Assembly: GCA_001606155.1 (NCBI GenBank)
Contig: LODT01000022.1
Span: 310,001-374,000, forward strand
Direction of reading: 5' to 3'
DNA from: Tieghemostelium lacteum
Lineage: Eukaryota > Evosea > Eumycetozoa > Dictyosteliales > Raperosteliaceae
Length of the DNA: 64,000 bases
This document shows, one piece after another, positions 1-64,000 of this stretch; position 1 is the stretch's first letter, and every line of letters starts with the position of its first letter. Made by a program: the position numbers and the translations under genes. A model generated the notes under the pieces. It was not told the origin of the DNA. It did not search any database and saw only the letters and a list, made by a program, of their open reading frames with translations.

Positions 1-1563
1 GAAATGATAAATACATGGATATATTTATCTGATAGATATGGTGTGAATTATAATGTAATATATAAGAAACAGGATAGAAATTGGAATGGGTCATTTAGAG
101 ATAAAGTAATTGCTATTATATTGGATGATGTTTCAAGTGGAGATAATGAATTATTTTCTACCTATAGTAATCTGAAAAAGGTTACCTACAGGGTAAAATC
201 CATTGACATAAAGTACATGTCACTGAAACTATTGGAGCCTCAAAACGATAAATATAGTTATAATATACATGCCTATGGTAATTATATATATACCGGTGAC
301 TCGTCATCGGACAATATACAGACTTCGAATCCATCTATAACAGATATCCTATTTGGTAAAAATATATTTGAAAAAATTGGTATCATGTATTGTAACATTA
401 AATTCAATCTACCTACAACATTTAATAACTGTCAATTCAGTAGACTTAATGATCTAAGTTTAAATGGACTAATGATTTCTAAACTGATTTTAAGTACAGT
501 TTTAGAGCATTCATTTCAACTTAAATATTTGTATTTAGAGAGTATCACCATAACTCCAGAGGACACTTTTGATTGGGTTCTTGAGAAACTAATTCCTCTA
601 GAAAACTTGATAAATATAAGAATTAATGTGAATATCAAAACCAATTTTGAAAACATTATTTCATTTCTCAACCACACTAAATGTGTAGAGATTAGCATTC
701 AATTTGGTAATATCCAGTATCAATCAGTTTCACAGGTGCTCATTGCACATGTAGACAACCATAGAATTGAACAATTCAATTTTCAAGTGATTGATGGGTT
801 CACACCAATGAATGACTCACTTAGAGGCTATACCCTTTTACCTCGGTGGAAGAATAAAAGTAATTTAAAAGAAATTACAATTTATAAACCCGACATTTCC
901 ATTTCACAGTCTCTTACAGGAATGGTAAATCTACAAAGTATCTATATTCACTTTAATCACACCAGTACTCAAGAATCATTAAATAATATTTTCGAATTGA
1001 ATTTACCAAGTCTAGAGTATTTTAATATAGTGTCATTAGATGCACAAATTCCCTATGTTAGAACTGAGAGTCTAATGATGAATAGGTACTTGACAGCTCT
1101 ATATATATCCAATGTGAATTATATAGAGTGTATAACGATTCTGGGCTGTAATCACCCTACGATTATAGATATTACATTTCATTATCTTCTATTTACAAAA
1201 GGTGATGATACTCAAGAACTTTTAAATGTATTAAAATGTCACCAATCACTCCGACATTTACAAATTTATAGTTCAAATATTCGTAGAATTGAGAATGACG
1301 ATCCCATCACTCAATATAATTCAATACATTTCACCATTGAAATATTAAGAGAAAATAGAAATTATATAACATTGTCACTACCACCATTTAGTAAGATTAA
1401 CAAATCACACATCAGTTCACTAGAAACTGTTCTCTCTGAAAATCATACAATTCAATGTATCTCTTTACCATTTGATCTTACCTTAGATAGTATCTCTCAA
1501 AAACAAAAAAAATACCATACTGATATAATTGCAATCTTTAATAAATATTCAATTCTCTTTTAA
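1..1563 (+). CDS. F-box-like/LRR-like family protein, 5' end outside window
   Basis: The frame is open to the left edge (a Glu codon precedes the first ATG at 4). Alignment by eye to the complete paralogue at 4158-5933 puts this ATG inside the protein, at the block NTWIYLSDRYGVNYN against TNWIEMAKKYAIDYQ, so roughly 75-80 N-terminal residues, including the F-box-like segment, lie outside. Shared landmarks are SSGDN, TTFDWVLEKL, YTLLPRWK and the C-terminal Asn-His block followed by FNKYSI. The body is an irregular succession of Leu/Ile-rich strands and helices resembling degenerate leucine-rich repeats, with no catalytic motif. Families of this build usually act as substrate receptors of SCF ubiquitin ligases, but the function here is inference. 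Confidence 0.7.
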   Translation, partial: EMINTWIYLSDRYGVNYNVIYKKQDRNWNGSFRDKVIAIILDDVSSGDNELFSTYSNLKKVTYRVKSIDIKYMSLKLLEPQNDKYSYNIHAYGNYIYTGDSSSDNIQTSNPSITDILFGKNIFEKIGIMYCNIKFNLPTTFNNCQFSRLNDLSLNGLMISKLILSTVLEHSFQLKYLYLESITITPEDTFDWVLEKLIPLENLINIRINVNIKTNFENIISFLNHTKCVEISIQFGNIQYQSVSQVLIAHVDNHRIEQFNFQVIDGFTPMNDSLRGYTLLPRWKNKSNLKEITIYKPDISISQSLTGMVNLQSIYIHFNHTSTQESLNNIFELNLPSLEYFNIVSLDAQIPYVRTESLMMNRYLTALYISNVNYIECITILGCNHPTIIDITFHYLLFTKGDDTQELLNVLKCHQSLRHLQIYSSNIRRIENDDPITQYNSIHFTIEILRENRNYITLSLPPFSKINKSHISSLETVLSENHTIQCISLPFDLTLDSISQKQKKYHTDIIAIFNKYSILF

Positions 1564-1610
1564 AATTTTATAATAAGTTTAACATGTTGTAGTTTTGGGA
1601 ATTTTAGTGA

Positions 1611-1730
1611 ATTCATTGGTTTCAAGAAGCTGCATATAATTGGATTGAAATTACAAAGAAGTATAACTTAGATTACCAAACTGATGTAAAGGAACCATGG
1701 TATGGGGTAGATCAATTTAAAAAGAATTAA
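1611..1730 (+). pseudogene. Relic of an F-box-like/LRR-like paralogue
   Basis: An open stretch of about 39 codons reads ...AYNWIEITKKYNLDYQTDVKEPW... and stops at 1728-1730. It aligns with NWIEMAKKYAIDYQIKVVK in the paralogue at 4158-5933. There is no start codon and nothing of the family before or after, so this is an isolated fragment of a dead copy lying just behind the gene that ends at 1563. Confidence 0.6.
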
Positions 1731-1746
1731 ATATTAGTAATTTTAA

Positions 1747-2155
1747 TTATTTTAATATCAATAACCCAAACAATAAATCCACAACCCAAGCCAGACATTT
1801 TGAAGCCAAAATCCTTGTGCATCTATCAAGATCACCTTTGAATTTCTTTTTTAGTTTGGTTTCTTTTGGTGTAAGTAGCTTTTTGTCGTCATCAACCAAT
1901 GAAGAGGTACGTTAAAGCATCCAGTCACCATTTTACCTCTCCTGATTTCTACAAAAACATGATGTTAGATACCTTCAATATTCATGTTCAGAACACTCAT
2001 CACACTCACCAATAATCTAAAGTCATCCAAAACATCCCATATAACTCTGATTACATTATTTATTTCTAATAAATACCTAATCGATTGCTAGTCTAAGCCT
2101 TGCCAAACCTGAATGAAATTAAATAATAGATTTTGTGCCAAATTTTATCAAACAC
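1747..2155 (-). pseudogene. Decayed multi-exon gene, unidentified
   Basis: On the minus strand, coding-like pieces appear in order: FDKIWHKIYYLISFRFGKA (about 2090-2155), VIRVIWDVLDDFRLL followed by VSVMSVLNMNIEG (about 1975-2065), and a last piece of about 53 codons that contains LTPKETKLKKKFKGDLDRC and CLAWVVDLLFGLLILK and ends with a stop at 1747. GTATCT and TTTTTGTAG flank one gap like an old intron. Stops and frame changes separate the pieces. Hydrophobic and charged blocks alternate as in a small membrane-associated protein, but I do not recognise the family. It may be a dead gene or a poorly predicted live one. Confidence 0.35.
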
Positions 2156-2195
2156 CAAATTTTTTTTTTTTTATTCGATTTAGTTATGACATGGA

Positions 2196-3782
2196 ATGGA
2201 ATTCAAAGAAAAATTGACACAGTATCTCTACTCTTACATCTTAAATTATCTGAAAATACCAAATAATGGAGATTATGGGAGATGTAATCTAATTTGTAGT
2301 CGTGATATGATAAAATGGCAAAATTGGTCAAAACGTAAAAAATTTGAATATGAAAAGAAGTTTGAACAATGGAGAATTTGGTATGGTCTAGTTTGTAAAC
2401 AATGGATGACTATTTGTTTACATATTGAAAAATGGAATAATAAAACTTTTGAACTTCGATTCTTTAAAGTAGATAGATTTGTTATCAAAAATAGGACTAC
2501 ACCATCAGTACCAACTTACAAGATATTCAATTTTAATCATTCAGATTTCTCAACTGTTAAACATTTGAATATTGATATGATGGATATAAGAACATTTGTG
2601 ACGTCAATAATGCAATTTTATAACAATAACATCAATGAAATCCAACATTTGATATCACTAGATACCATTAGCATTTACTATAATGATAGTTTTGTCAATT
2701 TAAAAATGTTGGATCATCTCAATAGATTAACATTTTTAAATGTAGAATTTAATCTTTTGGGTAGTGTTGATAATCAAACTAACATATCATGGAAAAAAAA
2801 TGATCCGGAATTTTATAGATATGATGAATCTACAATACTTGACCAAGAATTCTTTGAAATTAAGAACTTTAAAACCAACCATTTCTATTTACAGTCGAGT
2901 TTTCGATATGATAAACAAATGATAAGAAATGAAGACATTGGGGATACCATTAGATACTTGGACCCAAAATCATTGAAACTTGTAGTAACACGAGACAGTT
3001 ATGCAAGAGCACCTGTATTCTTATTCCTATCTAAAATTGCCCAACTTAATCATAGATATGAATCTATTGTTATTTATAATCATCCAATCACCCTATTGGC
3101 ATTCTATAGGTTTCTTCAATCACCAAGAATTAACAAATTGTGTATACAATTACAGTTTCACCAAATATTTTCATTTTACAACAGTTACAAAAGGCATGAA
3201 GATAATATACATTCGTGTAACTATAATATTGAAAGTAAAACTTGTGGTGACGATACTGATGATGATATTCCTTATCAAACATTTTCAACTGATTTCTATA
3301 ATGGTGATAGAAGCCAATTTAGTACCGAAACTGTTTGTGCAAGAGTCATTTCAAGGCCTAAATTGCTTTATATTGAAGAAATTGATAAGTTTTTTTGTCC
3401 AATATCAAATTATCAATTTACCAAATACCTCAGTTATCCACCCTATTGTAGAGATGTATGGAATAAAAGTAAAGATTTATTGAAGAATCATCAGACTTTG
3501 AAACATTTGGAACTAAGAGAAGATTGTATTTCATGTTCTAATATCCCTCCAAAATCATTCATTGATGATTTAGTTCATGTGCTTGGTAATAATAAGTCGA
3601 TAGTAAAGTTAAAGCTTGATCTACCTTTTTTAACTGTAGATTCAATTAAGAATATTCTTGATCAAAATACCACACTAGAACATATTATATTGGTTAGCCA
3701 ATATAGATACTTGGATATTCAAACTACCAACTTAAAATGCAAAGTTTCTCATATAAACCACACAAAACAACTAAAACTTTAA
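2196..3782 (+). CDS. Divergent F-box-like/LRR-like protein
   Basis: Single-exon gene of 528 aa. The N-terminus (LTQYLYSYILNYLKIP, then WYGLVCKQWMTICLHI around residues 55-75) has the F-box pattern of a hydrophobic helix followed by V-C-K-x-W, with a charged, Trp-rich insertion between. The rest is Leu/Ile-rich with a C-terminal repeat of the form NNKSIVKLKLDLPFL...NTTLEHIILV, like the Asn-His C-terminal block of its neighbours. An Asp-rich loop and several Cys sit near residues 345-355. ATGs at 2186 and 2191 in other frames precede the chosen ATG and could act as overlapping upstream ORFs. It is clearly more distant from the 1-1563 and 4158-5933 pair than they are from each other. A ubiquitin-ligase adaptor role is inference. 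Confidence 0.65.
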   Translation: MEFKEKLTQYLYSYILNYLKIPNNGDYGRCNLICSRDMIKWQNWSKRKKFEYEKKFEQWRIWYGLVCKQWMTICLHIEKWNNKTFELRFFKVDRFVIKNRTTPSVPTYKIFNFNHSDFSTVKHLNIDMMDIRTFVTSIMQFYNNNINEIQHLISLDTISIYYNDSFVNLKMLDHLNRLTFLNVEFNLLGSVDNQTNISWKKNDPEFYRYDESTILDQEFFEIKNFKTNHFYLQSSFRYDKQMIRNEDIGDTIRYLDPKSLKLVVTRDSYARAPVFLFLSKIAQLNHRYESIVIYNHPITLLAFYRFLQSPRINKLCIQLQFHQIFSFYNSYKRHEDNIHSCNYNIESKTCGDDTDDDIPYQTFSTDFYNGDRSQFSTETVCARVISRPKLLYIEEIDKFFCPISNYQFTKYLSYPPYCRDVWNKSKDLLKNHQTLKHLELREDCISCSNIPPKSFIDDLVHVLGNNKSIVKLKLDLPFLTVDSIKNILDQNTTLEHIILVSQYRYLDIQTTNLKCKVSHINHTKQLKL

Positions 3783-4157
3783 AACAATAAGTATTTCCCT
3801 TTATTTTTTTAAATTTCCAAAAAATGAAAAATTGATTTGAGTATGAATTGATGAGTTTTCTTAATTGAGATTAAAAACATATAAATAGATGGTCGACCAA
3901 ATCTTTGAGATTGTCAGTTTTAAAATTTCCAACTTAATTTATATATATTATACTTCTATTTTGGTCTAATAAACCAAAAACACAATACTGCCAGGAATAG
4001 GACCTGACCCACAAGTTGATGTGATTGTGAATCATCTTAATCTGAAGAGATTTCCCCTAATATTGAACCTCAATTGAAGGAGGTAAAGATTATTAAAATA
4101 GTTAGGAAGGTATGATTGAGAAATCAATCTTTTTTAATTTTATTTTTTTTAAAATTG
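3783..4157 (+). other. Intergenic, 375 bp
   Basis: AT-rich spacer between two genes of the same family. A short open stretch near 3990-4075 reads PGIGPDPQVDVIVNHLNLK, which could be a coding relic but is too short to assign. An upstream out-of-frame ATG lies at 4112. A T-rich tract directly precedes the start of the next gene. Confidence 0.5.
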
Positions 4158-5933
4158 ATGGCGATACCAAATCATATAATTCAATTTATACTTGAAGAGA
4201 TTTTAAATCAAGTTATTGATTTGAATCACTTTAATTATTATTTTAGGAGATATACATTGATATCAAAACAATGGAATAAAGAGATTATTGTAAAGTTAAG
4301 AATCTTTAAACCAATTAGAATACACTTCAGTGTTGACGATGCAACTATAACTAATTGGATTGAAATGGCAAAGAAATATGCAATAGATTACCAAATTAAA
4401 GTGGTAAAGGCAGTACCTATAGATTGTAGATGGTTAGAAATGTTAAAAGATAAAGTCATTGATATAACTAAAAAGGATATCTCATCGGGAGATAACTGTA
4501 TTCTAGATACCTACCCTCAACTTAAAAACCTAAACTTTAATATGAATACTGAAGGCTATATATCTACACTGACAAAACTGAATAAGAGATCAGAAGATAT
4601 CACCAATTATTCAGTCACTATAAATGGTGAATATAGCGTAGATAATGAAAGGCTGCAAGTTACAACACCACAAGTAATAGATGCTCTCTTTAATCAGAAT
4701 ATATTTAATAGTATATCTGTGGTATGTTCGAATATCATGTCACCAATATCACCTAGGTTACCTACTGGACACCAGTGTAGTAACTTAACATCATTCTTTT
4801 TATGTAAATTGATTATCAGTCATCAGGCTTTAAGCACTATATTAGACCTTTCGACTCATTTGCAAGAAATAACTATAGAAGAAATCGATATATCACCAGT
4901 AACTACTTTTGATTGGGTTCTTGAGAAACTTGTAAAACTAGAGTCTCTATCGGATATTAAACTTGATATTGAATTTTCAACCAATTTTGATGCCATAATA
5001 TCATTTCTAAATAAGACAAAGAGTGCTATTGTATTTGTTACATTTAGAAAGATTCTCTACCTATCAGCTGAACAGGTACTCTCTGCACAGGTGGATAATG
5101 GTTATATTCAAGATTTCTATTTTATGGTGATGGATGGGTTCTTTCCTTTTATTGAACAATTTAGTGACTATACTCTTTTACCTAGATGGAAACACAAATC
5201 GAATTTAAAGAAAGTTAGTTTTTTTGAATATTATAAAGGATTTGATAATGAGGTTGAAGGAATGACCAATTTAGAGTTTCTATATATCAAATTGTTTGAT
5301 AACTTTAAAGAACAAAAACTCACACAAAATTCATTAGATAGAATATTTGAATTCAATTTGAAGGTTTTAACTAAACTAGGTATAATATATACCAGAACCA
5401 CTACACTTACAGATAATGTGGTAGTTAGACCTGATAAACTGTTATTAAATAGATATTTGAAATCACTCTGTTTATCAAGTACTACATGGAAAGATTACTC
5501 TCTGATTTTAGGGTGTAAACATCCAACTATAGTTGAAATGACCATCAACTACCTTACATTGAAACCAGGAGATAATTTTGAAGATCTAATTGTAATATTA
5601 AAAGAGAATAACACATTAACACGTGTTCAAATTCACAGTGCCAATTTTCAACAATTGGATGAATCAGATCCTAATCGTCTATTTAACACTGTGTATTTTT
5701 CTATAGAAATTCTGAAAACCAATAGATCACTTGTTGAACTTACACTACCATCATTTGGACATTTTAAAAGCCACTTTGTTAGTAAATATGATAAGGTACT
5801 ATCTCGTAATCATATCATTAGACAAGTTTGTATTCAACACACATTCCCTGGAATGGCTCTAGAAAAACAAAAAATTAGAAGTGATCTTATAGATGTATTT
5901 AATAAATATTCAATAAGATATAGATATGGCTGA
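4158..5933 (+). CDS. F-box-like/LRR-like family protein (complete copy)
   Basis: Single-exon protein of 591 aa. The ATG at 4158 is chosen because the open frame extending upstream to 4116 has no other ATG, and because MAIPNHIIQFILEEILNQ is the expected F-box-like opening. Residues about 1-50 form that segment, including the YTLISKQWNKEI helix. The remainder consists of degenerate leucine-rich units ending in LSRNHIIRQV and DVFNKYSI. It is the closest relative of the truncated gene at the left edge (shared TTFDWVLEKL, SSGDN, YTLLPRWK). Proteins of this architecture are usually SCF-type adaptors or are simply of unknown role. No membrane segment or signal peptide is seen. Confidence 0.7.
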   Translation: MAIPNHIIQFILEEILNQVIDLNHFNYYFRRYTLISKQWNKEIIVKLRIFKPIRIHFSVDDATITNWIEMAKKYAIDYQIKVVKAVPIDCRWLEMLKDKVIDITKKDISSGDNCILDTYPQLKNLNFNMNTEGYISTLTKLNKRSEDITNYSVTINGEYSVDNERLQVTTPQVIDALFNQNIFNSISVVCSNIMSPISPRLPTGHQCSNLTSFFLCKLIISHQALSTILDLSTHLQEITIEEIDISPVTTFDWVLEKLVKLESLSDIKLDIEFSTNFDAIISFLNKTKSAIVFVTFRKILYLSAEQVLSAQVDNGYIQDFYFMVMDGFFPFIEQFSDYTLLPRWKHKSNLKKVSFFEYYKGFDNEVEGMTNLEFLYIKLFDNFKEQKLTQNSLDRIFEFNLKVLTKLGIIYTRTTTLTDNVVVRPDKLLLNRYLKSLCLSSTTWKDYSLILGCKHPTIVEMTINYLTLKPGDNFEDLIVILKENNTLTRVQIHSANFQQLDESDPNRLFNTVYFSIEILKTNRSLVELTLPSFGHFKSHFVSKYDKVLSRNHIIRQVCIQHTFPGMALEKQKIRSDLIDVFNKYSIRYRYG

Positions 5934-6006
5934 TTATTAAAAATCAACATATCTATCTACAGATTTTATTTTTTAAAATATAAATATGATTTTAAAATTT
6001 ATTGTG

Positions 6007-6051
6007 ATGATAATAACTAATCATATAATTCAATATAAACATGAGACGTAA
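6007..6051 (+). pseudogene. Relic of the family N-terminus
   Basis: ATG at 6007 opens MIITNHIIQYKHE and then stops. It matches MAIPNHIIQFILEE, the start of the gene at 4158, at both DNA and protein level. This is the first 13 or so codons of another copy whose remainder is gone, replaced by unrelated sequence. Confidence 0.45.
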
Positions 6052-6105
6052 CGGGAAGTTCATCTTCAAAAACATCCCAAGTGTTTGCTTCTATTTGTGG
6101 TTTTC

Positions 6106-6911
6106 TTAGTCTACGGACATTTCCTCATGTGGTTCAATATTTTGGTCCTGTAGGTTTCTAATTCTTTTTGTAATTTTTTCTCCAGTTGATTGGTTTTTTC
6201 CTGACTCCTTTTTGAGTGAGTCTGTTTCTTTTTGATAATCAGTTAAATTTTGGATTATCAAATTGTTTTTCTCTGCTTTCTCTAATGAAATCTTCTTTTC
6301 TTCTAATATCTTCTCGTTTTCTTTCGAGCTCTTGCTCTTCTCTTCTTATATCTTGCTCTCTATCTCTAATGTCATCCTCTCTTCTTTTAATGTCACCTTC
6401 TTCATTTCTAATGTCTTCTTCCAATCTTTTAATGCCACCTTCTCTTCTTTTAATGCCTTCTTCTCTTCTTCTGATATCATCTTCTCTTCTTCTAATGGCT
6501 TCTTCCAATCTTCTGATGTCATCTTCTTCTCTTCTTCTAATGACTTCTTCCAATCTTCTGATGTCATCTTCATCTCTTCTAATATCCTCTTCTCCTTCTA
6601 ACATCGTCTTTTCTTCTCCTAAGTTCTTCTTCTTTGTTTCCAATATAATTTCTGTTTCTTTCTCCTTCTTGTCTTCTTCTAATGTCTTCTGATAAACTTC
6701 TAATTTCTCCTTCCTCGTTTTGTTTGAAGTTGGTGATAGTTTTTGTAAATAGTTTATTTGGATCGTCTCCATCTCCTTTTTTTCTATCTCTATCTGCATT
6801 AATTAATCCAGTAATTGATGTCTTAAGCTCGGTATATGCACATTTGATTGATTCAAAATGCTCTCTAGTCTTTTGAGTATCAATGTTAAGGTTTGCGATC
6901 GTTTCAACGAA
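6106..6911 (-). pseudogene. Degenerate coiled-coil protein gene (Arg/Glu-rich repeats)
   Basis: The minus strand carries Glu/Lys/Arg-rich coding sequence in all three frames. An upstream block (VETIANLNIDTQKTREHFES, 6911 downward, then ELKTSITGLINADRDRKKG) is open without an ATG. The longest frame, 6799-6239 (186 aa), gives a DDIRRREE-type heptad-like repeat. A third frame gives SLEEEKK/ALKEEK heptads and continues as NLTDYQKETDSLKKESG to a stop at 6106. The natural reading seems to change frame at least twice, so I treat it as a decayed gene. The GAAGAA-rich repeat keeps every frame open by chance, so 6239-6799 alone could also be a small live coiled-coil gene. Family unknown. Confidence 0.45.
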
Positions 6912-7093
6912 TCAAATTTTTGTTTAAATCAAAATAGTGTTAATAAATGAATTTTATTTGTTAAATGAAAAGTAATAAGAAAACTACTTCCCCATTAAAA
7001 CACTATTGTAAAGAAAATCTATTGGGTATTGATTCATCATAAATACATTGAAATTAATGTTTTGTATTTCACTTTATAACATATTCCTCAAAT

Positions 7094-8836
7094 TCAATTT
7101 AAATAATTATCTGGATGAGATATATTGATATAAGATTTATACCTTTTTGATGACTGAGTAGGTTTTTGTTGAGACATTGTTTTTGGTGGTCTTCCTCTTT
7201 TTTTCATTTCTTTGTTTACAACTTGATCAACCTCTACTTCTTGAATTTGACCGGAAGGTAAGATTAAAGATAAATCATTAAATAATGGGATTTTTTTATC
7301 ATTGAGAATCATGGCCTGATTTCCTGGTTTCACAGGATTTTCAGGGGTACCATTTACCAAATATTTTGTGAAGCAATCCCTTTCTGTAGAAAAAATGGTT
7401 CGGTGGAAGCATTCCCAATTTTGGTCAGGAGCATTATCAGGTACTCGTGCTTTTTCATTTAGAACAGTTCTCCAAGCATGGATCTCCTCCCTTTGTAGAC
7501 ATTTTAGCAGATAGATATGAACTGTTTCATGGTAATTCAAAAGGTTCCCAGGTTGAATTTTTTTAATCGCTTGTTGGCATGAAATTATAAGGTCACCTAC
7601 AAGCTTATGTTGCAGCCCAGCTATGTGGTATTTCAACTGGTTGAACATAAATTCAATAGCATTCAGGAACGGTGAGTACCTGGGATTAGGGATATATGAG
7701 TGGTGACGATGTTCTTGGGTCATTAAGAGGTCCATACCTTGCTTATAAACACTCTCATTGTCCCCAACAAATGTAAAGGATTCATTGGGATATTCCTTTT
7801 TTAATTTAGCTAGTAACCGCCCCATAAATTGATAGAAATCCTCACTATTAAATCTTCGGAATTGTGTGCTGACTAATAAAACTTTTTCTCCAGTGATGGC
7901 AGCACACACAGCTAAAGAATTAACTTTTTGGGCATCTGTAGAAATTGGGGGAGTTTTTAAAAGTACTATTCCATGTAATTCTTCCAGTGCAATTGATGAG
8001 TCTTCATCAGATTCTTCTTGATCAGATTCTTGGTCAGATTCCTCTTCAGATTCCTCTTCAGATTCCTCCTTAACTTTAACATCATCATCATCATCAATTA
8101 CATTCTCTTCAGATACCTGTCCTTCTGAGTTTTTTGATTTTCTTGTGGATGGATATTTGTGTATATGAATTCCTCGGTGAGATTGGTGAACAATGGCTGG
8201 AGTTCCAATTTTAGATCTACCTCTTCTGGCAATGATGTTGGAAGAAACGTACATGAAATCGAAATACACTGTTGTTCTTGGTGACTTACGATAGTTGTTC
8301 TCCAAAACCATTTTGGAAAATATTTTTCTTTCTTCTAGCAAGGTTTCAGAGTTTCTTTCAACTTCCTCTTCTCTAATTACTTTGTAAGAGAATTGTTGGT
8401 CTTTCAAGAACTTGTTTACTGTAGTTGCACTAATAGTAAACCTTGATTCAGGGTTATCCCTCTTTGACTCCTCAGCTAGCATTTGTGCTAATTGTTTACC
8501 AGATAGGGTGTTATCTTCAGTTATTTCTTTTAAAACAAATTCTGCAAGATTTCCTGTTATCTTTTTTGATTTGGTAGAACCTGGAACAGTTCCCCTCTTC
8601 TTGACATCAAGAGATTCTATTGATAGCTCTTTAGAGAATTTTTTTATTTTCTGGTAAAGGGTAGTTTTCTTAACACCAAATTTCTCACTGGTGTGTGGTA
8701 CACCATATACAAGTGCGTCTTCTATTATAATACTCCATTCGTAGGGAGTTTTAGTATTATAACTTCTTCTTCTATTCTTTATTGTTGAAGTTGTTGTGGT
8801 TGTGGTTGTGGTTGTTGTATTATGATTAGCTTCCAT
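7094..8836 (-). CDS. Tc1/mariner (IS630)-like DDE transposase
   Basis: Unbroken ORF of 580 aa. Thr-rich N-terminus (residues 5-17), then a helix-turn-helix region (PYEWSIIIEDALVYGVP...FGVKKTTLYQKIKKF) and a second helical DNA-binding-like part (TISATTVNKFLKDQQFSYK). The catalytic core shows YFDFMY (first Asp about 195), FVGDNESVY (second Asp about 358) and SPFLNAIEFMFNQLK (Glu about 394), with 35 residues between second Asp and Glu, as in the Tc1/mariner-IS630 group. An Asp/Glu-rich insertion (residues about 245-285) lies between the first and second Asp. The C-terminus has an AT-hook-like KKRGRPPK. I could not find terminal inverted repeats or a TA duplication around it, so it is either an old copy that lost its ends or a host-retained gene. 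Confidence 0.75.
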   Translation of the reverse strand: MEANHNTTTTTTTTTTSTIKNRRRSYNTKTPYEWSIIIEDALVYGVPHTSEKFGVKKTTLYQKIKKFSKELSIESLDVKKRGTVPGSTKSKKITGNLAEFVLKEITEDNTLSGKQLAQMLAEESKRDNPESRFTISATTVNKFLKDQQFSYKVIREEEVERNSETLLEERKIFSKMVLENNYRKSPRTTVYFDFMYVSSNIIARRGRSKIGTPAIVHQSHRGIHIHKYPSTRKSKNSEGQVSEENVIDDDDDVKVKEESEEESEEESDQESDQEESDEDSSIALEELHGIVLLKTPPISTDAQKVNSLAVCAAITGEKVLLVSTQFRRFNSEDFYQFMGRLLAKLKKEYPNESFTFVGDNESVYKQGMDLLMTQEHRHHSYIPNPRYSPFLNAIEFMFNQLKYHIAGLQHKLVGDLIISCQQAIKKIQPGNLLNYHETVHIYLLKCLQREEIHAWRTVLNEKARVPDNAPDQNWECFHRTIFSTERDCFTKYLVNGTPENPVKPGNQAMILNDKKIPLFNDLSLILPSGQIQEVEVDQVVNKEMKKRGRPPKTMSQQKPTQSSKRYKSYINISHPDNYLN

Positions 8837-9077
8837 ATTAAGTGATGAATATTATGATTCAAATTAAATTTATGTCATATTTAAAAATTAATTGACAAAT
8901 CATTTTGTGGTAATCAATCAACAAATCAAAAAAATCAAAAAAGATTTTATTTGCTTGATGATAAATTGTTTGAAATAAAAACAAAAATTAATTGAATAAA
9001 AAAAAAAATAAAACTTACACTATGCAGAATATTTTAAGAAAAATGTGATTTTTTGGTTTTGTTTTTCATTACTGAAT

Positions 9078-10697
9078 ATGAACACACTACCAGATGTACT
9101 AACTCAAAATATTTTGAATAGATTTTTAAATTCAGATGGAAAGAGTTATCATCCAGTTATTTATATAATAGAGGCAATTAAAAAGTTAAGTGTGGTTTGT
9201 AAATATTGGAATCAGGTTATTCTAAGGAAATTATTGTTAGTCAACCCAATTAAAATGAAAAGATATGATGATTCTCAACAACCATTTTCATATCATGCAT
9301 TAAAATTAATGAAACATTATAAAATCAATTTCAGTGTTCACTGTAATGTGAATGATGAGGCATTTAGAAGCTATTGTGAATATGTATCTGAAATCTATGT
9401 AGATCAGTTGGTTGAGATTTACAAGCCTGAGAATACTTTAGTTGAAATGGATTCACAGGCTTACACTTTATTGGAAAGATACAGTTTATGTGATTGCAAA
9501 GACACTGAAATTCAAATTAAAAAATATCGAATGGTTAGTCAGTGGAATTCCAATTTGAAATTCTCTCTGACTCATTCTCATGCAATTAAAGCTAAGGATT
9601 TAGAGAAGATTATGCTTGATAGTAAATTTGATAGACTTAGGTTCAATTACTGTGAATTGTCGATTCCAATCGATCAAATACAAGTACTCCCAAAACCAAT
9701 TAACCATTTGATTACATCACTGAATTTCAAGGATTTGATTGTAGATCAATGGGTAATTGAGTACCTGTTAGACTGTTGTAACCAAACATTGGAAAGATTT
9801 GAATTCCAAATATCTGATTCACCTTCAATTAACTTTAATTATCTGGTAGATAAATTATCTGCAACTCCATTTCCATCTATAAAGAAGATATCACTTTTAT
9901 GGGAACATTCATGTTACTTACAGCCTTTGATTCAGTTGATCAATACAACAAATGCAAAAAAACTGTTTCTAGGATTGGTATTTGACAATGATCAACAGAC
10001 CACAGACTCACTATCACTGCATAACCCTGGAATTGAATCTTTTCGATTGAGTCAAAACAGTTATAAATTCTATCCATTTCCTATGAACATTAACAGTGAT
10101 TCAATGAGTGCCAATGAAATTCAATTGGAGTTATTTAGAAGCTATAGAAATGGGTCAATTGAAAAGGATAATGATATACTGACATTTAGATTGTGTAAAT
10201 TCAAAATCGATGCCACAAGTGGTCTTAGACAATTACACACCTTAAATTTCAATTTTATAAAAAGTACTGATTTTATTCATGTCTTATCGAGTATAGGGTA
10301 TCTCAATATGTTGTCTTGTGATACAATTCAAGTTAACTCAGTACAAGATATTACAGATCTTTGTCAAGCCATCAATGTACATAAACAACTTACAATTCTC
10401 TATCTCTACAAATTCGAGGGACCTGTAGATGATGTCGATATGAAAAACATCTATTTCAATCAATATGAATGTCTAATTAACATTTTAGATAACAATCATA
10501 TCATCAAAGAAATTCAATTTTATGACAGTATCAATGACCATAATATCATCTCTGATGAGATGGTTGATAAGATTGCTGATGTTCTCACAAGAAATCATAC
10601 AGTAATTTTCATTGGTTTGTATATTCCAAAGCCACATTCAGGTTCTATTAAACTTAAAGAAGTTCTTAATAAATTCATGATTGAAAACTATTTGTAA
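9078..10697 (+). CDS. F-box-like/LRR-like family protein
   Basis: Single-exon protein of 539 aa. The open frame reaches back to 9045 but starts there on GTG; the first ATG, 9078, opens MNTLPDVLTQNILNRFLNS, matching the start of the next gene (MSIIPNLLTQNILNKILNS). Residues 1-65 are F-box-like (LSVVCKYWNQVILRKLL). The body is Leu-rich without enzymatic motifs and ends VLTRNHTVIFIGL...LNKFMIENYL, the family's C-terminal block. It lies 43 bp upstream of its tandem paralogue. Role unknown; F-box adaptor is inference. Confidence 0.7.
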   Translation: MNTLPDVLTQNILNRFLNSDGKSYHPVIYIIEAIKKLSVVCKYWNQVILRKLLLVNPIKMKRYDDSQQPFSYHALKLMKHYKINFSVHCNVNDEAFRSYCEYVSEIYVDQLVEIYKPENTLVEMDSQAYTLLERYSLCDCKDTEIQIKKYRMVSQWNSNLKFSLTHSHAIKAKDLEKIMLDSKFDRLRFNYCELSIPIDQIQVLPKPINHLITSLNFKDLIVDQWVIEYLLDCCNQTLERFEFQISDSPSINFNYLVDKLSATPFPSIKKISLLWEHSCYLQPLIQLINTTNAKKLFLGLVFDNDQQTTDSLSLHNPGIESFRLSQNSYKFYPFPMNINSDSMSANEIQLELFRSYRNGSIEKDNDILTFRLCKFKIDATSGLRQLHTLNFNFIKSTDFIHVLSSIGYLNMLSCDTIQVNSVQDITDLCQAINVHKQLTILYLYKFEGPVDDVDMKNIYFNQYECLINILDNNHIIKEIQFYDSINDHNIISDEMVDKIADVLTRNHTVIFIGLYIPKPHSGSIKLKEVLNKFMIENYL

Positions 10698-10740
10698 TAT
10701 ATTTTAAATTTTCCCCTCAATTTTTAAAAAAACAGCAAAG

Positions 10741-12351
10741 ATGTCGATAATACCAAATCTGTTAACACAAAATATTTTAAATAAAATATTGAATTCTTAT
10801 GGAAAAACAAATCAACCGGTTGTAGTTATTGCAGAGTTTATAAAAAAGTTTAGTGTGGTGTGTAAACTATGGAAAAGTGATATTCTGAGAAAATTGGTAC
10901 TCAATGTTACTATTGATTTCCTTTACTTTGCAAAATATCAGAGACCTTTGGTAGTAACAGCCATTAAGTTAATGCAGATCTATGGTGTACAATTCAAATT
11001 GAATTGTAAAGCTAAAGAGACTGAAACCTTACAGATGTTTAGAAATCAAATCAACAAGATGGATTCAGTAGATGGATTTGAAAACTTTTCAAATTTGAAT
11101 ACAATTTTATTAGAAGTTGATAAATATTATAATAATGATATAGATAAACTACGTATTCAATTAAAAACAGTAAAAGAAACTAGACCACATATTAAAATTT
11201 GTATCTCTCATTATTTCAATATCACCGATCCAAATTGGATAAACCTCTACACCCATGATAATGTTGTAAATAAGTTGGCTTTTGGTAGAATATCTATTAA
11301 AATAGATTATAGTGTACTACCACCACTACCTACACCACCACCAAAACCCAATTCATTAGTAAAATTGGAGTTATTTAATCTAGAGTCTACGAATACAGAG
11401 ATTATAGAATATATTCTAAAATACTGTTCTATGTCACTTCAACATCTAGAGATTAAAGATAACTTTAGTCAATATAATCTTGAGAATCTAACTGATATAC
11501 CAATGCCTTCACTTAAATGTATCTATTATAAAACCAGTCGAATCTATCCTATGGAATCTGTAGTTAAATTCATCAATTCAACATATTCTAAAAAAGTTAG
11601 TTTATCAATTAAAATCAAAGAATATGAACCCTCACAATTTAAACACCTAGTCATTAATAATCATAATATCAAGAACTTCAAGTTTTCAGGGTTACCAAGG
11701 GATATAACCTATTTGGATCTTTGGCAAGATCTGGGTACTTTAAAAAACATTAATGTTTATTACCACGAAAATCTTAAAGGTTACAACTCATATACAAATT
11801 TAGAGAAACTAAAGATAAATACAGGTAAGTATCTAGAGTTATACGATGGTGATGCTTCATTTAAATCATTTTTAAATGTACTGCATAGTAGTAGAAATTT
11901 GATACTACTGAAACTAGGTCAACTTAGAAGCAGTGAGCTTGTAGTTATAATGCAATCCATTAAAACTCTTACTAAACTGTGGGTTGAATTGGTATATATT
12001 GGATCTCAACAAAATGTAAATGAGATATTCAATGAAATATATTGTCATCAGACATTAAAGAAACTGTATATCTATGAATATAATTCTATACCAGCTTTTC
12101 AGGTATCTGGTAACTTTCTACAGTTCCTTATTGACACACTAGAGAGAAATCATGTGATATCAGACCTACAGTTACCTGAAGTCTCTGACTCTTCTTTATC
12201 AATTGACCTATTAAATCAACTCGACAACACTCTCTCTAGAAACCATTCTATCTTATTTATTGGTCTTACTACAGAAATTGAAATTAGTCCCAACTATCCT
12301 GAACTTTTAAATATTCTAAATAAATATTTAATTGAAACCTTTTTATTATAA
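10741..12351 (+). CDS. F-box-like/LRR-like family protein, tandem paralogue
   Basis: Single-exon protein of 536 aa from an ATG at 10741. The N-terminus (LLTQNILNKILNS...FSVVCKLWKSDILRKLVLN) parallels the preceding gene almost residue by residue, whereas the middle has diverged strongly. A Pro-rich loop (PPLPTPPPKP) sits near residues 196-205. The C-terminus has TLSRNHSILFIGL and LNKYLIETFLL. The spacing of 43 bp from the preceding stop shows a head-to-tail duplication with a very compact intergenic region. Function unknown. Confidence 0.7.
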   Translation: MSIIPNLLTQNILNKILNSYGKTNQPVVVIAEFIKKFSVVCKLWKSDILRKLVLNVTIDFLYFAKYQRPLVVTAIKLMQIYGVQFKLNCKAKETETLQMFRNQINKMDSVDGFENFSNLNTILLEVDKYYNNDIDKLRIQLKTVKETRPHIKICISHYFNITDPNWINLYTHDNVVNKLAFGRISIKIDYSVLPPLPTPPPKPNSLVKLELFNLESTNTEIIEYILKYCSMSLQHLEIKDNFSQYNLENLTDIPMPSLKCIYYKTSRIYPMESVVKFINSTYSKKVSLSIKIKEYEPSQFKHLVINNHNIKNFKFSGLPRDITYLDLWQDLGTLKNINVYYHENLKGYNSYTNLEKLKINTGKYLELYDGDASFKSFLNVLHSSRNLILLKLGQLRSSELVVIMQSIKTLTKLWVELVYIGSQQNVNEIFNEIYCHQTLKKLYIYEYNSIPAFQVSGNFLQFLIDTLERNHVISDLQLPEVSDSSLSIDLLNQLDNTLSRNHSILFIGLTTEIEISPNYPELLNILNKYLIETFLL

Positions 12352-12573
12352 ATTTCACAACCCACACACTACTAATTTTAATATATATATGTGCACATCA
12401 ACCCATTTAATCATTGGATGGGTTCCCATATCTATCATCTAGTCAACAGTATTTCACATTTCTTTTTTTTGTAATTAAACCCGCTCTAAAAAATAAAAAA
12501 ATTAATTTTTCTTTTTTAGAGATATTGTTCGCTTTTGCATCTAGATGTTGTTTTAACATTTGTCATTTCTACG

Positions 12574-14089
12574 ATGAATGTAAATAACAATCTAAACACT
12601 AATGAACCTAAATTTAACAGCAATAATAACAATAATATAGTGCAAAACGAAGTCAATCATGAGAATTTATATTGTTTGTGTAGACAGGTTGAATATGGGT
12701 TCATGCTGTGTTGTGGTGACTGTGGAGAATGGTTTCATGGAGCCTGTGTTGGAATCACACAAAAAGAGTCATTAGGCATGCATGACTTCACTTGTCCAGA
12801 TTGTAAATTAAAAGAAAACAATATAGCCCATCTTCTAACAGATAGTTTTGTATATGTACCTTTGGAGGAACATAACGAAGGTGTCCTCTACAAGAGATAT
12901 AGACAAACAGATATAATTAATAAAAGTTTAAATAACAGAGCGAATAGTGATAGTAGTAAGAAACCTAATAGCTCTAAAGATAGAGAGAGAGGACGTTCAA
13001 GAGACAGAAATCACTCCACGGTCAGAGATAAAGATAAGGAATCTTATAAAAACAGTAATAATGATAAATCTAGAGATAGAGGCAGAAGTAGTAATAGAGA
13101 TGATAAATCCAGAGACAGGGGGAGATCTTCAACTAGAAATGATAGAAATTCATCAAGAGGTAGAGGTGAAAGAGATAAATCCAAAGACAGGAGTAAATCT
13201 GATAAATCTGGTTCTACAAGTAAACAATCTAGAGGTAGATCAAAGACTAGAGAGACATCGCATGTAAATAGTAAAGATAATGATATTATAATGCAGGAAA
13301 AGGATGATTTTGATTTCCTTGATGATGTACCAATGCCTGATGTACATACCACCACCACCACTACTACTAAAAGTAATGGCAATACCGAACTTCGTGGAAA
13401 AATAATAACAAGATCTAGATCAAAGTCCAGGTCAAATATGGACACTAGAGATGAATATAGAGAATCTAGCAAATCAAGAGCCAGATCTAAATCTAGACCA
13501 ACAAAAGAATCAATAAGTGAATCTAGCAAATCAAGAGCCAGATCTAAAACTAGACCAACAGAAGAATCAACAAGAGAATCTAGTAAATCAAGAGCCAGAT
13601 CTAAATCTAGATCAACAAAAGAATCAACAAGAGAAACTAGTAAATCAAGAGCTAGATCTAAATCTCGACCAACAAAAGAATCAACAAGAGAATCTAGCAA
13701 ATCAAGAGCCAGATCTAAAACTAGACCAACAGAAGAATCAATAAGAGAATCTAGTAAATCAAGAGCCAGATCTAAATCAAGGTTAAATAGAGATTCTAGT
13801 AAATCTAGAACTAGATCAAAATCTCGAAGTAATGATAATGGAAAGAGATACCATAGTGATGATAGTGATTCTGATTCAGATGGTTTAGCTTCAAAAAAAT
13901 TAAAAATTGCTAGCTATGAAGTTAATGCACACAATATCTCTGAAAACGATATATATATACTTAAAAAAGCACAATCAACTGTTCTCCCCTCACAATCCAA
14001 TTTATTACAAAACAAAGATGTAATTAAACTCAATAATCCAAAAGTTCAAAAAACAGCTCCACAAGTCCCACATAATAATTTTAATAATT

Positions 14090-14120
<31 letters not shown>

Positions 14121-16032
14121 TAACAATAATACACCTACTAAAATATCACCAACAGCTTTTAATTCTAAAGTTTCATCTACGCCATTGTTTCCACAAAAAC
14201 CTTATAGTAAAAAGACAGCACCAAAAGTACCTATGGATAATGAAAATAGAAAAGCAACTATTTCTACTATTCGTGAGGCTTTATCGGTTAAATTTGATGA
14301 TGAAGCTCTGGCGGCTATTAATGATAGAATTAATTTCAAGAATGACATGTATGCCATTGACAATCCAACTCTTCAACCAAATTCCAGTATGTTACCAAGT
14401 CTACAGAGATCAATAAACTCTGTATATATTCCTCAGAGTAAACAAGAAATATGTGAAGAGATTTTATATTCCATTATTGACAACATTGTAAATAGAAAAA
14501 AACAATCTGCACCTCTTCCAAAACCATATCAAAAGTATAAATTAATAACAGAAAAGAAGCAAATTGATGAGTTGGCAATGGAAATTGAAAAACATCTCTA
14601 CATTTTATATGCTAAACCTAGACCTGGTACCAATCTAGTTGATAAGGAATATGCCTCAAGGTATGTAAATTTTTATATTTTATATATGTATATATATATT
14701 AATTAATATCTATATTTAAATAGGGCAAGAGCTTTGGTTTTTAATATTAAAAATAACCCAGAACTTCGTGAAAAAATTTTAATTTCGGATCCAACTCATA
14801 AACCTGAACTATTGGCAAAGATGGATTCAGATCAATTGGCAAGTCAAAGTATTAGAGAACAACGAAATACATTGGTTGCTAAAACCACACAAGATTCAAT
14901 TTTACCTACTCCTGAAAAGAATAGAACTATCAAGACGAAAAAAGGTGAAATTGAAATTCAAGATCCTCAATTACAAAACAACACTGTAGATTATTTTAAT
15001 ACCACCCCATTACCAAAGAACACTTCAAGCCCTACTAAATCAGCATTTGACAATCTTGACGATTTAAGTAGTCGTTGGGGTGATGATGATATTACATTTG
15101 ATAGACTATCAACTACATATGATAAATCTAAAAGTACTTCAACAAACCACAATTCTAATAATAATAATAATAATAATAAAACTTATAATAGTATGAATGG
15201 TAGTAGTAATAGTGTAAATAGGTATCCTACATCACCCACGAATTCAACATCGTCGTTATCATCAACATCATCTTCGAAATCTGTAGGGATGGCACACCAC
15301 TTTCCTAAACCTATTTACCAACAAGTTGGACTTAAAGTTGCAATTAAAAATTCAATTGGTGGAACTGGGCAATCTCATGTAAATATAGAAGTTGATTGGT
15401 ATTATTTATGTGGTTATTCATCTGGTTGGTCTAATCCTGTTCGGTTACCAAAAATCTTAGAATTTAGATCCTATTTCCCAATTTCCAAAATTTTACAATA
15501 CATCAATGAACTGGATGTAGAATCTAGTAATAGAGTTAGAACTTGTTTTATGCTGAAACCTTTGAAACCACTTGACGTGGATGTTAAAGTTGTCATTCAT
15601 ACTATACTCAAAGAACAAGCAGTTGCCATCCGATGTGATAATACACCTGAAGGGTTCAGTGCCTATCTGATAGCAACTGGTAAAGAACTTGATAAAGATC
15701 TTGTTCATAGAGATACCTCTGGCTCTATTAATTTAAAAGGATTAGATTCACAAACTCTTATATGTGTTTTAATTCAAAATAAACAAAAGAAACCAAGTAG
15801 CAACAGTGGTAGTAGTGCTCATCCTCATCCTCACCCTAAACCTAAACCAATGGCAAGTAAATCAAGTGTGAATAAAGCTTCACCTCCACTTCCTCCATTA
15901 AAAAGTACTAGTAGTTTTAGTACTTCATACGATGATTATGATGATAACCCTAATTGGGGTGATGAACCTACTCCACAACCACCACCTGTAAAGTCAAAGA
16001 ATTACCCATCACCAACACACCCATATGACAAA

Positions 16033-16106
<74 letters not shown>

Positions 16107-17349
16107 CTATCCATCATATAAAGCACCTAATATAGACCAATCACCATCTCCACAAAGAGATTATATAAATCCTCAACAATATCCTTATAATAGTTCATCT
16201 TCAATACCTCAAAAGCAATCTCAATATTTTTCACCTCATAAAGAAAATACCATACCACCTCAAGTTGATACACCTTCACATCATCAACCACCATCCACAG
16301 CACCATATCCTTATAATAGTTCATCTTCAACGCCCCAAACACAAACTCAATACTTGTCACCACATAAAGAAAATACTATAACACCTCAAGTTGATGTACC
16401 TCCACAACATCAACCACCACCCACAACACCATATTCATATTATCCACCAAACCAATATCATTATCCCTACTATGACTATTCACAAAACTATTATCAGCAA
16501 CCACCACACTATTATAGTTCACATACAACACCAACTCCAGAGAATGTAACACTTTCACCAAAGAAAGAAAAATCTATTCCCAATGAAACCAAAACACCTA
16601 GTGAACAACATCCACCTTATCAACAACCTCCTACTACACAAGCGCCTTCAACTTACCCATACCATCATTATAGCAGTGATTATTATAGTACTTATGGGGG
16701 TTATTATCCGCCATATACAGGTTATTATGGATCTCCATATGGAGCTGAACCTTATCCACCTTATCAACAACCTCCTACTCATCAACCACCTTCTACTCCA
16801 CAACCACCTCCTACTCCACAACCACCAACATATCCACCACAACCAACTCAAACACCAACATATCCCCCACAACCTACTCACACACCAACCTATCCCCCAC
16901 AACCAACTCAAACACCAACTGAATTATCTAAACCAAACGAATCAGAGAAAAGTAAACAAGATACTCCAACAACCCATGATCAAATACCCCCACCATCTTA
17001 TTACCCTCCACCAACTCATCCTTACCATGCACAATACCCAGATCCATATTACCAATATTATTACGGATACCAATATCCACCTCAAACTCCAATCCCAGAA
17101 CCACCAAAACCCAATGAAAATTATTACCATCCCGATAACAATAATAACAATAACAATCCATATCCAACACATTATCATCAATCGCCTCCACCACAACACC
17201 CACAAGTTATTCATAACAATCAAACACCACCTCCTCCCCAGCCACCACAACCTCAACCACCCCAAAATCAAAATCAAGCACAACGCCAAAAAATACCAGG
17301 TATACATCCCTCAAGACTTTCTCAATTAGATCCTGATTTTAACAAATAA
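12574..17349 (+). CDS. PHD-TFIIS central-SPOC protein (PHF3/DIDO/Bye1-like)
   Basis: Two exons, 12574-14660 and 14724-17349, with a 63 bp GTATGT...TAG intron; about 1570 aa. The ATG at 12574 is the first in a frame that is open from 12535. Residues 32-79 are a PHD finger (CLCRQ...CCGDCGEWFHGAC...CPDCK, Cys4-His-Cys3). Residues about 120-420 are an Arg/Ser-rich region with SKSRARSKSR repeats. A TFIIS central domain spans about 558-745; splicing joins YASR to ARALVFNIKNNPELREKIL, the diagnostic helix. A SPOC-like domain lies at about 890-1050 and a Pro/Tyr/Gln-rich tail follows. Proteins of this order bind RNA polymerase II (the SPOC domain binds its phosphorylated tail) and histone H3 lysine-4 methylation. 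The nuclear transcription-elongation role is inferred from the architecture. Confidence 0.85.
13460..13790 (+). repeat. 60-bp minisatellite coding SKSRARSKSR-type repeats
   Basis: Five to six direct copies of a 60 bp unit inside the PHD gene encode about 20 residues each, of the form ESSKSRARSKSRPTKESTR, with alternation between KSRPTKES and KTRPTEES. The alternation suggests higher-order duplication of a two-unit block. Confidence 0.8.
16033..16104 (+). repeat. Perfect AAT triplet run (poly-Asn)
   Basis: Twenty-four uninterrupted AAT codons in the second exon of the PHD-SPOC gene. The lack of AAC interruptions, in contrast to other Asn tracts nearby, suggests recent slippage. Confidence 0.9.
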
Positions 17350-17787
17350 TTTATTATTAAAACTCTTTTGTGTTTGAACTATTAATTTTAATCAAAAATT
17401 TAGGTACCCAAAATCACAACTGATTTTTTTTTTTTAAGATTATGCCATGGCACAAAGATCAAGAGTAAATAGATATTTTTATGAATTTTAAATAATCAAA
17501 GGTCAAATCAACTTAATTTTAATTTTATTATAATTTTTTTGTTGATTTATTAAAAAGAGTCTTCTTTTACTCCGAAGTTGGACAGATATTTTTGATATTT
17601 ACACGAAATAAAAAATCAATTGAGAATTAAGATTAATGGAAACATAACCGTTATTATATTTTTGGTACCTAATTAAGTCCCACATATTAAAGTATTATAA
17701 AAGGACTATACTTTTGTTTTATTAACAAATCTTCATACAGAGCAGAATATATATAAGATAGTAACAAAAATACAAAATAAAGAATAA
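17350..17787 (+). other. Intergenic, 438 bp, upstream of the seven-span gene
   Basis: AT-rich with homopolymer T runs. A TATA-like TATTATAAAAGGAC lies near 17692-17705, about 85-95 bp before the ATG at 17788, and is a plausible core promoter. No gene seen. Confidence 0.4.
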
Positions 17788-18907
17788 ATGGGTTTGGAAA
17801 CCAATACATATTTTTGGGCGGTTGCAACATTGCCTATCTTTGTACTGTTATTTCCAATTCTTTCTTATCAGCTCTATCTAGCCTATAAAGAATACAGAAA
17901 AAATAGAGAGAAAAGTGTATTAGGAGGATACAGACCACTACCTATAAATGTATGTGTTTTTACATGTTTATTTATAGCTTGTACATGTAAGTATATCCAT
18001 CAAAATCACTTTTTACAACCCTATTCTCTAATTCAAAAAAACCTGATTGTATAAATATTGTGAACTTTAGTAAGAATTGCATTTACTTCATGGGCAATCA
18101 AAGTAGATGTTAAAGAACCATCAGTTCATCCAGGAGTTCATTCAATGTATATAATAGCCGTGTATTGTTACTTAGCTGAATGGTTTTTTATTTTATTTTT
18201 TTGGATCAGTTTGGTTATAGGATTTCTAAACAAGGTATTATTTGATAGTAAACAATTAAGAAGAATAGAGATTATATTATGGATTATAATAGCAATTAGT
18301 CTCTCCTACTTTATTGCATTAGTAGTATTAAATTATTATGGTAGAGATAGAATAGATGTTGACAAATTTTGGAGAATAGGATATTGTGTTATAGTAATTT
18401 TTGCAATCATATTTTTTATATACTATTCTACTACTCTATTAATTGAATACAAAAAATCAGAAGCTGATCAAATTATATATAAAAAGGTATGTATTTGTTA
18501 AATTAAACGATTGTTTAATCAAAAGGTGTTTCATATATTAAATAATATGATTAACATTTTCTTTAAATTTAAAGTTACTTTGGTTTGTTGTACTCTTAGA
18601 CACAGCAGGCTTAAGTTCGGTGGCTCTAAATATTATATATTTAGCATATGCAAAGAATAATGGTTATGCTCAGTATATTGTAAATCTTTTATTATTTTTA
18701 GTGGAACTAAGCAATTTTATATTTGTAATATTATTAATGGGTAAAGGTAATTTAATTATATATGTATCAAAGAAACTGTATATGCCAAGATTCTATAGTC
18801 ACACACAAGGTAGTAACTCATCCAATTCATCTGGGTCTCTAAAAGAAATTAAAATTAGTTCAAAGGAAAATTCATCAATCACAATATCTGCATCATCAGT
18901 TCCATAG
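17788..18907 (+). CDS. Seven-transmembrane-span protein
   Basis: Three exons, 17788-17986, 18071-18486 and 18575-18907, giving 315 aa. Splicing keeps phase (ACT-L-RIAFTSWAIK; IIYKK-LLWFVVLLD) and each join falls in or beside a hydrophobic segment. Seven membrane segments can be counted: FWAVATLPIFVLLFPILSY, INVCVFTCLFIACT..., MYIIAVYCYLAEWFFILFF, IEIILWIIIAISLSYFIALVV, YCVIVIFAIIFFIYYSTTLL, LLWFVVLLDTAGLSSVALNI and YIVNLLLFLVELSNFIFVIL. The N-terminus is short and there is a Ser-rich cytoplasmic-like tail of about 50 residues. The layout fits a G-protein-coupled-receptor-like or TOM1/THH1-like membrane protein, but no family motif is clear enough to name one. Confidence 0.7.
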
Positions 18908-19063
18908 ATCTTCAAATAATTTTGAAAATATTATTTTTTTATAAGTCTCATATCACAATATGATTATTTACAGTATTTATTTTTTTTTTTTATTACTATG
19001 TAGTTATAGTAAATATTCGACTATACTACAGAAATAAATACACACACTATTATTAAAGGAAAG

Positions 19064-20027
19064 ATGTCACTATATACAACTATTATAGCTGTCATTTTTT
19101 ATTTGTTTAACCTTTTTATTAAAAATATTAAAAATTATTTAAATTATAAATTGGTTAATTTATTATTTTTCAAGAAATCAATAGATGGTTTCAAAATAGT
19201 TAGAAGATTAGGTAGTGGTTCATTTGGAGATTCCATGTTATTAGCATGAACAATGGGAAGGAGTATGCAATCAAATGCATAAATATTAAAAACAGTCATC
19301 TAGCTAGAATAGAAGCTAGAATTTTAGAACGGGTATCAGATCACCCAAATATTGTAAAATTACATCAGGTAATTTACAATAAAAAAGATATTTATTTGGT
19401 AATGGATTTATTAAAGGGTTGTTCTCTCATGGATATGATGCTAAAATATAAAGTCATTCCAGAATCCCATGCCAAAAAATGGACAGCAAGGGTATTATCC
19501 ACAGAGATATCAAACCAGCAAATGTCATGATTGATTGTTATGGTAATGCTAGATTGATTGACTTTGGAGTTGGAGATGACCAAAAGGCCAACTGGAGTAA
19601 TTTAGTTGCTGGTACAGTTACTTGTATGTCCCCAGAGATGTTAAGAGATGGTTATTATAATGGATACAATAATGATGTCTGGTCTCTGGGAGTCTTACTT
19701 TTTACCATGGTAACTGGGTACCACCCATTTGATAAAGATGTAGGTGGCCATTATAGACAGAGATTCAATGGTAACCATTACAAAACCTGGTTAATGTCAG
19801 AATTGGTTACAAGTACTATAAGGGTGGATTACCAGGTTCCATATGGTGTATCCTTGGAGTGTAAAGATCTTATTGAGAAGTGCATGACTTCAATTGGAAC
19901 TCCAAGAATTAAATCAGATGTAATATTAAGACACTTTTGGTTCAAAAAGTGTTCAAACGATAGTAATATGAGATCAAATGGTTTAGTTATTAATATGCCA
20001 TTTAGTCCTCTCAACAAATTCAAATAA
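19064..20027 (+). pseudogene. Broken protein kinase gene
   Basis: Kinase motifs occur in order but in three frames: glycine loop GSGSFGDS and a preceding hydrophobic, probably membrane, segment (19064-19246), YAIKCI with the ATP lysine and the Glu helix (19246-19500), then IIHRDIKPANV, IDFGVGDD, the SPE motif and DVWSLG (19479-20027). Near 19246 a single base appears to be missing. Near 19480-19500 about 10 residues of the helix before HRD are absent together with a frame change, too large for a simple sequencing error. The catalytic residues themselves are present. The stop-free C-lobe suggests the loss is recent. The closest group by eye is CAMK/AMPK-like. Confidence 0.7.
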
Positions 20028-20395
20028 GATTAATTGTTTAGATTATCAAATATTAAGATGCTTTTAGTATTAAGAGTAACTCCTAAATTGGATTACTCAA
20101 TAATTAATTTAACTCTACTTATGGATATAATTAACATAATATGTCATGAAGAGTAGAGGCCTTACTATTATTTATTTTATTTATTTATTTATTTATTTAT
20201 TTTTAACCTTAAAGCATCAATAAAACTTAATTCAATTAAAATTCTTTTAAAAGAGTCATTAAAATGACAAATACTATTCTATTAGCTAGTTAATACAATT
20301 TTAATTTACTTTTTTATTATTTCTTTTGATTAAGTTTATAGAGTAGGAGAAGAAGAAGAAGAGGGTGAAAGAGTATAGATTATAGAATATGTATA
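20028..20395 (-). other. Intergenic, 368 bp, between two convergent kinase genes
   Basis: Convergent 3' spacer. It holds a (TTTA)n run near 20170-20205 and a GAAGAAGAAGAGGG purine stretch near 20347-20365. No coding signal seen. Confidence 0.5.
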
Positions 20396-21408
20396 TTAAT
20401 TTGTAGAAGGTTTAACTTGAGCCATTGGTTTGGCAAAAATTAACTCAGCACCAAATTTCTGGGATTCATTTCTTCTAATTACCATATATTTCTTAATTTG
20501 ATCATTCCAGTGAGGTAGAGGTTGAGCTTGACTAGATGAATCCAAAACCCATGGATGTTCCAAAGCTTGAGCTGCGGAATATCTTTTCTCTGGGTCAACA
20601 GTTAATAAACAATTGATAAAATGTTTAGCTTCTTTACTGATAGATCCCCAATATTGTTGTGGGAAATCATAAGAAGCTGACATGATAGACTCAAACAATT
20701 TTCTAATATCTTCACTGTAGAATGGTGGGAACCCACACAATAGAATATATGTAATGACACCAACACCCCACATATCAACAGCTGAACTGTATGCAGTTGG
20801 AGTGGAATTGATGTTATTCAAAACCTCAGGTGCCACATACGATGGTGTACCACAGGTTGTTTTCATAAATGTATCTTCCTCCATTAGTTTACTAAGACCA
20901 AAATCAGATAGAGCAATCTCCAATGTTGTTGCTGATTTCAAAAGCAAATTCTCTGGTTTCAAATCTCTATGAACAATACCATTGGCATGTAAATACTTTA
21001 GTGCCTCTAACAATTGTTTAGTCAATGATTTTGCTTCCTTTTCAGTAAAATACTTTTTGTCTACAATTTTATCAAATAATGGGCCACCTGTAACCAAATC
21101 TACAACTAGATAGGTCTTATCAGTAGTTTCAAAAAACTCATGCATCTTTACAATACCTGGATGATCCACTTTTTTCATAATATTAATCTCTGTTTCCAAT
21201 GCTGCTTTGCTAGATGATTTCTTATCTATAATCTTCATTGCCCATTGTTGTTTAGTTTTCTTTTCTGTAACTAAATATACAACTGAAAAGGCACCCCTAT
21301 AAAAACATCATACAAAATGTCAATTCAATGTTGACAACATTCTTCAAATTGTATATTTACAACTTACTTTCCAATTTCTTTGTGTAGGTCATAATCTGAT
21401 AAAGGCAT
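20396..21408 (-). CDS. CaMK-family Ser/Thr protein kinase
   Basis: Two exons on the minus strand, 21408-21368 and 21296-20396; 313 aa. The short first exon gives MPLSDYDLHKEIGK and the join makes the glycine loop IGKGAFSVVYLV. The ATP lysine is K35 (WAMKII), the catalytic loop is HRDLKPEN (123-129), DFG is at 145, the activation segment has CGTPSYVAPEV, and subdomain IX is VDMWGVGVITYILLCGFPPF. After the lobe there are only about 45 residues (DDS-type HPWVLD then a basic, Ile/Lys-containing tail), as in the small calmodulin-kinase-I/myosin-light-chain-kinase-like enzymes of dictyostelids. No clear calmodulin-binding helix is seen. The transcript converges on the broken kinase gene. Confidence 0.85.
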
Positions 21409-22631
21409 TATTTACTAATTTGTATTTATATATTGTATATAGAATAATTTATATGATTGATTGATGTTTAAAAAAAAAAAAAGTATTACAATAATTTCGA
21501 TTGGGCAATGAGTGCACAAATATTTATAAATATAAAAGATGATTCAAAGTAGGATAGGTAAACACAACAAAATTTTTCAAAAAAATATTTATAAAAAAAT
21601 TTAGATATTTTGTGTTAGACTCTTTGAATGTATAGAGGAGTTTTTGTAGTTTTTTTTTTGATTATTTTTATTTGATTTCATGACTCTAAAACCAAAGTTT
21701 AGATAAGATATTACCAATAATTAATGAAATTACAAGAGATTAGTGAGTACCGATTTTAATTAACAATTAAAGAAGCACCTGTAAATCCTCTACTCAAATT
21801 TATTTTGAATTTTTACAAATTTTGTATTTATTGATCTTGTAGAATGAATCTCAAAACATCATGTGGACTTTTTTATGTAAATCAAACAATAAACTAAATT
21901 TTTAGTCAACTTATTCATATATTTACCCAGTCGTTATTTTCGTCATTTAGAAACTGTACATCTGACATTTACATGTATTTTTGATATGTTCTTTTTAAAA
22001 TTAATTAAATAGGTTCGACTATCTTGATAGTGAGATGGGCTAAATGTTATTTAAATAGTAATTTCATAAATAATTATTCCATTTATTTTTCATATCTCAA
22101 TAACCAAACAGACACAAATATTGCGTTTTTATACAAATTTCATAACAATTAATAACTAGTTAATAGCATAATAGGAATCACTCTACAGATTATAGATCGA
22201 TTATTTTCCCCACCATATATTAATTATAGTGTTTAATTAATTAAAATTTTGTTGTGTGTGTCTTGTTTAATTAACACTGAATTCAAGTAGAGATAAAACT
22301 TTTTATCGTTTCATTTTTGTTTTTTTTTTAATTTATAAAATATTTTGGTTTTTTTTTTTTATTTAGGAAACCAATTTCCAAAAAAAGATTTATATTTTCA
22401 TCGTAACAACTAATGTCGTTATTGTATTGATTTCTTTAAAAAGCAAATATATTTAGCTCTGCTACAAAACAAGCCCTCATATTACCTCCTAAATAGACCT
22501 ATTTGTTATTCTCATTCTTTTACCACCAATTTAATTGAGAATTTAAATCCAAAAATTTAATATTCAAAGACCGATTTGTACAAATATTTTTTATAATATT
22601 ACAAATAAATATTGAACTATTATTATTATAA
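21409..22631 (+). other. Intergenic, 1.2 kb divergent promoter region
   Basis: AT-rich sequence between the minus-strand kinase and the plus-strand winged-helix-like gene. Long T runs occur near 22320-22360 and A runs near 21470. No ORF, repeat pair or RNA gene could be supported. It presumably contains both promoters and a long 5' untranslated region. Confidence 0.5.
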
Positions 22632-24254
22632 ATGGAATTTTTGGTACCACAAAGCAAGAACAACAATCAGAGTAGTACAAATAACAGCAACAATAACAGT
22701 AATACAACAATCTCTAATGGATTAATAGATAGCCCATTACCTAATCTCCCTGCAAATAACAGCGGAAGTCTTAGACATCACACATTTATGCATAACCCCC
22801 ATATTCCACATCACATGAACAATGGTAATATACAAAGGCATAATAACCCACAACAACAACAGCAATATTATCACGAATCACCATTAATACGACCAACTGC
22901 AGATTATAGTCCACTAAATATAAGTTATCCTATGTATCCTCCATCACCATTACCTATATCATCACCATCGCTTCACCCCTCATCATCTTATCATCACCAT
23001 CATCATCATCCTAATATATCACCACATCATCATCATATACTTCAACAACAACATCAACAACATTTACACCAACAACAACAACAGTTACAACAGTTACAAC
23101 AACAACAGCAGCAGCAACAACAACAACAACAGCATAGTCAACCATCACAACTCACAACTATGCCACCTCCAATGAGTGTACCATCTACTCCTAATATGAG
23201 TAGTTCACTACAAAAAGACTCTAATGGTTATCCTAAAGGAGTTTACGAAAATTCACCTGCAGTAGGATCAGGATGTGTTGAGAAAGCATGTCCACTATGT
23301 CTTCAGGGATGTCCTTCGTGTCTCTCCTCTAGATCATCTTGGTCTATTATACTGTGGGTTGTGTTTTATAGTTTAAAAGTTTTAAATAGAGAAAAAGAAT
23401 TCTTTTCTTTGAAAAAAGATGTATATAATTTTGTTTTAAATCATTGGGATATATTGTGCCCCAAAAAAAGTAGATCTTTTAAATGGAAAAAACAAATTCA
23501 GGTATGTTCTTATTTTATCTCACCTTCTTTTAACTTTACCAACCAGTTTTATTAATTCTTTGTTTTTATTATACAGGATGCATTATCACATTCTAAAGTT
23601 TTTAAATCTGGTATACAAAAATTGGGATGTAATGGATTTTGGAAATTGAAATTTCTTACTAATCCATGGACAACTAATAAACCAGCTGAATTGGAAGAGG
23701 ATATAATGAACGGTTGCAGTGAAAAGGATGATGATGAAACTAAACGCTCTCATAGCGATGCTGATTTGGAAGATGATGATAATCCAAAATTACAAAAGAA
23801 ACTAAGAGTAGGATCACCAGATAATGCTGATAAACTGATTGTAGATTCTCAAAATAATGAAATTACAATGACACCTACACCACCACCATCATTATCATCA
23901 TCTTCATCTTCATCGACAACAACTAATAACAGTAGTACTTCAACACCATCTTTTAAATCATTTCCAACTCTTGGAAATATGAATATATATAGATCACCAT
24001 CATCACCTCATAGCAGTGATAGTCAAGAGTCATCTTTTGTAGATGACACCAATCAAAAGATTAAATTGATTTGGGAATCTGTGGAAGTTCTCAAAGACAA
24101 ATTTGAAAAAATTCAACATCACAAATTACAAGTTGATTCCGTTTTAAGATCCTATCAAGATCTCACTGATTCAGCAACCACAGAATTATTTTCACTGGCT
24201 AATAATATAGCAAATTTTCACCAAGAATTTAAATTAAATCAATCTGTAAATAAC

Positions 24255-24293
<39 letters not shown>

Positions 24294-25004
24294 CCACAAA
24301 AGAATTTAATGGTAAATGTAACAACAACAACAACATCATCATCATCACCATCATCATCATCATCTAAAGCAACAACATTAAATACAAGTACTACACCATC
24401 AGTAATAATATCGGATACTACAAATAATACGAATACAATATTAGGTGGGTCTTCTTCACCACTGCCAACTTATAATTTTGGAGAATGGAAAGAATCATTA
24501 CAATCATTGGTATCTTCAGAGAAACCTGATTTGAATAATTATAATTTCCAAAGTACCTTATCCACACAGTTTTTTGGTCCCCCTTCGACAAATACCACTC
24601 CAACAAGTTTAACAGCCTTTGATAGTTTGACTAAAAAGACACCCACTGTATCTGTTAGTGGGAGTTCTGAAAGTATAGAAAAAATGAGAGATTTTATTAA
24701 TAAGGCTTTTCATGAAGCCGAGATTAAGTCTTCAACAAAGGATACCAAAAGTAGTAATAGTAGTAGCGGTACTAGCATGATTAATACAATGAAATTAAAG
24801 ACACCACAACTTGTATCTGATATTGATTCTATGTGTACTACTGGCCCACTTTCACCATCCTCTAATTCTTCATCCCCAATTCCATCACCAATCTCCAAGC
24901 ATCTCCCAGGAAAAGGATCACCAATTCCCACAACCACTCTTGATAGTGTTGAAGACACAAAATCAAAACAGCTAAAACATATTTTAAATTGTATATACCC
25001 TTGA
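22632..25004 (+). CDS. Nuclear-type protein with Cys-rich motif and winged-helix-like domain
   Basis: Two exons, 22632-23501 and 23577-25004; 765 aa. The N-terminal 190 residues are Asn/Ser/His/Gln/Pro-rich. Residues about 214-229 hold a Cys cluster (CVEKACPLCLQGCPSC) that could bind zinc. It is followed by SSWSIILWVVFYSL and EFFSLKKDVYNFVLNHWDIL, then, across the splice junction, QIQDALSHSKVFKSG and GFWKL, which reads as a winged-helix fold. The combination recalls the Cys-rich plus winged-helix part of the ATAC-complex subunit KAT14/CSRP2BP, but no acetyltransferase domain is visible, so this is a weak analogy. A coiled coil (KLIWESVEVLKDKFEKIQHH...) lies near 435-495, then Asn, Thr and Ser tracts. 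A transcription or chromatin role is inferred. Confidence 0.7.
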
Positions 25005-25410
25005 GCTTCCTTTCCCTTATCTCCTCCCTATCCTAATTTCTACTACATAATCTCAAACCCTCCGACTCTATCAAACTATATATTTATATAAATTTATTAC
25101 ACAATCATTTTTGAGAAGCATTTAAAGGAATAAAATGTAAAGGTCAAACAACCACATATTGTGATTGACAACAAACAACAACTTCATAAACCACATCATC
25201 AAAAATCCCAAAATCCCTTTTGAGGTGGAAAATGTAAAATCATAATTATGTTTTTTAGCAAAAGTGTTAAAATTTAACGTCGTCAATATAAAAATTAACT
25301 GCTTAAATTAAAATTTTAATTAAGAATTATTAATAATTATTCATCAGTCCTTTTTAAAATAAAAAAAAAAAAAAAGCAAAGATAATTATTTATAAGCAAA
25401 AACTAGTAAA
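25005..25410 (+). other. Intergenic, 406 bp
   Basis: Spacer between two plus-strand genes. A 15-base A run ends about 35 bp before the next ATG, a common feature upstream of dictyostelid starts. Nothing else seen. Confidence 0.5.
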
Positions 25411-26786
25411 ATGAATGAATTTAAAGTTCTTTTACTACTAATTTGTGTAATTTCAATTACAGTAACACAATCACAAAAACCATTTTATTGTCAAGCACCA
25501 TTACCTGTATTTATTAAGAATATTGAGTGTGATCACTCTCTCTCGGTTTTATTATAGAGTGATAGAATGCCGAACGAAAGGATATTTAATTAACATGTTA
25601 TATTGTTATATTATAGAACCCATCAGAGAATACCAATGGATTAACATTAAAGATGGTACAGGTTGTAACAAGACATGGTGATAGAACACCATTGTATTCT
25701 ACAATGAATGGATTGATGGACGAATGGAATTGTACATTGGGTAGCTATATGTTACCATCACAGGGTAACAATGGTGAGACTCTTAATAATGTAGATTTAC
25801 TCTATAGAAAGGTGTATTTACCAGGCAGAGAATATCTCCCTGGAAACTGTTCATTAGGTCAATTGACAGCTCTTGGATATCAGCAACATATAAATCTAGG
25901 TCAAGCATTTCGTTCATTATATGTATATAAATATGCACTACTTTCTGAGACTTTGGATGAATCTGAGATTTGGGTACGTTCTACTGATGTTCCTAGAACT
26001 TTACAGTCTGCACAAGGACATCTTACAGGACTCTATCCTCCAGGTACCACCGGGGAAACTGGTCAGAATTCAGTTAACATTATCGACATTTTCACCATGG
26101 ACAGTTACTTTGAGAATATGGAGCCTAATAACAATCTTTGTCCCATACTAGTTCAGTACTACTACAACAATACCGACTCACAAACCTACTACCAATTCAA
26201 TAAGGAAAATTACAATTTGAAAAAAGAAATTGAACAGGCTTTGGATATCAATAAGGCTCCAGATTGGTCAGATTTGATGGACTTGTTCTTTGCAACCCAG
26301 TGTCATGGATTCGACCTTCCACCTGGAATCACAGAGTCAGTTGTCAACGCAACCTATCAGGCATCACTCTGGGAGAATAACTACCTGTTGTCACCATCCA
26401 TTGTCAATCGTCTGTCCATGTCAACATTCTTTGAAGAGATTATAAATAACATTGAAGAATTCATTAGTGGTAATATTACAACTAAATACTTTATCTTCTC
26501 AGGTCACGATGATACCGTAGGTCCACTAATGATGCTTTTTGGTATTGATCAATACTGGCCACCCTATGCAAGTCATGTTGAATTTGAGTTATGGGAAGAT
26601 GATAACTCTAATAAATTCATTCAATTGAAATACAATGGTGTCTCTATTGAGGTATCAGGATGTTCAAGCACCATGTGCCCAATTGATGAATTCTTTGAAA
26701 CTGCCTATTCAATTTTAGTACCCGATTACTCTGATGCATGCCAACCAACCTCATCAAGCAATGAATCTGGTAGTGTATGGCCTTAA
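25411..26786 (+). CDS. Secreted histidine acid phosphatase
   Basis: Two exons, 25411-25506 and 25617-26786; 421 aa. The first exon encodes a signal peptide (MNEFKVLLLLICVISITVTQSQ) and a Cys. The donor is taken at 25507 (GTATTT) because it keeps phase; an alternative phase-0 donor lies at the GTTTTA before 25560. The second exon starts NPSENTNGLTLKMVQVVTRHGDRTPL, with the RHGxRxP active site (R50-P55, nucleophilic His51). The proton-donor motif HDD follows in FSGHDDTVGPLM near 327. Many NxT/S sites and several Cys fit a glycosylated lysosomal or secreted enzyme. It hydrolyses phosphomonoesters at acid pH. The intron carries a short inverted repeat (ATCACTCT...AGAGTGAT). Confidence 0.85.
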
Positions 26787-27063
26787 ATTCAATTCTAAAA
26801 TCACATTCAAACTTTCCTCTCTAACCCCTTTTTTATAATTTATCAGAACTTTGAATAAAATAATTATTTCTAATGAAAAAATTAGTAATTCATGATGATG
26901 GCAATGACTTTAAGATAAGTTGACATATCTTTGAATAATTAGCCTATCTTCCCAGTGTAATGGCCATTAAATTGTTCTACATTGTTTATAAGTTTAAACT
27001 ATATATAAAAGATGGATATATTTACAAAACCAAAAGCATCAACCAAAGAAACAGAATAGGGAA

Positions 27064-27315
27064 CTAATTCTTTAGATAGGTTAGTAACTGTAAGACAATT
27101 AAGATTTTTGAGTAGTGTTTGTTGGTAAGGTTGAGTGGATTCTTTCTAGCTTCTGTTAGAAGGAATTTAGAAACTTGTTGATACATGAGGGCGTTGTCTC
27201 CTTCTAATGTTGTGTAAATTTCAGTTTCAGATTTAAAAGGACAAGGTTTCCTCTGCAAATCTCATTGGACCTTCATCAGTACCCAAAAACTAAACCGTAG
27301 CTCCAAATAATGAGA
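27064..27315 (-). pseudogene. Relic of an acyl-CoA oxidase-like gene
   Basis: On the minus strand LFGATV-stop-FLGTDEGPMRF is followed, after a frame change, by EIYTTLEGDNALMYQQVSKF and LLTEARKNPLN. The Y-T-x-x-E-G-D-N-x-x-x-x-Q-Q pattern is the hallmark of peroxisomal acyl-CoA oxidases, and GTDE fits their N-terminal half, so the middle of the gene is missing. With no start codon, internal stops and only about 80 codons left, this is a fragment. The assignment rests on motif recall only. Confidence 0.45.
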
Positions 27316-27395
27316 AATGAACTCCAAATAATGTTGATAATGATTTAGAATTTTAATTAAAAATGGGAAACATATTTTACAGATATTTTGATTTG

Positions 27396-27582
27396 CAAAT
27401 ATCTTTTGATTTGTTCAAATGGCCTGTTACGGTAGTAAATAATGACATTAGTAGTGGGAAATAACGTAAATGTATATAAAATCAATAAAACCAATTCGAA
27501 TTGGTTTTCTTCGTATGATTTACAAATATCTTTTGATTTGTTCAAAGTTAACAGGCCATTTGAACAAATCAATAGATATTTG
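27396..27582. repeat. Fold-back: three copies of a 24-34 bp sequence, one inverted
   Basis: CAAATATCTTTTGATTTGTT begins at 27396 and runs on to 27429; its first 24 bases recur directly at 27523-27546. The reverse complement of the full 34 bp lies at 27549-27582 with one mismatch to the first copy. The outer pair can form a 34 bp stem around a 119 bp loop, and the inner pair a hairpin with a 2 bp loop. Confidence 0.85.
27487..27508. repeat. Perfect 22-bp palindrome
   Basis: AAAACCAATTC and its exact reverse complement abut, inside the loop of the larger fold-back. No family assignment. Confidence 0.85.
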
Positions 27583-27879
27583 TATGATACATGTTGGAAA
27601 ACAGATTCTGTTATACATTCTACTGAGTTTATGTTTTCCATAATGATATCCTGTTTCTTTATTTTTTCATTTTATTTTCTGTAATTTAAGCTTTCAATAT
27701 TAGTTTCTAGCTACGTTCTATTATTATTTTAATTCTAGTTGTAATTCAAACTCATTTTAGTTCGTTTTCTTATAGATATCTATTCTTTTGATTCTATTTC
27801 GTTTTTAACTGATGTATTCTAACTTTTTTTTTTTGATCAAAATGAAATCTATCTGATTTTGTTAAGAATTTTTCTGAAT

Positions 27880-28171
27880 TTATTTTCTCAAGAAAATAAT
27901 TGTAGCTTCAGGATTGAAATCTTTATCAGATAATTCAATTGTCTCAGTGGTTCTATTGTTATTATTATTCTCAATATCACCAAATTTCTTTAAGAGATTG
28001 GTAGAACTCAAGTATTTCTCTTCTCCTCTTGAATCTGACCCAAAAATCCCAAAAATCAAAAGCACCAGTTACATTCTTATCACTCAGTTCAAAACTCCAA
28101 GCATATATTAACTGGTGATGTAATCGTTCAATCAATTCTACCAGGGGTGTGTTGTTTAGGGATTTTGACAA
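27880..28171 (-). pseudogene. Coding-like relic, unidentified
   Basis: Two overlapping minus-strand frames look like former protein: LVELIERLHHQLIYAWSFEL upstream and, in another frame, SSTNLLKKFGDIE, an Asn run, then TIELSDKDFNPEATIIF before a stop at 27880. No start, no partner sequence and no recognised family. It may belong with the acyl-CoA oxidase-like relic as debris in a gene-poor zone. Confidence 0.3.
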
Positions 28172-28525
28172 TTGTAATTTTCAAAGAAATATATCAATTT
28201 TTATTTTTTTGACTAGTTTGTTATAGGCTTTCCACCATGTAGTAAGTATATCTTTAGTCTGTTGTGTAAATGATTAGTTGTTTTGTAGATTGGAAACTAC
28301 CATATACAATTCTTGTGAGTGTGGTGAAATTTAATCTAGTTTCATTGATTGCAGATCGTGATATTAAACTATATATTGTGAAGTTCTAAAATTGAAAATA
28401 AAAAAAAAATATATTTTATTTTAATGAAGATATTTTTTTTTTAATGAATTTTTTAAACAAATTTTTTTTATTTTTAAATTAAATTAAAATCTCAACACAA
28501 ATATCTAATACCCTTGAAGGTATAA
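28172..28525. other. Intergenic, 354 bp, left flank of the transposon
   Basis: Very AT-rich, with long A and T runs near 28400-28480. Nothing coding seen. It ends in the TTAA that flanks the transposon at 28526-28529. Confidence 0.5.
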
Positions 28526-28529
28526 TTAA

Positions 28530-28576
28530 CCGTGGAAATCAGATATGTTTGTAGTTGTGTATAACTATACATGAAT
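28530..28576 (+). repeat. Left terminal inverted repeat
   Basis: Forty-seven bases starting CCGTGGAAATCA and ending ACTATACATGAAT; 44 match the reverse complement of the right end. Confidence 0.9.
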
Positions 28577-28620
28577 ATTTATTTAAATAAGTGAAAAGGT
28601 AATATAAACAAGAATGTAAT

Positions 28621-29801
28621 TTATTTTCTTCTTTTTGCTTTATCAATAGAATTAAGTGATAAGTTGTGATTTGGATTTACTACTCTTTCTTGAACATCAT
28701 TTTGTTCTCTATGATTTCTTGGAGGAGTTCTACTACTACTTCTACTTCTATTTCTACTTCTACTTCTACTTCTGCTTCTGCTGTGTCTATTTGGTATAGG
28801 TTCTCTATCTCTGTGATTATTGTTATTATTGTTGTTATTGTTGTGGTTATTATTATTATTTTGAGCTTGTTGAAATAATCTCATTAAATTATCATAATTG
28901 ATATTATTATTAATATTCATTTCTTCATCTGATTTTTCTTCAATAATAACAGCTATGCACTTTTGAAATCTAGAGGATTCAAGATTCTCAACTGTTGTGT
29001 ATTTTAAAGAAGGTTTCAGTTTAGGTAAAACATACTATATTTTAAAGATGGGATTAGTTTGACTTATAAGATTAAAATTAAAGGTTATAATATACACATA
29101 CACAATATTTTTCAATGGTACTATGCAATGGAAGACCAGAGACTATATTGATTATAACCTGAATATCTGCTTCAGTGTATGAAGAGTGTTCTGCTTTGAT
29201 GTAGAGTCTTTGGCTAGTTGTACCATCTGCATTTGTAATAGTTTCAATTCCTTTGTCCAAAAATTCACAAACTTTTTCACTGGTGTTGGTAAATATGAAC
29301 ACTATCATATGAGGGGTTTTAATTACTAATGGGTTGCCAAAATGGGTAGGTTTGGTCAATACAATATAATCTTCAGCTTTCATTTTTTTGGTATTTAGCA
29401 TTCTTTCCATAGCTGATAATTCTGGTAAATTTCTAGAGTCAGATTTGGAAGAGTGTTCATGAGATCTTTTGGAACTACTATTTTTAGTTTCCTAATATTT
29501 TAATTAATATTAATATTTACAGATTGACATTATATTATATTATTTTGAATACGTCTATACATACCTGAGCATTATTTAATTTTTTGGAATACCCAGACAG
29601 GCTCTGCATTGCTGTAGCACCTTTATCAGAGCTTGTGTTGGCTCGACATTCTTCAATTAGTTTAAAAATGGTCTCATCTCTATGATTAGATTGTGGGAAA
29701 TGAGACTTGAATTCATTTAAAACGTCATCATCTGCACCTGCATTACCTGTATGAAATAAACCCTTAACATAGTCTCTCTCAACTTTTGTGAAATTAACCA
29801 T
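28621..29801 (-). CDS. Transposon accessory protein (putative DNA-binding, Arg/Ser-rich tail)
   Basis: Three exons on the minus strand, 29801-29565, 29491-29102 and 29034-28621; 346 aa, all introns in phase 0. The start is the ATG at 29801; the open frame goes back only to a TTG at 29810. Residues 1-79 form a helical region (KVERDYVKGLFHTGN...VLNEFKSHFP...ETIFKLIEECRA) that could be a Myb/SANT- or trihelix-like DNA-binding unit. A central domain (about 115-210) is globular, followed by a poly-Asn tract and an RSRSRSRSR tail and a basic C-terminal KAKRRK, a likely nuclear signal. In PIF/Harbinger elements the second gene helps import and position the transposase; the same job here is inference. 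The family is not recognised directly. Confidence 0.7.
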
Positions 29802-30167
29802 TTGAAACAATTATTTTAAATATAGGAAAGATTGTATATTTAGTTAGCCAAAATTAATAATGAGTTGTGAAATAAATTTTCCCTAGTTGTGAAATTAAAT
29901 TACCTTTGTCAATATAATTTTCCTTTATAAAAGTTGGGAAATTTCCCGATTGCGTAGGTGGAATTCCCTGATTTTTTATTATTACTCTATAAATGTATCT
30001 TTTACAATAATAACGTATTCCCAAGTTTATTCCACACTCAAATTCCCAACTTTGGAAATTTAATAAATACTCGTGTGGTAAACAAACATGCCAAATTTTT
30101 TAATTAATTCGCATTTAAAAAATTAAAAAAAAAAAAAATGTATCTCAAATAGTTATATATTAATAAA
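29802..30167. promoter_or_regulatory. Bidirectional promoter between the two transposon genes
   Basis: 366 bp between the divergent start codons. It contains a pair of inverted segments, AAAGTTGGGAAATTTCCC near 29929 and CCCAACTTTGGAAATTT near 30046, which may be binding sites, and an A-run before the transposase ATG. No ORF. Confidence 0.5.
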
Positions 30168-31310
30168 ATGGTAATAATTAATGAAGAGGATCACAGACGG
30201 GTTTATGGAGTGTCTAGATCCACCAAAAGAAGATTACTTGAAAAATGTCAAAAATTAAAACCAACTATTACTCTTGTGCATTTCCAGGAGTTTCTTAAAT
30301 TTATCGTATCCAACCAATCTATGGTGACCCTTTCTGAAACAACGAATTATTCTCGAAAAACTGTAGGTAACCATATTTGGTCGGTAGCTTCTGCGTTATA
30401 TCTTATATCTGTGAAAAGTTTAGGTAAGGTGAGTAAAAAACAATTTTTTTTTTGTATTATTTAAAATTCACCATTTTATTAATTAAAATTTTAATCGACA
30501 GGATAACCAAAATCGTTACCAACTCAACAAAATTGACACCCCTTTAGGAGGTTTTGCTGCTGTTGCCATCGACGGGACAGCATGTCCAATAAAAAACCCG
30601 CTCAACAAACATGATAAGAAAGAATATTACAGCTATAAGCACAAAAACCACTGTTACAAATATATAGTTGGAGTTGGTTTGAGAACTGGTCTGGCAGTTT
30701 TCTTATATGGACCTAAAGCTGGGAGATATCATGATATCACACTTTTTAGAGAATCAAATTTGGTGAATAGACTGGATGCTGAAGAGCGTTTCATTGGAGA
30801 CAAAGGATTCCAATCAAATGAACTAGAAAGCAAAATTCTAACGCCAATTAAAGGAGACTTACTAAGTAGTGAGGATAGGATGTACAATTATGTTATAAAT
30901 TCCAACAGAGTAATTGTAGAAAATTACTTTTGGTCGTTTAAAGCGTTTTAAAATTTTGTCAACACCCATTTAAAGCCCCCAGATTAAAACACAAAACTGT
31001 GTTTACTATATGTGTATATCTCACGAATCTGGATATTAAAGAGAAACCGCTCCATGTAGATCTTCTCAAAAGTACTAACGAGTATTCAGGTCATAATGAA
31101 GATTTAGAAAGTGATTCTGAAATCTCTGATATGGATATTAGTGATGATGAATCAGTTACTAGTGGTGAATCTTTATCTAGTGAAGAAGATGAAGAAGATG
31201 ATGAAGATGATGAAGATGATGAAGATGAAGATGTTGAAGATGACGAAGATGATGATGAAGATGATTCATATGCAAGTGATGAGACATTATACTCAACTGA
31301 TGATGAATGA
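30168..31310 (+). CDS. PIF/Harbinger-like DDE transposase, 3' end frameshifted
   Basis: Exon 1 is 30168-30428 and exon 2 begins at 30502 after a phase-0 intron. Exon 1 has a helix-turn-helix-like region (TLSETTNYSRKTVGNHIWSVA). Exon 2 has the DDE_Tnp_4 signature: AVAIDGTACPI (first Asp), GRYHDITLF, FIGDKGFQSNE, and RVIVENYFWSFK (Glu). The frame stops at 30949-30951 just after VENYFWSFK, but the expected continuation is present in the other two frames: RFKILSTP, then FKAPRLKHKTVF and CVYLTNLDI. Two small indels at about 30940-30970 thus separate the core from the last helix. The final frame runs to 31310 through a long Asp/Glu-rich tail. The catalytic residues are intact but this copy is probably inactive. 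Confidence 0.75.
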
Positions 31311-31360
31311 TTTTTATATATAAATAAACATTTTACAGTTTAATACATAATTTAAACAAC

Positions 31361-31407
31361 ATTCATGTATAGTTACACACAACTTCAAACATATGTGATT
31401 TCCACGG
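31361..31407 (-). repeat. Right terminal inverted repeat
   Basis: Reverse complement of the left end with three mismatches; ends CCACGG directly before TTAA. Confidence 0.9.
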
Positions 31408-31530
31408 TTAAATCTTTTATTATGATATTTTAAAAATCTGAATTTTCAAAAGAATTAGGAGTTTGGTTAACTATTTAAATAAGTATGGTAATGAATAATT
31501 TACAAATCATTATCAATCACTTTTAAATAT

Positions 31531-34500
31531 ATGAATAACAAGTTTACTTTTTTATTTGTTATTGTGACTTTATTAGTATCCGTTGGATACGGAGGTGTGA
31601 TTAATAATGGGTTGGAGTTTATAGCATTGTCATTGTCAACTAATGAGGTTCAATGGAATACACTGAATATTCCATCAGTTACATTCAATTTTGGGTTTAG
31701 GTTCACTGATGCTGGTGATAATCTAGATGATTTTGATAATAGTGCTTTATTCTTTCCAGGTAGTGATACTTATTCCAATGTAATCTTAAGTATGTTGAAT
31801 GTTTACAATATCAGTGATGATAGAAAAATATTCTATATACAAGCATGTCTACCTATAACTACAATAGGTAACTGTAACAAGATATTTGGTACTGATCATG
31901 TTGACTGTGCTTACTATATGTCTATATACCACGGTCAAACTAGAGAATCTAAATTTACTAACAAGGAAATTGTTCAGGAATTCAAGAACTCAAGTATACT
32001 GAGAATCTATGAGAATTCAAAGTTACCTATTCTCACAGGTCTCCAATTGAATGTCTATCAGAATTTGGTAACCCTCATTATGCAAATAGAGTATTATGGT
32101 AGAGGTTTAAGTGAAATTGGTGTGGAAATCTATACAGCATCTGGTCAACTTTTAGTATATACTTTGTACTCATTCCAATATCAAATGGATAACTACTATA
32201 TTGAAACCATGTTTGATCCAATAGTTGATGGCTATAAAGGATATAGAATACATAATATCTATATAGATGATGCTGAAATCAACATTAACCAATACAATAC
32301 CTCTCAACTACATACCATGTTCAATGTATCCACATTCTCATTGCCAAAAGGTCAACCACCTACTAGGTACACATCACTGTTTACTCACAGTAATAACCCA
32401 TCAAACCCCAAAGTATCTCAAGGTGATACCTACACTATTGAAATGGCAGATGCCTATCTAAAATCCTACGATATTCCAATATATTGTACATCATACATTT
32501 ACAATTATTGCCAATTCCTACACATCAATTCAACATGGGTTAAAATCTATAATACCATTACACCATTTTACATGAATAATGCAAACACTGATACTCAATA
32601 TCAATCATCCACTGACTATGTTTCAACAATCGCATCAATAATTTCTCTCTATAAAAGTATGTATTTTTAACAATATTATCCATGTCATCAACAAAATTCG
32701 TTAACCTCTTTTTAAAGATGGTGATATGCCACCTAAAGTTAAAAAAATTCAATATTCAGTTTCAGAAATTTACCAATTACAACCATTCTATATTGAATTG
32801 AACTTTACAATTCAACTCCAGGATGCCTATGCTCAGTATTTTGAAATTACTGATCCAAATATTGATCCATTTTCAATTCTCCAATTGGTAGCAGGTAATT
32901 ATACCAACTCTGTTATCGGTACATATTTCCTATTTGATTCTTATAACCAGGATTTAACTGAATTTGATGTAATTATCAGAGATAGTAAATCTATTTCAAA
33001 TACTATACAGGCAAAAGGCCCACCAACAACTCCAAGAGACTACGTTAATGATTTGGATATAGAAATATTGGGTCAAATTACGGTATTCGATTTGACAAAT
33101 ACTACAGAAACTTCTATTCCTCTTATTATAAAGTCACATACTCAAAGTGGTGAAGATCAAATCCAAGGATTGATGCTAGGTAATGTTTATGGTAACTCTA
33201 TATTACCAGTTGGTGTAGTTGATTACAATGGTATTCAAAGTCAGTTCTTATACAGTGATAGTAATTATACACTATTCCAAACTTATTTAACTATAAGTGC
33301 ATACAATTCATTGAATATTTACTACCAAGGTGACTTTAATATAGTAATGGAATTTACAAATAGTGGTGGATATCTAAATTATTCTGCAATAACTTCAATG
33401 TGCTTTACCATTGTCCAACCTCCATTCCAACCTACCATTGTAACTTCATTGACAATGAGTCCATCCAATACCATCAATATCAATGAAACTAGTGAAATTT
33501 TGGTAAATATCCAGACTAAAGGTCAGATTGTAAATCAAGCTCAAATTGTGTACTACCAAAATGGAAACATTCTTAACTCTCCAACTAGTAATGTTCTTTC
33601 CAATTGTAATCAACCAACATACAGTTATTCTACCTTGGTTAGTGATATTTTATGTGTAATCCCAATTGTTGGTTTACTCGGTGTTGAAATATACCCATAT
33701 TTACAACTAACAGTTCAAGGTGTAGTTCAAACTGTATACAACTATCAATTACAAGAATCTGGATATCCCTCATTTATTTCAGTTCAAGGTCCTCCAGATA
33801 ATGGATTAGTACCTAATATTACCTATTTTGAAACCTCATTTAATTGGACAACCAATACCATTACTATTAACTATAATATTGATAATCAATGCCCCTATGC
33901 TGTGATGAATATCATCCAATTTGTTATTTTCAACAAACAAATGCCAACAATGCCATTTGGGCCAGGTACTGATCTAACAGTCACACAATCACAGTCAAGT
34001 GGTACATTTTCAATTGACCTTTGTAATCTTCCTGGATTTGCTTTTTGGTATCAAGACATTGGTATTTACATTAATATTCCAAGTTACTTCCCTAATGATA
34101 AGTCATACCAATTCCCATACATTTACTTGATTGAAATGGATCCTAATAATCAGTCATTCCCAATTAATCCATTAGGTTGTGATTTCTCTGGTCCTAGATT
34201 AGTCAATGTTGGTATATTAAACCCACAATCAGTTTATGATACAACCAACCAAGGATATTCAGTTACTCTATTCTACGATATCACCGATGATCTCACAGGA
34301 TTCAACAATCTCTTGGGTTCAATTAAACTAAAAGAAGGCGCCAATGAAGAAACTGGTGAGTTTTATATACAACCAATTCAGTTTAATGCTAGTGCTTTGG
34401 TTTCTGGTAATATTAGAAATGGAAGATACCAATTCACTATCCAAATACCACAGTACACTAATGGTACTTATGAATTCTCAATCTCCAATATCACTGATAA

Positions 34501-34954
34501 CCAAGGTAATTCAAGACCATTCACATACCAAAATATCTTGATTATAAATGGTGGAACACCATTAACTATCAATGCATATTCATCCGAACCAAGTCCAACA
34601 TTACCAGTATTAACAGGTGTTACAGTAACAGGTACCAATCCAGAACTCCTAAGTATCACTATATCAACCAACGGAGAAGCATCTTCAGCGTATATCCTAC
34701 CAATTGGTCTAAATCTCAGTGGATATGTCTATGCATCACCTATACTAAATTCAAGTCAATTCCAAATCACAAGAATTGACCCAATAGGTCTTAATACAGG
34801 TACCTATTACTTTGCTGTTTGCCTTAATAGTAATTCACTTAAAACCATCTGTTATTCACCATTTGATTTACAATCTATGAATTTTGCAAATTCATTCCCT
34901 AATTATTCACCAGTCTACTACCCACCACCATCAGTAACCAATCAATTTAGTTAA
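31531..34954 (+). CDS. Large secreted protein, unidentified family
   Basis: Two exons, 31531-32656 and 32718-34954 (intron GTATGT...AAAG, 61 bp); 1120 aa. A signal peptide is evident (MNNKFTFLFVIVTLLVSVGYG). The rest is beta-strand-rich with many Asn glycosylation sites, scattered Cys, and repeated units of roughly 100 residues alternating Thr/Ser/Ile/Tyr strands, as in immunoglobulin- or IPT-like extracellular folds. There is no transmembrane helix and no hydrophobic C-terminal GPI signal; the tail is Pro/Tyr-rich. It is probably a secreted or matrix protein. The transposon ends 119 bp upstream of its ATG and may have landed in its promoter. Confidence 0.7.
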
Positions 34955-35074
34955 TTGATAAATCACTCTCACAACCACCATTCTAAATACAATCTAAAAA
35001 AAAATAAAAGGGTATTCTTATTTAAATTATTAATTAATAATTATTTCTAAATTTTATTAATTTGACCTAATTTT

Positions 35075-36207
35075 TTATTGGCACCAAGAAGCTGAGTAGT
35101 CTCCAGCTGTTAATGGGAATGGAGCAGTTAATTTAGTGTTAACAGTGTAGGTGTTCAAGTTGAGGTAGTTGATGGTGGTGTCATCACTGTTATCAGATGG
35201 TTGAACTACAAAGACTAAATAACCATTGCAAATCCAATAGTCACTGTAATAGTCAGAGTCAATGGATGGGGTTTGGTAGACTTGTTTGACATTACCACTC
35301 AATTGATCTAAAATGTAGAGGGTAAAGTTTGCTGTTGGCCAACCGTAAGAACCAACAATGTAAAGAACACCATCAACGTATTCCAATTGAGTATTGTCAA
35401 AGTCTTGTTCGAAACCTAGGATTTGGACTGGTTTTGGAGCTGATTTACTATCGAGATTGTAAGTAATCAAAGTGAAGTTGTATTCAGTTTGATCGGAATC
35501 ACCTTGTTGCATGATGAAATAGTTCTTGTAGATTGGGTCGTAGACACCGATTGGGGTATTCATTGGAGAGAAACCAACAATTTGTTGTTCAGATTGCAAG
35601 GTGTTGAAGTTAAATGTGAACAAAATGGTATCTTCATCACCATTGACGGCAGCGAAAACAGCAGTGTTTAAGGTGACATCATAGCCAATGGATTGAGGAT
35701 TGAAAAAAGTACCTTCAGAGATATCAACAATTGGTTTAGTTTGGTTAATGAATTGACCAGTCTTTGAGAAGGCATAGATATTCATTGATTGGTTCCAAGT
35801 GGTATCTTCTTGAACTAAAACGTAGAACTATAAATACATCAAAATATATTAGATTCCCAAACTTTGGTGAAATTAAGAGTTTTGTTTTACATACATTTCC
35901 CCATTTGTCTACATTTAAAACTTGTTCCCATGAATCGAAAGATTCTGGAACAGTGAGATCATAGATAGATGAGATTTGACCTTGGGCAATACTGTAACTG
36001 GTGATGGTATTAACATATTGAGTATCATTAAACAAAAAAAAGTTTAAGTAACTTGGTTGTGAAAGGACAACACTGAGGTTGATTAAAGCCTGTTATTAAA
36101 GTTTACAAAAATTCATATTAAAATATTAACAATCATTTTTCAAGCATTATTTATGATGAAGGAGTAATATTTACAATAATTGCAAAGATAATTGTTTTGG
36201 ATGACAT
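35075..36207 (-). CDS. Secreted beta-propeller-like protein
   Basis: Three exons on the minus strand, 36207-36175, 36089-35895 and 35827-35075; 326 aa. The first exon supplies 11 residues (MSSKTIIFAII) and, joined to ALINLSVVLSQP, makes a signal peptide. All junctions are phase 0 with GTAAAT/GTATGT donors. The mature part consists of repeated four-strand-like blocks (for example GVYDPIYKNYFIMQQGD, LEYVDGVLYIVGSYG, DYWICNGYLVFVVQP), as in propeller-type proteins of dictyostelids that are otherwise uncharacterised. No membrane anchor. It converges on the gene ending at 34954 with 120 bp between stops. Function unknown. Confidence 0.75.
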
Positions 36208-36863
36208 TTTGTGTTATTGTGTGGTGAAAATCAATAATGTTTAAAATAATTAATATTTGTTTCTCTTTTATAAAATATTAGGTGGAAGATATTTTGCAAT
36301 TAGAGAAATTAACTAGAACAAAATTCACCACTCTGGATGGAATGACGAAATTTAATAAAATGACATCATTAATCAAAAAATGAAGGTAAACCCGCATGAA
36401 TTCTGACTGAAATTGAAATATCTTCATAATAACAAAAAAATTTCTCTTATCTCGATCTTTTTCTTATAAAAAATAAAAAATATGGAACGAAGTAAGATAT
36501 TTTCCATCATAATTAATTATTAAATGAGAAAGTAGATAATTTGAGAAACTTAAGTTTTAAAATTATATTATTATTATTTTTTTAATTATTCTGTATCCTC
36601 ATTAATGATTACCTAACATTATTATTATTATTTTTCACTATTTTCTAGAAATTTAGTGAAATGTAATTTTAATATAGATATATGAATAACTGTAGTTGAG
36701 ATAAGATGAAAATTAAAAATGAAGGTGGATTTAAAATTTTTTTGTTTATCTTCCTCTGATGACAAGGAAAAATAATTTGAATTGTATCAAAGAAATTTCA
36801 AAATAAAATTTCATTTTTTTTCAATTTCATTGGATTAGAAGTTAAATTGAGGAAGTTTGGAGA
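36208..36863. other. Intergenic, 656 bp divergent promoter region
   Basis: Lies between the start codons of the propeller-like gene and mannose-6-phosphate isomerase. TTTTATAAAATATTAGG near 36268-36285 is a TATA-like candidate for the minus-strand gene. Runs of TTATTATTATT occur near 36568 and 36620. No gene seen. Confidence 0.45.
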
Positions 36864-38198
36864 ATGAATGTAATTTTACCATTAGAATGTATTTCACAAA
36901 ATTATGGTTGGGGAAACTATGGTGACAATAGTACAGTTGCAAGATTATTAAAAGGTGGTTGTGACTCTTTTAAAATTGAACCAAAACAAACTTATGCAGA
37001 GCTTTGGATGGGTTCACACCCTTCAGGTCCTTCAAAAGTTCATTTATCAAATGGTTCCTCACCATTACTATCCGAATATATTAAAAAAGAAAACCCAAAT
37101 AACATTCTAGGTAAAGAGATTGTAGAAAGATTTGGAGGTGATTTTCCATTTTTATTTAAAGTACTCTCAATTAGAACTGCACTATCTATACAATCTCATC
37201 CTGATTCTGAATTAGCAAAACAATTACATGCCAAATTTCCTGAAATCTACAAGTATGTTTGGTCACTTATAAGACTAGTTAAACCTCTACTAATACTATA
37301 GGTAATATTTAACAACAGAGATCCATATCATAAACCAGAGATTGCAATTGCTTTGACACCTTTTCATGCATTATGTGGATTTAGAAATCTAAATGATATT
37401 ATACAGTTTATACAGGATGTTCCAGAGTTTAAGAGTACATTAGAATCAGGATTGAATTTGACAGAGGTTAATAAGGACAATTGTAAAATATATTTAAAGA
37501 CTATAGTTACATCACTATTGAATGTTAAACAAGACATTCTATCAGAGAACTTAAAACAACTAAACAATAGATTATCAAGTAAATCTGATTCTGAAAAGAC
37601 AGAGACAGATAGACTAGTACTACAACTGTATTCACAATATCCAGGTGATGTTGGTGTGTTTTTTGCATATATATTAAACTACATGGTAATGCAACCTGGA
37701 CAAGCACTGTTTTTGGCAGCTGGTGAGCCTCATGCCTATATATCAGGCGACTGTGTTGAGTGCATGGCACCATCAGATAACGTAGTAAGAGCAGGGTTGA
37801 CACCAAAACTCAAAGATGTTAATACTCTAGGTGAAATGTTGACTTATACTACAGGTAAACCAGACTTTGTTCAACCAATACTAGAACAACATCACAATGG
37901 AAAGATAACAAGTAACACTTATCGACCACCTGTAGATGAATTTGAAGTCGAACAAATAGATATACAAGAAAAAGGTTTAGTCATTAGTATTAAGGAGTCC
38001 AATGGTCCATCTATACTATTGGTAACTCATGGGAATCTAACAATTCATAATCAACTGAAAACCTATTCATCTTTACCTACTGGATCTATATTTTTTATAC
38101 CCTCAAAAACACAATATCAACTGGAAGCCAATGAACCTAATACCACCGCATTCATAGCCAAAGTTAACCAAAAACTATTTACAAATCCAAAACTATAA
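36864..38198 (+). CDS. mpi: Mannose-6-phosphate isomerase, type I
   Basis: Two exons, 36864-37252 and 37319-38198; 422 aa, the usual length. The acceptor at 37318 (AACAACAG) is chosen over TATAG at 37301, which would run into a stop; it restores EIYK-DPYHKPEIAIALTPF. The enzyme interconverts mannose-6-phosphate and fructose-6-phosphate, feeding GDP-mannose for N-glycans, GPI anchors and O-mannose. Visible signatures are QNYGWGNYG at the N-terminus, AELWMGSHPSGPS, the zinc-binding region SIQSHPD and HKPEIA, and the C-terminal block GEPHAYISGDCVECMAPSDNVVRAG with the last zinc His and the catalytic Arg. Cytosolic. It suits a neighbourhood of heavily glycosylated secreted proteins, though linkage need not mean co-regulation. 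Confidence 0.93.
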
Positions 38199-38342
38199 AA
38201 CTATACCATATATAATTCTTTACAAAACATGTGAAAATAAAAAGTTTATTGGATCTAGATATTAGACAGTATTACAAAAGATTTCAAAAGTAGTATTTTT
38301 AGTATTACTCTTTCTTGTTGTTTTTTTTGGGTATGTTTAAGA

Positions 38343-39374
38343 TTATATATTTTGAGTTTGAGAATAATCTAAATTAACAGTTGCAAGACTACAGATTGTT
38401 GCAGCTTTATATTGTTTCATACTTGGAGCTGTCCATCCAGAGAAAGAAGTAAAATCCGAAAAGTTTGGAGAATCGTCCATATCAGAATACCATAATGGGT
38501 AGGATGAACCACCAACGTAAGCTAGACCCATAATGGTGTTCCATGAGGACTGTGAAGAAAAGATACCAACTTGAACACCTCTGTTGGAAATTGTGAATGT
38601 AAGTTGTTCAAAGAAAGCTCTATTGTAAAGTGTATTATTACCCCAATATTCAGTCATATTAACATCAATCCAAGCAGTGTTGATATTAATCTGGAAATTG
38701 GATATAAAATTAACCATTTGAGCAGCTTGATATGTTGGTTGTCCACATTCGAAACATGGTTCTAAATAGACATCAACAGAATTAATTTGACTGGTAATTG
38801 CTGCTTGAATCTATATATACAAAAATAATAACAAAATTAAATATGTTATTAAATTATTAAATTAAAGATAAAAATAGATTTTAAATCTATTTAAAATGGT
38901 GTGTGTTTAAATAATACATACATTTGAAGAACATGATGGGTTTGGATGACCATTAGCTTTCCAGCACTAGAATATTAATTTTAAATCATGTTATTAATAT
39001 TATTAATAGGTAAGACAGATTTTATTCAATACTTATATATTACATACCTCTATAATAACATAATTTATACTACTGTTTTGTACACATTGAAAATCAGATA
39101 CAGTTAAAGTATCACTAATATCAGCGGCATAGAGTGTGCTAAATGTTTGAGCATTTGCAGAAGAGGAAATATACAAAATAATAAAGAGTATTAAGCAAAA
39201 TGTAGAACTCAGATTCAATTTAGTATCTATAAAATTAAATCTGAATTTACTTTTTGATGATGTAGAGTTACTGTTGCTATCAGTGATTTCTTTACTTTTT
39301 GAATTAATCAAAAAATAATTAAGTGAATAATCATCATTATGGTTTGTAGTTGAAGTTGTGGGATTAATCAACAT
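38343..39374 (-). CDS. GH25-like lysozyme with N-terminal membrane anchor
   Basis: Three exons on the minus strand, 39374-39048, 38966-38922 and 38810-38343, all phase 0; 279 aa. The tiny middle exon (15 codons, CWKANGHPNPSC) restores the conserved Cys segment. The catalytic-domain pattern of amoebozoan GH25-like lysozymes is visible: DISDTLTVSDFQC, NYVIIECWKANG, VDVYLEPCFECG, AWIDVN, YPLWYSDMD, FSDFTSFSGWTAPSMKQY and VNLDYSQT. Such enzymes cleave bacterial peptidoglycan in phagosomes. Before the hydrophobic segment (STFCLILFIILYISSSANAQ, about residues 57-76) there is an unusual polar extension of about 55 residues, so the protein is predicted as a type II membrane protein or has a non-standard signal. 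There is no internal Met to shorten it. Confidence 0.8.
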
Positions 39375-40620
39375 TTTAAAATATGTTAATTGTAGAGAAT
39401 ATCTATGTTGGTGTGAGTGTATTTCTAGTGTGTGGGTGTGGGGGTTTATTGGTTGATGCTGTATTTTATCTATTTTCCTTAAAAAAACACTTTTAATATA
39501 TTATAATCCAAAAGATACACTTGTATATGTGTGTGTGGTGTTATAACAATAGCACTAAGTGATCTTTATTCTTATTGATGAGGTGTTGGTCCAAGGAAAC
39601 GTAAAAAAAAATAAAGTTCTTTAAAAGAATTTAGTAAGGTTTTTTGGGTAAAAAAAAATTATAATTTTGATTAAAATATCTGCAACTCCTTGAAGAGCAT
39701 CCTTCTTTCCTGAGAAATCATGTTGATCCAATTGAATACATATAACAAAAATAGTTTAACTCGTAAAAAAAAAAACAGATAAAGAAATGGGTGTGGTAAA
39801 TAAAAGATAGAGAAAAAATAACCTTGTTGTTAGGGGTAAAGAGAAAAAAAATTATTAAAAACACAATCTATATATTTATATCTAAAGATTGGGGTAAAAA
39901 TACACACAACACGACACAAGTGAGACAATTACTTTTAAAAATAGTGTTTAATAGATATTGATAAAGAAATATAAAAGTTTTAGGGGGGTGGGTAGATAGA
40001 GATAGAGAATTATTAAAAAAAAGAAATGAATTTAAGTAATCCTTATCTTTAATTTTATTTGGTGAATTCACAAAACAACATCTTCCTAAAGTTGGTTAAA
40101 ACAGAACAGTGTAATATTATATTTGAAAATACTATCTTTTAATTTCAACCCAACAACATCAATTATTATTATTATTATTAAATAATACACTTTCATTAAT
40201 ATCCCCAAACACAATACACTTACTCATCATCATAAACTCTTTTGGTTTTATAAAAGATATTGTTATTTTTGGTTTGGGATTACCAGATTATAAACAATTT
40301 TCAAAATAACATTGATTTTTCATTTAATTAAAGAATACAAACTGTAAGTTCCTATTTACTAAAATTTTAAAAGTGGTCAATTATTGTATATGTTCAAATT
40401 GGATTGTCTTTTTTTTTTTAATCCATTTATATATAAATTATATTTAATATTAATATTAAAGAAATTACTTTTATTTTTAATTTTCTTCTACAATTAAATT
40501 TTAGTAAATTATTATTATTTTACTATGATCAATCTAATAATTTAAATTGTTAGAATTATTTATAATTAGATATATATTTATTAAACTTAGAGATTTTTAT
40601 AAAATCAATCACACAAAAAA
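39375..40620. other. Intergenic, 1.25 kb divergent promoter region
   Basis: Between the lysozyme and surface-protein start codons. It contains G-rich patches unusual for this AT-rich DNA (GTGTGTGGGTGTGGGGGT at 39428-39445; TTTTAGGGGGGTGGG near 39976) and CACACA stretches, then AT-rich sequence with T and A runs. No credible ORF. Confidence 0.5.
39428..39445. promoter_or_regulatory. GT/G-rich box upstream of the lysozyme gene
   Basis: GTGTGTGGGTGTGGGGGT, 54 bp before the minus-strand start. Alternating GT-rich elements of this sort are known binding sites of the dictyostelid G-box binding factor, which drives cAMP-induced post-aggregative genes. Site recognition is by eye only. Confidence 0.35.
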
Positions 40621-43296
40621 ATGAAAACAAATAGCATAATTATATGTAACATTATATTTTTAATTTTAATAACTCCAATATATTGTAAGTAAAAAGAACT
40701 TATATCCAAGAGTTCTTAGATTATTTATCTAATATCAAACTATTAAATTACAATAGGTAAAGATGATCAACCACTTTTAAATAGAATTAATTCAATAAAT
40801 AATATAACAATTGCTGCAATTGTTCCAACCTCAACTCAACCTATCGTAATTGGTACACACCAAAGTAGGGATTCAATGACAACATGTGTAGCTAATAATG
40901 GTGGTACACTTTGTTATTTATCATCAGCATCTGAAGAAGCAAAAAATCAATTTATTGTTCATAGTAAGTTTTAAGATTTTGATTTTGGTTTTTATATTGA
41001 ATTCAAAACTTATATCTAATAATATTGTTAAAATAGGGGTATCTAGTTATGGAAAATGTATTGCAATGTTAGGTATTTCAAATGGAGTATGTTATATATC
41101 GATGTATAACACAGTGAGTAATTCAATTAGTTTTGCACCAGCAAAATTGGATGGTATGAATCTAGCAGTTGACGAAAGATTTATTTGGGTTTACACCAAT
41201 GAAACTTCTGAAAATTACCCATTAGGTTATATTAAAGCATTTTTACATTCAGATTGTGATAAAAGTAAATATACAAAAGTTATTATATCATTTTTACATA
41301 TTCTAATATATTCATTTTTGTAACAAAATAGTTGAACCAACTGATAAACTATTTCCAGCTCCTATGAAAAAAATTGAAAATATGTGGGCAGATCCATACT
41401 CAGGAAAACCTAGATCACTATTTTTATACTCAACAGACGGTAATGTTTTCCGTGAATATGGATATAATGAATCATTGACACAACTATTTGAAACAGGTGT
41501 TAGTATGAATTCTGATGATGCATGTTTGATTAGACCATTTAAAGACCATAAATACTTGGCAGCTTATCCAGGTGGTTTTAGAATATTAGACCCTAAAACC
41601 CAAAGGTCGGAAGAATTCTTTGTTGAAAAAGAAGGCATTAATTTTTGTTATTATTTTGCAAATTCTGGTTTAGATATTGTAAGTAACATTTCAAACAACA
41701 TTTAAATAACAATATATTAATTTAAATAATTAGTATTCAGTACCATACTATGGATCGAGGTATTTGAATAGAATTATTCCAGGTATAAATTTTATAATCT
41801 CAAGACCATGTTTTGAAAAGAGAAATGGTGTAATAAATATTACTGGTTCTGTTGAAAGATATAGTTTCCAATGGGAAGATAATAACTCTAAAAGTCCAAA
41901 TAGAACTAATTTACAACCTGGTAAATATTTTGTAAATATTACTTTATTAGGAGCTGATGTATCGTTTAGACACAAAGTTGAATTGTTCCCACCTGAAGAT
42001 CCAACAGCTATAAATCCAGGTATTGCATGTCCTGGTAGTTCAGAAGGTGTTCTAAGTTTCAAAAGTGTGAAAGCAACAGATTTAAATTATACCTATGTAA
42101 TGTTTGATGGTACACAATCTCTAAAGAACTCAACTAATGGTACATTTGAACATCTTAAATCACATGCCTATTCATTCACTATAACAACCATTGACAAATA
42201 TGGTTTTAAATGTGTATATCATAAAAATACAACAGTTGAATCAGCACCAGTTCCAGAAGTTGAGCCTACATTTATTCCAGCTTCATGCTACAATTCAACG
42301 GATGGAAGTATCATTATACCTGATTTCAGAGACCAAGTGTTCATCTATCGATTAACACCTCCTGAACCACATCCACCTCGTAAATTCCAAGGTATTTATA
42401 ATAACCTAGGTGGTAATACCTATGTTCTACATATTACAACCAACACTACTCTGAAAAACCTTCAATGTACATCAGTTATTCCCATTAAGGTACCACGTCC
42501 ACCTAGATTTGTAGATCCACAATGTCAAGTTATACACGCAAATTGCTTTGGAGGAAATGGTTCAATGAGTTGCAACTACACTGAAGGTATAGATCTCCAA
42601 TTAGTTCATGAATCTGGTCGTATCTTTCCAAGTTATGTTATTGCAAATGGAACTGTAAAATACAAAAGACTTCCACATGGATCCTATAAAATGTGGTGGG
42701 CAATATCCAACATGCAAAACAGTGGAATGGAATGTGCCAGAGGTTACTTGAATTACACTATCGACCATCCATCAAAGATTCAATTAGACCATAAAGTAAT
42801 GACAACTGAATGCACTAAAAATGGTATTGAAACACTATTCGCGTATGCACATGGAGGTGTACCGTTTAATGGAAGTGACTATCTATTCAGTTCACCGACA
42901 TCTAATTCCTCTGGACCATACCTAAATGTGAGCTATTGGATAGACGGTGTCTACCATATCAATATATCAGATAGCAGAGGTTGCGTTGCAGTCTATAACG
43001 ATTTCAAAATTGCAAGACCTAAGGAATGTGCAATGGTTCTGGATCAACATGGCAATGTGGTTAGAGCTAGAGCACCTGGTGGTTTAGCACCAATCGGAAA
43101 GAAACTTGGACTTATTCTAGGTCTGACATTGGGTGTTGGTGTACCTATTGTATGTGCAGCTGTAGTTGGTGCGGTTTTCCTAATCAGGAAATATGGTCTG
43201 CCTAGTCTCCCCCAAAAACCATTCAAAAGAAAACAACATCCAAATTCCATTCCAGTCTTTATTGGTGGTAAAATTGGTTATTACGATAATTTCTAA
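40621..43296 (+). CDS. Single-pass surface glycoprotein, unidentified
   Basis: Five exons, 40621-40684, 40757-40963, 41037-41264, 41332-41678 and 41734-43296; 802 aa. The first exon is a signal peptide (MKTNSIIICNIIFLILITPIYC). Residues about 22-275 resemble a propeller-like sensor region (VSSYGKCIAMLGISNGVCY, KYLAAYPGGFRILDPK). The following 450 residues are Cys- and Asn-glycosylation-rich, with repeated motifs of the form CxxxxxGSMSC / CYNSTDGSIII / CTKNGIETLFAYA, suggestive of repeated extracellular domains. A transmembrane helix (GLILGLTLGVGVPIVCAAVV, about 735-760) precedes a short basic tail ending IGYYDNF. A type I receptor or adhesion protein is inferred; no ligand is known. Confidence 0.75.
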
Positions 43297-43417
43297 AACA
43301 ATAAGTTCTATTAATATATTAATAATAAAAAATATAAAAAAAGAAAAAAGAATATATATTAAAAACACAAACAAATATTCTTCTTGACTAAGTTCTTTAG
43401 TTTTTTTTTTTGAGAAT

Positions 43418-44324
43418 TTATAATTTTGGACTTGGGATTGCTTTAGTCAATTGTGAGAGTTTCATAGCCAAACCCATATTACCTGCAATTTTTAATTTTC
43501 CTTGAGCAAATAGAGATTGTCCATTGACCTTACCAGACATGAGTGGAAGGAAGTTTTCTTCTGCAATTGTAATTGTACAGTCTGCTTTTGGAGTTGCAGC
43601 ACCAGTTTTAACACCACCCTTACCAGTCTTCAAATCGACAGTGTATACTTTAGAGGCAATGTTGAATTGATAGATACCATTGATTGATTTGACAAGTTCT
43701 GGTTTACCTGCAATTGTTTTGCTTATAGTTTCAAATACTTTTCCAACTGGAGTACCATCATCAAGTGATGCAGTAGAAGCTGTTGCTGTAGCAGCTCCAG
43801 TAGTAGATGCTGGTTTAGAGGCAGCTGGTGCAGCTGATTTGACAGCTGATGTAATAGTTTTGAATTTCATAGCTAATGCCATGTTACCTTTAATACTCAA
43901 TTTCTTTTTCATAAAAGCCTGCATATCCACACATATTAAATTAGTAAATCACAACATAATTCTCTCTTTCTCTCTCTAAATGTAATGCTAAATGAAAATG
44001 ATAGTTTACAGTTTGTTCTGATAATTTACCAGCAAGGATATCTAAAAAGTCTTCTTCTTTCATTGAAATTGTAACATCTGGACTTGCGTGTTTTGCTCTT
44101 TCGAATGATCCATCTCCACTTTTCCTGTAATATTAAAACATATGAGTATATATTAAATAGCCTGACTCATGTTAACAACAAACATACAAGTTAACAGCGT
44201 ATTCCTTTACACCATCAGCAGTAGTGATATTAAATTGATAGATACCACCAATCTTTTTGACTAAAGTCTTACCATCATTCTTAATGATAGCTTCTAATTG
44301 ATTAAAAAAATCAGCACTGGACAT
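43418..44324 (-). CDS. Two-domain SCP2 sterol/lipid-carrier protein
   Basis: Three exons on the minus strand, 44324-44188, 44124-44010 and 43918-43418; 250 aa. Domain 1 (about residues 1-108): MSSADFFNQLEAIIKNDG, GGIYQFNITTADG, DVTISMKEEDFLDILAGKL, then AFMKKKLSIKGNMALAMKF. An Ala/Thr/Ser/Pro-rich linker of about 35 residues separates it from domain 2 (about 145-250): VFETISKTIAGK, NGIYQFNIASK, DCTITIAEENFLPLMSGKVNG, KLKIAGNMGLAMKL. Both halves have the SCP2 lipid-pocket layout. SCP2 proteins carry sterols and fatty acyl chains. No obvious peroxisomal targeting signal; it ends PSPKL, which resembles but does not match SKL. It converges on the surface-protein gene with 121 bp between stops. 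Confidence 0.85.
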
Positions 44325-44944
44325 TATTACTGTAATAAAAAAATTGTGAACACAAAAATTAAAAAAAAAAAAATATTTATTTATTATTCATTTATTTAAA
44401 GTTGTAGATAAGGTATACATATTATTAGTATTAATGCATATTTCTCAATATTATTAATTATTCAGTGATCAAATAGAATTATTTAAATTTTCAATATCTG
44501 TAAAAAAATTTTTATTAGATTAGAATTAAAAAAAAAATAAATTTAAAAAAATAATAGATATCTAGGTTATAAGCCTTTGATTTCTACATCTAAACCTCCA
44601 AAAATTCAAAAAAAAAATAAATTAAAAATTGAGTACCATTTTTAGAGATTTTGCAAAATTTGGATCTATCATGGGGCTTTCTATGAAAATGAATTTAAAT
44701 TGCAACTTTATTTTCCTAGTTTTTATAAAGATTTATAAAATTCTTCAGTTACAACAGTTGTTCAAATAATTTAAATATTTTCAATAGAAATACTCTTTTA
44801 GAAATATAAGAAATCTTTGAAAATTAAAAATCTTAATCTTAACTGACATTTACAATTTCAATATAAATAATTAAATTTTTAATTTACTTAAACTTCCAAA
44901 TTGAAAATTAATCTATAAACAATAATAATATTAATAGTACAATA
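44325..44944. other. Intergenic, 620 bp divergent promoter region
   Basis: Between the SCP2 and expansin-like start codons. Extremely AT-rich with several 9-13 bp A runs and an AATAATAATATTAATA stretch before the expansin-like start. Nothing else seen. Confidence 0.5.
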
Positions 44945-46174
44945 ATGATAAATTCAAAAATTCTAAGTATAGTGGTTCTACTACTATTTGGTATAGTATC
45001 AGTAAAATCTACAGATTTGTCAGAGTGTTTTGATTCCAGATCTACATGGTATGAAGCAGTTGAACATGGTAATTGTGGTTATGGTCCATTGATGGGACCT
45101 ACAGGTCCAGGACATAGATTTATTGCAGCAGCTGCTACTAGTCTATATAATGGTTCCGCATCTTGTGGAGAATGTTTTGAAATCTATGGTCCATCTGGTA
45201 CTCAACAAGTAGTAGTTGTTGATCAATGTCCAGACCCTGGTTGGTGTGATACTGATTTTCCTCATTTAGATTTGTCACCTCAGGCATTTGAAGTTGTAAT
45301 TGGAAACTCTTTAGGTGTTGCAATGACAACCGTTAAGAAAGTTGCATGTGATTACGTTCAAGGAAACATTAAACTGTTAATGAAAGACGCTGATACAACT
45401 CCAAGTTGGTTTGAGTTCATGGTATACAACCATCGTATTGGTATTGATCATATTGATATTGAAACTGTTGATGGTAAGGTATACCCTCTTCTCAGACGTT
45501 TATATAACTACTGGACATTCAACCAAGGTGTAGCTACATTCCCTATTGTGGCCAGAGTCTATAGCATCTATGGTGAAAGAGTAGATATCTACATTCAATC
45601 TCCTGATGGAAACAAACAATATGAAGGTGAGGGTCAATTCACAGATGCCAATGCCAAGATCTTTGAAGACACTTGTTCAGCACCTTTATCAGTTGACAAA
45701 GAAGGTTGGATTTATAATAACGGTCTTGTAAAACCAGGTAACCATCCAAACCCAAATCTCGGTTGGACAGATTGGTCTAATGGAATCACTGTAAATTGGA
45801 ATGACAGTAGTACAGCTGGTGTAGATGCTGATAGTAAATCAGTCGCCTCTGCAACCTTGGGACATAACACTGGTATCCAAATTGGTACTGATCTTCCTCT
45901 TAACTGGTCAGGAATTTTCACAGCATTGGAGTTCTATGTAAAATCAGATTCTACATTCAATGATCTCATTGTTGAATTTGGATCTAAATCTAAAACAACC
46001 CCAGTTACTTCATCATGGACACATTACTCTTACTCTTTGGATACTGATCTTGGTGCTCCTGAATCTCTAGGAAAACCAGCTGTATTGAAATTTAGAAATG
46101 CTGGTTCTTCATCACCAAAGATTTATTTAGATAAGATAAGATTGACTCCTGTTGCTAGTTCTGCATCTGCATAA
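44945..46174 (+). CDS. Expansin-like secreted protein
   Basis: Single exon, 409 aa. Signal peptide MINSKILSIVVLLLFGIVSVKS. Residues about 25-135 are a six-stranded double-psi barrel of the expansin type (TWYEAVEHGNCGYG, FIAAAATSLYNGSASCGECFEI, VVVVDQCPDPGWC, DLSPQAFEVV). This is followed by an expansin-C-like beta domain (about 136-235) and a C-terminal beta-sandwich module (about 250-405, GWIYNNGLVKPGNHP... YLDKIRLTP) as seen in dictyostelid expansin-like proteins. The Asp in DQCPDPGWC corresponds to the conserved catalytic-type position. Expansins loosen cellulose networks without hydrolysis; in dictyostelids they act in the cellulose-rich stalk and sheath. It is probably developmentally regulated, which is inference. 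Confidence 0.87.
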   Translation: MINSKILSIVVLLLFGIVSVKSTDLSECFDSRSTWYEAVEHGNCGYGPLMGPTGPGHRFIAAAATSLYNGSASCGECFEIYGPSGTQQVVVVDQCPDPGWCDTDFPHLDLSPQAFEVVIGNSLGVAMTTVKKVACDYVQGNIKLLMKDADTTPSWFEFMVYNHRIGIDHIDIETVDGKVYPLLRRLYNYWTFNQGVATFPIVARVYSIYGERVDIYIQSPDGNKQYEGEGQFTDANAKIFEDTCSAPLSVDKEGWIYNNGLVKPGNHPNPNLGWTDWSNGITVNWNDSSTAGVDADSKSVASATLGHNTGIQIGTDLPLNWSGIFTALEFYVKSDSTFNDLIVEFGSKSKTTPVTSSWTHYSYSLDTDLGAPESLGKPAVLKFRNAGSSSPKIYLDKIRLTPVASSASA

Positions 46175-46293
46175 AAAATATCTGAAAAACCTTTAAAAAT
46201 TTGTACATAAAATAAAAACTATTACTCTTGTAATTGAAAAAATAATTAAAATGTTTCTGTATTTGTGTGTTCTAATAGAAAATAGTAAATTAT

Positions 46294-49200
46294 TTATTCA
46301 TACTTTTCTAAAATACCATTTAATATGGAACAAGATTGTTGATTCTGAATAGTGTTGTTATCAGCAGAGATACTATCCAACATTAGATTGATTCTTGAAA
46401 TGAAAAAGCAAGTCATAATTTGCAGTTTCTTTAGATTATCAGTTTGAGAATCAATGATTGGGGTAATCTCTTCATCTATATATATATTATTATCTGTTAC
46501 AAACCCTTCAAGTTCACGTTTCAGTGACAGAGCTGTTTTGGCAATTAGTCGTATCTCAGTTTGAGATTCTAGTAAAGAGTAATCCATTGTATTTAAAAGT
46601 TGTGATTTATCATTCATTATTGAGACTACATTGTTAATTTGCAATTTTACTAAATTATCCATTTGTCTATTGCGACTAACCTTACTGCTGCTGTTTTCAT
46701 CATCAAATGCAAATTGAACTGAATTATCTAATTTAATTTCATCTTCTTCCATTAAAACTACTGGTGTGCTTGAGACTTCTATAGAAGTTGTGGTAGTGGA
46801 ATTTGTATTACTATTATTGTCATTCCTATTGCTACTATTGCTTACTACTAGAGTCTCTTTAAATTGATCCATTAGAGTATTGGAAGATGGTGGAGAGGAT
46901 GGTGGTGGAGTAGCAGTATCCTTGATATTTGTATTTACATTGAGTTCTTCATGAGTGAATTCATTTAATGGTTCCAAAAGTGGTAAGGTTCTAGAAGTTA
47001 ATATATCAGCTTGTTCATGAGTCAATGATTTATATTTTGGATTATCAACTGGTTTGATGCTATCCAAAGACTCAAATAGTGATGTAATGGTTTCCAGTGT
47101 ATCAGGAGAGTAAATTCTCATTACAATACCACCAAAATAGCAAAGATATTCATTGAGTCTATTGACAGTTAGAGTGACTGTAGTCAACCATCTACTTAAT
47201 AGTTGTGAGCTATCAGTTACCAACGATGAAGGAAGTAGTTGTGGTAAATGTGTTGGAATCTTAAATTGAATAGCAGGAGGTGACACAAACTTATTCACTT
47301 GAATCTGACCTCTTATAGATTCTCTGGACAATTGCATTTCAACAGTAATGTAATTCTCTAGAGATTTTGTGAATTTTGCAATAGACAATGAAGATTGCAT
47401 AGCATAGTAACATGATATCTCGTTAGTTGTAATATCACTGTACAACTCATTGATATAGCTGTGAGTGTAGTCAATGAGTTCTTTAGATTTCTCTTGAAGG
47501 TCTGTATATTGTAGATTGGATCTCTTCTTGATTTCTGAAGGTGACAGTAACTCAATTGGATTAACAACTATATTAGAGCTACCATTCTTGAGTGTAGGTG
47601 TCAGCGGAGGTGTAATAGTTACAATGGTATTTGGTGACAGTGGTGAATTAGATGCTGCTGAAACACCTTTAAGTTCATTGACTTTAGGATGATGTAGAAT
47701 ACCACTTGGATTATTAGAAGGTGTAACACCACCATTGTTAGCCTGTTGACTTAATAACACTGGTGAGATTGGTTGTGGTTGATTAGGAATATCAAATGAA
47801 ACAGTCTTAGGACTACCACCTGGTGAAGTCACAGGCGACAATGTAGATCTAGTTGGAATAGGTTTAGATGGTGTATTAGATGTATTGCTTCCACTTGATG
47901 ATGACTGATAAATTTGTGATTTTGATTTCTGAAGAGAGGAATTGATAAGTGGTGACTGTGGAGGAGTTTGGGATGGTGTCTGAATATCAGGTAAATCATC
48001 ATTCAATGTCAATGGTTTATAATTCTCAATTACATTTTTAACAAATTCTTTTTCTCTAATGATATTACCCAAGAGGATATTGGCATCGGTGTATGGTGAT
48101 CTTAGGAAACAAGGTGAGAAAACCATTGCTAAATTGTCACTGTTCATCTTTGATATCTCAACATGTTCAGATTGAATTGCTTCTTGAAGAAGTGTAATGA
48201 TAAAACTGAGAACTTTCTGAGCATTTATAGAGAGATGATTTTGAATAAGTTGCATAATGACATCGGTTTTCTCACAATTTTGTACACATTGGTCATAGAT
48301 GGGTACTGGGAAGAGAGGTTCAGGAAGATCTCTAAGCCATGCCTTCAATAATGATGCAATAGTATAGACATTCTCACTGATACTAAATTCAAAATTACCT
48401 TCATCAAATCTCTTTTTGTAGGCGTTGATATCAATTACATTTCCAGGTACTCTGAAAATACCTTGAGTTTTAAAGACATCCAATTGAATTAGTTTTCTCT
48501 TGAGGATAACTAATACAAAAGGTACATCTAAATTTTGATATTTCTGTCTTTGTTGCATCATTACATCGTCTATTTTACAATTGAATACAGGTGATTTTGG
48601 GGCTTGTGGAACACCTCCACCAACTTTAGATTTATCCATACCCATTGAGGAACTTAGTCTTTTTAGAGACCAACCTCCATTAGGTTTTTTATCCTTAGTT
48701 GGAGATGGTTCTGGTAGAGAACTATTACTGATGTTAGTTCCACTTCCTAACAGTGCACTCTTTCCGGTATTGGAAGAGAAACTAAGTGATTCTGAGCTTC
48801 CACTTAGGAATCCACTACCTGATGATGGAGAAGAACTGTAACCGTTATTAAAAGAGTTTGAAGGAGATATTGAGATGGGATTGGAGTTGGATGGAGTAGG
48901 GTATCTGTCAATATAGGGCTCATATTCAAAGGGTTTAGGTCTGTGTGATGGTTGTGCCTGTTTAGATTTTCTAACAAAATCTTGAATCTCCTCTTCATTG
49001 TTGACCAACTGTATCATTTGAATGATAGAGGCGTCATTGTCAGCAGCCAACTTTGGTTGTCCCTCAATAGACTTGAAATACTTGAGGAAATAGGATTTAA
49101 TAAAATGAATTCTAATCATTTCAACACGCTGTAGATCACTCATAATCTTTGGTAGATTCTCATTGAGAAGAATCTTTTGTTGATTATTAGTCTCTGTGAT

Positions 49201-49844
49201 TTGGTTTCTGTATTCTTTATCTGCCTTTATGACATCTTGAGCTGCTTTAATTGCTCTCTTTTGCACCTTTTGAGTCTCACCTTTACTGATACCTGTGACT
49301 TCCAGTGACTCTTTAGCAAGTTTATCGTAGTTTTGTTTGGACTTTCTCAACTTTCCAACTGATTCTTGGTAGATTAAAAATACCTTTTCAGCTTCCACCT
49401 GTATGACTTTAAGTTTTTGTTCCAAATCCACAATTAAACCTTCAATTGGTTCACAAATCTGTGTCTGAATATTCTGGCATATATTTTCGTGATAACTTGA
49501 GTGGTTGAGTGATTCCAATCTAATCTGATCCCAAGCATTTTTAACTTTACTACCAACATAACCATCCATCACTGACGGTTCAAATTTCAAAACCAGTTTG
49601 GATAGAGATTTTGCGTATTCATCTTCACTCTGAATTCTCTTTTTAAAGAATTTTAATATATCTTTTAGTAATAGTACACCTTTTTCTGATGCTTTTGTGA
49701 CTATTTCATATCCATCCTAAATTTATAAATCATTATATTAGTTAAAAACTCTGGGCAATATTTAATCACTATTACTAATCATGATCATACCCAAAGATCA
49801 GAAAAGGATTCTACAGAAGGTGATGTAACAGTCTCTCCTGTCAT
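46294..49844 (-). CDS. F-BAR and RhoGAP domain protein (Mgp/srGAP-like)
   Basis: Two exons on the minus strand, 49844-49791 and 49716-46294; 1158 aa. Exon 1 encodes MTGETVTSPSVESFSDLW and the join gives FSDLWDGYEIVTKASEKGVLLL, the start of an FCH/F-BAR domain, which runs as a long coiled helix to about residue 240. A Ser/Pro-rich linker follows. The RhoGAP domain lies at about 398-590 (VPFVLVILKRKLIQLD, TQGIFRVPGN with the arginine finger near 440, LLKAWLRDLPEPLFP, NLAMVFSPCFLR). The C-terminal half is Ser/Thr/Pro-rich with a further helical region (about 780-1000). It is predicted to bind curved membrane and switch off Rac/Rho GTPases, as in the dictyostelid mental-retardation-GAP homologues. 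Confidence 0.88.
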
Positions 49845-51039
49845 AATTTCTTTATAAATAATAATAAGTTATATGTATATATAGTTTTCTAAATTATAGT
49901 GTGTGGGGGTATTTTTTTATATGTTGTATTTATATATATATGTCGGGGAAAATAATTTAAATGTTCAAAAAAAAAAAGTAAATATTATAATAATTTATAT
50001 AGTAGTACAATGTATTTATGTTACAATAAAAACAAAAAAGAAATCGATTGAGACCAAATCTCTCGAAAATGCTAAAACAAAAATTGTAAATAAAAAAAAA
50101 ACAAAAGAGATTTTTTTTTCAATAATGTTCAAATAGCTTTTATGTGAATTGGTATGATATTGAATTGATTATAACAACACACAAAAACACACAAGAATGA
50201 TCAATCAAAGATCAAATGATAAAATTTTTATAAAGAGTTTTTTTTTTTTACACAAAATGAAAAAATTTTAATCAACGATTTTTTATAATGTGATAAAAGC
50301 GATCTCAGATTCAGTTTTCAGATACCGATAAAGATGATCCACTATGGATTGGTATAACAAGTGCTTATATTTAAACAGTTTTTTTTTTTTTTAATATTAA
50401 ATCTAAAGACTCACACACAATGGATTTTTTATATTGATTTTAACAATAGAGTGGTGTGTAACAATAAAAGAGAAACACATTTTGATAAGGTAGTTCATTT
50501 TCGTTGAATGGTTATATGTCAATATTCAAAGAAATTATAGAAATATTATAAAAACTAGATGCTATTTAAATAGAGTTATAATAACGGTACAGTTAAACAC
50601 AGTTTAACATTTTTAGAAATACATGTATTATAAAATGATTGGTTCTTTTCGAAATGAGAAGTTGGGTCCCAATTCATTGAAAAACTCAAAAATCAACGTT
50701 AAATCTGTTTTTGGATTAATTTAGAAATCTAATGTCCAAATAAGGAAGGTCAAAAAAAAAAAAAAGGACCTCAATAATCATTTTTCATTTGAAAAAAACA
50801 ACATAACAAATAGTTAAAAAATTATACCGTTACTCTAACTGTTTCATTTGACTATTAATTACCAAGTTTAAATTAAAATTTCTAATTTCATTTTTTAATT
50901 TCACCAAATTTAATAATATATAATATAACTCTGCAAATTGTAAATATTTCAGTTAATTTCTTCCATTTTAAAATATTCAACATTATATTTATATTATTTA
51001 TAATAAAAAGTAAATTTAGATAAACTTTAGTAATTCAAA
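49845..51039. other. Intergenic, 1.2 kb divergent promoter region
   Basis: Between the F-BAR/RhoGAP and cupredoxin-like start codons. It has long A and T runs, CACACAAAAACACACAAG near 50176-50195, and a TGTGGGGGT box at 49902-49910, 58 bp from the RhoGAP start. A frame at 49903-50136 is Lys/Ile/Tyr-rich and looks like chance. No gene supported. Confidence 0.5.
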
Positions 51040-52545
51040 ATGAATAGTAAGAATAAATTACTGTTCCTTGTGCTTCTGATATTAGTTTGCCAGTCGATGG
51101 CAGACTCTATTATTGTATTTTGGAATTCAAATTCCAGTCCAGGCACTATAAATCTTAAAACTGGTGATACAATAACATTTTATTCGACAGATGGTCAAAG
51201 TCATACTGTGGAGTCTTCAGATGGAACTATAGATTCTGGTGTGTTCTCTGGTTCTGCATCCAATCCTGGAAAGTTTGTTCTGAAAGTTACCAATACTGGA
51301 ACTTTAGATCTCCAAAGTAAAGGTGAGACTCTATCATTGAGTCTAACTGTATCAAATGCCCCAAGTACATCATCTTCAACTGGTAGTACAACCTCTTCAA
51401 CTTCTTCAACTGCAACAACTTCAACTGGTGGATCTTCCACCAGTGGCGGGAGCTCTACGACTTCTACAACAGGGGGCGGCGGTACTTCTACTACTACTTC
51501 CTCTCCTACCACTGGCTCTCCATTAACTAGTGGCTCTAGTAGTACTACAACCACTACAACTACTACAACTACAAATCCTGGAACAACTGGTTCATCATCA
51601 GAACCAAGTACTACAACCGGTGGCAGTGGAACTGGTTCATCTCAAGGAGGGTCTTCATCTGAACAATCCTCTTCTCAAGGCAGTGAATCCTCTGGTGAAC
51701 AATTAACATGTAAATCCATTTTGGAGCAAGTTCAAAATGATCAATGGACTTATAGTGGTGTTACCTACACTGTTTACCAAGTTAAATTTACAAACAAAGG
51801 TGTCTATGATATTGAAGATGTACAAATTAGTACAATGACACCAGAGAACTTATTCCATGTGTGGGAATTCTCCAGAGAAAATAACATCTTATCATTCCCA
51901 ACATACAGAAATGTAGCTCCTTTGAAACCAGGTAGTTTTGTCTATTTTGGATATATTACAAATGGTACTGTTCCTCTTTCATTCCATCCATCCTTAACTT
52001 GTAGTGAAGATCCTTCCTCTTCTCAAAGTGGTTCTTCTTCCGAGCAATCTTCCTCTCAAGGTGGTTCCTCCTCCGAGCAATCTTCCTCCCAAGGTGGTTC
52101 CTCTTCCGAACAATCATCCTCTCAAGGTAGTTCCTCCCAAGGTGGTTCCTCTTCCGAGCAATCATCTTCACAAGGTGGTTCCTCTTCCGAACAATCATCT
52201 TCTCAAGGTAGTTCCTCACAAGGTGGGTCATCTGAACAACCAACGGAAGGATGTTCGGCAACCATTGAAGAACATGTAGTTACCAAATGGAAAGATTCCG
52301 AAGTCTACCCATTCAGTCACATAATAGCAACAGTTCGTAACACTGGTACCAAACCATTGAAATCTATAAGTCTAAACATTTCACCACTCACTCAAATTTG
52401 GAATGTCGAACAATCTGCTGATGGCTCTTATAAATTACCATCCTATCAACCTACTATTGAAGCTGGTGCTGGATTTTCATTTGGATACATTGTACCATCT
52501 CACCCAGAAAACGGTGTAATTCAAAACTTTAAATATTCTTGTTAA
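51040..52545 (+). CDS. Secreted protein: cupredoxin-like domain plus two cellulose-binding-type domains
   Basis: Single exon, 501 aa. Signal peptide MNSKNKLLFLVLLILVCQSMA. Residues about 22-108 look like a cupredoxin fold (IIVFWNSNSSPGTINLKTGDT, STDGQSHTVESSDG) with the first His, but without the Cys-His-Met/Gln loop needed for copper. A Ser/Thr/Gly spacer (about 109-225) leads to a CBM49-type domain (LTCKSILEQVQNDQWTYSG...FHPSLTC, about 225-325). A second spacer of SSSEQSSSQGG repeats leads to another such domain (CSATIEEHVVTKWKDSE...FKYSC, about 404-501). These small domains bind cellulose in dictyostelid matrix and spore-coat proteins, so a role in the cellulose sheath or wall is likely. 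Confidence 0.8.
   Translation: MNSKNKLLFLVLLILVCQSMADSIIVFWNSNSSPGTINLKTGDTITFYSTDGQSHTVESSDGTIDSGVFSGSASNPGKFVLKVTNTGTLDLQSKGETLSLSLTVSNAPSTSSSTGSTTSSTSSTATTSTGGSSTSGGSSTTSTTGGGGTSTTTSSPTTGSPLTSGSSSTTTTTTTTTTNPGTTGSSSEPSTTTGGSGTGSSQGGSSSEQSSSQGSESSGEQLTCKSILEQVQNDQWTYSGVTYTVYQVKFTNKGVYDIEDVQISTMTPENLFHVWEFSRENNILSFPTYRNVAPLKPGSFVYFGYITNGTVPLSFHPSLTCSEDPSSSQSGSSSEQSSSQGGSSSEQSSSQGGSSSEQSSSQGSSSQGGSSSEQSSSQGGSSSEQSSSQGSSSQGGSSEQPTEGCSATIEEHVVTKWKDSEVYPFSHIIATVRNTGTKPLKSISLNISPLTQIWNVEQSADGSYKLPSYQPTIEAGAGFSFGYIVPSHPENGVIQNFKYSC
52015..52235 (+). repeat. 33-bp-type minisatellite coding GSSSEQSSSQG repeats
   Basis: About six imperfect units of 33 bp, some shortened to 12-15 bp, between the two cellulose-binding-type domains. 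Copies differ mainly at synonymous positions. Such spacers are likely O-glycosylated linkers. Confidence 0.8.
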
Positions 52546-52743
52546 CTGAATAAATTGTTATTATAAAATTCAAATTTGTACTTTTTTCATTTAAAATAAT
52601 ACAAAATATGACTTTCTTTATTATTTGAGATTTTTAAATATTTTATTAAGATATTTATGCGTTTTTGACAAAGGTTATTTCGAAAAGCAAAATGTGATTA
52701 AAACATTTTTTAGTTTAGTCATCAGTAGTCTAATAGCATTGTA

Positions 52744-53355
52744 ATGTCAAGTGTAAAGGAACTTTTAATAATATTAACAGTGGTTATACTGAGTTGCTAT
52801 TGTATAAATTCACAAGCAATCTATGCAACCTATACAAATGGAATATTCAAACAATGGAATAGATTGGGAATGTGTGCACCTAGTAATGGATTTTTAAATT
52901 ATATAATGGAATATGATGAAATTAATCAAACATTGAAAGTTGCTTCATTTTATGATTCATATTGTCAGTACCCTAATCAAATATCAATCTATGAACTTGG
53001 TGTAGAGTACTTTAATAACACAATATTTGAGGTACAGTCTAGCGAAGATATCATTCTACCAGATAACACATTTCAAATTACAGTCAGTAATAATGAAACT
53101 AATTCATGTGTTGGTGGTGACCCATTTATATTATACTCTTCATACCAACAACCACAATGTATGAATGCATACCTATTATCTGAATCAAATGTCTTTGAAA
53201 TTACTCAATGCCTCAATAGCACACATATACAAACCACTTATTTCTATGATACTCAATGTACACAACCATGGACACAAGGTCCCTTTATAAACAGTATTGT
53301 AAATAGCAATTATTGTACAGGAACTGGCACACGTGCAGTTGTAACATGCTATTAA
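52744..53355 (+). CDS. Small Cys-rich secreted protein
   Basis: Single exon, 203 aa, with signal peptide MSSVKELLIILTVVILSCYCINSQA. The mature part has about ten Cys spaced through the chain (GMCAPSNG, YDSYCQYP, NSCVGGDP, QPQCMNAY, TQCLNSTH, DTQCTQPW, NYCTGTG, VTCY) and several Asn glycosylation sites, so it is probably disulfide-stabilised. Repeats of the form F-Y-D-[ST]-x-C near 60 and 167 suggest two similar halves. It belongs to a type of small secreted protein common in dictyostelids and without known function. No anchor. Confidence 0.7.
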   Translation: MSSVKELLIILTVVILSCYCINSQAIYATYTNGIFKQWNRLGMCAPSNGFLNYIMEYDEINQTLKVASFYDSYCQYPNQISIYELGVEYFNNTIFEVQSSEDIILPDNTFQITVSNNETNSCVGGDPFILYSSYQQPQCMNAYLLSESNVFEITQCLNSTHIQTTYFYDTQCTQPWTQGPFINSIVNSNYCTGTGTRAVVTCY

Positions 53356-53646
53356 TTTATTTAACCTTATATCAAATAAATCCTGTATTTATAACTGTTA
53401 ATCTAGTTAAAAGGTTTTTATACAGATCTGTAAATAATTTTTCAATTTAAAAACAAGGTTGGTATGTTTAGTATCTTTAAATACAATTTAAACAAATGAA
53501 AAATGTTTTGTTTATTTGCATTGGTTCCAAAATAAATTATAGAATTTATTAAATATAATAAGTAAATGGGATATATATATTGAAGATTTACTGAATTGTT
53601 TCCTATTTTGATTAATTCACTGATCTATACAAAAGATCTGGGTTTT

Positions 53647-54786
53647 TTATGATTTATTTTCATTATTTGAATCGGTGTTGGAGGTGTTGGAGGTGGTGGT
53701 GTGAGTTGGTAAAACTGGTTTTGAATGATGTTTTCTATTTTTTGAATCTTCTACAGATTTATAATAAAGGGTACCAAATACCAAGAAGGCGCCAAGCCAT
53801 TGATAGTTGGATAGTGGGTGATGGAAAAATATAGTTGATAAAACGATGGAGATGACTTGTCTCGATACCATAATGGTTGAGAAAATCAAGGCACCAAATT
53901 CCTTAATGGTGTAGTAGATGACCATTTGACCTAGTGAAGCACAAATAGACAGCATGGTGGAATCATATAAGACACCATTGTGAGCGCTGATAAATTCAAT
54001 GGCTGGGAAGAGTCTTCCATTGACCATGAGAATGGCTAAACTGATGATAGCCGAACAACTGTTAACATAGATCATTTGGTCTTGTGTTGACATAGTGTAG
54101 CCTTTGAACATCTTTTCTTGGAATGTCGATGTAAAACTATCAAAAAACATGTAAGCTGCCATCAAAAGAAGACCTATTACAGCACCGTTAGATTCATCTT
54201 CTGCGTAGTTGTCTGTTGATATCTTTCCAGTGAGGAAGAAGATCATGCAACCGCTGGTGATTGTCAATGCTATGGCATAGTCTTTTAATGTGTATTTCTT
54301 CTTTGATATAAAAGTTCCAACTAACATTACAGGTAACATTTTACCACATTTACCTAGAGTCTGTGTTGGAAAGTTTACATATTTAAGTGCCTCGTATTGA
54401 CACCATGTTGCGCAGAAATTTGAAAATGCCACACCAAAGTACTTGTAAAGTGGTGCTGCATTCTTTAATGATTCACCTTTATACAATACTATACAGACAC
54501 TGATGAGTGCCGCAAAAACTCTATTGGAAAATACCAAAAATGTCGAATCTGTAAAGTACTCGGGATTGTTACCTTGACTGTCTGTATAAGGAACTCCCAT
54601 CAACCGTTCTTGTAGAATACCATAAAAGATGAAGAATCCCATAATACCGCAGGCACTCAAACCCAGTTTGGTATTATAACTCAATTCAATCTTTGATAGA
54701 CCGTCAGAGGATTTAGGTTTACTGTTATCGTCCATTGTCTCTCCGCCAATTGAGATTTCAATACTATTCTTTTCTGATCCACCCAT
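53647..54786 (-). CDS. SLC35B-type nucleotide-sulfate/sugar transporter (PAPS-transporter-like)
   Basis: Single exon, 379 aa, about ten hydrophobic segments after a polar N-terminus of 45 residues. Signature regions of the UAA/SLC35B branch are visible: FFIFYGILQERLM, FCATWCQYEALKYVNFPTQTLGKCGKMLPVMLVG, LLLMAAYMFFDSFTSTFQEKMFKGY, and FSTIMVSRQVISIVLS...HPLSNYQWLGAFLVFGTLYY. The FPTQTLGKCGKMLPVML block is closest, from memory, to SLC35B2, which exchanges cytosolic 3'-phosphoadenosine-5'-phosphosulfate into the Golgi for sulfation. UDP-galactose/glucose transporters (SLC35B1) are the alternative. The tail is basic (NRKHHSKP) and Asn/Ser/Thr-rich. Confidence 0.85.
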   Translation of the reverse strand: MGGSEKNSIEISIGGETMDDNSKPKSSDGLSKIELSYNTKLGLSACGIMGFFIFYGILQERLMGVPYTDSQGNNPEYFTDSTFLVFSNRVFAALISVCIVLYKGESLKNAAPLYKYFGVAFSNFCATWCQYEALKYVNFPTQTLGKCGKMLPVMLVGTFISKKKYTLKDYAIALTITSGCMIFFLTGKISTDNYAEDESNGAVIGLLLMAAYMFFDSFTSTFQEKMFKGYTMSTQDQMIYVNSCSAIISLAILMVNGRLFPAIEFISAHNGVLYDSTMLSICASLGQMVIYYTIKEFGALIFSTIMVSRQVISIVLSTIFFHHPLSNYQWLGAFLVFGTLYYKSVEDSKNRKHHSKPVLPTHTTTSNTSNTDSNNENKS

Positions 54787-55049
54787 TTCTCTATCTATCT
54801 TTCTAAATACTTATTATTATTACAATAACGGTAAGAATATAAATATAAAGAAGAGATTTTCTTAATTTTAAATTTAATGTGACGTTTTTTTTTTTCCAAT
54901 TGATTTTTTGTAAAAATAAATATCTCAGACCAACTTGAAAAATTCCAACGCTTTTTCGCAAACTTAGGTGGTTTCAGATCTTTTTATATTTTTCTGTGAG
55001 ATTTTTAATTAATTTTTAGGTATTAATTTATAAATTTAAACACTTGTGT

Positions 55050-56483
55050 TTATAGATTGGATTTAGGATGAGAAGGTAATTCTATAGATTGAAAATGACT
55101 GAAATAATTGTTTGGATCATATTTTAATTTGATTTGTTGAAGTCTTGGATAATTGGAACCGTAGTAGGCTTGTCTCCAATCTATATTTGGGTCATCATCT
55201 GGGTAGTTTTGGTATATTGATGATGAGATTTCAGAGAATTGATTTTGAACTCTGTCAGTCCATTGACTAAAGAGTTGGTCATTTTCAGGTTGAACATAGG
55301 AACATATACCGACTAATGACCAATCACATTCTCTGTGTATAAATGCACAGTCTGTAGGAGGCACTTGATTTTGTTTACCTCCATGATAGTACAAAACAAT
55401 ACTGAAATTAGTTTGATTATCAAATATAGGCCATCGATTATTTACATCTCCCATGACAATATCCGAAGTCATATGAGATTTAAGTTGTTTGATTCTGTCT
55501 CTATTCAAATCTGACCCGAATACCAGTCTATTTTTAGTGAATGATCTTCTAATGAGTTCAGGGTTAGGTCCTAATCTGATAATGTCCATGAAGGATTTGT
55601 GACTTTGAAAATCTTTCATAGTACGTCCAACACCCTTAAGAACATTCTGATGAAAGTCTTGAAATAACACCTCACCTCTCTCAGCAGGTCCGTTGTAAAA
55701 AAATATAATTTTCAAAGTCGGGTCAGAAGAGATGTTTTTGTAGGTTTTTCTGCATTCAAACGTCAGATGAACATCTGCATTTCTGTCAGTACGAGAATAA
55801 AGTAACAGACGTTCTAGAGAAACTTCAAAATCACTAAAAGGAATAACTAAAAACTGATAAAACACCAGAGGTGAGATTTCATATAATTGCAACTTAAATT
55901 GCAATACAATTCCAAATCCAGCGTGTCCTGCACCTCTAATTGCCCAAAACAAATCCGAATACTCACCATTTCTCGAGCAATTTACAATAGTCCCATTAGC
56001 CAATAAAACTCGTGCCTCTAAAACATTGTCAATGACATAACCGTAACTAGAGGACAGATAGTTACTTCCACCTCCCAATGTCAATCCACCTATACAAACA
56101 GTTGGACAACCTCCACCTGCAGTTGCTAAATTATACTTTGTAGTAGTTTCATAGAAATCCTTTAACAAGACACCAGATTGCACTGTTATAGTCTTATCAG
56201 AGACATTCAATTGAATGTCATTCATCTCTCTCAAATCTATGGAAACCCTGTCATCTAAAACAGACATACCAATACAAGAATGTCCACCTGACCGAACTGA
56301 AACTTTCTTTCCTAGACTTTGAGCATATTTCAAAGCCTCTTTACACTGAATCTCACTTCTAGGTATTACATAACAATATGGATTCCTCTGTATTCTACTA
56401 TTATAATTCTGAAAGTATTCTCTATATTCACTATCATCTCTTGAAACTATTTTCATCTCCATATTTCTCGTATCAGTATTCAT
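55050..56483 (-). CDS. Berberine-bridge-type FAD-linked oxidase
   Basis: Single exon, 477 aa. The FAD_binding_4 domain spans about 30-205: RSEIQCKEALKYAQ, KVSVRSGGHSCIGMS (His for 8-alpha flavin attachment), and AGGGCPTVCIGGLTLGGGSN, whose Cys fits the second covalent link of bicovalent flavoenzymes, then DLFWAIRGAGHAGFGIV. The C-terminal BBE motif is present (QAYYGSNYPRLQQIKLKYDP, then NNYFSHFQSI). No signal peptide is seen, unlike many relatives, so it may be cytosolic or peroxisomal. Substrates in this family are alcohols, carbohydrates or alkaloids; none can be chosen here. It shares a 154 bp divergent promoter with the aminoacylase gene. Confidence 0.88.
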   Translation of the reverse strand: MNTDTRNMEMKIVSRDDSEYREYFQNYNSRIQRNPYCYVIPRSEIQCKEALKYAQSLGKKVSVRSGGHSCIGMSVLDDRVSIDLREMNDIQLNVSDKTITVQSGVLLKDFYETTTKYNLATAGGGCPTVCIGGLTLGGGSNYLSSSYGYVIDNVLEARVLLANGTIVNCSRNGEYSDLFWAIRGAGHAGFGIVLQFKLQLYEISPLVFYQFLVIPFSDFEVSLERLLLYSRTDRNADVHLTFECRKTYKNISSDPTLKIIFFYNGPAERGEVLFQDFHQNVLKGVGRTMKDFQSHKSFMDIIRLGPNPELIRRSFTKNRLVFGSDLNRDRIKQLKSHMTSDIVMGDVNNRWPIFDNQTNFSIVLYYHGGKQNQVPPTDCAFIHRECDWSLVGICSYVQPENDQLFSQWTDRVQNQFSEISSSIYQNYPDDDPNIDWRQAYYGSNYPRLQQIKLKYDPNNYFSHFQSIELPSHPKSNL

Positions 56484-56637
56484 TCCAACCTTTTATTCCA
56501 TATATGTATAATATTAAAAAAAAAAAATGTAAGTTTGTCTCTTCTTTTTTACAAAAATGAACATTAATTTTTTTTTGAAATAAAATTTCACTTTTCTTAT
56601 AACACTATAAACACTGTAAACATACTTTATTAAAACT

Positions 56638-58005
56638 ATGGATAATCACAAAGATGAACGTAAAGTATTTTAATAACATTTTTTTAAAATTAATTAATGC
56701 AAAATTAAATTTAACATTATTTGTAACTTATGGTGTGATGTATGGGGTGTGTATATGTGGGGGTTTATAATATTTACAATTACTGTGTATATACATACAG
56801 ACCCTTCTGTAACTGTATTTAGAAAATTCTTACAAATAAGAACAGATCATCCAAATCCAGATTATGAAGGATCAACAACATTTTTATTGGAGAAAGCAAA
56901 GGAATATGGTATTGAGGCAGAGGTTTATAGAGGTACTGGATCACCTATTGTTATAATGAAGATTGAAGGTCAGGATCCAACATTACCTTGTGTATGTTTG
57001 AATTCACATGTTGATGTGGTACCTGCTGTGGTTGATTGTTGGAAAGTTGACCCATTCTCAGCATTCAAAGATGAAAAGGGTGATATATACTCAAGAGGTA
57101 CACAAGATATGAAATGTGTAGCTATCCAGTTTCTAGAGGTTGCAAGATTGATTAAACAAAGAGCAGAGAAACCAAAGAGAAATTTGATTTTGACTTTTGT
57201 ACCGGATGAGGAGATTGGTGGTACTGGAAAAGGTATGGAACTATTTGTAGAACACGAGAGATTTAGACAGTTGAATATAGGTTTGTGTATTGATGAGGGT
57301 TTGGCATCACCAAATGACACTTTTACTGTGTTTTATGGTGAAAGAGCACCTTGGTGGGTACATGTAACTGCTGTGGGAAATGTTGGGCATGGATCTAGAT
57401 TTATTGAAGGAACAGCTGTGGAGAAACTCATGAGAACTGTGAATAAGATGCTGCAGTTTAGAGATGATCAGTTTAACATTTTGCATAAAGGTCATTCGGA
57501 ATGTGGAAAGAAATTAGGAGATGTTACAACTTTGAACCTTACAGTTTTGAAAGCAGGTCTGCCTGAGAATGGTGGAAATGCTTATAACTACAATGTCATT
57601 CCTGCACAAGCTGAAGCCGGTTTCGATATCAGAATTCCTCCAACAGTCAACCTTCAGGAATTCCTAGAACAGATTAAAGCATGGACTGCCGAAGAAGGTC
57701 TATCATTTACATTTGCAAACTATACCGATCGTAATGAGATGACACATCTCAACCAAGACAACAAATGGTGGAGTTGTTTCCAGGACAGTTGTAAACAAAT
57801 TGGTATTACCATTGTACCTGAGATCTTCCCTGCTGCTACTGATTCCAGATTCATTCGTAATAAGGGTATTCCAGCATTCGGATTCTCACCAATCAACAAC
57901 ACACCCATCCTCCTACACGATCACAATGAATTTTTAAACGAAAAAACTTTCATCAAAGGTATTGATATCTATATGAACATTATTCCAAATCTATTAAACC
58001 TTTAG
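56638..58005 (+). CDS. acy1: Aminoacylase-1 (M20 metallopeptidase family)
   Basis: Two exons, 56638-56659 and 56801-58005; 408 aa. The 22-base first exon gives MDNHKDE and the join produces EHPSVTVFRKFLQIRT, matching the known N-terminus of aminoacylase-1. Zinc and catalytic residues are visible: NSHVDVVP (His, Asp), SRGTQDMK (bridging Asp), FVPDEEIGG (catalytic Glu-Glu), IDEG, and the C-terminal HDHNEFL His. The dimerisation lid contains GHGSRF and NYNVIPAQAEAGFDIR. It hydrolyses N-acyl-L-amino acids to amino acid and carboxylate in the cytosol. The 141 bp intron includes a G-rich TGTGGGGGT box at 56756-56764. Confidence 0.92.
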
Positions 58006-58217
58006 AAAAAAATCAAAATCAAAATCAATTATCAAAATCAAATTAATAAAATAAATCATATTGTTGTATCTTTATAATTAATATCTTTTATTCACAATTT
58101 TCAATATTATAATTTCCTTTTAAATATTAAATTGTTGAAAATTAAATTTAATTATTTTGATTTAGAGAAACTGAATGAAAGATTATTTTTTCAGTAATTT
58201 TGGTTTTTTATTACTAT

Positions 58218-60602
58218 TTAATTTGAACAAGTTGGTTGATATTTACATTTTTGGGAGGTGGTTAGAGCTAGAATACAATGATGAGGAGATTTACATGTTA
58301 TATCAGCACATGTAATACAAGAATCTTTTTTAACACATTTATAGATTTGATTTGATTGTTCTATACAATCATAACCTAAAGCACATGATAATTGAAAACA
58401 TGATTCACCTTGATACACATCAAATTGATTTACACAGATATGAGAATTTGGTAAACATATTTGTCCTCTAATACAAATGCAATCATTGTTAACTGTGTTG
58501 TTTTGTTGAACATGAGTAGATGTAACAGTAGATGTTGTAGTAGTACGTGTTGTAGCAGTACTAGTTGAAGTAGTAGTAGTGATTGGTGGAGTACGTGTTG
58601 TAGTGGTACCTGTTGTAACAGTACTTGTTATTGCAGTAGTAGTGATTGGTGGAGTACCTGTTGTAGTGGTACCTGTTGAAGCAGTGGCAGTGATTGGTGG
58701 AGTACCTGTTGAAGCAGTAGCAGTGATTGGTGGAGTACCTGTTGTAGTGGTACCTGTTGAAGCAGTGGCAGTGATTGGTGGAGTACTTGTTGTTGTAGTA
58801 ACAGTAGCTGGGTTGGTGGATGTTGTGTTTATAGTTGGATGAGATATAAATATTTTAATTGTATCATTAATTATATTTAAATATGTAATTGAAACTGTAA
58901 CAATGGATGAATCTCTATTTGTTTTAAACAAGACGTTGGACAGACTTTGTAAAAAATTTGGATCTCTATTTGTATTAAATACTTGTAATTCACCATTTGA
59001 AATACTAACAACATCAGATGATGTGGAGTTAGATGATGAAAATGATAATAGATCAGATGCATCAATACTATCCAAAACTTTAAAAGTAATGAATTGAACA
59101 TTACAATTTCCAGATGAAATTGGATTAAAATTAGAATCTAAGAAATGATATTCACCATTGGAGTTATATCCAATAGAGGAATTAATGATATTCAAAGATG
59201 CTGAGATTTTAGTTTTTTCACCAAATAAAATAAAACTCTTAAGATTTGTAAATTGTATAATTAAATCTGGAATACCATCATAATTAAAATCAGTCCAAGC
59301 TGAAAAAGTAACTGCTGTTTGTAATAATATAAAACCTCTACAATCACCAAATAATGGAGATGTTTTGATATTCAAATCATAAACAGCAGGTAATTTCATG
59401 GTGCTTCCATATACTCCCCAAGTATATTTAGAAAAAACATTACATGATATATCAGATAAACCATCTCCATTAATATCACCAACATACATAGAATCGCAAA
59501 ATTCTTGAGGTGAAGAAATATCTCTAACCCATTTAACAACTTCAGATGAGTTACCACTGTTAATATCAAAATGAGATTCCCAAATTCCACCTTTTTTACC
59601 ATAAATCATATAAATTGATTTTAAATCTGTACCAATTACAGCCATATCTATTAATCCATCACCATTGAAATCACCAAAACCACTTTGATTTATATATTCA
59701 TGAAAATATGCCATAATATCTATTGTAAAACCATTTGTACCATTTAATACTGGATTATATTGAGTTGGAAAAGATTTTAAACCAAAATTAACTGAACCAA
59801 TTTTATTCGAAAGTATTACCAAATCATCAATACCATCATTATTCAAATCTCCACAACCAAAATTTATAGTATTTTTCATTTGCATTATATGTCCAAATGT
59901 TCCATTTGATACAAAGTTAATATCAAATTTACCAGAATCTGTTGGAAACTTTTTACGATTGAGTCCATAGAGAACATAAACATCATCTACCGTATTAAAT
60001 ATCAAATCATTTATACCATCTCCATTATGATCACATAAAACTTGATAGGAAGCCCAGGGGTGCAGGGGTGAATTAACATAATCAATTACAAATCCATCAT
60101 TTCCATCAAAAGTTGAAAAATCATTCTTAAATGGTCCTGCATGACCATAAATTATTTTTAATTGACAGTTTTCCATACGAAATATAATTTCATCATATCC
60201 ATCATTATTTAAATCTCCACATATAAAGAAATTACGAAGATCACTTTGGTTAATGTCAATACTGAAACCATTGATTCCATCAATCATTGAAACTTTTAAA
60301 GGTCTTTGGTCACCATATATATAAATATCACCAAAAAATACATATGTTTTTTTGGTAGAATAATGTGATGTTATAAAATCCTAATTTTATATTTTCGTTA
60401 GATTATATATTTATAAACTTTAAATTTCAACTTAAAAACTTACTTGTATACCATCACCATTAAAATCAAAACCTCCAAATTTATATTCTGATTCAATTTC
60501 TAAACCATAGCTATTAGAATTATTAAATAAATTCTCAGATGAAGGGAAAGCAATATTTATAGATATCTTTAGAAAAAAAATTAGTAAGATAAATATATAC
60601 AT
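58218..60602 (-). CDS. Secreted seven-bladed FG-GAP beta-propeller protein, copy A
   Basis: Two exons on the minus strand, 60602-60444 and 60380-58218; 773 aa. Exon 1 carries the signal peptide (MYIFILLIFFLKISINIAFP) and, spliced to exon 2, the first calcium-type motif FDFNGDGIQDFI. Six further FG-GAP loops follow: GDLNNDGYDEI, CDHNGDGINDLI, GDLNNDGIDDL, GDFNGDGLIDM, GDINGDGLSDI and TDFNYDGIPDLI, making seven, the number in the integrin-alpha propeller head. Then come a beta-rich region, a Thr/Pro mucin-like stretch and a C-terminal Cys-rich module (CICIRGQICLPNSHIC, CITCADITCKSPHHC) resembling follistatin/CTDC-type dictyostelid domains. No membrane anchor, so probably an extracellular matrix protein. 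Confidence 0.83.
58510..58815 (-). repeat. Thr/Pro mucin-like minisatellite in copy A
   Basis: Repeated units encoding PPITATASTGT and TTTTGTPP, longer here than in copy B. A likely O-glycosylation stalk; length differs between the duplicates, as expected for slippage. Confidence 0.75.
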
Positions 60603-61034
60603 CTTTTATGAAAGAATGAAAAATAATAAAAAGAATATTTGAAGAGAATAGTGTTTAATTTATTGTTTTCATAAAATGTGTTGGAAAAGTGTGTGATACA
60701 ATTTTTCAAAAACATATTTAAATTATTTGTTCACACAAACTAATTAGATTATAGATCTATTTTTACATATAATTTTTCTAACCACTTCCTTATAGTAATG
60801 AATTTCAAGTTTGATGGTCAAAAACTTTGTTATTCGATGTCGATACTCTTCTTAAAAACAATAAAAAATCAAAAGATGGGTTTGTTAGAAAAACTGATGT
60901 TGTTGATATTAATTCGATAAATATCAAGACTTCTAGTCTAGAAATTTACTTTCATATCAATTAGAGAGTTGTTAAAAATCATCATTAGGATTAAAAAGGA
61001 TTTTAAGAAATTATTTTTAGTTTTTTATTACTAT
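60603..61034. other. Spacer between FG-GAP copies A and B with a gene relic
   Basis: The first 170 bp (promoter of copy A) closely match the promoter of copy B at 63308-63480. From about 60797 to 60963, plus strand, a coding-like stretch reads FDVDTLLKNNKKSKDGFVRKTDVV and stops; a related, longer version lies at 63660-63938. This is a decayed unidentified gene duplicated along with the FG-GAP gene. Confidence 0.5.
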
Positions 61035-63307
61035 TTAATTTGAACAAGTTGGTTGATATTTACATTTTTGGGAGGTGGTTAGAACTAGAATACAATGATG
61101 AGGAGATTTACAAGTTATATCAGCACAGGTAATACAAGAATCTTTTTTAACACATTTATAGATTTGATTTGATTTTTCAATACAATCATAACCTAAAGCA
61201 CATGGTAATTGAAAACATGATTCACCTTGATACACATCAAATGGATTTACACAGATATGAGAATTTGGTAAACATATTTGTCCTCTAATACAAATACAAT
61301 CATTGTTAACAGTGTTGTTTTGTTGAACTTGAGTAGATCGCGATGTTGTTGCAGTAGTGGTGATAGGTGGTTGAGTACCAGTAGTTGAAGCAGTACTTGT
61401 AGTAATACCTGTTGTTACAGTACTAGTTGAAGCAGTACCTGTTGTTACAGTACTAGTTGAAGCAGTAGCAGTGATTGGTGGAATACTTGTTGTTGTAGTA
61501 ACAGTAGCTGGGTTGGTGGATGTTGTGTTTATAGTTGGATGAGATATAAATATTTTAATTGTATCATTAATTATATTTAAATATGTAATTGAAATTGTAA
61601 CAATGGATGAATCTCTATTTGTTTTAAACAAGACGTTGGACAGACTTTGTAAAAAATTTGGATCTCTATTTGTATTAAAAACTTGTAATTCACCATTTGA
61701 AATACTAACAACATCAGATGAGATATTGCTAGATGATGAAAATGATAATTGATCAGATGCATCAATACTATCCAAAACTTTAAAAGTAATGAATTGAACA
61801 TTACAATTTCCAGATGAAATTGGATTAAAATTAGAATCTAAGAAACGATATTCACCATTGGAGTTATATGCAATAGAGGTATTAATGATATTCAAAGATG
61901 CTGATATTATACTGGTTTTTTCACCAAACACAATAAAACTCAATCTAAAAACAATTTGTATAATTAAATCTGGAATACCATCATTATTAAAATCAGTCCA
62001 AGTTGAATGACTACTTCCCGTTTTATATATTATAAAACCTCTACAATCACCAAATAATGGAGATGTTTTGATATTCAAATCATAAACAGCAGGTAATTTC
62101 ATGGTGGTTCCATATACTCCCCAAGTATATTCAGGAATATCAACATTACATGATATATCAGATAAACCATCTCCATTAATATCACCAAAATAGATAGAAT
62201 CGCAAAATTCTTGAGGTGAAGAAATATCTCTAACCCATTTAACAACTTCAGATGAGTTACCACTGTTAATATCAAAATGAGATTCCCAAATTCCACCTTT
62301 TTTACCATAAATCATATAAATTGATTTTAAATCCTGACCAATTACAGCCATATCTTTTAATCCATCACCATTGAAATCACCAAAACCACTCTGAAGCATT
62401 AATTGAGAGTTATAACCCTTAATATCTATTGTAAAGCCATTTGTACCATTTAATACTGGATTATATTGATTTGGAAAAGATTTTAAACCAAAATTAACTG
62501 AACCAGTAGCATCGGAAAGTATTAACAAATCATCAATACCATCATTATTCAAATCTCCACAACCAAAATTTAAAGTATTTTTCATTTGCATTATATGCCC
62601 AAATGTTCCATTTGATACAAAGTTAATATCAAATTTACCAGAATCTGTTGGAAACTTTTTACCACTATCAAGTCCATACAGAACATAAACATCATCTACC
62701 GTATTAAATATCAAATCTTTTATACCATCTCCATTATGATCACATAAAACTTGATATGAAGCTAAGGGGGCCGGGATAGAAGAAATATAATCAATTTCAA
62801 ATCCTTCAATTCCATCAAAAGTTGAAAAATCATTCTTAAATGGTCCTGCATGACCATATATTATTTTTAATTGACTATTTGTCATACGAATTATAATTTC
62901 ATCATATCCATCATTATTTATATCTCCACATATAAAGTCATTTTTATAATCCCTTCGTTTAATATCAATACTGAAACCATTGATTCCATCAATCATTGAA
63001 ACTTTTAAAGGTCTCTGGTCACCATATCTTGAGATATCACCAAAAAATAGATATATTTTTTGGTTTCGATAATGTGATGTTATAAAATCCTAATTTTATA
63101 TTTTCGTTAGATTATATTTATAAACTATATAAATTCAACTTAAAATCTTACCTGTTTACCATCACCATTAAAATCAAAACCTCCAGCTTTATATTCTGAA
63201 GAAATTTCTATAGGATAACTATTAGAATTATTAAAATTATCTGAAGTAGGGAAAGCAATATTTATAGATATCTTTAGAAAAAAAATTAGTAAGATATATA
63301 TATACAT
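61035..63307 (-). CDS. Secreted seven-bladed FG-GAP beta-propeller protein, copy B
   Basis: Two exons on the minus strand, 63307-63152 and 63089-61035; 736 aa. Same plan as copy A: signal peptide MYIYILLIFFLKISINIAFP, first blade FDFNGDGKQDFI across the splice, then six further D-x-N-x-D-G loops (GDINNDGYDEI to TDFNNDGIPDLI), Thr-rich stalk (shorter than A) and the same Cys-rich C-terminus. Long identical stretches to copy A, including synonymous sites and promoter, show a recent tandem duplication. Differences cluster in the blade faces (for example SIPAPLASY against SPLHPWASY) and the stalk. Confidence 0.83.
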
Positions 63308-63659
63308 CCTTTATGAAAGAATGAATAATAATAAAAAGAATATTTGAAGATAATAGTGTTATATTTATTGTTTACATAAAATGTGTTTGAAAAGTGTGTG
63401 ATACAATTTTACAAAAACATATATAAATTATTTGTTCACACAAAACTAATTGGATTATACTTGACAATATGGAGTAGTTTTATACTCTATAGATCTGTAT
63501 CTACATATTATTTTTTATTCACACAAGAATTTTCCACCATTGATTCCGTAGATTACAACCTTTTCTTTTATTATTTAATAATGTGAAAATGTAGTGGGAC
63601 GAAATATTTCGGTTTAGTAAATCAATCTTATCTTTAGTATATTGGTTTCACCACTTTCC

Positions 63660-63938
63660 ATATAGGCATGAATTTCAATAGAATATTGATAAGTTTGATG
63701 ATCAAAAGCCATGTTATTAGCATTACATTCCAATGTTTTTTCATCACTTAGTACTAAATGGAAAGTTACAGAATCCACTCAGTGATTATAGATGATTTAT
63801 ATGGAGTAGAGATCTTAAAGATGTTTCAAAGCAGATTATCTGATGACCCTACAGTTTTATGTTTAGATGTCGATACTCTTCTAACATACAAAAAAAAAAT
63901 CAAAAGATGGGTTTGTTTGAGAAAAACAGATGTTGTGG
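63660..63938 (+). pseudogene. Unidentified gene relic, second copy
   Basis: Plus strand: MNFNRILISLMIKSHVISI (from about 63669), a stop, then YRIHSVIIDDLYGVEILKMF, QSRLSDDPTVLCLDVDTLL and a frame ending TDVV just before the FG-GAP fragment. The DVDTLL...KTDVV part aligns with the relic at about 60834-60910. The first relic lacks the middle block. Family not recognised; a gene of unknown type that was carried along in the tandem duplication and decayed. Confidence 0.4.
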
Positions 63939-63940
63939 AT

Positions 63941-64000
63941 ACATCAAATTGATTTACACAGATATGAGAATTTGGTAAACATATTTGTCCTCTAATACAA
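63941..64000 (-). pseudogene. Third FG-GAP copy, 3' end rearranged, continues beyond window
   Basis: All 60 bases equal 58417-58476 in copy A, inside the Cys-rich C-terminal module (CIRGQICLPNSHICVNQFD). The last 200 bp of the gene, with its stop, are absent: the homology ends at 63940 and abuts the relic above. Read on the minus strand the frame runs on for about 30 codons into the relic. The rest of this copy lies to the right of the window. Confidence 0.7.

Follow-up and report, generated by a model that had tools for sequence, protein, structure and literature searches.

The PHIS groups of DNA transposons are defined by their target duplications, and a two-gene layout with a DDE_Tnp_4 transposase is already known among them (PMC4482050). 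One of these groups, Pangu, is described by Han et al. (2015, PMC4482050) as having an ANT duplication, a transposase, and a second open reading frame (ORF) without a known motif; the source is inconsistent on this last point, its Results giving the second ORF as lacking a known motif and its Discussion describing it as Myb/SANT. The same paper calls the function of the second gene in such elements unknown. For the Myb-like partner of Harbinger, joint nuclear import and binding of the ends have been reported (PMC9179366).

Here we describe an element from the dictyostelid Tieghemostelium lacteum, whose genome is characterized as particularly small where it is described under Dictyostelium (PMC5006619). 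The window, a stretch of 64,000 nucleotides, corresponds to C19:310001-374000 of a 23.33-Mb, 43-contig assembly, whose small size and many poly-Asn-coding genes are as expected for a dictyostelid, and feature positions given without a contig are counted from its first letter. The element at positions 28527 to 31410 is a genuine cut-and-paste DNA transposon that has two genes and was recently mobile; it is a known kind of element, and the noteworthy part is its dictyostelid host.

Results

The left terminal inverted repeat (28527 to 28572, forward strand), beginning TAACCGTGG, matches the right repeat (31365 to 31410, reverse strand) at 43 of the 46 positions used here, with similarity fading by about 28592; the 44 matches in 47 positions claimed in an earlier sequence-only reading of this DNA were recovered when counted from 28527. 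A copy of AAT stands outside each repeat (28524 to 28526 and 31411 to 31413), and the element is one base shorter on each side than the span of 28526 to 31411 given in that reading. The description of a whole transposon with two divergent genes held for both ends, both genes, and their orientation; it failed for the transposase frame, which is broken after the catalytic E in comparison with a second full copy.

Searching the assembly with the left 67 bp gave at least 25 places, and the right 67 bp likewise gave at least 25. Among the 25 places listed for the left end, five copies with both ends (two full and three short) account for 10, and the other 15 have a single end; the right-end search adds one more place, on C4, and a 16-bp end occurs in 21 exact copies. 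The full copies, A in the window and B at C19:218699-221581, share 2863 of 2875 ungapped positions (99.6% identity without gaps), lie in unrelated flanks, and each carry a matching ANT pair. Counting copies, a check proposed in the earlier reading, yielded a second full copy, a partial copy on C38 (matching A at 99.8% over 995 bp, ending at the contig end, and one of the 15 single-end places), three short copies, and 14 further single-end places. The recent movement claimed there is borne out by the very similar copies and matching duplications, the duplication itself being ANT and not TTAA.

The three short copies (C24:781058, C26:1448-2829, and C34:647704-649086) are internally deleted to about 1.38 kb, and their ends are 89 to 91% similar to the left end in the window. 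They are 99.0 to 99.8% identical among themselves but 82% identical to A, which makes them a separate, likewise recent, nonautonomous subfamily. The copies on C26 and C34, 99.8% identical, have apparently exchanged outer flanks: the right flank of the former and the left flank of the latter are adjacent halves of one gene-family repeat, as if by ectopic recombination or by misassembly near a contig end. Seven of the 15 single-end places (L027, L028, L029, L030, L031, the second copy in L034, and L035) match a short copy at 95 to 98%; they keep one end, their inner stop points differ, and runs of N are absent from the fetched stretches. Two of them, C24:244428 (L027) and C24:301465 (L028), belong to a single copy of the short type, the former being its left half and the latter its right half. 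They point in opposite directions across about 56 kb, their duplications (ACT and AGT) are complementary, and their flanks are adjacent at a paralogous site (C19:270.8k); either an inversion with a breakpoint inside the element or a misassembly would account for them. An ORF of 379 amino acids (31531 to 32670), starting about 120 bp past the right end of the window copy, had no Pfam match at E values up to 0.01.

Of the 25 ends displayed, 23 show TTAA, and identical 4-bp targets had been proposed from the sequence. In the 23 clean ends that were tabulated, with the irregular ends at C2:246413 and C33:16466 left out, the base two positions before TTAA is A throughout, the next is A in 9, T in 12, C in 1, and G in 1, and T follows, so that the three bases preceding TAACC are ANT in all 23. 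With an A frequency of 0.35 in the window, 23 of 23 would occur by chance at 4e-11 if the ends were independent, an assumption that paired ends and copies duplicated with their flanks violate. The duplications are reverse complements across both ends in four of the five two-ended copies (A, B, C24:781058, and C34:647704; not C26:1448), and the forms seen are AAT, ATT, and, more rarely, ACT/AGT, found on the C24 left and right halves.

An empty-site comparison, also proposed in the earlier reading, found a paralogous empty site at C34:641k, which matches the C26 and C34 flank halves joined by a single AAT at 42 of 43 positions without gaps; three other paralogs match the same join at 39/43, 37/43, and 34/43 (4 of 6 fetched paralogs scored). 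A TTAA join at these paralogs reaches 29 to 30 of 48 positions (29/48 at the best empty site), and 31 to 32 of 44 positions match if everything from TTAA to TTAA is taken as the insert. At C24:781058, where flanks are shorter and 4 of 7 fetched paralogs were used, the values were 23 to 24 of 31 for ANT against 24 to 25 of 36 for TTAA, weakly favoring ANT, and at the C24 half pair the ungapped comparison did not discriminate between the joins. Since the TTAA join fits the empty site poorly and the ANT join fits it well, the TTAA at the ends is best read as a 3-bp ANT duplication whose T overlaps into the TAA of the inverted repeat, and the claim of 4-bp targets is given up. The locus is a case in which ends that look like TTAA conceal an ANT duplication.

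The forward-strand gene is, by its sequence, an IS5-like transposase of the DDE_Tnp_4 kind named in the earlier reading. Exon 1 (30168 to 30428) and exon 2 (30502 to 31310) are separated by an intron with GTGAGT...CAG boundaries (30429 to 30501), the splice sites of both genes being predictions from sequence; exon 2 encodes the DDE_Tnp_4 domain and an acidic tail, with the catalytic codons at 30571 (D), 30799 (D), and 30919 (E). The 355-amino-acid transposase of copy B matches PF13359 over positions 1 to 158 of 158 (E=6.3e-29), and the spliced window protein matches DDE_Tnp_4 up to its in-frame stop (E=6.4e-21); the match to the NCBIfam IS5 model NF033581 (5.9e-16) is below the curated cutoff. 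In copy B the catalytic residues are D111, D187, and E227, with 39 residues separating the last two (DD39E). The window copy differs from copy B by one base in length at two points, both in short runs beyond the catalytic E; these differences break its frame and are either real or homopolymer errors in the assembly.

The reverse-strand partner gene has three predicted exons (exon 1, 29565 to 29801; exon 2, 29102 to 29491; exon 3 with the stop, 28621 to 29034) and two introns with GTATGT...TAG boundaries (29492 to 29564 and 29035 to 29101), and it ends in a poly-Asn and Arg/Ser tail terminating in KRRK. The spliced partner proposed from the sequence was confirmed in this form; it is open across the three exons in both full copies, and fragments occur in many further copies. 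No Pfam family reached its curated cutoff (best Tim54, E=0.0021, 17.4 bits against a cutoff of 34.7), Pfam gave no match to a Myb/SANT family, and PDB sequences gave no match at E values up to 5. Modeled alone, exon 1 has predicted helices at residues 6 to 18, 24 to 34, and 42 to 55, with block-mean pLDDT of 79 to 91 over the first 50 residues; its fold matches were weak and none was significant. The three helices of this modeled N-terminal domain are consistent with a helix-turn-helix DNA-binding domain.

The 366 bp that separate the start codons of the genes (29802 to 30167) contain eight GGGAA/TTCCC/GTGGAA/TTCCAC motifs where about one is expected: the mean was 0.97 in 2,000 Markov sequences, none of which reached eight, and the highest count in any of the window's 174 bins was 6. 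As the motifs were picked after inspection of the region, the enrichment is only a lead.

A search of the assembly for DDE_Tnp_4 gave 10 matches, 9 of them over the family cutoff; two are copies A and B, and one is a single-copy relative (L043, C33:798932-800488) that is 51% identical in the catalytic part. This C33 gene shares the intron position of the element's transposase and keeps the DDE residues; it encodes 492 amino acids with a long extra C terminus. None of the 25 inverted repeats shown, out of 28 at the locus (3.4 kb), resembles a pair of terminal repeats, and the gene is possibly a domesticated transposase. Further loci over the cutoff are L045 (C18:314.9k), L046 (C28:1.8k), L047 (C14:401.4k), C11:1055.3k, C4:612.1k, and C34:454; the C18 locus has an open frame and is missing the first catalytic Asp. 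By hand translation, the upstream flank of the copy at C2:246413 (L033) reads DQLESEDRLY, which places this copy in a degenerate fragment of a C33-like transposase.

Discussion

Our results make it highly probable that the element is an IS5/PHIS-type cut-and-paste DNA transposon, Pangu-like through its ANT target duplication. From its anatomy and from what is known of the family, we infer that the DDE transposase would cut the element out at TAACC...GGTTA and join it to A-N-T targets with a 3-base stagger, producing the 3-bp duplication. By analogy with the Myb-like protein of Harbinger, the partner, with its predicted three-helix N terminus and its Arg/Ser and Lys/Arg tail, may be a helper that binds the ends and takes the transposase into the nucleus. 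The broken transposase frame means that the window copy probably cannot move itself and is probably nonautonomous as assembled; the copies of about 1.38 kb were probably mobilized in trans.

A 4-bp TTAA duplication, or an insertion at TT|AA or T|TA|A, would explain why TTAA is so common at the ends and would recall piggyBac and Kolobok, which are TTAA-target superfamilies. It is very improbable, as the best empty paralog has no TTAA at the site, where the ANT join does far better, and as it leaves the constant A two bases before TTAA unexplained. If the element were a canonical PIF/Harbinger, targeting TWA and carrying a Myb/SANT partner, this would account for the transposase family, the two genes, the 3-bp duplication, and the three predicted helices at the partner's N terminus; we nevertheless consider it distinctly unlikely, since the duplication is ANT and includes ACT/AGT at one site, a TAA duplication inside TTAA would need the poorly fitting TTAA join (29/48), and Pfam shows no Myb/SANT match.

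A further reading takes the partner as a captured passenger or host gene, with the transposase acting alone as in Spy elements. The lack of a Pfam match at cutoff, of a PDB sequence match, and of a significant fold match for exon 1 is in keeping with this reading. Against it stand the open frame over three exons in both full copies and the fragments in many further copies, and most PHIS groups carry a second gene according to PMC4482050; we regard it as unlikely, favoring the Pangu-like two-gene element with a putative helper. As a young and compact element of this type, it could reveal the role of the second gene in a laboratory amoeba. A more ambitious extension of the Pangu-like reading remains tentative and is, in our estimate, rather doubtful: a dictyostelid IS5/Pangu-like lineage with its own ends, whose partner would be unrelated to Myb/SANT or YqaJ helpers and would also bind end-like GTGGAA/GGGAA promoter sites, regulating both genes, alongside several solitary DDE_Tnp_4 genes, of which at least the C33 gene might be domesticated.

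Among described elements, Tdd, DDT, and Thug of Dictyostelium discoideum are likewise dictyostelid class II elements, but their transposases are reported to have no significant similarity to known transposases (PMC5633606), whereas that of the present element is clearly similar. Among the literature titles listed on dictyostelid or Amoebozoa transposons, Harbinger, and Pangu, none describes the element, which may still be a catalogued family in Repbase. The bacterial IS5 elements share the ANT target (per PMC4482050) and the subthreshold NF033581 match; they differ from the present element, which has introns, a second gene, and low-complexity tails, and a GTDB contig scan, whose reach is close relatives only, confirmed no relative. 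PIF/Harbinger elements share the DDE_Tnp_4-type transposase, two genes, and a 3-bp duplication, and differ in their TWA target, where AAT, ATT, and ACT/AGT were found here, and probably also in their Myb/SANT partner. The TTAA-target superfamilies differ in their 4-bp duplication, which at the empty site gave 29/48 against 42/43 for ANT.

The element is closest to Pangu as described in PMC4482050. Both have an ANT duplication (here at 23/23 tabulated ends and one empty site at 42/43), a DDE transposase without other domains (here alignable over the catalytic region, PF13359 1-158), a second ORF without a known motif (here, no Pfam curated cutoff reached), and a comparable size (2.88 kb here; Pangu mean about 3.49 kb). 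The ends differ, being TAACC here and AG/GG in Pangu, a feature worded as usual rather than required; the near-perfect repeat is at least 46 bp (43/46 matches) against 11 to 40 bp in Pangu; and the dictyostelid host lies outside the Pangu taxa listed in that paper, whose host list has no amoebozoan and whose main text contains neither "Dictyostelium" nor "Amoebozoa." The earlier reading knew of no described dictyostelid element with exactly this layout; the two-gene DDE_Tnp_4 layout itself is already known from PHIS. Because an ANT duplication and two ORFs, one of unknown motif, are combined here, and the TWA Harbinger and TTAA types fail, we call the element Pangu-like, an assignment made by duplication and gene description. 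The ANT-target, IS5-like eukaryotic group would thereby be extended to a host group absent from that survey.
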